A DNA stretch of 42,666 nt from NCBI GenBank assembly GCA_024695575.1, contig JAILHY010000043.1:1-42666 (forward strand). The letters are read 5' to 3'. Below the pieces are notes generated by a model that did no database searches, had not been told where the DNA came from, and saw only the letters and a list, made by a program, of their open reading frames with translations. Every line of letters starts with the position of its first letter. Within the stretch, counting starts at the first letter, position 1. A program made the translations under genes and the position numbers. The stretch is from Lachnospiraceae bacterium. GTDB taxonomy: Bacteria; Bacillota; Clostridia; Lachnospirales; Lachnospiraceae. This document shows positions 1 through 42,666 of the stretch, in pieces.

Positions 1-2
1 AC

Positions 3-1349
3 TACAACGTGCGGACCCTCAAGACAGCGTTGTTAAGGCATCTTGGACTTAGAGATGATGCGGTTTCTTTTGCAAAAGAAACCTTAAGTATCGATCCCCT
101 TGAAATGGGCGCAAGATTTGAGCTTGCCAAGCTGTCGGAAAACTCCGACTGGACGGAAATAATGCGAGCCGACAACGAGGATTACAGGGAACTTTCAATG
201 ATATATATGGAAGCCGGTCTCGATGCGGAAGCGCGTGAGATTCTTTTGGCTTGTCCCAATAAGAATGAACCCATGACTTACTATTATCTTTATCACTTAA
301 CAGGTGAGGAGGAGTGGCTTAAGAAGGCTGAGGAAACGGATTCGCTTCACTGCTTTCCCAACCGCCTTATGGATGTGGTGGTATTAAGCAAAGCGGTTTC
401 TAAGGATTGCCCCATGGCGGCTTACTATCTTGGGTGCCTGTATTACGACAAAGGTGAGTGGGAGAAGGCCAGGTCCCTCTGGGAGTCTGTTGAAAATCGT
501 ATAACTTTGCCTACTGTTCACAGGAACCTGTCTCTTGTTTACTACAACAAGTGTCAAGATGTGGAGAAGGCACGTAACGAGATGGAACTTGCATTTAAGA
601 TGGATAAAGAAGATGCAAGGGTTTTCTTTGAACTTGATCAGCTTTACAAGGTCATGGAGCTTTACTACGGCGACAGGCTTGCAAATATGGAGGAAAACAA
701 GGCACTTCTTACCCGCAGGGACGATCTGTACACGGAATACATTTCGCTTTTAAACAGAGACGGGCAATATCAGCTGGCTTACGATCTTATAATGGGACAT
801 AAGTTCCATCCCTGGGAAGGGGGAGAAGGTAAGATTACCGGCGAATACAGGCGTGCTCTCATGGGACTTGCATCAAAGTGCGAGGATTCAGATAAAGGCC
901 GAGAGAAGGCGCGTACTCTGTTGAAACAGGCCCTTAACTTCCCTGAAAATCTTGGTGAAGGAAAGCTCATCGGCGAGCTTGACAACGATATATACTGGAA
1001 TCTTGCATGCCTTTCGGATGGCGCGGAAAAAGAAGAGTATCTTAATCTTGCAGCCAGAGGTGAGAACAATTTCTCGTCCGCCATGTACTATAACGATCAG
1101 CCCCCGGAAATGATGTATTACAGGGCGCTTGCCTTAAACGGTCTTGGACGAAAAGATGAGGCTAAGGCTATCGGTGAAGCCATGGTAGAATATGGTAAGG
1201 AACACAGCGCGGACCGTGTAAAGATTGATTATTTTGCGGTATCACTGCCTGATTTCCTGATATATGAGGCGGATCTTGCGAAAAAGAATGTGAAGCATTG
1301 TGAGAATATGATGAGGCTTGGAGAGAGGATATTACAAGGAACAATATGA
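3..1349 (+). CDS. TPR-repeat protein, C-terminal part (DUF5107-like context); 5' end outside window
   Basis: Open frame continues to the window edge; helical repeats such as CPMAAYYLGCLYYDKGEWEKARSLW; stop overlaps the next ATG (ATGA). Confidence 0.75.
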   Translation, partial: YNVRTLKTALLRHLGLRDDAVSFAKETLSIDPLEMGARFELAKLSENSDWTEIMRADNEDYRELSMIYMEAGLDAEAREILLACPNKNEPMTYYYLYHLTGEEEWLKKAEETDSLHCFPNRLMDVVVLSKAVSKDCPMAAYYLGCLYYDKGEWEKARSLWESVENRITLPTVHRNLSLVYYNKCQDVEKARNEMELAFKMDKEDARVFFELDQLYKVMELYYGDRLANMEENKALLTRRDDLYTEYISLLNRDGQYQLAYDLIMGHKFHPWEGGEGKITGEYRRALMGLASKCEDSDKGREKARTLLKQALNFPENLGEGKLIGELDNDIYWNLACLSDGAEKEEYLNLAARGENNFSSAMYYNDQPPEMMYYRALALNGLGRKDEAKAIGEAMVEYGKEHSADRVKIDYFAVSLPDFLIYEADLAKKNVKHCENMMRLGERILQGTI

Positions 1350-4006
1350 TTTCACTCGATTTATCCGGCGATTGGCTTTGCGTCTCGCCATTAGACTTAA
1401 CGCTTAATAAAAAGGTTAAACTCCCGGGCTCATCCTGCAAAAACGGCATCGGAACACCCGTCAAGTTTTACGACGAGTATTGCAAAGAAGCCGTCAGAGC
1501 GCCAAGAGAGCGCTTTGAGTATATAGGTCCCCTTGACTATTTCAAAACCGTAGATATCCCCGAGGATTTCGAGGGCTGTGAGGTTGTTCTTTTCCTTGAA
1601 CGCGTCAATATTTCATCGCGCCTGTGGTTTGACAATATCGAGATAGGCAGGGGCATTATCGGCCTTTCGACTCCGCATGTGTACAGATTATCGGACAGAG
1701 TAGACAGCGAAGGCAATCCTCTTATCCCCAGGATTTCCGGCAAGCATATGCTGAGGCTTCAGATCGATAACTCTAACCTTCTTAATATGGGGGATATGGC
1801 AAGCGGATATTCCGTTGATACAGGCGGTTACTGGAACGGGGTAGTGGGCCGCATGGAGCTTAGGTGCAAGAGTGCCTGCAGCATCGAGAACGTTTCCGTA
1901 TTTCCTGAGGGTCATAGCCTTCGTATCGATACGGTTACTGTTTCGGATCGCCATGTTCCCATGGATATAAGGAAAGCTGCCATCAAGTACGAAATCACTA
2001 CGCCTGACGGGCAGATTCTGGCTCCCTGGTCACAGGATATCGAGCTTTTTTCCAAGCGCCAGCGCAATCACTATACACTGACACTTCCGGAAAACGGCTT
2101 TTCTTTGTGGAGCGAGTTTAATACGGGACTGTATTCTGTTAAAGTTACTCTTAAAACGGATAGTTCCCTGGATTCTTTTGAAACCACCTTCGGCATTCGT
2201 AAGATCGAGGTCAGAAATAAGGAATTTAAGATAAACGGAAGGACGCTCAGCCTTCGCGGTACAATTAACTGTGCGCAGTATCCTATTACCGGTTACCCGC
2301 CCATGGACGAGGAAACCTGGACAGAGCATTTTACCAAGCTAAAAGAATTCGGATTAAATCACGTTCGTTTCCATGCCTGGTGTCCGCCGGAAGCTGCGTT
2401 TGCCGCGGCAGACAAGCTGGGACTTTACCTTGGTATTGAAATGCCTCTTTGGCTTAACAGGGACGTAACGCCTGTGGAACTGGGAGATGATGACTGGCAC
2501 AGGCTTTATTATCGCGAGGAAGCACTTCGCATCAGTGAGACCTACGGAAATCATCCTTCTTTTGTCATGTTCTCAAACGGCAACGAGAATCTTGGCGATT
2601 ACGCGCTCCTTGAGACCATCACGGAGGAAATGAAGGCTCACGATAACAGGCGGATATACACCATGTCTTCCAATTTTGACCATCCGCTGAGTCCTGCCGA
2701 AGACTATCTTTGCGCTTTTGAGATCCTGCACAATAAGGCGCGTATCCAGTTCCTTCACGATGAAGTAGCCAAGAGTACCACCGTTAACTATGACGAAATG
2801 CGAGCAAAGGTCCCGGTTCCTTTTACATCCTTTGAAGTGGGACAGTACTGCGTATATCCGGATGTTGATATCTGCGAAGATTATACGGGCGCCATGGCTC
2901 CGGTGAATTTTGATATTATCCGCAAGGAAATGAAGCGTCACGGCGTTTATGACAGGTTAAGGGATTACGTAGCAGCCAGCGGTGATCTTGCCGCCAAGCT
3001 TTACAAGGAAGACATCGAAGCGGTACTCAGGACCCGCGGAATGGGAGGCTTCCAGCTTTTGTCCCTTACTGATTACACCGGGCAGAGTACGGCTACCATC
3101 GGTATGCTTGATGTTCTTTTCAGGGAAAAGAAGGTGGTTTCGCCTGAGACCTGGAGAGGCTTTTGTTCGGAAGTTGTGCCACTTCTTTGGGCCAAGCGGG
3201 AGTTTTTAAACACTGAGAGTCTGACAGGCTTCATATCTCTTTATGATCAGGGCGCGAAGGAGATTTCAAATCCTGTTTATGAACTTAAGATAACGGACAA
3301 AACCGGGGAAGAGATTCTTTTTGAAACTAAGATTCCAAGGGCCGAAGAGAAGACAGAAATTGACATTCCACTTGATTTTGTAAAAGAAAACGCTCTCTTA
3401 AAGGTGTATATAACGGTTCGAAACGGGGAGAAAACCTATACCAACTCATGGAGAATCTTTGTATATAAAGACAGTGTTTCAAGATCTGAAGGCGCTGTCA
3501 TTCCGGCGGAACTAATCGTAAATTCCGGGGAAACGTATGAAAAAGCGGTAAGGGCAGGCGGGAAATATCTGATCACGCCCGATTATTTCGGCAGAGATAA
3601 TCTTGTAAAGAGTTCCTTTATTCCCGTATTCTGGTCGCCGGTTCACTTCCCGTCCGAAGCTCCCGTTGGCTTTATGATCGATGAGGATTCGCCGGTACTT
3701 AAGTCTTTCCCCACTGAAAAGTACGGGGATTATCAGTGGAAGGAGCCGGTGGATCATTCTCTTTCGGTTCGGCTTCACAACATCCCGGGAAGCCTTATGT
3801 CTGCAGGCTCCAAATCAGAGAGTGGGGCGTTGGTACTTCATCCTGTACTTGAGTTTGTACCGAATTTCGCAGACAACGAACCGAAATCGCCGTTGTTTAC
3901 ATTTAAGGCGGGTAATGCAGAGTTTTTGTACTGCGGCTTCGACCTCGAAAGAACGGACCTCGCTACGAAAGCACTGCGTTGCAGTATAGTTGATTATCTG
4001 GTCTAA
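1346..4006 (+). CDS. Glycoside hydrolase family 2-type protein (beta-galactosidase/beta-glucuronidase-like)
   Basis: 886 aa; sugar-binding N-terminal region, LRGTINCAQYP..., HVRFHAWCPPEAAFAAADKLGLYLGIEMPLW and NHPSFVMFSNGNE motifs typical of GH2. Confidence 0.85.
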   Translation: MISLDLSGDWLCVSPLDLTLNKKVKLPGSSCKNGIGTPVKFYDEYCKEAVRAPRERFEYIGPLDYFKTVDIPEDFEGCEVVLFLERVNISSRLWFDNIEIGRGIIGLSTPHVYRLSDRVDSEGNPLIPRISGKHMLRLQIDNSNLLNMGDMASGYSVDTGGYWNGVVGRMELRCKSACSIENVSVFPEGHSLRIDTVTVSDRHVPMDIRKAAIKYEITTPDGQILAPWSQDIELFSKRQRNHYTLTLPENGFSLWSEFNTGLYSVKVTLKTDSSLDSFETTFGIRKIEVRNKEFKINGRTLSLRGTINCAQYPITGYPPMDEETWTEHFTKLKEFGLNHVRFHAWCPPEAAFAAADKLGLYLGIEMPLWLNRDVTPVELGDDDWHRLYYREEALRISETYGNHPSFVMFSNGNENLGDYALLETITEEMKAHDNRRIYTMSSNFDHPLSPAEDYLCAFEILHNKARIQFLHDEVAKSTTVNYDEMRAKVPVPFTSFEVGQYCVYPDVDICEDYTGAMAPVNFDIIRKEMKRHGVYDRLRDYVAASGDLAAKLYKEDIEAVLRTRGMGGFQLLSLTDYTGQSTATIGMLDVLFREKKVVSPETWRGFCSEVVPLLWAKREFLNTESLTGFISLYDQGAKEISNPVYELKITDKTGEEILFETKIPRAEEKTEIDIPLDFVKENALLKVYITVRNGEKTYTNSWRIFVYKDSVSRSEGAVIPAELIVNSGETYEKAVRAGGKYLITPDYFGRDNLVKSSFIPVFWSPVHFPSEAPVGFMIDEDSPVLKSFPTEKYGDYQWKEPVDHSLSVRLHNIPGSLMSAGSKSESGALVLHPVLEFVPNFADNEPKSPLFTFKAGNAEFLYCGFDLERTDLATKALRCSIVDYLV

Positions 4007-4072
4007 ACGCTATACTCTTGGTTGTAAAACTGCGCCCGATTAAGTATAATTAGGACTTGGAGGAATTCTAAG

Positions 4073-6145
4073 ATGAAATATACTTTTTCGGAATATAAGG
4101 CGCCTGAAATACTGCGTGATCACCTGAATCTTGGTGGCGCAAATCCTTCAGGCGAGGAAATAAAAGTCAATTCTTTGTATCTTGAGCGTGGCGGCAAGCC
4201 CTGGATGAGCGTAATGGGAGAGTACCATTTCTCCCGCGATGATGAGGATAACTGGGCTGCCGAACTGTCCAAAATGTATGCGGGTGGTATAAGGATCGTT
4301 GCCACCTATCTTTTCTGGATTCATCACGAGAAAACTGAAGGCAGTCTTTCTTTTGCGGGAAATCTCAATATACGTAAATTCGTGGAAACTGCTAAGGCTG
4401 CGGGGCTTGAAGTTGTGCTCCGCGTTGGTCCCTGGGCACATGGGGAATGCCGTAACGGAGGGCTCCCGGACTGGATACTTCATAAGCCTTACAAGGTACG
4501 TTCAAATGATCCCGAATATCTTAAAGAAGTTACCCGCTGGTTTAAGGCCATTGCCGACGAGGTAAAGGGGCTTTTCTTTAAGGATGGCGGAAACATTGTG
4601 GCAGTTCAGCTTGAAAATGAGCTCACCGATGATGCCGAGCATCTTGCAAAGTTAAAAGAAATTGCTCTTGAAACCGGTCTTATTGCACCCTTATACACTG
4701 TTACCGGATGGAACTCCGCATTCGGAGCCAAGATCCCTGTTAACGAGGTGCTTCCCGTGTTCGGAGCCTACCCCGATGCGCCCTGGGCTGAGGGTACGGG
4801 TAAGCTTCCTCTTTCCAATCATTATTCTTTTTACAAAATGCGAAACGATACGGCTATCGGTGCCGATATCATAGGGAAAAATAATGATGGATGGCAGTTA
4901 CCCTACGAGCGTTACCCCTTTGTGACCTGTGAGATAGGACCGGGAATGATGAGCACGCACCACAGACGCGTGGTGGTAAGCCCGATGGATGCGTATGCCA
5001 TGAGCCTTGTTAAGCTTGGCTGCGGCAACAATCTTGTGGGTTACTATATGTATCACGGAGGGACCAATCCTACCGGTAAGACCTCCATGAACGAATCGAA
5101 GGCCACCGGTTATCCTAACGATTATCCGGTGCTTAACTATGATTTCGGAACCTGCCTTTCTCAGTACGGCGAGGCAAGAGGGCAGTATCGCTATCTAAAC
5201 CTTTTGCACTTGTTTATTCACGATTTCTGCGAGATTCTTGCGCCTATGTCGCATGTCGAGGCAAGCGAGTTTGTAAAAGAAACCGAGGATAAGCTTAGAT
5301 ACTGCATGCGTTCCGACGGAAAATCAGGTTTTATCTTTGTAAACAATCACCAGAGACTGTATAAACTTTCAGACCGCAAAGATGTGGAATTTGAGGCTCT
5401 TGGAGTGAATTTGCCTTCAATGGATATTGATAGCGATGTGACAGCAATCCTCCCGGTTAACATAACATTGGGAGAATACACCCTTGAATATGCCACGGCA
5501 CAGCTTCTCTGTCGCGATGGAAATACTTTCTTTTTCACTGAAATTCCGGGTGTTGCACCCAGGTTCAGGTTTAAGGGAAGCGACGAGTTCGAGGTTGTTC
5601 CAGGTTTCTATGTTAAGAAGCACGGCAGTATCAACATTGTTGTCCTTGAGTTTAAGGATGCCCTTTGCCTTCGTAAACTGGACGGTAAGCTCTACGCCGG
5701 CGAAGATTGTGATCTCTATCTTGGTAAGGATGAGCTTACAGGAAAGAAGGTCCTTTCCTCTATCGAACCCGGTGATTTCAGGTACAGAGAGTGGTCCGGA
5801 GCAGAGTTTTACGAGCATGATAAAGAAGTTGACTATAATCCTCCAAAGTGGGATATTATTGAATGTGAAGCGCCTTTTTCCGTGCCCGAAATGTTTGCTT
5901 GGGAGCTTGATATAGAGTCAGATACACCCAGGAAGCAGACCTGGAAGGAGATCACAACATCTTCAAAAGAAGGCTTTATCGAGATAGATTATAAGTATGA
6001 TACAGCCATTATCTTTGCAGACGGAAAGCCCGTAGCCGATAAGTTTTATGACGGCACTCCATGGCGTGTTCCGGCTTTACTTGTGGCAGATAAAAAGTCT
6101 TACATCGTAATGAGCGAACTTAAGAACGATATTTCAATAACGTAA
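4073..6145 (+). CDS. Glycoside hydrolase family 35 beta-galactosidase
   Basis: 690 aa; GEYHFSR, LRVGPWAHGECRNGGLPDWIL, IVAVQLENEL and MYHGGTNP motifs of GH35; SD ttggagg upstream. Confidence 0.9.
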   Translation: MKYTFSEYKAPEILRDHLNLGGANPSGEEIKVNSLYLERGGKPWMSVMGEYHFSRDDEDNWAAELSKMYAGGIRIVATYLFWIHHEKTEGSLSFAGNLNIRKFVETAKAAGLEVVLRVGPWAHGECRNGGLPDWILHKPYKVRSNDPEYLKEVTRWFKAIADEVKGLFFKDGGNIVAVQLENELTDDAEHLAKLKEIALETGLIAPLYTVTGWNSAFGAKIPVNEVLPVFGAYPDAPWAEGTGKLPLSNHYSFYKMRNDTAIGADIIGKNNDGWQLPYERYPFVTCEIGPGMMSTHHRRVVVSPMDAYAMSLVKLGCGNNLVGYYMYHGGTNPTGKTSMNESKATGYPNDYPVLNYDFGTCLSQYGEARGQYRYLNLLHLFIHDFCEILAPMSHVEASEFVKETEDKLRYCMRSDGKSGFIFVNNHQRLYKLSDRKDVEFEALGVNLPSMDIDSDVTAILPVNITLGEYTLEYATAQLLCRDGNTFFFTEIPGVAPRFRFKGSDEFEVVPGFYVKKHGSINIVVLEFKDALCLRKLDGKLYAGEDCDLYLGKDELTGKKVLSSIEPGDFRYREWSGAEFYEHDKEVDYNPPKWDIIECEAPFSVPEMFAWELDIESDTPRKQTWKEITTSSKEGFIEIDYKYDTAIIFADGKPVADKFYDGTPWRVPALLVADKKSYIVMSELKNDISIT

Positions 6146-6166
6146 ACAATAACGAGGTGCATTACC

Positions 6167-6883
6167 GTGTTAGAATTACAGAATGTGAGTTACACAGTTG
6201 AGGACAACAAAGAAATAATCAATAACGTGAGTCTCAAGTTTGACAAGGGTTTCACCGCCATCACCGGTCCAAACGGCGGCGGCAAATCCACTCTTGCCAA
6301 GATCATCATGGGGGTCATCAAACCCACATCCGGGAGTATAATATTAGATGACAGGGATATCACCGATATGTCGGTTACGGACCGTGCCAACAACGGATTA
6401 AGCTTTGCTTTTCAGCAGCCTGTCCGTTTTAAGGGACTTACGGTTAAGGATCTTCTGACCCTTGCATCAGGCCGAAACACCGATATTAACGAGGCCTGCA
6501 ACATTCTTTCGGAAGTCGGGCTTTGCGCCAAAGACTACATCAACCGTGAAGTCAACGCTTCCCTTTCAGGCGGCGAATTAAAAAGAATAGAGATCGCTAC
6601 GGTCATTGCAAGAGGTTCCAAGGTTTCTTTGTTTGACGAACCCGAGGCCGGTATCGATCTTTGGAGTTTTAATTCTTTAATCAAGGTTTTCGAGCGTCTT
6701 CACGATACGGTGGACGGCTCCATAATAATCATTTCCCATCAGGAGCGTATCCTTAAGACCGCAGACAGGATCGTGGTCCTTGCAGGCGGCAAGGTTACGG
6801 GAGACGGAACCAAAGACGAGATATATCCTAAATTGGAAGACGGTGAGGCATACGGTGCCTGCACCAGACTTTCGGAGGCATAA
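6167..6883 (+). CDS. sufC: SufC-like ABC ATPase (Fe-S cluster assembly)
   Basis: Walker A GPNGGGKSTL, signature LSGGELKR, SufC-like FDEPEAGIDLWSF; paired with a SufB-like gene 2 nt downstream. Confidence 0.85.
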   Translation: MLELQNVSYTVEDNKEIINNVSLKFDKGFTAITGPNGGGKSTLAKIIMGVIKPTSGSIILDDRDITDMSVTDRANNGLSFAFQQPVRFKGLTVKDLLTLASGRNTDINEACNILSEVGLCAKDYINREVNASLSGGELKRIEIATVIARGSKVSLFDEPEAGIDLWSFNSLIKVFERLHDTVDGSIIIISHQERILKTADRIVVLAGGKVTGDGTKDEIYPKLEDGEAYGACTRLSEA

Positions 6884-6885
6884 AC

Positions 6886-7803
6886 ATGGATGAAATAGCT
6901 AAGACATTACTGCGTGAGGTGGCGGATCTTCACGAAGTTCCCACCGGTGCCTACAATATTAGGGCTAACGGTAAGCTTGACAGCCGAAACACCACGGCCA
7001 ATATCAATATCGTAACTAAGGAAGATAAGCCGGGCATCGATATCATCATAGCTCCCGGAACCAAGCGTGAGAGTGTTCATATCCCGGTCATCATCAGTGA
7101 AACGGGACTTAAGGACCTTGTATATAACGATTTCTATGTTGGAGAGGATGCGGATGTTACCATAATCGCCGGATGCGGTATACACAACTGCGGTGATCAG
7201 GAATCCGCTCACGACGGCATCCATACTTTCCACCTCGGAAAGAACTCCAAGGTCCGTTATTACGAGAAGCATTACGGAGAGGGCGATGGAAACGGTACAA
7301 ATGTCATGAACCCCACCACCGTTGTTTATCTTGATGAGGGAGCGTACCTCGAAATGGAGACAACCCAGATCAAAGGTATCGATTCCACCAAGCGTGTAAC
7401 CAAGGGCGAACTTAAGGATCATGCCACCTTTATAGTTCGCGAAAAGATAATGACTCACGGTTGTCAATTTGCCGTTACGGACTTTGATGTACAATTGAAC
7501 GGTGAGGGCTCAAGCACCAACGTAATGTCCAGATCGGTAGCAAAGGGGAAGTCAAGACAGGAGTTTTTCTCCAACATCGAAGGCAACGCCCGTTGCAGCG
7601 GACATTCCGAATGTGACGCGATCATCATGGACGAAGCGATCGTGGCAGCAAGCCCCAAGTTAACCGCAGCCAATATTGATGCAAGCCTGATTCACGAAGC
7701 TGCCATCGGAAAGATAGCAGGTGAACAGATAATGAAACTTATGACTCTTGGCTTATCTGAAGCGGAGGCGGAGGAACAGATAGTTAACGGATTCCTGAAA
7801 TAG
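6886..7803 (+). CDS. SufB/SufD-family Fe-S assembly scaffold (short, minimal SmsB-like form)
   Basis: 305 aa; AHDGIHTFHLGKNSKVRYYEKHYGEG and C-terminal HEAAIGKIAGEQIMKLMTLGLSEAEAEEQIVNGFL, typical of SufB/D. Confidence 0.85.
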   Translation: MDEIAKTLLREVADLHEVPTGAYNIRANGKLDSRNTTANINIVTKEDKPGIDIIIAPGTKRESVHIPVIISETGLKDLVYNDFYVGEDADVTIIAGCGIHNCGDQESAHDGIHTFHLGKNSKVRYYEKHYGEGDGNGTNVMNPTTVVYLDEGAYLEMETTQIKGIDSTKRVTKGELKDHATFIVREKIMTHGCQFAVTDFDVQLNGEGSSTNVMSRSVAKGKSRQEFFSNIEGNARCSGHSECDAIIMDEAIVAASPKLTAANIDASLIHEAAIGKIAGEQIMKLMTLGLSEAEAEEQIVNGFLK

Positions 7804-7828
7804 TTTAAGCTTGGAGTTTATCAGATAA

Positions 7829-10747
7829 ATGAACAGATCCGGGATTGTATACACAAATGACAACTGTATAGGATGCAACAAATGCATCAAGGTTTGCAGT
7901 GCCATTGGCGCATGTATTTCCAAGGAAGAAAACGGAAAAGCCCGAATCGAAGTTGACGGCAGTAAATGTGTTGCCTGCGGGAGCTGTATAGATGTTTGTG
8001 TACACGGCGCGCGTGAGTTTATCGATGATACCGACAGATTTTTTGAAGATCTTTCTAAGGGAGAGAATATTTCCCTTCTTTTGGCGCCTGCATTTAAAGC
8101 AAATTATCCGGAGGAATATGAGTCTGTCCTTGGCGGACTTAAAGCCCTTGGAGTAAACCGGATCATAAGTGTTTCTTTCGGCGCCGATATCACTACCTGG
8201 GGATATCTTAATTACATTAAAGAGCTGAATTTCATGGGCGGTATCTCTCAGCCCTGTCCTGCACTGGTTTCATATATAGAAAGATATATTCCTTCATTGA
8301 TTCCCAAACTTTTCCCTGTTCAGAGCCCCCTTATGTGCGCGGCGATCTATGCAAGAAAAGAGCTGAATATCACGGATAAGTTTGCTTTTATAAGCCCTTG
8401 TATCGCAAAAAAACTTGAGATCGATGATCCTCATAATGCCGGTCTTGTACAGTATAACGTTACCTTCGACCATTTGATGAAGTATATAAAGATTCACGGT
8501 ATTGAGGGCGGCAGCGCTCACAGTGAGATAGAATACGGCATGGGTTCTTTTTACCCCACTCCCGGCGGTCTTGCTGAGAATGTTAAGTGGTTTCTGGGGG
8601 ATGATGTCTATATTCGTCAGATCGAAGGCGAAAGACATCTTTATCAGTGGCTCCACAGAAACGCGGGGCTTATCAAGAGAAACGAGACACCTTTCGTACT
8701 GATCGATGCCCTTAACTGTTCCAAGGGCTGTATCTGCGGAACGGCAGTGGATCATGACAAATCCCTTACTGATGAAGCTCTCTATGAACTTTTAAAGATC
8801 AGAGAACAGTCAAAGAAAAACGGTGGCGGTACTGCCTGGTCCAGAGATCTTTCTCCGGAGTTAAGACTTGAAGCCTTTAATAAACAATTTGAAGATCTTG
8901 ATCTATTTGATTATCTTCGCGGATATACGGACAGATCCGACGACATTACGGTTTCTTTCCCCATGGAAGATGAGCTTGAAGCTATTTTTGTAAGCATGAA
9001 CAAGCTTACGGAAGAATCAAGAAATATCAACTGTACCTGCTGTGGTTACGACAGCTGTAAGGATATGGCTTATGCCATTTATAACGGTTATAACCACAAA
9101 GAAAACTGCATTTATTTCGAACGCACAATGGTCCGTGAGCTCGAGATCGAGAATGCGGTTGCGGTGGAAGCCAACAAAGCCAAAAGCTCCTTCCTTGCCA
9201 ATATGTCTCATGAGATCCCTACGCCCATTAACGCAGTGCTCGGAATGAATGAGATGATCTTAAGAGAATGCGAAGATGAAAGCATCGTCGCTTACTCGGA
9301 GAGCATTAAGAGCGCGGGACACACACTGCTCGGGCTTGTTAACAACATACTTGATTTTTCAAAGATCGAAGCGGGCAAGATGGAGATCAATCCCGTCGAT
9401 TACGATCTTTCATCCGTTATCAATGATCTTGTAAACATGGTCTATACAAGGGCGGAAGACAAGGGACTTACACTTGCTCTTAACATAGATCAGGGGATCC
9501 CCAAGTGCCTCCACGGCGATGAGATCAGAGTAAAGCAGGTTATCACCAATATATTGACTAATGCAGTCAAATATACTGAAAAGGGTACCGTTACTTTTAA
9601 TCTTTCTTTTGCAAAAGAATCCGATGACGAGATCATGTTAAAGGTAATGGTTGAAGATACGGGTATCGGAATCAAGAAGGAAGACATTCACAAGCTTTTT
9701 GAAAAGTTTGACAGGATAGAAGAGACCAGAAACCGCAATATCGAGGGTACCGGTCTTGGCATGAATATTACTCAGAAACTGCTTGAAATGATGGGTGCAG
9801 ACCTTCAGGTTTCGAGTACCTACGGGGTAGGATCAAGTTTTGCTTTTGACTTAAAACAGAAGGTTACCAAGTGGGAGGAACTGGGCGACTATGAATCTTC
9901 CTACAGGGAGCTTGTTGCCAACAGAGAGATCTACAGGGAGAAGTTTACCGCCCCCGATGCCCATGTCCTTGTTATTGACGATAATCCCATGAACCTTGTG
10001 GTATTTAAGAGCCTTCTTAAGCAAACAAGGGTTAAGGTTGATATTGCCAATGACGGAGATGAAGGTCTTAAGATGACTCATGACAGGAAGTATGACGTTA
10101 TCTTCTTTGACCACATGATGCCCGGTAAGGACGGTATAGAGACCCTTCACGAAATGCGTGGCGAGGGGCGAAATCCCAACGCAAATACTCTTTCCGTGTG
10201 TCTTACCGCAAATGCGGTTTCGGGTGCAAGAGAAGAGTACCTGGCGGCAGGCTTCGATGATTATCTTACCAAGCCCGTAGATCCCGAGAAACTTGAGGAA
10301 ATGCTTGTTTCCATGCTTCCAAAGGAAAAGATTATCAGAGTTAAGGCGAAGAACCCTGCGAAACTTAAGAATATACTTCTTTTTACATATCAGAACAGTG
10401 TAATCGTTAAGGGAATCGAAAAGAAACTTGCTGACTCATATGAGATCTCAATGATAGTGGGAGATCCGGCGGAAGTCGCGAATAAGGCTTCGGAAAACGG
10501 CCTTGTGATCATTTATCTGCCTTCGGAAATTGTTATGGATATTACCAAGCGTGACGCCCTTGAAGCCATGATCAAAGCTTCGAAAGAAAACATGACGGGA
10601 GTCATACTTGTGGGTGAAGCGGACAGTAAAGATGCCCTGATAGAAAAGCTTCCGAGTGCCGGTGAATGCCAGTGGGTCAACAGACCCGTCGACATCGTGC
10701 GACTCACGGAAGCTGTCAAGAGTGAAATGGAATCAGAGTCAGAGTGA
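7829..10747 (+). CDS. 2x[4Fe-4S] ferredoxin + [FeFe]-hydrogenase-like domain + FeS domain + hybrid histidine kinase/receiver sensor protein
   Basis: 972 aa; CIGCNKCIKVC, CVACGSCIDVC, QPCPALVSYIE, SPCIAKKLE, NCSKGCICG, CTCCGYDSCKDMAYAIYNGYNHKENC, H-box ANMSHEIPTP, ATPase boxes GTGLGMNI, receiver VLVIDDN...FFDHMMPGKDG...KPVD. Confidence 0.9.
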   Translation: MNRSGIVYTNDNCIGCNKCIKVCSAIGACISKEENGKARIEVDGSKCVACGSCIDVCVHGAREFIDDTDRFFEDLSKGENISLLLAPAFKANYPEEYESVLGGLKALGVNRIISVSFGADITTWGYLNYIKELNFMGGISQPCPALVSYIERYIPSLIPKLFPVQSPLMCAAIYARKELNITDKFAFISPCIAKKLEIDDPHNAGLVQYNVTFDHLMKYIKIHGIEGGSAHSEIEYGMGSFYPTPGGLAENVKWFLGDDVYIRQIEGERHLYQWLHRNAGLIKRNETPFVLIDALNCSKGCICGTAVDHDKSLTDEALYELLKIREQSKKNGGGTAWSRDLSPELRLEAFNKQFEDLDLFDYLRGYTDRSDDITVSFPMEDELEAIFVSMNKLTEESRNINCTCCGYDSCKDMAYAIYNGYNHKENCIYFERTMVRELEIENAVAVEANKAKSSFLANMSHEIPTPINAVLGMNEMILRECEDESIVAYSESIKSAGHTLLGLVNNILDFSKIEAGKMEINPVDYDLSSVINDLVNMVYTRAEDKGLTLALNIDQGIPKCLHGDEIRVKQVITNILTNAVKYTEKGTVTFNLSFAKESDDEIMLKVMVEDTGIGIKKEDIHKLFEKFDRIEETRNRNIEGTGLGMNITQKLLEMMGADLQVSSTYGVGSSFAFDLKQKVTKWEELGDYESSYRELVANREIYREKFTAPDAHVLVIDDNPMNLVVFKSLLKQTRVKVDIANDGDEGLKMTHDRKYDVIFFDHMMPGKDGIETLHEMRGEGRNPNANTLSVCLTANAVSGAREEYLAAGFDDYLTKPVDPEKLEEMLVSMLPKEKIIRVKAKNPAKLKNILLFTYQNSVIVKGIEKKLADSYEISMIVGDPAEVANKASENGLVIIYLPSEIVMDITKRDALEAMIKASKENMTGVILVGEADSKDALIEKLPSAGECQWVNRPVDIVRLTEAVKSEMESESE

Positions 10748-12823
10748 CATATTGCCTTCCATTCCGGCGTAGTCTACGGTAACACTGCGGCCGGATTTAA
10801 GTTCAATGGTGATGGGACCGTATGCACCGGTTGAATCATGGTCTTCGTAAGTGATCTTCTTTACGGGGAAGAGCTCATCCTCGGTGAAATCCTTATCATC
10901 GGTACGGGTTATAACCTGGGAGATCATGATATAGGGTTCTTTGGCATCATAGAGATTCATTTGTTTGCTGTATGCAAAAAGAACGATGGAATCACGAGAG
11001 TCGGGATTGGTTTCCCGGCTCTTTGTTATGTGGAGATCATCAAAGCCTGCGATCACTGTCATAGCAAGGGATATCTTAGCTCCTGTGTGGTCGTGGCCCT
11101 TAAGGATGATTGCCTTTTGACCGTCCTTTGAAACTTCGGTGACAACAGTGTCATTATCGGGAAAGCCGTAGGAACCAAGGGTGATGGATACAGGCTTTCT
11201 GTAAAGGCGGAGCTTGTCCACACGAAGGATACCAAGGGACATGGCGATATCAGCCGCGTTAACCGCCTGGTTCCAGTGATTCTCCGTACTCATGTCAAAA
11301 TCGAAAAAGAATCTTCTGTAGAGGACCGCATCCCTATAGCCACAGTAAAGATTGACATTGGGATAAAGGATCCGTCCCGTAGTGATATCCTTGATGGTAT
11401 ATTGCTCGCTTTCAACTTCACCGGGTCCAAAGACTTCCGCGGCAGCAAGGGGAGTAGCTTCCCAGGGAAACTTAGAGTTGTAGGAAAGTTTTCCGTAGTT
11501 CCACATGCCGTGTATATCGGATTTATCCTTGCGGATTTTGGAGGTTCTCAGTATGGTCTCACCGTTTCCTGCGTGATTTGACACAAGGATACCGGGACCG
11601 GAAAGTGAAGTTTCCTTAACCGCATTTTCGGCTAATTCATCCCATATACCGTTTTCTTCTTTCTCGGTCCAGAAGGGATGATCGGCAGGAAAGTGCAGGC
11701 AAAGGAAGGCTTTACCGAACCAGTAAGGAGACTCGGCGCAGGAATAGCCCTGTACAAGAGGTGTAAACTGTCCGTAGAAACCAAGATTCGGAACGCCCTT
11801 ATCGGAAAGAAAGTCATCTCTTGTAATGAACTGAAGCAAAGAACCGGAGGCGATACGTCTTGCAAGTCCGGGCTTTACGGCAGATTTATGCAAAAGAAGG
11901 TTCCCGTCAAAGGCGGAAGTTGCCGCAAATCTGTATATGCAGGAACGTCCCCACATATCGGTAAACCCGTCCTTATCAAAGAAACGGGGATAGTTATCCA
12001 TAAGGCTGTTGGAATTAGCTTCAAACCGGGCGGCGATATAGGGAAGATTATCGTAACCGTACCAGAGATTCCATATGGGTGCATAGAGACTGAATGCCCA
12101 GCAGGAATAGTAGTCAAAGCACTGACCGTCCCTATACCAGCCGTCCCCTGCGTAGTAGGCAAGGACAGCCTGAGCGTGATCCGTCATTATATCGTGATCG
12201 ATGCTGTAACCGTGCATATTAAGGAAAGCAAGGTCCAGCATGTTAAAGAAACGCCAGTTTTGAGGAACCGTGGGAGCACAGGCAAACCCGTTAAGAAATT
12301 CCGCGATCCGGTCCTTTTCATTTGCGCAATAGGCCTCCCAGATTTCTTTTTCCGCAAGCCACAGGCCAATGACCAAAGCGCAGGTCTCTACGGTCTGCTG
12401 ATAGCAGCGGGTGGGATCATCGGAGCCTGTAAGTCTGGTGAGGCTTTCGTAGCTTCCAACAAAGTACTCATCCTTGGGATCGATGACTCTAAGAATATGG
12501 TGGCTGTAGTAATCCCGCAGGTTAATCCCGTTAATGGTAAGCTCGGGGCGCTCGTGGATTAATGGAGCCGCGATAAAGAAAGTGCGGGTAAGACCCTCGA
12601 AGATCTCTGCAAGCTGCTGCTGCCTTAAGTTTTCGGGGGTATCGTTAAGATGAGGATACGTAACCTGAGTCTCGGTTCTGGGTAAAACAACCGGGTCTTC
12701 GAAATCCTTTATATTATTGAATACACCTTCGAGGATATAGATGCCAGCCTCGATCCAGGAATCCCGGGTTAAGCCGGTATACGGGGAAAGGGTGTGATCT
12801 AATGACTTGGATTTAAAGTTCAT
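10739..12823 (-). CDS. DUF2264 protein (GH154-type putative glycosidase)
   Basis: ~694 aa; N-terminal LTRDSWIEAGIYILEGVFNNI...TYPHLNDTPENLRQQQLAEIFEGLTRTFFIAAPLI typical of DUF2264. ATG at 12823 preferred over the GTG at 12829 because of SD spacing (AGGAG). Confidence 0.85.
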   Translation of the reverse strand: MNFKSKSLDHTLSPYTGLTRDSWIEAGIYILEGVFNNIKDFEDPVVLPRTETQVTYPHLNDTPENLRQQQLAEIFEGLTRTFFIAAPLIHERPELTINGINLRDYYSHHILRVIDPKDEYFVGSYESLTRLTGSDDPTRCYQQTVETCALVIGLWLAEKEIWEAYCANEKDRIAEFLNGFACAPTVPQNWRFFNMLDLAFLNMHGYSIDHDIMTDHAQAVLAYYAGDGWYRDGQCFDYYSCWAFSLYAPIWNLWYGYDNLPYIAARFEANSNSLMDNYPRFFDKDGFTDMWGRSCIYRFAATSAFDGNLLLHKSAVKPGLARRIASGSLLQFITRDDFLSDKGVPNLGFYGQFTPLVQGYSCAESPYWFGKAFLCLHFPADHPFWTEKEENGIWDELAENAVKETSLSGPGILVSNHAGNGETILRTSKIRKDKSDIHGMWNYGKLSYNSKFPWEATPLAAAEVFGPGEVESEQYTIKDITTGRILYPNVNLYCGYRDAVLYRRFFFDFDMSTENHWNQAVNAADIAMSLGILRVDKLRLYRKPVSITLGSYGFPDNDTVVTEVSKDGQKAIILKGHDHTGAKISLAMTVIAGFDDLHITKSRETNPDSRDSIVLFAYSKQMNLYDAKEPYIMISQVITRTDDKDFTEDELFPVKKITYEDHDSTGAYGPITIELKSGRSVTVDYAGMEGNMSL

Positions 12824-12860
12824 AAGCACTCCTTTTTTTATTGTTTCTTTGTTTCAATGT

Positions 12861-13324
12861 TGAATGTGACGCTTCCGAAACAGCAAAAAGCACTTTCTCA
12901 CTTGAGTGGCCTGCCACCTCCGAGAAGTGGTGCATTTTCTCTCCGGTTCGGCCAAATCGTTCGAAAGTGTTTTGCTGCTTTCGTACGCTGTGCATTGGAA
13001 AACGTAAGCAGACTCGGAAACAAGAGTCATTCCGAGACTTTACGCAGTGATCGTATGACACACCGCTTTGCGGTGCGTCAGGCCGAGTGCCGCTTGAACG
13101 GGCTTAATTATGTCAGTCTGTAGAATGATTCTGGCGTAGCAGGACGCTTCCCTCAAGCGCCGGGATGGCTGTCTGCCTGTCCAGGCAGACATACGCCGCT
13201 ACACGAGGCCCTGTCGCTGTCGAAGACTGCAACCCGAAGGGCGAGAGCGGGTCGAGGAAGGACTGCTTGTTTTCGAGGATGCGTTCGGGAAGCAATGACT
13301 TTTTTGCAGTTCGTGTGAGCGTAT
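12861..13324. repeat. Mosaic hairpin-rich intergenic repeat, copy A
   Basis: Left end TGAATGTGACGCTTCCGAAAC..AAAGCACTT and right end ACTTTTTTGCAGTTCGTGTGAGCGTAT recur in copy B; internal inverted repeats. Confidence 0.8.
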
Positions 13325-13345
13325 TATTAAACTATGACATCCATT

Positions 13346-14521
13346 TCACTTCCAGATGTTGAATTCACTTCCATGTAGCTTAAATATCGCTTCCATGAAG
13401 AAGTAATCCCCGTATATGATCGATATATGCTGCTGACCGTTATGATAAGCACTTGAACAGTGTGTAAGCAGATTGTCATGCTCATCGTCAAGATCAAGCC
13501 TGTTTTCGGCAAGAGCTTTAATAAGACGGAGCGCAGCGGCCTCGTAGTTTTCAGGCTTTTCTGCAAAGTTTTCTTTTACACGGCTCGTTTTAAGCGCTTC
13601 AGACAATGTTATGAGTCCGCAGGCTGCGATGGCGGCAGCGGTGGAGTCTTCGTATGCGGGCTCTTCCGGCTGTTTAAAGTCTATGGGAATAAGGCCTGAT
13701 TCAGGGATGTTCATGATAAAGTAATCCGCAACCTTTTTGGATGCAAGGAGATATCTTTCCTCACCGGTATAAAGGTAGCTCAATACAAAGCCGTAAAGCG
13801 CCCAGGCCTGGCCTCTTGTCCATGAAGAACCTACGCCGTAGCCCTGTCCGCCGAAACTTTCGACATATTTGCCTGTTTCGGGATTGATGGATACGATGTG
13901 ATTAACGGAACCGTCGGCACGAAGGAAATTGTTGATGGCCATGTCCGCGTGTTTCATTGCAACATTTTTAAACCGGGGATCTCCCGATTCGATAGATGCC
14001 CAGTAAAGTAAGGGCAGGTTCATGAGGCAGTCAATTATGCACCAGCCTGCGTTGGAACCCTTGGAGTGTTCCCTGCCGATACCGTCGTTCCAGGCGCGAA
14101 TAAAGTTACCTGCGGGATTGAAGCGGCCCGCAAGAATGGTAGCCGCATGAATACCGCGACGTCTGCCTGTCTCGGAGCCTGTGATCCTGTAATCCGCTAT
14201 GTCAGTGGGCATCCAAAGAAAGCCCATATCGTGATCCAGCTGATAGAAATTAAAGAAGCAGACGGAGAGTTTGTCTGCCAGGCGCTGTGCTTTCTGGGCG
14301 TACTTAAAGTCGTGGGTTTCCTTGTACATAAGCCAGAGCATGCCGCCGTAAAATCCGTTGGTCCACCAGTTGATGTCCCTGTCTGAGGATTTGTCATCAA
14401 AGTGTCCCTCTGCATCCGTGGTATAGGGGATCTTGTCGCCGATCCTGCTTGCAACCAAAGCTTCCTTGGCAACGATATCCCTGTATATCTCGTCGATTAA
14501 TACTTTGTCTTTCTGTTCCAT
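13346..14521 (-). CDS. Glycoside hydrolase family 88 (unsaturated glucuronyl hydrolase-like)
   Basis: NWWTNGFYGGMLWLMYKET, DHDMGFLW, GSSWTRGQAWALYGFVLSYLYTGEERYL, EDSTAAAIAACGLI: GH88 hallmarks. Start trimmed to ATG at 14521. Confidence 0.9.
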   Translation of the reverse strand: MEQKDKVLIDEIYRDIVAKEALVASRIGDKIPYTTDAEGHFDDKSSDRDINWWTNGFYGGMLWLMYKETHDFKYAQKAQRLADKLSVCFFNFYQLDHDMGFLWMPTDIADYRITGSETGRRRGIHAATILAGRFNPAGNFIRAWNDGIGREHSKGSNAGWCIIDCLMNLPLLYWASIESGDPRFKNVAMKHADMAINNFLRADGSVNHIVSINPETGKYVESFGGQGYGVGSSWTRGQAWALYGFVLSYLYTGEERYLLASKKVADYFIMNIPESGLIPIDFKQPEEPAYEDSTAAAIAACGLITLSEALKTSRVKENFAEKPENYEAAALRLIKALAENRLDLDDEHDNLLTHCSSAYHNGQQHISIIYGDYFFMEAIFKLHGSEFNIWK

Positions 14522-14605
14522 TCTTTTCCCCTTCAAATATACATGATTTGCATATCTTACAGAATTGTTATAACATAGTTTTGTGTGAAAAGGGAAGGTG
14601 ATTTT

Positions 14606-15955
14606 ATGTTTAAAAGATATGACAGACAGCTGATTCGTAACACGGTCAATATGGCATGGCCGGTGGTTATAGAATCTTTTTTTACCGCCTTTGTGGGTCT
14701 TGTTGATTCATACATGGTAAGCGGCATGGGCCCTGAAGCCATGGCGGCTGTAGGCCTTACCACTCAGCCCAAATTCATGGGACTTTCTTTTTATTTTGCC
14801 CTGAATGTGGCGGTTTCCGCTCTGGTAGCAAGAAGAAGGGGCGAGAACAGAAAGGATGACGCAAACAGCATTCTTTTAAGTGCCCTCGGAATGGTCCTTG
14901 GGACGGTGGTTGTGTTCTCTGCGCTGTTTGTGGCCTTCGCAAGCCCCATCATTACGTTCTGCGGGTCCAACCCGGAAACGCATGATCTGGCAGTTCAGTA
15001 TTTCAGGATCATCATGGGTGGAATGATCTTTAACTGTATTTCCATGGCGATCAACTCAGCTCAGCGCGGCGCCGGAAATACAAGGATCACCATGCGTACC
15101 AACGTAACCAGCAATATCGTGAACGTTATATTTAACTATCTTCTTATAAACGGTCATCTTGGCTTTCCCAAGCTCGAAGTCCGGGGCGCAGCCATCGCAA
15201 CCGTCCTTGGTACCGTTGTTGCCTGCGGAATGAGCATTTATTCCGTAATGGACAAAGAATGTTTTGTAAGTTTTCCTTATATCGTAATGAACAGGATCAG
15301 GCCTTCACTTACGGCATTTAAGTCAATCGTCAAGGTTGGCTACAGCGTTTTCTTTGAGCAGATCCTCATGCGTGTCGGATTCATGCTTACCGCCATTATG
15401 GCAGCCAAGCAGGGTACCGCGGAAATGGCTGCCCATCAGGTTGGAATGAATATAATGGGTCTTTCTTTTTCCTTCGGAGATGGTCTTCAGGCCACAGCAG
15501 TTGCCCTCATTGGCCGAAGCCTCGGGGAAAAGAACAAGGACCTGGCCAAAGAATACGGTCGCACCTGCCGGATGCTTGGAGGAGTCATTTCCGTTGTGCT
15601 CCTGTTTGTATATTTCTTCGGTGCAAGGCCTATGATGCGTGCTTTCTTTAAAGAAGAATATATTGTTGACATAGGCGTATCCATCATGAGAGTTGTGATG
15701 TTCGTCGTGCTTTTCCAGATAGCTCAGGTTATCTACATGGGATGTCTTCGCGGCGCGGGAGATACGCTCTATACGGCCATTGCTTCCATAATCGGTGTAA
15801 CGATTGTTCGTACCGGCGTTTCATATCTTGGCGGTTATATCCTGGGATTCGGGATCGTTGGTATCTGGTCCGGTGTCCTTGCAGATCAGGTGGCCCGTTT
15901 CGTCCTTGCAGGGATCAGATTCCGTCAGGGTAAGTGGGTTGAGATCAAGATTTAG
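14606..15955 (+). CDS. MATE family efflux transporter
   Basis: ~450 aa polytopic; MAWPVVIESFFTAFVGLVDSYMVSGMGPEAMAAVGLTTQP; SD AGGGAAGG before ATG 14606. Confidence 0.92.
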   Translation: MFKRYDRQLIRNTVNMAWPVVIESFFTAFVGLVDSYMVSGMGPEAMAAVGLTTQPKFMGLSFYFALNVAVSALVARRRGENRKDDANSILLSALGMVLGTVVVFSALFVAFASPIITFCGSNPETHDLAVQYFRIIMGGMIFNCISMAINSAQRGAGNTRITMRTNVTSNIVNVIFNYLLINGHLGFPKLEVRGAAIATVLGTVVACGMSIYSVMDKECFVSFPYIVMNRIRPSLTAFKSIVKVGYSVFFEQILMRVGFMLTAIMAAKQGTAEMAAHQVGMNIMGLSFSFGDGLQATAVALIGRSLGEKNKDLAKEYGRTCRMLGGVISVVLLFVYFFGARPMMRAFFKEEYIVDIGVSIMRVVMFVVLFQIAQVIYMGCLRGAGDTLYTAIASIIGVTIVRTGVSYLGGYILGFGIVGIWSGVLADQVARFVLAGIRFRQGKWVEIKI

Positions 15956-15966
15956 GAGATTGATAT

Positions 15967-17058
15967 ATGCTTATTATTCATTGTGCCGATCTTCATTTGG
16001 ATTCAAGACTAAGTACCAATCTTTCCAAAGAACTCGCATCTGACAGGCGCAGGGAGCTTACGGAGAATTTCAAAAGACTTACGGACTACGCGGCGGAGCA
16101 AAACGTTCGCGCGGTTTTGATCTGCGGTGACATGTTCGATACGGGGCGTGTCACCAAATTTACCGAGAACATGGTCCTTAATTCAATTAAGGATCACCCC
16201 GGTATTTCTTTTTACCTTCTTAAGGGCAATCATGATTCCGAGAGTTTCATTGATGAACTTTCCGATATTCCGGATAATCTCTTTCTTTTTGATGACAGCT
16301 GGAAAGAATACGATCTTGATGGCATAAAGATTCACGGCGTCGAGTTAACGTCCGCCAATTCACAGTCTGTTCAGCAGAATTTCGCACCGGATCCTTCCAA
16401 AGTAAATATTGTCATGCTCCACGGTCAGGAAGCGGAAACTGCGTCCAAAGACAAGGCGGAGACCATCAATTTAAGGCTCTTTAAGAATAAGGGAATTAAC
16501 TATCTGGCTCTTGGGCATGTTCACGAGTATAAGTCTTGTGAGCTTGATTCCATGGCGAGATACTGCTATCCGGGATGTTTGGAGGCTCGCGGCTTTGACG
16601 AACCCGGGGATCACGGATTTGTGCTTCTTGATGTCGATACGGAAACCGGCAGCGTTAAGGATTCTTTTGTTTCTTTTGCCAAAAGAAAGGTATACCTTGA
16701 GCAGGTGGATATTTCCGGGCTTAACAATACATTTGATATCGCCGAGCGGGTAAAAGAAACTCTCCATGGCTCAGAGGCGCAGAGTAAGGACATGGTAAAA
16801 GTGATCCTTACGGGCGAAGTGGACGTTGAATGCGAGAAGGATTTAAGGTTCATCGCGGCTTCCATAGGGGATGATTATTATTTTTCCAAGGTTTCGGATG
16901 AAACGAAGCTGAAAGTATCCATGGAAAGCTACATTAACGACATGACTTTAAAGGGCGAGTTTGTAAGGACCGTTATGGCGGATGAATCTCTGTCGGACGA
17001 CAGAAAAGCTGCCATAGTAAGGACCGGACTTGAGCTTTTCTCGGAGGTGCGCTCATGA
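15967..17058 (+). CDS. Metallophosphoesterase, SbcD/YhaO-like DNA repair exonuclease
   Basis: LIIHCADLHLDSRL, CGDMFDTG, LKGNHDSESF, LALGHVHEY; stop overlaps start of an AAA ATPase. Confidence 0.88.
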   Translation: MLIIHCADLHLDSRLSTNLSKELASDRRRELTENFKRLTDYAAEQNVRAVLICGDMFDTGRVTKFTENMVLNSIKDHPGISFYLLKGNHDSESFIDELSDIPDNLFLFDDSWKEYDLDGIKIHGVELTSANSQSVQQNFAPDPSKVNIVMLHGQEAETASKDKAETINLRLFKNKGINYLALGHVHEYKSCELDSMARYCYPGCLEARGFDEPGDHGFVLLDVDTETGSVKDSFVSFAKRKVYLEQVDISGLNNTFDIAERVKETLHGSEAQSKDMVKVILTGEVDVECEKDLRFIAASIGDDYYFSKVSDETKLKVSMESYINDMTLKGEFVRTVMADESLSDDRKAAIVRTGLELFSEVRS

Positions 17059-19403
17059 GGATAATAAGCTGTAATATCGCCAATTTCGGCAAACTTCATG
17101 ATCTTAAGCTTTCTTTTACCGAGGGGCTCAATCGGATCGAAGAGCGTAACGGCTGGGGAAAGTCTACTCTCAGCGCCTTTGTGAAGGCCATGCTCTACGG
17201 ACTTGAAGGTGACGGCAAGCGTGATGAGACCGTATGCGAAAGAAAACACTATAAGCCCTGGCAGGGCGGGACTTTCGGAGGCTCTCTTGTTTTTGAAGCA
17301 GGTGGCAAGCGCTACGAGGTTTTCAGATCCTTTGGGAGCAAATCAGCAGACGACGTGTTTGAACTTAGGGATTATGACACCAAGCTTGTAAGTTCGGATT
17401 ATACTGAGAAACTGGGCGAAGAGCTCTTTAAGATTAACGCGGATTCTTTTGCAAGGACCGTTTTCATCAAACAAAGTGAGGCAGGGTATTCCGATGCCAC
17501 CGCGGACATTAACGCTAAGCTTGGAAACATTTCGGATCACCTGGATCTTAACCGCTTTGATACCATTGAAGCTAAGATCAAGGACGAGTTAAACGCATTA
17601 AGCGCTACCCGCAAGACCGGCGAAATATACAAGTTAAAGGACAGCGTCACGGAACTTAAAGCTAGGATATTGGCCGATTCCGATGCCTCAAGCGGGGCTG
17701 ACAGTATAAGGGCGCGAATTGACGAGTCCAAAAAGAAGATAGCATCCCTTACTGAAGAGAAAGCAAAGCTTACGGAACTTAGAAAGCAGGCATCCCTGAA
17801 TCTTAAGAGAAAGACGGACAGGGAAACCATTGATAACCTTATAAAAGATCTTAAGGCAAAAGAAGTTTCCTTAAACGAAGCAAAGGAAAGCTTAAATTAT
17901 CACGGAACGGGCGAAGTTTCCGATTCCATTAATCTTATTATGGAAAGATCCGCTTCACTTTCAAAGCTAAGAAAGACTATGGCGGGTTTTGAACTTTGCA
18001 GCGAGGAAAGGGAAGAGCTATCTTCCTACAGAAACAGGATCAAGGATCCGGAAGCCGCCTTAAAACAGGTTGAGGAGGCTACTGCCGCTGTCTATTCCGT
18101 GGCTTCTTTTGACAGGGAAGCGGGAGAGAAGGATAAGCAGGCCGGAGACCTTGATTTCGAACGTACCGAACTCATCAAAAAGAAAAAGTCTGCAAAGGCT
18201 GTATTTTTCCTTGCACTGGGAAGTGTTCTTCTTGTTGCGGCGGTACTGTTCCTTAAGGATTATCTTAAAGAAAACGTAGACAGCGGAAAGCTGTTTGTGA
18301 TGCTTGGCGCAGGAGCGGGGCTTATTTTGCTTGATCTGATAGTATGTTTACTCCGCGTGAATGCTGGAAACCGCGACATTGCCATGCTTGATTCAAGGAT
18401 AGCAAAGCTTGATTCAGAGATTAAGGAGCTTGACGATAAGATAGGCAAATCAAATCTCCTGGCTGAGTCCGTGCTTACGGGAAACGGCATGCTTTATAAC
18501 CCCGAGACCGTTTCTGCGGATCTTAAGATCCTGTATCGGGATTGCCACGATTATAACGTCCTTCTTGAAAAAGAAAAACGCCTCATAGACAACGACAGGA
18601 CAGAAGAGTGCGAGGCCCTGGTTTCGGAGATAAAGAGTTACTTTTTCGACTTCGGTCTGTCTGTTAATGAGGACGAGTTTAACGCAGCGCTTTCGGGACT
18701 TATGCGTAAGAGCGAAGCTTACATGTCAAGTAAGGGCTTGTATTCAGACGCCCTTGCCCGTAAGGAAGAATTTGAGCAAAACCACGATGTTGAGGAACTG
18801 TTAAAGGATCAGGAGGACGATATCCCGGCTCTTGAAGAGATCGATGCAAGAGAAAGAGCATTGGACAGTGAGATCAAGATCGTAAACGACAATCTTTCTA
18901 TAGATAAAAGACAACTGGAAGCCTTTATGGAACGGATCGAGAACGTGGATGAACTTGAGGACAGGCTTGACGCAGTTAAGGAAGCAATTGCCGATAAGAG
19001 CGAGAGAGTAAGCCTCCTTGAAGGCGCCAGGGATTACTTATTAAAGGCAAAAGAAAACCTTGCAATGCGATACATAGGCCCCCTGTGGGAGAGTTTCTCA
19101 AGTTATTACAGGCACATCACGGGTAATGACGCATTGGACTACACCATGGACGCTAACCTCAATCTTTCGGTAAGTGACGGAAGTCTGCTTCATTCAACGG
19201 GTTTTTTGAGTGACGGTTACAGGGATCTTACAGGTGTCTGTATGAGGCTTGCCCTTGCGGACGCCATGTACCCCGGCGAAAAGCCTATGCTCATTCTTGA
19301 CGATCCTTTCGTAAACCTTGACAAGGTCAATCACGAGGGCGGAATGAAGCTCCTTGATGCGGTTTCGGGGAGATACCAGGTTCTTTATTTTACATGCAGA
19401 TAA
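17055..19403 (+). CDS. SbcC/YhaN-like AAA ATPase with coiled coils
   Basis: N-terminal IEERNGWGKSTLSAFVKAMLYG (Walker A); long coiled coil with two hydrophobic segments; C-terminal LSDGYRDLTGVCMRLALADA and MLILDDPFVNLD. Confidence 0.88.
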   Translation: MRIISCNIANFGKLHDLKLSFTEGLNRIEERNGWGKSTLSAFVKAMLYGLEGDGKRDETVCERKHYKPWQGGTFGGSLVFEAGGKRYEVFRSFGSKSADDVFELRDYDTKLVSSDYTEKLGEELFKINADSFARTVFIKQSEAGYSDATADINAKLGNISDHLDLNRFDTIEAKIKDELNALSATRKTGEIYKLKDSVTELKARILADSDASSGADSIRARIDESKKKIASLTEEKAKLTELRKQASLNLKRKTDRETIDNLIKDLKAKEVSLNEAKESLNYHGTGEVSDSINLIMERSASLSKLRKTMAGFELCSEEREELSSYRNRIKDPEAALKQVEEATAAVYSVASFDREAGEKDKQAGDLDFERTELIKKKKSAKAVFFLALGSVLLVAAVLFLKDYLKENVDSGKLFVMLGAGAGLILLDLIVCLLRVNAGNRDIAMLDSRIAKLDSEIKELDDKIGKSNLLAESVLTGNGMLYNPETVSADLKILYRDCHDYNVLLEKEKRLIDNDRTEECEALVSEIKSYFFDFGLSVNEDEFNAALSGLMRKSEAYMSSKGLYSDALARKEEFEQNHDVEELLKDQEDDIPALEEIDARERALDSEIKIVNDNLSIDKRQLEAFMERIENVDELEDRLDAVKEAIADKSERVSLLEGARDYLLKAKENLAMRYIGPLWESFSSYYRHITGNDALDYTMDANLNLSVSDGSLLHSTGFLSDGYRDLTGVCMRLALADAMYPGEKPMLILDDPFVNLDKVNHEGGMKLLDAVSGRYQVLYFTCR

Positions 19404-19480
19404 GTCATAGCCATAATACACAAAAAACACCTGCGTTTTTTGGGATTGTGGATAATTGTATACAATAATGCAAAAATCCG

Positions 19481-19508
19481 TTGACACGGAACTTCCCCTT
19501 GGTATAAA
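19481..19508 (+). promoter_or_regulatory. Promoter of the aminotransferase gene
   Basis: TTGACA (19481-19486), 16-nt spacer, TATAAA (19503-19508). Confidence 0.65.
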
Positions 19509-19543
19509 TTATAATCGTCAACTATCAGACTGTGGAGGAAGCC

Positions 19544-20743
19544 ATGTCACTTACATTATCTGTTAAGGCTCAGGCCGTTAAACCTTCTTCGACCCTTGCC
19601 ATCACTGCAAAAGCCAAGGAACTTAAAGCAAGCGGTGTGGACGTGGTAGGATTCGGAGCGGGAGAACCTGATTTCAATACCCCCAAGAACATCTGCGATG
19701 CAGCAATTAAGGCCATTGATACAGGCTTTACCAAATATACACCCGCATCGGGAACCAACGAACTTAAGGCTGCGATTTCCCGTAAGTTCAGAGATTTCAA
19801 CGGGCTTGATTATGCCCCCAACCAGATCGTAATTTCCAACGGAGGAAAGCACGGTCTTTCCAATGTGTTTGACGCTATCTTAAATCCCGGCGATGAAGTT
19901 ATCATCCCGGCACCTTATTGGCTTTCTTATCCCGAAATGGTTAAGCTTTCCGACGGTGTGCCCGTATTCGTATACGGAACCAAGGAAAACGGATATAAGA
20001 TCACGGCTAAACAGCTTGAGGCTGCGATTACCGACAAGACCAAAGCACTTGTCCTTAATTCCCCCAACAACCCCACCGGTATGGTTTATTCCCGCAAGGA
20101 GCTCGAGGCCATTGCCAAGGTTGTTGTAAAACGTGACATATATGTGGTTGCGGATGAGATGTACGAAAACCTTATCTACGACGATGCAGAGCATGTAAGT
20201 ATCGCAAGCCTCGGCAAGGACATCTACGAAAGAACCATTACCTGTTCCGGTCTTTCCAAGGCCTATGCCATGACCGGCTGGCGTATCGGATATACAGCCT
20301 CTTCAGTTGAGATTGCGAAGCTCATGTCCGCTATCCAGTCCCATGCCACCAGCAACCCCAATTCCATCGCGCAGTATGCTTCCGTTGAGGCGTTAAACGG
20401 CCCTCAGGACACCATCGAAAAGATGCGCAAGGAATTTGACAAGAGAAGACTCTATATGTACGAGAGAGTTAAACTCATGCCCTATGTGGACATCTTAAAG
20501 CCCCAGGGTGCGTTCTACCTCTTTATCGATATCAGTGAAGTCCTTAAAAAGAAATACAAGGGCGAGAAGATAAAGGATGCCAAGGATTTCGCGTCGAAGC
20601 TCCTTGAAGAAAGAGCGGTTGCGGTAATCCCCTGCGGAGATTTCGGTTTCCCTGAGCATATCAGATTATCTTATGCGATCAGCATGGAGCAGATCACGAA
20701 GGGACTCAACAGGATAGAGGAGTTCTTGAGAGAACTGAAGTAA
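19544..20743 (+). CDS. PLP-dependent aminotransferase (aspartate aminotransferase family, class I)
   Basis: GFGAGEPDFNTP, NSPNNPTGMVYS, TCSGLSKAYAMTGWRIGY; ATG 19544 follows SD GTGGAGG. Confidence 0.93.
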   Translation: MSLTLSVKAQAVKPSSTLAITAKAKELKASGVDVVGFGAGEPDFNTPKNICDAAIKAIDTGFTKYTPASGTNELKAAISRKFRDFNGLDYAPNQIVISNGGKHGLSNVFDAILNPGDEVIIPAPYWLSYPEMVKLSDGVPVFVYGTKENGYKITAKQLEAAITDKTKALVLNSPNNPTGMVYSRKELEAIAKVVVKRDIYVVADEMYENLIYDDAEHVSIASLGKDIYERTITCSGLSKAYAMTGWRIGYTASSVEIAKLMSAIQSHATSNPNSIAQYASVEALNGPQDTIEKMRKEFDKRRLYMYERVKLMPYVDILKPQGAFYLFIDISEVLKKKYKGEKIKDAKDFASKLLEERAVAVIPCGDFGFPEHIRLSYAISMEQITKGLNRIEEFLRELK

Positions 20744-20757
20744 ATAACCGAGTTTTT

Positions 20758-20788
20758 TAAAAGAACCGCGTAAGGCGGTTCTTTCTAT
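20758..20788 (+). terminator. Intrinsic terminator after the aminotransferase gene
   Basis: AAAGAACCGC-gtaag-GCGGTTCTTT with a T-rich tail. Confidence 0.8.
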
Positions 20789-20801
20789 TTCATTATCTGT
20801 A

Positions 20802-21183
20802 TGAATGTGACGCTTCCGAAACGAGCATAAAGCACTTGAATGTCACGCATCCTCGAAAACAAGCAGTTCTCCTCGGACACGCTTGCGCTAATGTCCTCGC
20901 GCAACGGGCTCAACCGCCCCTGCTTCGCAGGGTTCTAAGCTCGTGGAGAACCTCGCTAAGAACCGGTCGCTGTGGAAAGTCCTGCGGAGAACTCTTCTTT
21001 CCGAGTCTGCTGTCCTATCAACAACATAAGCGAACGGAGCAGCAAATTGATTTCGCAGGCTTTGCGAAACGTATGCCGTGTGGCTTTTACGGCGGGCACA
21101 CGGGATTCGCACCCGCCGAGAAATCACTATTTGCTGGCCGGTAGCGTACTGTTCATAACTTTTTGCAGTTCGCGTGAGCGTAT
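20802..21183. repeat. Mosaic hairpin-rich intergenic repeat, copy B
   Basis: Same ends as copy A plus an exact 23-mer (20845-20867) that is the reverse complement of 13262-13284. Confidence 0.8.
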
Positions 21184-21331
21184 CCTTTATGTATGAATCA
21201 ACAATTTTTGTTAAATAATTCTTTCACATTCATTTTCCTATATGTAGTACATCTTTAGTTCACATAATCCGACATATGGTATTTCCATTCCGAGAGCCTC
21301 GAAATCCGCATAAATCCTGCAAAATTTCTGT

Positions 21332-21360
21332 TTGCAATTCTCAAAATTACCCTATATAAT
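21332..21360 (+). promoter_or_regulatory. Promoter of the xerD-like gene
   Basis: TTGCAA (21332-21337), 17-nt spacer, TATAAT (21355-21360). Confidence 0.6.
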
Positions 21361-21417
21361 TATTTTGCGGTTAACATATTTCGTTAACAATAATCTTTTT
21401 GTCCGGAGAGAAACAAC

Positions 21418-22302
21418 GTGGAACGGGAAATCGACGGATTCATCTCATATTTACATAATGTTAAAAAGGTTTCGATCAACACCGAGCTTTCCTACAGACG
21501 CGATCTTAACAAGCTTCGCGCATTTATGGAAGAGCGTGGTGTTGTTTCCGTGTCATCCCTTAATTCCGACAATCTTTCCGAATATATAGCATATCTTCAT
21601 GACAACAATTTCTCTGCGGCTACGGTTTCACGTAACATAGCCTGCATTAAGAGCTTTTCGCATTATCTTAACAAGGAGGGTCTTATTTCTTCCGACATTT
21701 CCACGGGACTTAAAGCTCCCAAGGTAGAGAAGAAGGTTCCCGAGATCCTTACCACCAAGGAAGTAGTCAAGCTCCTTGAACAGCCTAACGGTAACACACC
21801 CAAGGATATAAGAGACAAGGCTATGCTTGAGCTTCTTTATGCTACAGGCATCAGAGTTTCCGAGCTTATAGGACTTAAGCTTTCCGATCTTAACCTTCAG
21901 ATGGGGCTTCTTGCCTGCAAGGATTCAAATAAGGAAAGAGTCATTCCCTTCGGTCACGAAGCCAAGAAGGCTCTTACCGCTTATCTTGGACCGGTGCGTG
22001 ACAGCATGCTTGAGACAGGCACCGAGGATGTTCTTTTTGTAAACTGCAGCGGACAGCCCATGTCCAGACAGGGTTTCTGGAAGCTTATCAAGTTCTACGC
22101 CAAGAAGGCGGGCATTGATGCGGATATAACGCCTCATACATTAAGACATTCTTTTGCAGCTCACCTTGTTGAGAACGGAGCAGACCTTCACGCAGTACAG
22201 GAAATGCTGGGTCATTCGGATATTTCCACTACACTTATCTATGCCAACATGGGTCATTCCAAGTTGCGAGACGAATATCAGAAGGCTCATCCCAGAGGAT
22301 AG
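21418..22302 (+). CDS. xerD: Site-specific tyrosine recombinase XerD-like
   Basis: SAM-like N-terminal domain; ATGIRVSEL, HTLRHSFAAHLVENGADLHAVQEMLGHSDISTTLIYANM catalytic motifs. GTG start. Confidence 0.88.
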   Translation: MEREIDGFISYLHNVKKVSINTELSYRRDLNKLRAFMEERGVVSVSSLNSDNLSEYIAYLHDNNFSAATVSRNIACIKSFSHYLNKEGLISSDISTGLKAPKVEKKVPEILTTKEVVKLLEQPNGNTPKDIRDKAMLELLYATGIRVSELIGLKLSDLNLQMGLLACKDSNKERVIPFGHEAKKALTAYLGPVRDSMLETGTEDVLFVNCSGQPMSRQGFWKLIKFYAKKAGIDADITPHTLRHSFAAHLVENGADLHAVQEMLGHSDISTTLIYANMGHSKLRDEYQKAHPRG

Positions 22303-22304
22303 CC

Positions 22305-23450
22305 ATGGAAACTGTATATCTCGACAACGGAGCGACCACTCCAATATGTAAAGATGCAGTGGACGCAATGAATAAGGTGATTTCGGAGGAGTACGGCAAT
22401 CCTTCCGGAGTATATACAAAGGGCGTAGAGGCCAAGGGAATTATAAACAGGGCAAGAACGGATATAGCCGCTTCCCTTAAGGCTTTTGATAATGAGATCT
22501 ATTTTACGTCCGGTGGCTCTGAAAGCGATAACTGGGCGCTTGTGGGGACAGCGCTCAAGGCAGGTAAGGGCCATATAATCAGTACCGCCATCGAACATCA
22601 CGCGGTAATGAATACGCTTAACACATTGGGGTCATTGGGGTACGGTATTTCTTTTGCAAAGCCTGATTCAGGCGGTTTTGTCAGTGCGGACAGCGTATTA
22701 TCGCTTATTCGTCCGGATACTTTCCTCATTTCAATGATGCTTGTTAATAACGAGACGGGTGTTTACCAGCCGGTAAGCGAAGTTGGCGCGGCGGCAAGAA
22801 AGCGCGGTATCATTATGCATACCGATGCGGTTGCAGCTGTCGGTAAAGTGCCTGTTGATGTAAACTCGCTGAATGTTGATCTCTTAAGTGCCAGCGCACA
22901 CAAGTTTCACGGCCCTAAGGGGACAGGATTTCTGTATATAAGGCGCGGAACTCCTATTTCACCATTTATTTACGGCGGCGGCCAGGAAATGGGCATGCGG
23001 GGCGGCACGGAGAACACTCCCTGCGTTGCGGGAATGAACGCAGCTTTAAAGTATTCGGAAAGTCATTTTCTGGATTCTGTCGATAAGCAAAAGAAATTAA
23101 AACAACTTCTTTTTGATTTGATAAAGGAAAAGATCCCGGATGTTAGGCTTAACGGGTATATAGACAGTGATAAGACCGCTCCCTGGTGCTTAAACATAAG
23201 CATTCCGGGTATAGTTGGAACGTCCCTTCTGATATTGCTTGATATGAAGGGAATATGTGCGTCGACAGGTGCAACCTGTAACCAGTCATCAAAAGAGCCG
23301 TCTCATGTTCTGACGGCCATGGGACGGTCAAAAGAAGAGGCGGCATCTTCAATCAGATTTACGTTAAGTTTCGAGAATACTGAGGAAGAGATCCGTTACA
23401 CTGCCGATGTTCTCGCAGAAAGTGTCAGATATCTTCGAAGCATGAATTAA
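22305..23450 (+). CDS. Cysteine desulfurase (NifS/IscS-like)
   Basis: VYLDNGATTPICKDAV, SGGSESDNWAL, HTDAVAAVGKVPVD, SASAHKFHGPKGTGFLYIR, GGQEMGMRGGTENTP, Cys loop CASTGATCNQSSKEPSHVL. Confidence 0.92.
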   Translation: METVYLDNGATTPICKDAVDAMNKVISEEYGNPSGVYTKGVEAKGIINRARTDIAASLKAFDNEIYFTSGGSESDNWALVGTALKAGKGHIISTAIEHHAVMNTLNTLGSLGYGISFAKPDSGGFVSADSVLSLIRPDTFLISMMLVNNETGVYQPVSEVGAAARKRGIIMHTDAVAAVGKVPVDVNSLNVDLLSASAHKFHGPKGTGFLYIRRGTPISPFIYGGGQEMGMRGGTENTPCVAGMNAALKYSESHFLDSVDKQKKLKQLLFDLIKEKIPDVRLNGYIDSDKTAPWCLNISIPGIVGTSLLILLDMKGICASTGATCNQSSKEPSHVLTAMGRSKEEAASSIRFTLSFENTEEEIRYTADVLAESVRYLRSMN

Positions 23451-24265
23451 AGCTTCACAAAGGTGGCTGTGCGGTTTTCAAAGGTGCAGTAGTACTTGAA
23501 TCCGCAATCGGCAAGTATATCAGCCGCCACATCAAAATGTGTGCCGACAATCTCGGGGCGGTGGGCATCGGAGCCTACGGTAACGATCTCGCCGCCGAGT
23601 TCTTTATATCTCTTCAGAATATAGGCATTGGGACATGGATTCTTTTTACCCTTGGAAAGGGAACTCATGTTAAGCTCAATGCCTTTTTCATTTTCTATCA
23701 GGTAATTAAGGATATCGTCTATTATGTCTTTGTGTTCCTCAGGCTTATAATCATCCTCGGGATATGGCATGACCCTGGTTGGCATATCCATGTGAGCCAG
23801 AACGTCGAAATTGTTGAATTTCACGATGTTATCACGAATGGCACGGAAATAGTCGCCAAGAGCGCTGCGAATATCGCGGTTTTCAAAGAATTTATTGTCA
23901 TATATATCAAGCCCGTCAATGAAGTGAACAGATCCAAGTACAAGATCAAACTCATGGGAGTGGGCAAGGACTGCGTTCTGCCTGAAAGCTTCGGGAAGGA
24001 GGCCGATCTCTATACCGAATCCCACAAACATTTTGTCCCTGTATTCTTCGCGAAGCTTAAGTATCTCGTAAAGATAGGAATCCACGTTAAGATCCCAGCA
24101 TCCCTTGGGGTACTCGGGGTAATCAGGGGCTTCGAAATCATTATGATCGGTAAAAGAAATATGTTTAAGCCCTTTTGAAAAAGCGGATTCAGCCATTTCC
24201 TTCATGGTGGCTTTCGAGTCAGGACTATAGCTACAGTGTAAGTGCTGGTCTGCAAATATCGGCAT
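23447..24265 (-). CDS. PHP-domain histidinol-phosphatase (HisJ-like)
   Basis: ADQHLHCSYSPDS, ISFTDHND, GIEIGL, LGSVHFIDG, DVLAHMDMP, VTVGSDAHRPE. Confidence 0.88.
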   Translation of the reverse strand: MPIFADQHLHCSYSPDSKATMKEMAESAFSKGLKHISFTDHNDFEAPDYPEYPKGCWDLNVDSYLYEILKLREEYRDKMFVGFGIEIGLLPEAFRQNAVLAHSHEFDLVLGSVHFIDGLDIYDNKFFENRDIRSALGDYFRAIRDNIVKFNNFDVLAHMDMPTRVMPYPEDDYKPEEHKDIIDDILNYLIENEKGIELNMSSLSKGKKNPCPNAYILKRYKELGGEIVTVGSDAHRPEIVGTHFDVAADILADCGFKYYCTFENRTATFVKL

Positions 24266-24473
24266 TATTTGTCTCCTTATCTATGATAATCTTTAGTGTT
24301 ATTATACACGTTATGGTAAAATTGTGCAGTCAATACTTGTATTTAATAAGAATTTTATATAAGTCGCTATTGCTTTTTACATATAAATCAATTAAAATAA
24401 TTGCGCTGACAATATTTTGACAATCTTTTGTTTTGGATTGTCGGACAAATAGAATATCCAGGAGGATTTGAAA

Positions 24474-25490
24474 ATGGCAGTTAAAGTAGCAATTAACGGA
24501 TTTGGACGTATCGGACGTCTTGCATTCAGACAGATGTTCGGAGCTGAAGGCTTTGAAATCGTTGCAATCAACGATCTTACCAGCCCTGAGATGCTTGCAC
24601 ATCTTCTCAAGTACGACAGCACACAGGGTCGTTACGCACTCTGCGACAAGGTTTCTTTCGGTGAAGATTCCATTACCGTAGACGGCAAGAAGATCACCAT
24701 CTACAAGGAAGCAGATGCTAAGAACCTTCCTTGGGGACAGCTTGGTGTAGACGTTGTTCTTGAGTGTACCGGTTTCTATACAAGCAAGGATAAGGCACAG
24801 GCTCACATCGATGCAGGTGCTAAGCACGTTATCATTTCTGCTCCCGCAGGTAATGATCTTCCTACCATCGTTTACAATGTTAACCACAAGAATCTTACAA
24901 AGGATGACAAGATCATCTCTGCAGCTTCCTGCACCACCAACTGCCTTGCTCCTATGGCTAAGGCTCTTAACGATCTTGCAACCATCAAGTCCGGTATCAT
25001 GTGCACAATTCACGCTTACACCGGCGACCAGATGACTCTTGACGGACCTCAGAGAAAGGGCGACAAGAGACGTTCTCGTGCAGCAGCTTGCAACATCGTT
25101 CCCAACTCAACAGGTGCAGCTAAGGCAATCGGCCTTGTTATCCCTGAGTTGAACGGTAAGCTCATCGGCGCAGCACAGCGTGTTCCTACCCCTACCGGTT
25201 CTACCACCATCCTTACCGCTGTTGTTGAAGGTAATGTTACCAAAGAGCAGATCAACGACGCTATGAAGGCTGCTTCCAACGAGTCCTTCGGTTACAACAC
25301 CGACGAAATCGTTTCTTCCGATATCATCGGCATGACCTATGGTTCACTCTTTGATGCAACTCAGACCATGGTTCTTCCTCTTGACAACGGAACCACTCAG
25401 GTTCAGGTTGTTTCATGGTATGACAACGAGAATTCCTACACCTCTCAGATGGTTCGTACCATCAAGCACTTCGGAAGCCTTCTCAAATAA
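24474..25490 (+). CDS. gap: Glyceraldehyde-3-phosphate dehydrogenase, type I
   Basis: [63 protein letters not shown]; strong SD aggagg. Confidence 0.98.
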
Positions 25491-25515
25491 GTTTAAGGCG
25501 ACTATATGAGCTTAT

Positions 25516-25548
25516 GGGCCCGGTCCGCATAGGGCCGGGTCCTTTTTT
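25516..25548 (+). terminator. Intrinsic terminator after gap
   Basis: GGGCCCGGTCC-gcata-GGGCCGGGTCC-TTTTTT (11 bp with two wobbles). Confidence 0.85.
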
Positions 25549-25552
25549 GAAA

Positions 25553-25613
25553 TGTCATCCTGAGCTCCTTTTTGTCATCCTGAGCGGAGGCGAAGCCGGA
25601 GTCGAAGGATCTT
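25553..25613. repeat. REP-like repeat (TGTCATCCTGAGC...GTCGAAGGATCTT), copy 1 with duplicated 5' part
   Basis: TGTCATCCTGAGC occurs twice (25553 and 25573) before GGAGTCGAAGGATCTTA; outer ATCCT/AGGAT and inner GGC-GAA-GCC pairing. Confidence 0.8.
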
Positions 25614-25637
25614 AATAAAAAATGGAGGTTTTTACAT

Positions 25638-26870
25638 ATGGCACTTAACAAAAAGTCAGTTGACGATTTTAGCGCTAAGGGTAAGAGAGTCCTTGTTCGT
25701 TGCGACTTCAACGTACCCCTTAAGAACGGCGAGATCACAGACGATACCCGTATCGTTGCAGCTCTTCCCACAATTCAGAAGCTTATGAAGGACGGCGGCA
25801 AGGTTATCCTTTGCTCCCACCTTGGCAAAGTTAAAGAAGGACCTAACGAGAAGGAATCCCTTGCTCCCGTAGCTAAGGCTCTTTCCGCTAAACTTGGCAA
25901 AGAAATTGTTTTCGTAGCTGATAACAACGTTACCGGCGACGCAGCTACCAAAGCTGTTGAAGCTATGAAGGAAGGAGACGTTGTTCTTCTTCAGAATACC
26001 CGTTTCCGTATGGAAGAAGAAACCAAGCCCGAGAAGGCAGGCGAGAAGTTCGCTCAGGAACTTGCAGATCTTTGCGATGACTATGTATGCGACGCTTTCG
26101 GTTCTTCACACAGAGCACACGCTTCCGTATCTGTTGTTACCAAGTTTGTTCGCGCTAAATGCGGCAACTGTGCAGTTGGTTACCTTCTGCAGAAGGAGAT
26201 CTACTTCCTTGGCAACGCAGTAGAAAATCCTGTACGTCCTTTCGTAGCTATTCTCGGTGGCGCTAAGGTTGCTGATAAGCTCAACGTTATCAATAACCTT
26301 CTTGAGAAGTGCGATACCCTCATCATCGGCGGCGGTATGGCATTCACCTTCCTTAAGGCACAGGGTTATGAGATCGGTAAGTCTCTTGTAGATATGGAGA
26401 AAATCGATTACTGTAAGGAAATGATGGCTAAGGCAGAGAAGCTTGGCAAGAAGCTCCTTCTTCCTGTTGATACCACCATCGCTAAGGCTTTCCCTGATCC
26501 CATCGACGGACCTGTTGAGGTATCCGTAGTTGATTCAAAGGCAATTCCTGCTGACATGGAAGGTCTTGATATCGGACCCAAGACCGCAGAGCTTTACGCT
26601 GATGCTGTTAAGTCCGCTAAGACCGTTGTTTGGAACGGACCTATGGGCGTATTCGAGAACCCCACTCTTGCAAAGGGTACTCTTTCCGTAGCAAAGGCAC
26701 TTGCTGATTCTACCGCAACCACCATCATCGGCGGCGGTGACTCCGCAGCAGCTGTTAACCAGATGGGTCTTGGCGACAAGATGAGCCACATCTCCACCGG
26801 CGGCGGCGCTTCCCTTGAGTTCTTAGAGGGCAAGGAACTTCCCGGTGTATATGCAGCGGACGATAAGTAA
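25638..26870 (+). CDS. pgk: Phosphoglycerate kinase
   Basis: [60 protein letters not shown]. Confidence 0.98.
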
Positions 26871-26883
26871 ATAATTACAAAGA

Positions 26884-27063
26884 GCGGACGGAACACCGGG
26901 AACAACTTTCGAACGATTTGACCCACTTTTGAGAGGATATGCCTCTTCGCTTGCGATGAGGCAGCCCGAATGGCGCTTGAATGGATTAGATATAGCCGAT
27001 AACACATATCCGAGCAAAAGCGCTGGTCACCAAGTGAGAAAGTGTTAGCCGGTTTCCGGACGC
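26884..27063. repeat. Mosaic hairpin-rich intergenic repeat, copy C (inverted relative to the 5' module of A)
   Basis: CTTTCGAACGATTTG and CAAGTGAGAAAGTG match the reverse complement of copy A; terminal inverted repeat GCGGACGGAACACCGGGAACAACTTTC / GAAAGTGTTAGCCGGTTTCCGGACGC. Confidence 0.75.
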
Positions 27064-27088
27064 GGAGTATAATCTGGAGGAAACACTA

Positions 27089-27835
27089 ATGGCAAGAAGA
27101 CGTATCATTGCCGGCAACTGGAAGATGAACAAGACTCCCAGCGAGGCAGTTGCACTCTGTGCAGAATTAAAAGATCTTGTTAAGAACGATAACGTTGACG
27201 TAGTTTATTGCGTACCCGCTATCGATATCGTACCCGTAGTTAACGCTGTTAAGGGTACAAACGTACATGTAGGCGCTGAGAACTTCTACATTGAAGACAA
27301 GGGCGCTTTCACAGGTGAGATATCCGCACCCATGCTCAAGGATGCAGGTGTAGAGTACATCATCATCGGTCATTCCGAGAGAAGAGATATCTTTGGTGAG
27401 AACGATGTCCTTATCAATGCTAAGGTTAAGAAGGCATTTGCAGCCGGCCTTAAGCCCATCCTTTGCTGCGGTGAGTCCCTTGCACTTCGTAAGGCAGGCA
27501 CCTACAAAGAATGGATAGAGAGACAGATCAAGTGGGATCTTACAGACGTAACAGCTGATCAGGTAAAGAATCTTGTTATCGCTTACGAGCCTATCTGGGC
27601 TATCGGTACAGGCGAGACCGCTACTGCTGATCAGGCAGAAGAAGTCTGCAAGCTTATCCGTGATCTTATCGCTAAGATGTATGATGCAGCTACTGCAGAA
27701 GCAGTTCGCATCCAGTACGGCGGATCTATGAATGCAGGCAATGCAGCTGAGCTCCTTTCTAAGCCCGACATCGACGGCGGACTTATCGGTGGCGCAAGCC
27801 TTAAGCCTGATTTCGGTCAGATCGTTAACGCTTAA
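27089..27835 (+). CDS. tpiA: Triosephosphate isomerase
   Basis: [52 protein letters not shown]. Confidence 0.98.
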
Positions 27836-27862
27836 TAGTGATCGCTTAAATAGTTTCATAAG

Positions 27863-27897
27863 GGCCCGAACGGTTAATAACGTTCGGGCTCTTTTTT
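27863..27897 (+). terminator. Intrinsic terminator after tpiA
   Basis: GCCCGAACG...CGTTCGGGC followed by TCTTTTTT. Confidence 0.9.
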
Positions 27898-28013
27898 ATT
27901 CTGGTTTCCTAAGAAGCAGATTATTTCTTGAAATTTGATGAGTAAAGCAGTATATTTTAGAGGGAATTTGACTGATAGTTGGTATGGTTACACTAAAGGA
28001 ACAGGGGTAAAAT

Positions 28014-30962
28014 ATGAAAAGAAATGATCACAACATCTTTAGGCGTATAGGTGCAGTGCTTTTATGTGCTGCACTTATTTTAGTGGGGACTGAACTGGTC
28101 CCAGGTGCTTCGGTTAAGGCTTATGCGGCTTCCGCAAAGCCTACACCATGGGATGGGTCTGTTGCGACCGGATTTGCGGCAGGAGACGGTAGCCGTTCCG
28201 CACCCTATGAGATAGCCACTCCGGCTCAGCTTGCGTATCTTGCAAAGAGCGTAAATGATGGAAATAATTATACGGGTAAGTACCTTAAACTAACAAGTGA
28301 TATTGATCTTAACAGCAAAGAATGGACCCCTGTCGGAACAGATGATGATAACTACAAGTTTAAAGGATTTTTCGATGGGAATGGACATAGTATATATAAT
28401 CTGAACAGCGTAAAATCAGATGTGAGGTATATCGGTTTATTTGGAAATGCGTTGGACACAGCAAGTATAGAAAACCTTCGTGTCTATGGTAATCTTAATA
28501 TCAGTGTTACCTATAGTGGCAGTGGAGCTCCCTATATCGGTGGTATTGCCGGAGGGGCATTTAAGATTGAAAACTGTGTATTTATTGGAATCCTTTCCGT
28601 TACTGTTAACGAAACAGTTGAACAGACTAATGTTGGCGGAATAGCCGGTTTTGTCAATAGCGGCGGAGCCAGCAGATGCATTAATTATGCAAGCGTTACC
28701 GCGAATGCTGACCGTTTAGGAGGAGTCTTTGGAGATGCGAATGGATATGTTGATATTTGCCACAATTATGGCACAGTTTCTTCTGTAAGTACAATGAATG
28801 CGCACGCCATAGTTGGAGGTATAGCCGGGAAAACTCAAAGTAATAGAATTGCTTTTTGTCATAATGAGGGTACTGTTAAAAGTCGTCATGCAAATGATTA
28901 TTTAGGCGGAATTCTGGGATTTGCCACAGAGTCTGTAATATGTTGCTATAATGAAGGCCTTGTTGATGGCGGCTATTTGGCGGGAGGAATTGTCGGAACC
29001 CTTGAAGGTGGAAACATATGGCATTGCTACAATAAATCGAATGTTAAGAGTTTAGATTATGCTGGAGGCATAGTGGGCGATTTAATGGTCAATGCAGTAA
29101 TAGCAAGGTCAATAGTGATCGGTAATGCTCAGATTGAACGTAAAGCGTATAACAATGATGCCGGACAGTTTGCGGGGCGTGTGCCAAATATATTGTATAC
29201 AGCTGAAAATGCCGCATTGGAGTATACGAATTATATAGCAGAGTGCCGATATAAGGGCGACAATACTATTATTTATGGACAGCATTGTCCTGGAGATTAC
29301 AGCCAGTATTATAGATTGGAGAATATCGACTGGAGTGATAGTAAATGGTCTAAAGCTACGGATCCTTTTTTAAGTGACGATCCCTCTAGTAAGAAAGATA
29401 AAATAAAGAATGCCTGCGCAGGCTTTGCTACTGATCGCGATTCTGCTACCAATAACGCTTTCACCGGTCTATACGGTAGCGATTATTTTGACTTTCAACA
29501 CGGCTCAACTCCGGAATCGTTTTCATTGAAAGGTTTAGCAGAGCCTGAAGTTACAATTACCGGTCAGCCCGGATTGGCATCATCCTTAACCTATGGCGGA
29601 TATAATGATCAGGTTTTAAGTGTATCAACTTCGGTCGCTAATGTACTTTACCAGTGGTACGAGTGTGATGATGTTAATAAAACTAATGCAACACCGATCA
29701 CCAATGAAATTTATGATTCTTACAACTTACCGGATAATCTTTCAGTAGGAAATCATTACTATTTCTGCAGAGTAACAGGAATAAGCAATGGAAATGGCAT
29801 GGCTAAGACCGTTGATTCTAATGTTGCAACTGTTACCGTTGATCTGATATCCTTAAATGATGCTGATGTTACTCTTGGCAGTAACCAGCTTCAATATGAC
29901 GGAACAACACAGACTGTTAGCGTAACGGTTAAACATGGGAGTGATAATCTTACTGAGGGTGTTGACTATACAATTGCAGGAAATACAGCAACTGATAAGG
30001 GCGCTCACACCCTGACTGTTACAGGGCAGGGTAATTATACCGGTACCGTAAGTAGGACCTGGAGCATAACAGAGCATCCCATGACAGTAAGCGGCAATTC
30101 TGTGACCTGTACCTATGACGGAAGGCCTCACGGAATTACCGTTACCGTGACGGAACCTTCTCAGGGCGCAACGGTCAAATACGGCATAACTTCCGGCACA
30201 TGTAATCTCACGGAATCCCCGACCATAACAAACGTGGAGGATTCACCTTTAACGGTTTATTACGAAGTAACCCATTCAAGTTTCGATACTTACACAGGAA
30301 CTGCAACAGTCACCATAAATAAGGCTTCTTCATCGATCAAGACGCAGCCTAAAGCACTTACGCTTACAGAAAACGGTACTGAGCAGGAACTTGTTGAGGA
30401 AGGCTTAGCTGATGGAGGAGATATTCTTTATGCCATTGGAGACAGCAAAAAAACCGCACCCACAACCGGATGGGGTTCAGGTGTTCCCAAGAAATCGGCT
30501 AAAGGCACATACTATGTCTGGTATAAGGTTGAGGGAGACGGTAATCATAATGGTATTGACCCTGCCTGTGTAGAGGTTACCATAGGGGAAAAATCCAGTG
30601 GAAATACGTCCGGACCGTCGTATTCTTCTTCATCTTTGCCCGCACCTGCACCGGCACCTGCGGAGAGTAAGTCTTACACAGACAGGATGGAGGAAAAGTT
30701 TGATACTGCTTTGGCTTTAGCGATCGAAGCCGGAAACGGAACAGTAAATATTAAATCCGGAGATTCGCTTCCTGTGGACATCATGCGCAAACTTAAAGAT
30801 CATCCGGACATCACTCTTGTGTATGAATATACCTACAAAGACGTGAAGTACAGGGTAGTGATCAAAGGCACTGATGCTATCATAGACGACGGTATTCCCT
30901 GGTACGGACCGTTATGGCTTGCAGCTCATTACGGAAACCGCTTGACAAATGCATCGGAATAG
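28014..30962 (+). CDS. Large secreted/surface protein with GLUG-type repeats, MBG/Ig-like domains and a Pro/Ala linker
   Basis: Signal peptide; DIDLNSKEWTPVGTDD...FKGFFDGNGHSIYNL; repeated GGIAGxx motifs; MBG-like YDGRPHGITVTV; PAPAPAPAES linker. No LPXTG seen. Confidence 0.8.
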   Translation: MKRNDHNIFRRIGAVLLCAALILVGTELVPGASVKAYAASAKPTPWDGSVATGFAAGDGSRSAPYEIATPAQLAYLAKSVNDGNNYTGKYLKLTSDIDLNSKEWTPVGTDDDNYKFKGFFDGNGHSIYNLNSVKSDVRYIGLFGNALDTASIENLRVYGNLNISVTYSGSGAPYIGGIAGGAFKIENCVFIGILSVTVNETVEQTNVGGIAGFVNSGGASRCINYASVTANADRLGGVFGDANGYVDICHNYGTVSSVSTMNAHAIVGGIAGKTQSNRIAFCHNEGTVKSRHANDYLGGILGFATESVICCYNEGLVDGGYLAGGIVGTLEGGNIWHCYNKSNVKSLDYAGGIVGDLMVNAVIARSIVIGNAQIERKAYNNDAGQFAGRVPNILYTAENAALEYTNYIAECRYKGDNTIIYGQHCPGDYSQYYRLENIDWSDSKWSKATDPFLSDDPSSKKDKIKNACAGFATDRDSATNNAFTGLYGSDYFDFQHGSTPESFSLKGLAEPEVTITGQPGLASSLTYGGYNDQVLSVSTSVANVLYQWYECDDVNKTNATPITNEIYDSYNLPDNLSVGNHYYFCRVTGISNGNGMAKTVDSNVATVTVDLISLNDADVTLGSNQLQYDGTTQTVSVTVKHGSDNLTEGVDYTIAGNTATDKGAHTLTVTGQGNYTGTVSRTWSITEHPMTVSGNSVTCTYDGRPHGITVTVTEPSQGATVKYGITSGTCNLTESPTITNVEDSPLTVYYEVTHSSFDTYTGTATVTINKASSSIKTQPKALTLTENGTEQELVEEGLADGGDILYAIGDSKKTAPTTGWGSGVPKKSAKGTYYVWYKVEGDGNHNGIDPACVEVTIGEKSSGNTSGPSYSSSSLPAPAPAPAESKSYTDRMEEKFDTALALAIEAGNGTVNIKSGDSLPVDIMRKLKDHPDITLVYEYTYKDVKYRVVIKGTDAIIDDGIPWYGPLWLAAHYGNRLTNASE

Positions 30963-30971
30963 GGTTATCCT
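30942..30971 (+). promoter_or_regulatory. Candidate sigma-A promoter for the leader-ORF/ABC exporter unit
   Basis: TTGACA (30942-30947), 18-nt spacer, TATCCT (30966-30971), overlapping the 3' end of the surface-protein gene. Confidence 0.5.
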
Positions 30972-31016
30972 TAACGTGTTGTTGAAAACCAGATTAAAGG
31001 AAAGGAGGAACGTACA

Positions 31017-31088
31017 ATGAATAACAGAATCAGAACCAACAGAAATTACAGCATTAATACGTATACCTCCGGACTTTCTATCGCTTAA
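31017..31088 (+). CDS. Candidate 23-aa leader peptide MNNRIRTNRNYSINTYTSGLSIA (absent from supplied ORF track)
   Basis: ATG preceded by AAAGGAGGAA (31001-31010) at good spacing; stop TAA inside a hairpin; followed by an intrinsic terminator ahead of the ABC exporter genes. Confidence 0.6.
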   Translation: MNNRIRTNRNYSINTYTSGLSIA

Positions 31089-31113
31089 TCTTACGCGATA
31101 CATATGCATGCTT

Positions 31114-31148
31114 ATCCCGGTAGGTTTATAACTTACCGGGATTTTTTT
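31114..31148 (+). terminator. Intrinsic terminator between the leader ORF and the ABC exporter
   Basis: ATCCCGGTAGGTT-tat-AACTTACCGGGAT (about 13 bp with one G.U) followed by a run of seven T (31142-31148). Confidence 0.88.
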
Positions 31149-32994
31149 GCGCCTACGGAGCATGCAGGGTCCGGAAACGTTTCAATACAGGGGAGGGATT
31201 ATTATCAATACTACAGAAACAAAACAGGAAGACAAAAAGAATAAAAAAGAAAAGATTAAACTTAACCCTAAGTTTAAGATCAAAGAATACATGTTAAGAA
31301 ACTGGCGGAAGCTCCTTGTGGGCTTTTCGGCACTTATCATATCCGTATCTCTTGATATGTTAAGCCCCCAGATCATCATGCATATCGTGGATGATGTGAT
31401 TCTTGGCAGGGATTACACCAATGTGACCATATTGCTTGCAGGCATCATGCTTATCGGTGTCGGACGATTTCTTTTTCAGTATATTAAGGAGTACATGTTT
31501 GATAAATCCAGTGTGGACGTAGCCATGAAGCTTCGCCGTGACCTGTTTGTGCATGTTGAAAGCCTTGATACACAGTTCTTTGACAAGAATAACACCGGCG
31601 AGGTAATGGCCAGAGTCAAGGATGACGTAGACAGGATATGGGACGCTATTTCCTATGTTTCCATGCTTCTAATTGAGGTTACCGTACATACAGTCATCAT
31701 TCTTTTCTGCATGGCAAAGTTAAATCTTCCCATGACTTTGATTCCCATCATTGCAATGGGTATCTGCGGATATCTTGCCGTAATAATGGAAAAGAAACTC
31801 GACAAGGTTTATGACGATATTTCCGAGGAAAATGCGGTACTTAACACAACAGCCGAGGAGAACATCGGCGGAGTCCGTACCGTTAAGGCTTTTGCTCGTG
31901 AGAAATATGAGATCAAGAAATTCAAGGAGCATAACGACAAGTACTGCGAACTGAACATTAAGGAAACGGAGACCTTCGTTAAATACTATCCTTACTTTCA
32001 GTTTATATCAAAGATCGTGCCTTTCCTTGTGCTGCTTCTCGGAGGCTACTTCTTTATGAAGGGCAACATGACCCTTGGTATGGTATCGGCCTTTGTTGCC
32101 TACTCAAACAATATCGTGTGGCCCATGGAGATGCTCGGATGGCTTACCAATTCTTTTGCAAGCGCCATCGCAAGCTACAAAAAGATCAACAAGATCTACG
32201 AAACCGAGCCTACCATTACGGAGCCCGCAGATCCGGTTGTGCTTGAAAACATTCGCGGCGACATCGAATTTGACAATGTTTCCTTCCACAAGGAGGACAT
32301 GCACAACATTCTTGAAGGCATCAGTTTTAACCTTAAGAGCGGCAAGACTCTTGGCATCATGGGAGCTACCGGATCCGGCAAGACTTCCATCGTATCCCTT
32401 ATTTCAAGGCTTTACGATGCAACTGACGGAACCATCAGGCTTGACGGTGTGGATATAAGAGAGCTTGGCCTTCATCAGTTAAGATCATCGATCTCGCTTG
32501 TAATGCAGGATGTATTTCTTTTTTCTGACACGATCTCAGAGAACATCCGCCTGGGAGACCGTCCCGGAATCAACGAACAGACGGTAAAAGAAGCCTCAAG
32601 AAAGGCTTGTGCCAGCGATTTTATCGAGAAAATGGATGACAAATACGAAACCGTCATAGGCGAGAGAGGCGTGGGACTATCCGGAGGACAGAAGCAGCGT
32701 ATCAGCATTGCAAGAGCCCTTTCAAAGAACTGCCCGATCCTTATTATGGACGATTCAACGTCTGCTCTTGACATGGAAACTGAGCGTGAGATCCAGAAAA
32801 CCTTGGACGAATTCAATGGTACAACCAAGATCGTCATCGCCCACAGAATCAGTGCGGTTAAGAACGCGGATGAGATCATAGTCCTTGATGAAGGAAAGAT
32901 TAAAGAACGCGGTACGCACGATGAACTGCTTGCAAAGAAGGGACTTTACTATGAAACTTATGTTTCGCAGTACGGTATGTCTGCCGCCTGTTAA
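31147..32994 (+). CDS. ABC exporter half-transporter (TMD-NBD), BmrC/TM287-like subunit; true start uncertain, possibly about 31198-31206
   Basis: NBD with GATGSGKTS, LSGGQKQR and degenerate Walker B LIMDDSTSALD (D at the catalytic Glu position). Confidence 0.9.
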   Translation: MRLRSMQGPETFQYRGGIIINTTETKQEDKKNKKEKIKLNPKFKIKEYMLRNWRKLLVGFSALIISVSLDMLSPQIIMHIVDDVILGRDYTNVTILLAGIMLIGVGRFLFQYIKEYMFDKSSVDVAMKLRRDLFVHVESLDTQFFDKNNTGEVMARVKDDVDRIWDAISYVSMLLIEVTVHTVIILFCMAKLNLPMTLIPIIAMGICGYLAVIMEKKLDKVYDDISEENAVLNTTAEENIGGVRTVKAFAREKYEIKKFKEHNDKYCELNIKETETFVKYYPYFQFISKIVPFLVLLLGGYFFMKGNMTLGMVSAFVAYSNNIVWPMEMLGWLTNSFASAIASYKKINKIYETEPTITEPADPVVLENIRGDIEFDNVSFHKEDMHNILEGISFNLKSGKTLGIMGATGSGKTSIVSLISRLYDATDGTIRLDGVDIRELGLHQLRSSISLVMQDVFLFSDTISENIRLGDRPGINEQTVKEASRKACASDFIEKMDDKYETVIGERGVGLSGGQKQRISIARALSKNCPILIMDDSTSALDMETEREIQKTLDEFNGTTKIVIAHRISAVKNADEIIVLDEGKIKERGTHDELLAKKGLYYETYVSQYGMSAAC

Positions 32995-33034
32995 GGGGGC
33001 AGACCGGCCCGCTATGTCTGCCGCCTGTTAAGGG
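32973..33034 (+). repeat. Direct repeat of the 3' end of the first ABC gene (period 37)
   Basis: CGGTATGTCTGCCGCCTGTTAAGGG followed 37 nt later by CGCTATGTCTGCCGCCTGTTAAGGG. Confidence 0.85.
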
Positions 33035-33063
33035 AGAAAAACTAAGTATATTTGTGATACAAA

Positions 33064-33120
33064 TGTCATCCTGAGCGACTGTCGTTCTCTTTTAGAGGGC
33101 GGCAGGAGTCGAAGGATCTT
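33064..33120. repeat. REP-like repeat, copy 2 with a different inner stem
   Basis: TGTCATCCTGAGCGACTGTCGTTCTCTTTTAGAGGGCGGCAGGAGTCGAAGGATCTT; ends identical to copy 1. Confidence 0.8.
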
Positions 33121-33145
33121 ATATTTTGAATTTTGAGGTATTTTT

Positions 33146-34915
33146 ATGTCTATAAATGCAATAAAAGAAGACGAGTGGGTTTCCGATGTCAGCAAGCGTG
33201 AGACCATCGGCCGACTTTTAAAGTATCTTCTTAAATACAAAAAGAAGATCATAATCGTTTTATTTATAATGATCTATTGTGTTGCGGTAAGCATCGTGAA
33301 CCCGCTGTTCATCGAATCCGCAATAGATGATTACATTACACCGGGGAACTTTAAGGGGCTCATCGGCCTGATCGCCGCAGCCCTTGCCGTTAATATCGTG
33401 TGGATACTGCTTGTAAAGCTTCGTATGCACATGATGGCAACGGTAACCAACAACGCGGTAAAGACCATCAGGGAAGAGGTTTTCGAACACTTACAGACAC
33501 TGGATTTTAAGTACTTTGACTCAAGACCTACAGGAAAGATCTTATCCCGTGTAATGAGTGATGTTAATTCGCTTAACAATGTAATGTCCAACCTGGTACT
33601 TACCCTGATACCCGATTCCATCCTGCTTGTTGGGATAGTGGTAATCATGCTCATTAAGGACTGGCGCCTTGCATTGTTTGCAATGGCGGGCTTCCCGCTT
33701 TTGATCGTTTCAATAACGGCACTTGAAAACCTGTGCCACAAAAACTGGAAGAACGTCCGCAGAAAATCATCAAACGTAGCGGCCTTCATCCACGAGGAGA
33801 TCGCGGGAATCCGCATTGTTAAGTCCTATTCCGCGGAAGAAGAAACCCTTGAAACCTTTGACGAACTTTTGAAGGAGCACAAGGAAAGCTTCCTTAAGGC
33901 GGTAAGGATCAACGATCTTTACAATCCTTTTATCGAGATCGGCTGGGCCATAAGTTCCTTTGCAATGTATTTTGCGGCCATCAAGATAATCGGGATCGAT
34001 AACCTTACAATCGGTACACTCATAGCCTTCGGAAGCTACATCGGACTTTTCTGGCAGCCCATTTCAAGCCTCGGTGATTTTTACAACCAGCTTGTGACCA
34101 ACATTGCGGCTGCAGAGCGTGTGTTTGATGTACTTGATACGGCACCCGAGATCAGTGATGAAACTGGTGTCACAGAGCTTCCGCCCATCGAAGGTGGAGT
34201 GGTTTTCGACAACGTTACTTTTGCCTATGAGGACAAAGTAAAAGTATTAAAAGATGTTTCTTTTGCCATTAAACCGGGAGAAACAATAGCACTTGTAGGC
34301 CCTACGGGCGCAGGTAAAACAACAATAGTCAACCTTATCAGCAGGTTCTACGATCCTGAGGAAGGTGCGGTACTCATTGACGGACATGATATTAAGAACG
34401 TGACCATCGAAAGTCTGAGACAGCAGATGGGAATCATGACCCAGGATAATTTCCTGTTTTCGGGTACCATACGTGACAACATCCGCTATGGTAAGCTGGA
34501 TGCAACGGATGAAGAAATTGAAAATGCAGCCAAGATCGTTAATGCCCACGAGTTCATCATGAAACTTGAAAAAGGTTACGACACCGAGCTTGCAGAGCGG
34601 GGAAGCGGACTTTCCGTAGGCCAGCGACAGCTCATTGCTTTTGCCCGCACCATTATTTCCGATCCCAAGATACTGATACTTGACGAAGCAACTAGTTCCA
34701 TCGATACCAAGAACGAACTCATGGTTCAGCAGGGTATCGCAGCGATCCTTAAAGGTCGTACGTCCTTCGTAATCGCACACAGGCTTTCAACAATACGCAA
34801 GGCTGACAGGATCTTTGTTGTGGATGACGGGCACATCGTTGAAGAGGGAAATCACGAGCAGCTGATGGATGCCCACGGTATTTATTACAACCTTTCAACA
34901 GCTCAGGCGGTTTAA
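33146..34915 (+). CDS. ABC exporter half-transporter (TMD-NBD), BmrD/TM288-like subunit
   Basis: GPTGAGKTT, degenerate signature LSVGQRQ, canonical Walker B LILDEATSSID. Confidence 0.92.
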   Translation: MSINAIKEDEWVSDVSKRETIGRLLKYLLKYKKKIIIVLFIMIYCVAVSIVNPLFIESAIDDYITPGNFKGLIGLIAAALAVNIVWILLVKLRMHMMATVTNNAVKTIREEVFEHLQTLDFKYFDSRPTGKILSRVMSDVNSLNNVMSNLVLTLIPDSILLVGIVVIMLIKDWRLALFAMAGFPLLIVSITALENLCHKNWKNVRRKSSNVAAFIHEEIAGIRIVKSYSAEEETLETFDELLKEHKESFLKAVRINDLYNPFIEIGWAISSFAMYFAAIKIIGIDNLTIGTLIAFGSYIGLFWQPISSLGDFYNQLVTNIAAAERVFDVLDTAPEISDETGVTELPPIEGGVVFDNVTFAYEDKVKVLKDVSFAIKPGETIALVGPTGAGKTTIVNLISRFYDPEEGAVLIDGHDIKNVTIESLRQQMGIMTQDNFLFSGTIRDNIRYGKLDATDEEIENAAKIVNAHEFIMKLEKGYDTELAERGSGLSVGQRQLIAFARTIISDPKILILDEATSSIDTKNELMVQQGIAAILKGRTSFVIAHRLSTIRKADRIFVVDDGHIVEEGNHEQLMDAHGIYYNLSTAQAV

Positions 34916-34917
34916 AA

Positions 34918-34946
34918 TTGCATTTTTCACTCCATGTGTATATAAT
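34918..34946 (+). promoter_or_regulatory. Promoter of the FecR-domain gene
   Basis: TTGCAT (34918-34923), 17-nt spacer, TATAAT (34941-34946); overlaps the left arm of a long hairpin. Confidence 0.6.
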
Positions 34947-34992
34947 GAGATAGATTATTTATAATCTGTTGATACACATGGGGTGATTTTTT
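34928..34992 (+). terminator. Long hairpin plus T-tract between the ABC exporter and the FecR-domain gene
   Basis: CACTCCATGTGTAT / ATACACATGGGGTG (14 bp, one wobble), inner AGATTAT-tt-ATAATCT, followed by ATTTTTT directly before ATG. Confidence 0.7.
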
Positions 34993-37008
34993 ATGGATTC
35001 AGAAGCCAGCATGTCCGCTGACAGAGGCTTTATTATAAGTCTTTCTGTTATCGGTGTGGCCGGGATAGGGATTATTTTCCTTATTATTTCCCTTCTTTTT
35101 GGCCGCGGGGACGCTTCAATAGATCTTCGCCTTCAGCGTAAGGCGGGTTCCGTAAGCCTTTATGACACCAAAGGAAAAGAACGGGCCATTAACGAAGATG
35201 TGCGCTTAAGATCCGGTCAGAGCATCGGAACCAAGGAAGACAGTCTCGTTATGGTTGCCCTTGATGATAGTAAGCACATAACTCTCGATGAATGCAGTCT
35301 GGCGGAAGTCAGATCAGACGGCGGGAAGTTTGAGTTAAACCTTGTAGAGGGTAATCTTTTCTTTAATGTCAACCGTAAGCTTGCGGAGGACGAAGCATTT
35401 GCAATCAGTACAGAGACCATGGTCTGCAGGATTCGCGGCACATCCGGATACAGAGGATATGACAGTGCCGGGAATGAGATTCTTTTGGTTACCGACGGTA
35501 TCGTGGAAGTCTCTGTTATCAAGGATCAGACCGGCGAAAACATCACGGAAACTGCTGCTCCCGGAGAGAGCATCACCATAGTTAAGGATGTTGACGCTGA
35601 GGGTAACGAAGTTAAGTCTTTAGTCAAGGGCACCTTCAGGGAGGAAGATCTTCCTGCAGTGGCTCTTGATGCCATAAACAAAGATCCGGAGCTTTCCATG
35701 CGAGTTACGGAAGCCACGGGATTCTCCGAAGAAAAGCTTGAATTCCTGCACAAGGTCTTCAGTACTCCCGGAACTTCCATGGTGGGTTCGGCCGCAGAGG
35801 ATCTTAAATCAACGGGTATTTCCGATTCCCTGCCCTTAATGGGCTCAATTTCCGAAACAATGGTTTCCATAGCTAACCGCGCAGCTGATGCTTCGGGCGG
35901 TTCATTTTCAGTGGAACAGGCTATACTAACCGGTGCCCGCACAACCATCGATCAGGCGGTGGATTCGGGCTACTCTAAGGAAAGTGTGGCGTCTCTTTCA
36001 ACAGAGACCATAGACTGTGCCATAGCTCTTACCGACAAGGCAGCGGAGGCGGGCCTTGAAGAAGAAGAACTTGTTACCGTGGTAAATACGGTTACGGATA
36101 CAATAAACGAAACAGTTGTCTACATGAGTAAAGATGACTACGAGTCGGGGCTTGTAAGCGACACTGTGGGAACTATAGAATCTGCCATCAGTGAAGCCAT
36201 AGAGACAGCTTCCAATGTGGGCGGGGACGAGGTTCTTTTGTCTGTATCAAATGTATCTCACGAACTTAAGGAAACCCTTACGGAAGTTAAGAAGGAAGCG
36301 CTGGCGGAAGACAGTTTGACCAGCGAAGTCAACAGTGCATCAGATTCCCTTACAGCAAGCGAAGAACCAGAAGAAAGCAGCAAAGAAACACGTTCCGATA
36401 AAAACGAAACTTCGGTTTCCGTATTTAGGACCACCAGCGCCGGAATAACCTCAGATGCCGGTTCGGAAGTAATGGAATCAGAGGTACTGACAGATGCTTC
36501 CGGGTCTAAACCTGAATCCGAATCAGCAGATGAGACAGGAGCGTCCGTCGAACCTTATCCTATTGTACTTGAGGCAGTTAACTGCAGTGTCACCTTCATG
36601 ATCGGGGAGGAGATAATCGAATCTGCCAAGGCCGGTGACGTGGTATCTGTTTTGATTGTTCCGGGAGCCGAAGATTATGTCATGGACGGGGAAATTCTGA
36701 TAACCGATGCTGACGGCCGGGTAATACCTTTTGACGCGGAAACGGTTTCTTTTACAATGCCGGAAAGCGCTGTTACCGTTTCGGTTAAGTTTAAGGCAGC
36801 GGTAGAGGTTCCTGATCAGAATGGCAGTGATACCGACAATTCAAGCGAAGATGTGACGGGAATAAGCGATTCCTCAAGTGCTTCGGCTGAAGGTGCGGAG
36901 AACCACGAAGATACGGCCGGCGCCACTGACACAAGTGTCGAAAATATTGATCAGTCCGGTGATCATAAGGATTCGGACGATTCCGCCATAACAGGCGGTA
37001 ACGATTAG
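34993..37008 (+). CDS. Membrane-anchored FecR-domain protein with long acidic Ser/Glu-rich C-terminal region
   Basis: N-terminal TM helix, then FecR-like LRSGQSIGTKEDSLVMVALDDSKHITLDECSLAEV...VCRIRGTSGYRG. Confidence 0.75.
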   Translation: MDSEASMSADRGFIISLSVIGVAGIGIIFLIISLLFGRGDASIDLRLQRKAGSVSLYDTKGKERAINEDVRLRSGQSIGTKEDSLVMVALDDSKHITLDECSLAEVRSDGGKFELNLVEGNLFFNVNRKLAEDEAFAISTETMVCRIRGTSGYRGYDSAGNEILLVTDGIVEVSVIKDQTGENITETAAPGESITIVKDVDAEGNEVKSLVKGTFREEDLPAVALDAINKDPELSMRVTEATGFSEEKLEFLHKVFSTPGTSMVGSAAEDLKSTGISDSLPLMGSISETMVSIANRAADASGGSFSVEQAILTGARTTIDQAVDSGYSKESVASLSTETIDCAIALTDKAAEAGLEEEELVTVVNTVTDTINETVVYMSKDDYESGLVSDTVGTIESAISEAIETASNVGGDEVLLSVSNVSHELKETLTEVKKEALAEDSLTSEVNSASDSLTASEEPEESSKETRSDKNETSVSVFRTTSAGITSDAGSEVMESEVLTDASGSKPESESADETGASVEPYPIVLEAVNCSVTFMIGEEIIESAKAGDVVSVLIVPGAEDYVMDGEILITDADGRVIPFDAETVSFTMPESAVTVSVKFKAAVEVPDQNGSDTDNSSEDVTGISDSSSASAEGAENHEDTAGATDTSVENIDQSGDHKDSDDSAITGGND

Positions 37009-37015
37009 GAGGCTT

Positions 37016-37834
37016 ATGAAGAAAGCATATATTTCTTTTCCCGGTGGTTGTTCCAAAGCTCTTACCATGAGTTATGATGACGGCAAAGAGGAAGACCGCA
37101 GACTTATAGATATATTTAATGCTAACGGGATCAAGGCTACTTTTAACTTAAACTACGGACTTATGGTTTCGGATCCCGTTAATAAGGATCATGTCCGCAT
37201 TCCCGTGGCGGATATAAAGGAGCTGTATAAGGGCCACGAGATCGCAACCCATACCTATACTCATCCCACCCTCGCAAGATGCCCTCTCACGGAGGTGGCT
37301 TACGAGATTCTTGAAGACAGGAAGGGGCTTGAAAGTATTACGGGTAAGCCCGTTCGCGGTCACGCTTATCCCAACGGGTCATATTCTGATGAGATCAAGG
37401 TTCTTTTTAAGGAACTTGGTATCGCCTATGCCAGAGTGACGGCTACCGATACTTCTTTTTCCTTGCCTGTTGATCCCTATGAGTGGAAGCCTACCGCTCA
37501 CCACAATGATCCTGAATTAATGGACAAGGCGCAGTTCTTTGTGGACTTTAAGAAATACCAGTATCTTAAGCTTATGTATGTCTGGGGACACAGCTACGAG
37601 TTTGCGGATCGTGACAACTGGGACGTAATTGAGAGATTTGCCGAAACCGTCGGACGCAAGGATGATATCTGGTACGCAACCAATATCGAGATAATCGATT
37701 ACATGGATGCTGCCAAGCGCTTACAGTTTGGCGCGGATAACGGCTTTGTATACAATCCTTCCGCACTTACGGTTTGCCTTGATATAGACGGGCATTTCGC
37801 CGAGGTCGGAGCGGGAGAGCTCAAAGAACTATAA
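37016..37834 (+). CDS. Polysaccharide deacetylase family protein
   Basis: ALTMSYDDGKEEDRRLIDIFNANGIKATFNLNY; GHEIATHTYTHPTLA; RGHAYPNGSYSDEI. Confidence 0.88.
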   Translation: MKKAYISFPGGCSKALTMSYDDGKEEDRRLIDIFNANGIKATFNLNYGLMVSDPVNKDHVRIPVADIKELYKGHEIATHTYTHPTLARCPLTEVAYEILEDRKGLESITGKPVRGHAYPNGSYSDEIKVLFKELGIAYARVTATDTSFSLPVDPYEWKPTAHHNDPELMDKAQFFVDFKKYQYLKLMYVWGHSYEFADRDNWDVIERFAETVGRKDDIWYATNIEIIDYMDAAKRLQFGADNGFVYNPSALTVCLDIDGHFAEVGAGELKEL

Positions 37835-37856
37835 ACCTTTAAAGACTGGTTTCGTC

Positions 37857-38432
37857 ATGAAATTTGATATAGTTAATTTCTTAAAAACAAAAAGAACCTA
37901 CAGAAAATTCAAGCAGATCCCTGTGCCCGGAGATGCGCTTCAGGCCATTATGCTTGCGGGACAGCTTTATTCCTGTGGGGCTAATAAACAAAGTATCAAG
38001 TACGTTATCGTCAACAAGCCAGAGGATGTTTATGTTGTTAACGGCCTTGTGAAGTGGGCGGCATATCTTCCCAAGGAAGTGGGAACTCCCGCCAAGGGCG
38101 AAACTCCCGTTATGTACATCGCAGTAATTCAGGATACGGATATTGAACCCGTCAATGACACCTCGGCGGGACTTGCCATAGGAAACATGCAGTCCACCGC
38201 CTGGTATTTCGGTATCGGATCCTGCATTATGGGCGCCATCGACAGACCCAAGCTTAAATCCTTCCTTAAGATTCCGCAGAAGATGAAGCTTCATTCAATG
38301 ATAGCTTTCGGTTATCCCATGATCGAATCCGAGCCTGTGGAATGTGACGGAGACGTTAAGTATTACATCAACGAAAAGGGCGGATACTCGGTTCCCAAGC
38401 GCCCTATAGACGAAATATACAGATTTCTGTGA
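37857..38432 (+). CDS. Nitroreductase family protein
   Basis: KTKRTYRKFKQIPVPGDALQAIMLAGQLYSCGANKQSIKYVIV; AGLAIGNMQSTAWYFGIGSCIMGAIDR. Confidence 0.82.
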   Translation: MKFDIVNFLKTKRTYRKFKQIPVPGDALQAIMLAGQLYSCGANKQSIKYVIVNKPEDVYVVNGLVKWAAYLPKEVGTPAKGETPVMYIAVIQDTDIEPVNDTSAGLAIGNMQSTAWYFGIGSCIMGAIDRPKLKSFLKIPQKMKLHSMIAFGYPMIESEPVECDGDVKYYINEKGGYSVPKRPIDEIYRFL

Positions 38433-38462
38433 TAAGTCTCAATTGACCCGGTGGGAGAGGCT

Positions 38463-39629
38463 ATGCTTACTTTTTTAATCAAACTTTTGATCAAAAACCC
38501 GGAAGATCCCGCATCCCGTAGCAAATACGGGATACTTTGCGGAATCTACGGGATATTTTTAAATTTTTTTCTTTTTGCGGCCAAATACGTGATAGGAACA
38601 CTTTCGGGCGCAATTTCCATTGTTGCCGATGCTTTCAACAACTTAAGCGATGCTGCGTCTTCGGTGGTTTCCGTTATCGGTATCAGACTTTCAAACCATG
38701 CCCCTGACTTAAAGCATCCCTACGGACACGGAAGGATCGAGTATCTGGCGGGTCTTGCGGTTTCTGCGGTGATCGTTGTGGTTGGCCACAATCTGATGGT
38801 TGAATCCTTTCACAGGATATTAAATCCGGTGGATGTGGAGTTTTCACCGGCTCTTGTCATAGTTCTTGCTTTATCCGTTGCCGTTAAGCTCTATATGTCT
38901 GCCTACAACCGAAATATCGGGCGAAAGATCGATTCGCTTCCTTTGATGGCCACAAGCGTAGATTCCTTAAGTGACTCCGTTGCCACAGGCGCGGTGCTGG
39001 TTTCTGCCGTTATAGCTCATTTCACGGGCTTAAGGCTTGATGGTTATGCAGGACTCGTAGTAGGTCTCCTTATCATAATTGCCGGTATCAAGGCGGCAAA
39101 AGAAACCGTTTCGCCCCTTCTTGGCCAGGCTCCGGATCCTGAGTTTATCAAAAAGGTAGAGGAAATAGTCGGAAGCTCGTCTGTGGTTGTTGGAATGCAC
39201 GATCTTATCGTCCATGATTACGGCCCCGGTCGTGTAATGATCTCCCTTCATGCGGAGGTTCCAGGAGACGGCAATATCTTTGAACTTCATGACGAGATTG
39301 ATCTTCTGGAACTTAAGTTAAACCGTGAGTTAAACTGCCACGCCGTGATCCACATGGATCCCGTGGAGGTGGGTAATCCCGTGGTTGACGCCCTCAAGCA
39401 GATGGTAAAAGAAACCGTGGGCGGAGCGATCAAAGGAGCTGATATTCATGATTTCAGAGTGTCTGCCGGACCTACTCACAAAAACCTTATTTTTGATGTG
39501 GTGGTTCCTTTTTCGGTAAAGCTTAAGGATGAAGAAGTAAAAGACCTTATTCAGCAGGAAGTCCGGAAGAAGGACAAGACCTGCTTTACCGTCATTACCG
39601 TTGACAGGGATTTTACGGGTGGTAAATGA
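38463..39629 (+). CDS. Cation diffusion facilitator (CDF) transporter
   Basis: IVADAFNNLSDAASSVVSVIGIRLSNHAPDLKHPYGHGRIEYLAGL and C-terminal cytoplasmic domain; ATG 38463 after GGGAGAGG. Confidence 0.92.
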   Translation: MLTFLIKLLIKNPEDPASRSKYGILCGIYGIFLNFFLFAAKYVIGTLSGAISIVADAFNNLSDAASSVVSVIGIRLSNHAPDLKHPYGHGRIEYLAGLAVSAVIVVVGHNLMVESFHRILNPVDVEFSPALVIVLALSVAVKLYMSAYNRNIGRKIDSLPLMATSVDSLSDSVATGAVLVSAVIAHFTGLRLDGYAGLVVGLLIIIAGIKAAKETVSPLLGQAPDPEFIKKVEEIVGSSSVVVGMHDLIVHDYGPGRVMISLHAEVPGDGNIFELHDEIDLLELKLNRELNCHAVIHMDPVEVGNPVVDALKQMVKETVGGAIKGADIHDFRVSAGPTHKNLIFDVVVPFSVKLKDEEVKDLIQQEVRKKDKTCFTVITVDRDFTGGK

Positions 39630-40174
39630 ATGATTTTGAATTATATCAAAACTTCATAAGTGCAGGAGACGAAAACTCCTTCCGTACATTATTCGAGCGC
39701 TACCGGGAACCACTTACTTACTTCCTGTACGGTCTCGTCGGTAATCTTGATGACGCCGAAGAACTCATGCTCGATGTCTTTGCTGCTGTTTCTTCAGGCC
39801 TTGCCAGGTACAGAGAGCAGGAGGGTGCGGCCTTTAAGACCTGGCTTTACAGTGTTGCCAGAAACAAAGCGAAGATGTTCCTTAGAAAACACACTGTTGA
39901 GTTTCTGCCATTAGATGAATTGCTTGATCTTGTCCCAACTGACAATGTTCAGGATCCATTTATAGATGTTCTTTTGGATAATGAGCGTAATTCCGGGCTT
40001 TATCAGGCGCTTGGAATGATTAGGCCTGACTACAGGGTAGTGCTTTATCTTACATATTTCGAAGGTATGAAGCCGAAAGAAGTAAGCCGGGTTTTGCATA
40101 AATCGGTAAAACCGGTTTATAATCTTATTAGCAGAGGAAAAACAACTCTCAGATCTTTGCTTGAAAGGACTTAA
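39626..40174 (+). CDS. ECF-type RNA polymerase sigma factor
   Basis: Sigma2-like FRTLFERYREPLTYFLYGLVGNLDDAEELMLDVFAAV...FKTWLYSVARNKAKMFLRK; sigma4-like LGMIRPDYRVVLYLTYFEGMKPKEVSRVLHKSVKPVYNLISRGKTTLRSLL. Confidence 0.88.
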   Translation: MNDFELYQNFISAGDENSFRTLFERYREPLTYFLYGLVGNLDDAEELMLDVFAAVSSGLARYREQEGAAFKTWLYSVARNKAKMFLRKHTVEFLPLDELLDLVPTDNVQDPFIDVLLDNERNSGLYQALGMIRPDYRVVLYLTYFEGMKPKEVSRVLHKSVKPVYNLISRGKTTLRSLLERT

Positions 40175-40953
40175 TGCCCGTGAGTTCTTTACTGCTTCAG
40201 GATATAGTAGTAAATATATTGCAGATTCTTGTCCTTGTTTTTGTGATCTTTCGTGTTTCTCGCTTCTACAGAGAGGATAAAGGTCTGTTCCCTTTGTTCT
40301 TTGCTTTTGCAATGTTCAGTTTATTGCTTAGCGATATCTATTATCTTGTCTATGATTTTTTTCATCCCTATACCCGCATGCCGTTTGCGGCCAATGAAAT
40401 AGCAGAGTGCGCAACAGTGCTTCTTTTGTCTGCAGGTCTTGAATCCGGAGTCTGTAAAAAGAAAGGTTTTAAGATCGTGCCTTTCGTAATATCATTTTTA
40501 TTTATCACGCTTAATATTACACTTTGGATAGCCTGGAGCGGAGAGTGGATCCAGGATATCGTGTTCGGACTGCCTTACGTATATTTCATGTATCTTCTGA
40601 TAGTGGGAATTATGGATTACAACGCTCTTTCTTCAAAATTTGGAGTTTTGTTAGCAATCCTTACATCCCTTGTTGTCATACCGGATGCTTTGGAAGTTTG
40701 GGTTCCGGTGCTTTCTGATAAACACTTGTCAATGTATGCATATATTCCCTTAACTGCCATATCTTTGATATTGTTTATACTTTCAATAAAAGAAAAAGAA
40801 GATAATGATAAGAAACTGCTGATTTCACTTTTATTCTTCCTTTGGTCTATACTTGCCATGTATATGAGCGGCGGAGTATTTTATACGGCAGCTCAGGTTG
40901 TTAATACGGGAGCAATTATTATATGTACGCTGAAAATATCCTCATCTGTATAG
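40174..40953 (+). CDS. Polytopic membrane protein of unknown function (about 7 TM)
   Basis: 259 aa, multiple hydrophobic segments; start overlaps ECF stop (TAATG); 3' end overlaps the PrsW-like gene. Confidence 0.7.
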   Translation: MPVSSLLLQDIVVNILQILVLVFVIFRVSRFYREDKGLFPLFFAFAMFSLLLSDIYYLVYDFFHPYTRMPFAANEIAECATVLLLSAGLESGVCKKKGFKIVPFVISFLFITLNITLWIAWSGEWIQDIVFGLPYVYFMYLLIVGIMDYNALSSKFGVLLAILTSLVVIPDALEVWVPVLSDKHLSMYAYIPLTAISLILFILSIKEKEDNDKKLLISLLFFLWSILAMYMSGGVFYTAAQVVNTGAIIICTLKISSSV

Positions 40954-41540
40954 CAATCCCGTTGTTTATCGCCCTTTTCTTCATCAAAGGGGGCGCCAAA
41001 CGGTTTTTGTTCGCATTCCTGATCGGAATGGGAGTGTGTTTGCTGTCTGCATATATCGGAGGATTCCTTGAATCTGCATCCGGGATGACTTTGGAAGATA
41101 CTTCTGTATTTATTTCGCCGGTCACGGAGGAGATCATGAAATTCCTTCCGGTTTTACTTTATCTTTTTCTTTTTGAACCCGGGGGTGAAGAATTTGTTAT
41201 GGTGGCTCTCGGAACGGGAGCCGGCTTTGCTACTCTTGAAAACTGCTGCTATATACTTACCACCGGAGCCACGGAGTTACCTTATATCATGGTTCGTGGT
41301 ATGTCTGTGGGAGTCATGCATCTAATGAGTATGGCGGTACTTTCTTTTGGCGTTAATCTTTTAAGGAAACATGAGATCCTTTCTTTTGCCGGTATTATAG
41401 GAGCTCTTTCATTGTCTGTATCCTTTCACGGTCTGTATAATCTTATGGTGTCGGAACCCGGAGTTACAGCATATATCGGATATGCGCTTCCGTTAGCCTG
41501 TGCGCTGGCTCTTAGATTGAGAATAGGAATGAAGAAATAG
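40923..41540 (+). CDS. PrsW-family putative intramembrane glutamic protease
   Basis: 205 aa polytopic; PVTEEIMKFLP (EExxK), GFATLENCCYI (ENxxY), RGMSVGVMHLMSM and SFHGLYN histidines, as expected for PrsW. Confidence 0.75.
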   Translation: MYAENILICIAIPLFIALFFIKGGAKRFLFAFLIGMGVCLLSAYIGGFLESASGMTLEDTSVFISPVTEEIMKFLPVLLYLFLFEPGGEEFVMVALGTGAGFATLENCCYILTTGATELPYIMVRGMSVGVMHLMSMAVLSFGVNLLRKHEILSFAGIIGALSLSVSFHGLYNLMVSEPGVTAYIGYALPLACALALRLRIGMKK

Positions 41541-41684
41541 AAAAATTTATATTTTATGTGAGTAAAAAAGAAAATTCCTGCAATAAAATAGTGTTAGATA
41601 ATATTTTGCCGGATGGAATCCACTGCGCTCATGCGGACGGATACGTGGGTTCTGTCCGGGAATATACGTCAATTGGAGAATGAT

Positions 41685-42666
41685 ATGAAAAAAACACTAT
41701 TTAAAAGAATTACATCATTTTTACTTGCACCTGCGTTGATTGTAGGTTCTTTTTCTGTTCCCGAGTTTTCTCTTCCGGTTCATGCAGAATCAGAAACAAT
41801 TGAAAAGAATGCTAATAACACAGGCTTAATCACAGACTATATAGATCATCCGAACACTGGCGGATATCCCGGTCATTACGGTGGTGAATGGAGTTATGTT
41901 TATTACGGAAAATATGATACTAAACCGGTCAAATACCGCGTGTTAAATCCACGTGAGGATTCTTTTAAAGTTGAGGGCGATTCCCTTTTTCTTGATTGCG
42001 ATAACGTACTTAATTCCATGGTATTTTCTTCAGAAAGCAAGGAATGGCCTGAAAGTGATCTGAATAGTTGGCTTAACAGAGAATTCTTATCCGGCTTTAC
42101 TAGAGTTGAACAATCTTCTATAGCGGAAAGTTATAAAGATAGTCCTTCTAATTTGGATTATGATAATGCTTCGGATTTCATGTCTCTTTCCGGTGAAAAA
42201 GTATTTGTTCTTGATGAAGCCGAAGTATGTAGCGGTGCGTATGGATACTTGGATGATTCCGGTAATTCTGTAACGGGAGTTGCTGTTACTAGACTGAAAA
42301 AAGATCTACGTGGAAATTATTGCAGTTATTGGCTTCGTACAGCTGGGATTGGTTTAACGGAAGCTGTAATTACTCTAACCGATGATAGGTCTAGTTCGTT
42401 TATTGTTTGTGTTAGCCCTGAAGTAACTAAATGTGGGAATATCGATGTCGGGGTTAGTCCTGCTTTTAACGTAAAACTTTCATCAATTATTTTTGCAACT
42501 AAAATATCTGCTGATAAAGAGTATAAACTTACGCTCAAGGATGATAATCTTAAAGCGGGTGTAACTCAGGGGTCTCAAATTGAAAGAAATGGAAATGTTT
42601 TGACAATTCCTTATTCTGTAGAAGGTGATCCTAATCGTTTATCGATACTTATCACGTATAAACATG
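41685..42666 (+). CDS. Secreted protein with DUF6273-like domain; truncated at window end
   Basis: MKKTLFKRITSFLLAPALIVGSFSVPEF signal peptide; WSYVYYGKYDTKPVKYRVLN...WPESDLNSWLNREFLSGFTRVEQSSI resembles DUF6273; SD ttggagaa. Frame open to window end. Confidence 0.7.
   Translation, partial: MKKTLFKRITSFLLAPALIVGSFSVPEFSLPVHAESETIEKNANNTGLITDYIDHPNTGGYPGHYGGEWSYVYYGKYDTKPVKYRVLNPREDSFKVEGDSLFLDCDNVLNSMVFSSESKEWPESDLNSWLNREFLSGFTRVEQSSIAESYKDSPSNLDYDNASDFMSLSGEKVFVLDEAEVCSGAYGYLDDSGNSVTGVAVTRLKKDLRGNYCSYWLRTAGIGLTEAVITLTDDRSSSFIVCVSPEVTKCGNIDVGVSPAFNVKLSSIIFATKISADKEYKLTLKDDNLKAGVTQGSQIERNGNVLTIPYSVEGDPNRLSILITYKH

Follow-up and report, generated by a model that had tools for sequence, protein, structure and literature searches.

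The stretch of DNA analysed here (42,666 nucleotides; hereafter the window) is an entire contig, C53, of a 2.55-Mb, 82%-complete and 5%-contaminated MAG of Lachnospiraceae type, as judged from its nearest named relatives. Near its end lie genes for an ECF sigma factor, a polytopic membrane protein and a PrsW-like protease, followed by a predicted promoter and a gene for a secreted DUF6273 protein, inside which the contig ends (Table 1). The three genes are tightly packed, and the ORF coordinates agree with the overlaps given in the first-pass annotation: the ECF gene is joined to the gene for the 259-aa protein by TAATG, where the last A of TAA is the A of ATG, and the latter gene runs 31 nt into the PrsW-like gene. 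The ECF start also shares 4 nt (ATGA) with the end of the CDF transporter gene that precedes it. This overlap is an insertion junction with no functional link, and the transporter gene is not part of the cassette. Further upstream in the window (34993-37008) is a gene whose 671-aa product has a TM segment at its N-terminus and only a weak InlB-repeat-like match, and is FecR-like by eye.

Table 1. Features of the sigma factor cassette and its flanks in the window
Feature	Coordinates	Strand	Basis
CDF cation-efflux transporter, left flank and insertion point	38451..39629	+	PF01545/TIGR01297
ECF sigma factor, 182 aa	39626..40174	+	Sigma70_r2 / Sigma70_r4_2
Nine-helix membrane protein, 259 aa	40174..40953	+	AlphaFold model; without Pfam/NCBIfam match
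PrsW-family intramembrane protease, 205 aa	40923..41540	+	PF13367 8.5e-15
Predicted cognate promoter	41559..41587	+	Exact motif copy
Secreted DUF6273 protein, N-terminal 327 aa, cut by contig end	41685..42666	+	DUF6273 9e-13

The reading of these genes as an ECF/PrsW signalling cassette is borne out by the Pfam domains and by conserved co-localisation. The sigma factor matches Sigma70_r2 (PF04542, 1e-14) and Sigma70_r4_2 (PF08281, 1.5e-10), and with sigma2 and sigma4 regions only and a length close to the approximately 180 aa used as a criterion for ECF (group IV sigma-70) factors it belongs to that group. The proposed classification stands at the level of the ECF family, as no NCBIfam equivalog cut-off is reached; the nearest solved relatives in a PDB comparison include SigH/SigE and SigW. 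The PrsW-like identity of the protease is confirmed by a PrsW-protease profile match above the cut-off. In 37 relatives E69, E70 and K73, E106 and N107, H133 and H169 are invariant, and the protein thus has the EExxK motif, the conserved His in TM5 and the H in TM6 that go with PrsW-family membership. The EExxK and histidine motifs have been described for PrsW (PMC4602095). The TM6 motif of the window protein is HxxxN, not HxxxD, and the score of 24.7 bits against NCBIfam NF033739, the equivalog for PrsW sensu stricto, lies far below the cut-off of 225 bits. One related cassette (L073:594-1229) has two PrsW genes, one before the sigma gene and one after the polytopic gene.

The 259-aa protein had been called 7TM-like. 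It is polytopic, as claimed, but a confident model (AlphaFold pLDDT 92) has nine helices, and the positive-inside charge pattern of the model corresponds to an N-out/C-in topology. No family in Pfam or NCBIfam, no sequence in the PDB and no protein encoded on phages or plasmids matches it, and in a PDB fold search the model obtained at best an E of 0.1 with a TM-score of about 0.3, judged meaningless, as were the results with the viral library. Columns invariant over 50 relatives are R68, E75, E78, WIAWSGEW (118-125), D128 and Y237, all extracytoplasmic, and the invariant R/P/E and WIAWSGEW..D residues map to the outer face of the model. The modelled cytosolic loops average approximately 9-12 residues, with a tiny C-tail. 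The family with the invariant WIAWSGEW, for which no structural match was found, is uncharacterised.

With the 259-aa protein as the only query, 57 loci were retrieved from a public genome collection, and the expected neighbourhood conservation is found: the sigma-polytopic-PrsW order is kept in nearly all of them. The sigma gene is missing in two loci, genuinely in L042 and at a contig end in L078, and the PrsW gene in one (L071, contig end). Since sigma and PrsW are near-constant and the gene order is always the same, the association is not due to chance. With few exceptions the polytopic gene overlaps the PrsW gene or directly adjoins it, and it is with PrsW rather than with sigma that its product is constantly paired. 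Hosts are Lachnospiraceae, Oscillospiraceae and other Clostridia, one Coriobacteriales bin and six Fibrobacter genomes. In a tree of sigma, polytopic protein and PrsW from 61 cassettes, drawn without an inferred root, the Fibrobacter rows are nested within a Firmicute clade, a placement suggestive of horizontal transfer. Literature searches brought up no description of the cassette; the three genes form the core of a signalling system that is widespread in gut bacteria and undescribed.

The first-pass annotation regarded the cassette as lacking a recognisable anti-sigma factor. Indeed, no RsiW-like single-pass protein was found in the window (ORFs, Pfam, NCBIfam). In many related loci, however, a gap of about 300 bp between the sigma and polytopic genes encodes a two-TM protein of 104-113 aa, named here 2TM-a, and about 14 nt at the start of its gene are shared with the end of the sigma gene. 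Such overlap with the sigma stop is frequent among coupled anti-sigma genes. A profile of 2TM-a found a second member, 2TM-b, in nearly all loci, located just after PrsW or, in Fibrobacter, divergently upstream. The two belong to one family with a common N-terminal motif, TM2 and G-G-Y-V loop, and the predicted structure consists of a long helix (residues 5-52, the cytosolic segment and TM1), a YGSxLL..GGYV loop and TM2; no Pfam match exceeds the curated cut-off. When 299 genomes of the family were surveyed with a distance limit of 3 kb, a two-TM gene was found near 25 of the 26 cassette-type PrsW genes, the sole exception being the window, and 39 of the 46 two-TM genes were within that distance of a cassette-type PrsW. 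The two-TM protein is therefore a near-constant companion of the cassette, showing across relatives the locus adjacency expected of an anti-sigma factor.

This companion bears on the earlier proposal that the polytopic protein is either an unconventional anti-sigma or a PrsW substrate or sensor. In its fuller form, the first option makes the nine-helix protein both anti-sigma and PrsW substrate, sequestering sigma through its cytosolic loops and leaving the two-TM proteins as accessories. It would fit the translational coupling of the nine-helix gene to sigma in the window clade and the occurrence of the protein in all loci, including those that have lost 2TM-a. The modelled loops and C-tail are nevertheless very short, and loops of 9-12 residues are, to our knowledge, too small for any known anti-sigma domain. 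In addition, the invariant residues face outwards, the gene does not adjoin sigma in loci with 2TM-a, and the protein keeps its pairing with PrsW in L042, where sigma is absent. We consider this option improbable. The short loops, the outward invariant residues and the overlap with the PrsW gene together argue for a receptor or PrsW partner, and on the basis of the model we propose that the nine-helix protein is a sensor or PrsW partner and not an anti-sigma; this part of the earlier suggestion remains plausible. Locus L042 (about 4980-5983) encodes a 2TM protein, the nine-helix protein and PrsW, with a 197-aa protein without Pfam match in the place of sigma.

Of the 61 cassettes, 25 have a full 2TM-a, eight a fragment of it and 28 none. 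No full copy occurs in the window's own clade, which has 16 members and full support (nine absent, seven fragments), and as the neighbours of that clade (L004, L048, L059) have a full 2TM-a, loss is the simplest reading. Of the 36 loci without full 2TM-a, 31 retain 2TM-b and three of the other five stop at a contig end; L030 and L062, with a short fragment and no full two-TM protein, count against the explanation that we favour below. The fragments in the sigma-polytopic gap of L030, L032, L036, L037, L038, L040, L047 and L062 are pieces of 33-39 residues comprising TM2 only; kept in divergent lineages, they may have a function as a micro-protein and not be mere debris.

Inside the window an HMM search over all six frames detected no two-TM remnant. 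Because the window ends inside the DUF6273 gene, the absence of a further downstream gene is not judgeable from it alone. The only two-TM gene of the genome, of the 2TM-b type, is on another contig, C150 (2392-2700, equal to L122:2392-2700). At the start of that contig is the 3' portion of a gene for a secreted protein (L122:2-2377; Flg_new, DPxTDP repeats, DUF5648), directly followed by 2TM-b and then by PadR, HAAS, DUF4097, PilT and gpmI. DUF6273 and Flg_new occur in a single protein in L038 (Butyrivibrio sp. INlla16), and by comparison with it approximately 70 residues (about 0.2 kb) appear to be missing between C53 and C150. Furthermore, in six genomes of the same genus (G001, G003, G012, G014, G016, G017) CDF is the direct neighbour of PilT, at a distance of about 70-110 bp, while in the source genome CDF is near the end of C53 and PilT is on C150. 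The ends of C53 and C150 have no exact overlap; from the CDF-PilT synteny and the DUF6273/Flg_new domain order we strongly infer that C150 lies directly downstream of C53 and that the CDF-PilT junction is the site of the cassette, although the incompleteness and contamination of the MAG count against this linkage. The insertion is right at the CDF stop codon (the ATGA overlap), and the junction is empty in the six same-genus genomes.

The inhibitor in the source genome is thus very probably the 2TM-b protein encoded just past the end of the DNA fragment, and the puzzle of the missing anti-sigma is mostly resolved as an effect of the contig end. The description of the cassette as one without a recognisable anti-sigma is not supported, given an obligate two-TM companion with its single copy placed on the next contig, and the case shows how a contig end can produce an apparent 'orphan' sigma. 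The same data speak to the idea that the cassette is partly decayed, with 2TM-a lost and sigma unregulated, driving the surface operon constitutively as a result of read-through from CDF into sigma. Repeated loss or truncation of 2TM-a and the overlap of sigma with the CDF gene speak for it. However, the nine-helix protein and PrsW are intact with all invariant residues, the promoter and 2TM-b are retained, and a large clade stably keeps the layout that lacks 2TM-a, all of which makes decay highly improbable.

The promoter motif TGAGTAAA-N12-TGCAACTAAT is found in 53 of the 61 cassettes, before whichever gene opens the operon for the secreted protein and 2TM-b. A dyad, GTAAA-N17-CTAA, is present upstream of 2TM-b in 19 of 56 sequences, compared with at most five when shuffled, and upstream of sigma no dyad is enriched, with one exception (L050). 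The window copy, TGAGTAAA-N12-TGCAATAAA, is of the -35/-10 type with a 17-nt spacer and is an exact motif match (none expected in the shuffled window); its -10 element TGCAATAAA departs slightly from the consensus, a point against the model that we prefer. The -10 element TGCATT occurs in 10/10 members of one sigma clade and in 1/43 elsewhere. Such covariation with the sigma clade is as expected if the cassette sigma reads the promoter, and the ECF factor is predicted to do so in the window. The secreted DUF6273 gene, with an exact conserved cassette promoter in front, can accordingly be kept as a regulon member, as was suggested. A SigW-type promoter, placed upstream of both targets and sigma, was not found; the cassette promoter is different and is not upstream of sigma.

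Exact promoter matches are rare: two in the 2.55-Mb genome, one being the window copy, and a single match or none, mostly at the cassette, in eleven cassette-bearing genomes. An exact match is also seen in 11 genomes without a window-type cassette. The second match in the source genome (C94:4017), which falls close to or inside a gene for an MFS-type transporter and recurs near-identically in G316, was treated as chance. Typically the gene after 2TM-b codes for a large protein that is secreted and contains Flg_new, LRR, Ig-like, SLH or CWB2 domains, and the cassette appears to switch on this one neighbouring cell-surface-protein operon. Genome G151 has three near-identical units of promoter, 2TM-b and secreted protein (L152, L153, L159), one of them with the sigma cassette, and is possibly a case of a multi-target regulon.

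The place of 2TM-b in the target operon raises the main rival explanation, in which 2TM-b helps to export, anchor or assemble the secreted protein and belongs to the output, and sigma is held by 2TM-a or, where that is lacking, by PrsW and the nine-helix protein or through expression only. Orphan copies of 2TM-b, away from any sigma or PrsW, adjoin secreted-protein genes; they lie directly upstream of large ones, with the same kind of promoter in L152 and L153 and with the motif absent in L156. Thus 2TM-b could serve the secreted protein, and these copies count against our preferred explanation. On the other hand, the features common to 2TM-a and 2TM-b and the retention of 2TM-b where full 2TM-a is lost argue against a pure output role, as does a motif that this rival leaves unexplained. 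When a matrix of the N-terminal 25 residues of the two-TM proteins was scored over 1105 other ORFs, seven of the top ten were encoded directly after related PrsW-less ECFs with unrelated outputs, and the zinc-finger-type neighbours in L018 and L021 did not match. This recurrence supports an anti-sigma role, and on these sequence grounds the two-TM protein is likely the anti-sigma of the cassette; we judge the output role unlikely, though less so than the other alternatives. In L014, L016, L017, L019, L025, L026 and L027, PrsW-less ECFs are followed by single-pass proteins that have the N-terminal motif of about 25 aa and varied extracellular domains (serpin-like by eye in L026), a candidate family of short-motif anti-sigmas.

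The two-TM N-terminus, approximately 25 aa, is shorter than class I anti-sigma domains, searches for which exclude domains under 50 aa (PMC7406223). This size difference counts against our explanation; equally, short anti-sigma segments of this kind would be missed by such searches. A PDB search with the two-TM profile returned no anti-sigma chain and no CnrY-like (class II) sequence similarity. Its match to 7ue2, apparently a designed helical protein, was dismissed as helix similarity.

Taken as a whole, we regard the following model as somewhat better than evenly supported; its steps of sigma binding, sensing, cleavage and feedback are what we infer from the genes. The cassette would be a self-contained, horizontally spread regulated-intramembrane-proteolysis circuit. 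At rest, the two-TM protein (here only 2TM-b) would tether sigma to the membrane through its cytosolic N-terminal helix of about 25 residues. The nine-helix protein, which is encoded next to PrsW and probably works together with it, would sense an envelope or extracellular cue by its invariant outward-facing pocket and license PrsW, which would cut the two-TM protein near the conserved YGSxLLxxxxGGYV loop or the start of TM2. The released sigma would then transcribe one main operon, the products of which are 2TM-b and a large surface protein that is secreted (here DUF6273/Flg_new/DUF5648), so that activation would renew the inhibitor in a negative feedback. The sigma-less L042, which keeps the other three components, counts against this model. 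That the architecture is also new, with a new-fold nine-helix receptor gating a PrsW that destroys a minimal two-helix anti-sigma, a private promoter, feedback via a giant surface protein and a second anti-sigma copy, and movement of the circuit between phyla, seems to us somewhat less than an even bet.

In the Bacillus subtilis SigW-RsiW-PrsW-RasP system, RsiW is a single-pass zinc-finger anti-sigma with a class I domain, and the site-2 protease RasP completes its degradation. The cassette resembles this system in having an ECF sigma, a PrsW-family protease with EExxK and two histidines, and a small membrane-bound protein as the likely inhibitor. It differs in that the candidate inhibitor has two TMs and a short N-terminus in place of an RsiW-like zinc-finger single-pass protein, and PrsW is in an operon with an unrelated nine-helix partner; the promoter is also different. 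The regulon is essentially one operon, compared with 89 strictly regulated genes for SigW (PMC3498285). With CnrH-CnrY of Cupriavidus metallidurans (class II anti-sigma) it would share a very short membrane-anchored cytosolic segment of one or two helices, binding being presumed here; sequence similarity is not detectable (the folds were not compared), and CnrH-CnrY has no PrsW. CnrY is single-pass and works with CnrX. We know of no PrsW coupling in the B. subtilis SigM-YhdL-YhdK system. That system likewise relies on inhibition by membrane proteins, which form a complex (PMC6827917), but the proteins share no family match with those of the cassette and the SigM regulon is large. In contrast to the cassette, SigI-RsgI includes no PrsW, SigI is not an ECF factor and RsgI has its own extracellular sensor domain. 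SigI-RsgI of Clostridium thermocellum pairs a Firmicute sigma with a membrane anti-sigma, and in fibre degraders this kind of pair controls surface proteins. The cassette can be read as a variant of ECF/PrsW regulated proteolysis, notable for its polytopic family, the relation of that family to PrsW and the proposed feedback layout.

The signal that switches on PrsW in B. subtilis is, as far as we know, still unsettled. As PrsW is locked here to one partner, a candidate substrate family, a sigma and a promoter, its activation becomes testable in a compact, transferable circuit. The analysis also defines a candidate family of minimal anti-sigmas, as well as a predictable promoter that appears to control large surface proteins in Firmicutes of the gut and rumen and in Fibrobacter. 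A divergent second subfamily (L015/L160, L024, L028, L158, L161), without the same promoter motif, has a polytopic protein of 208-229 aa and the order sigma-2TM-polytopic-PrsW-2TM, which is permuted in L158/L161.
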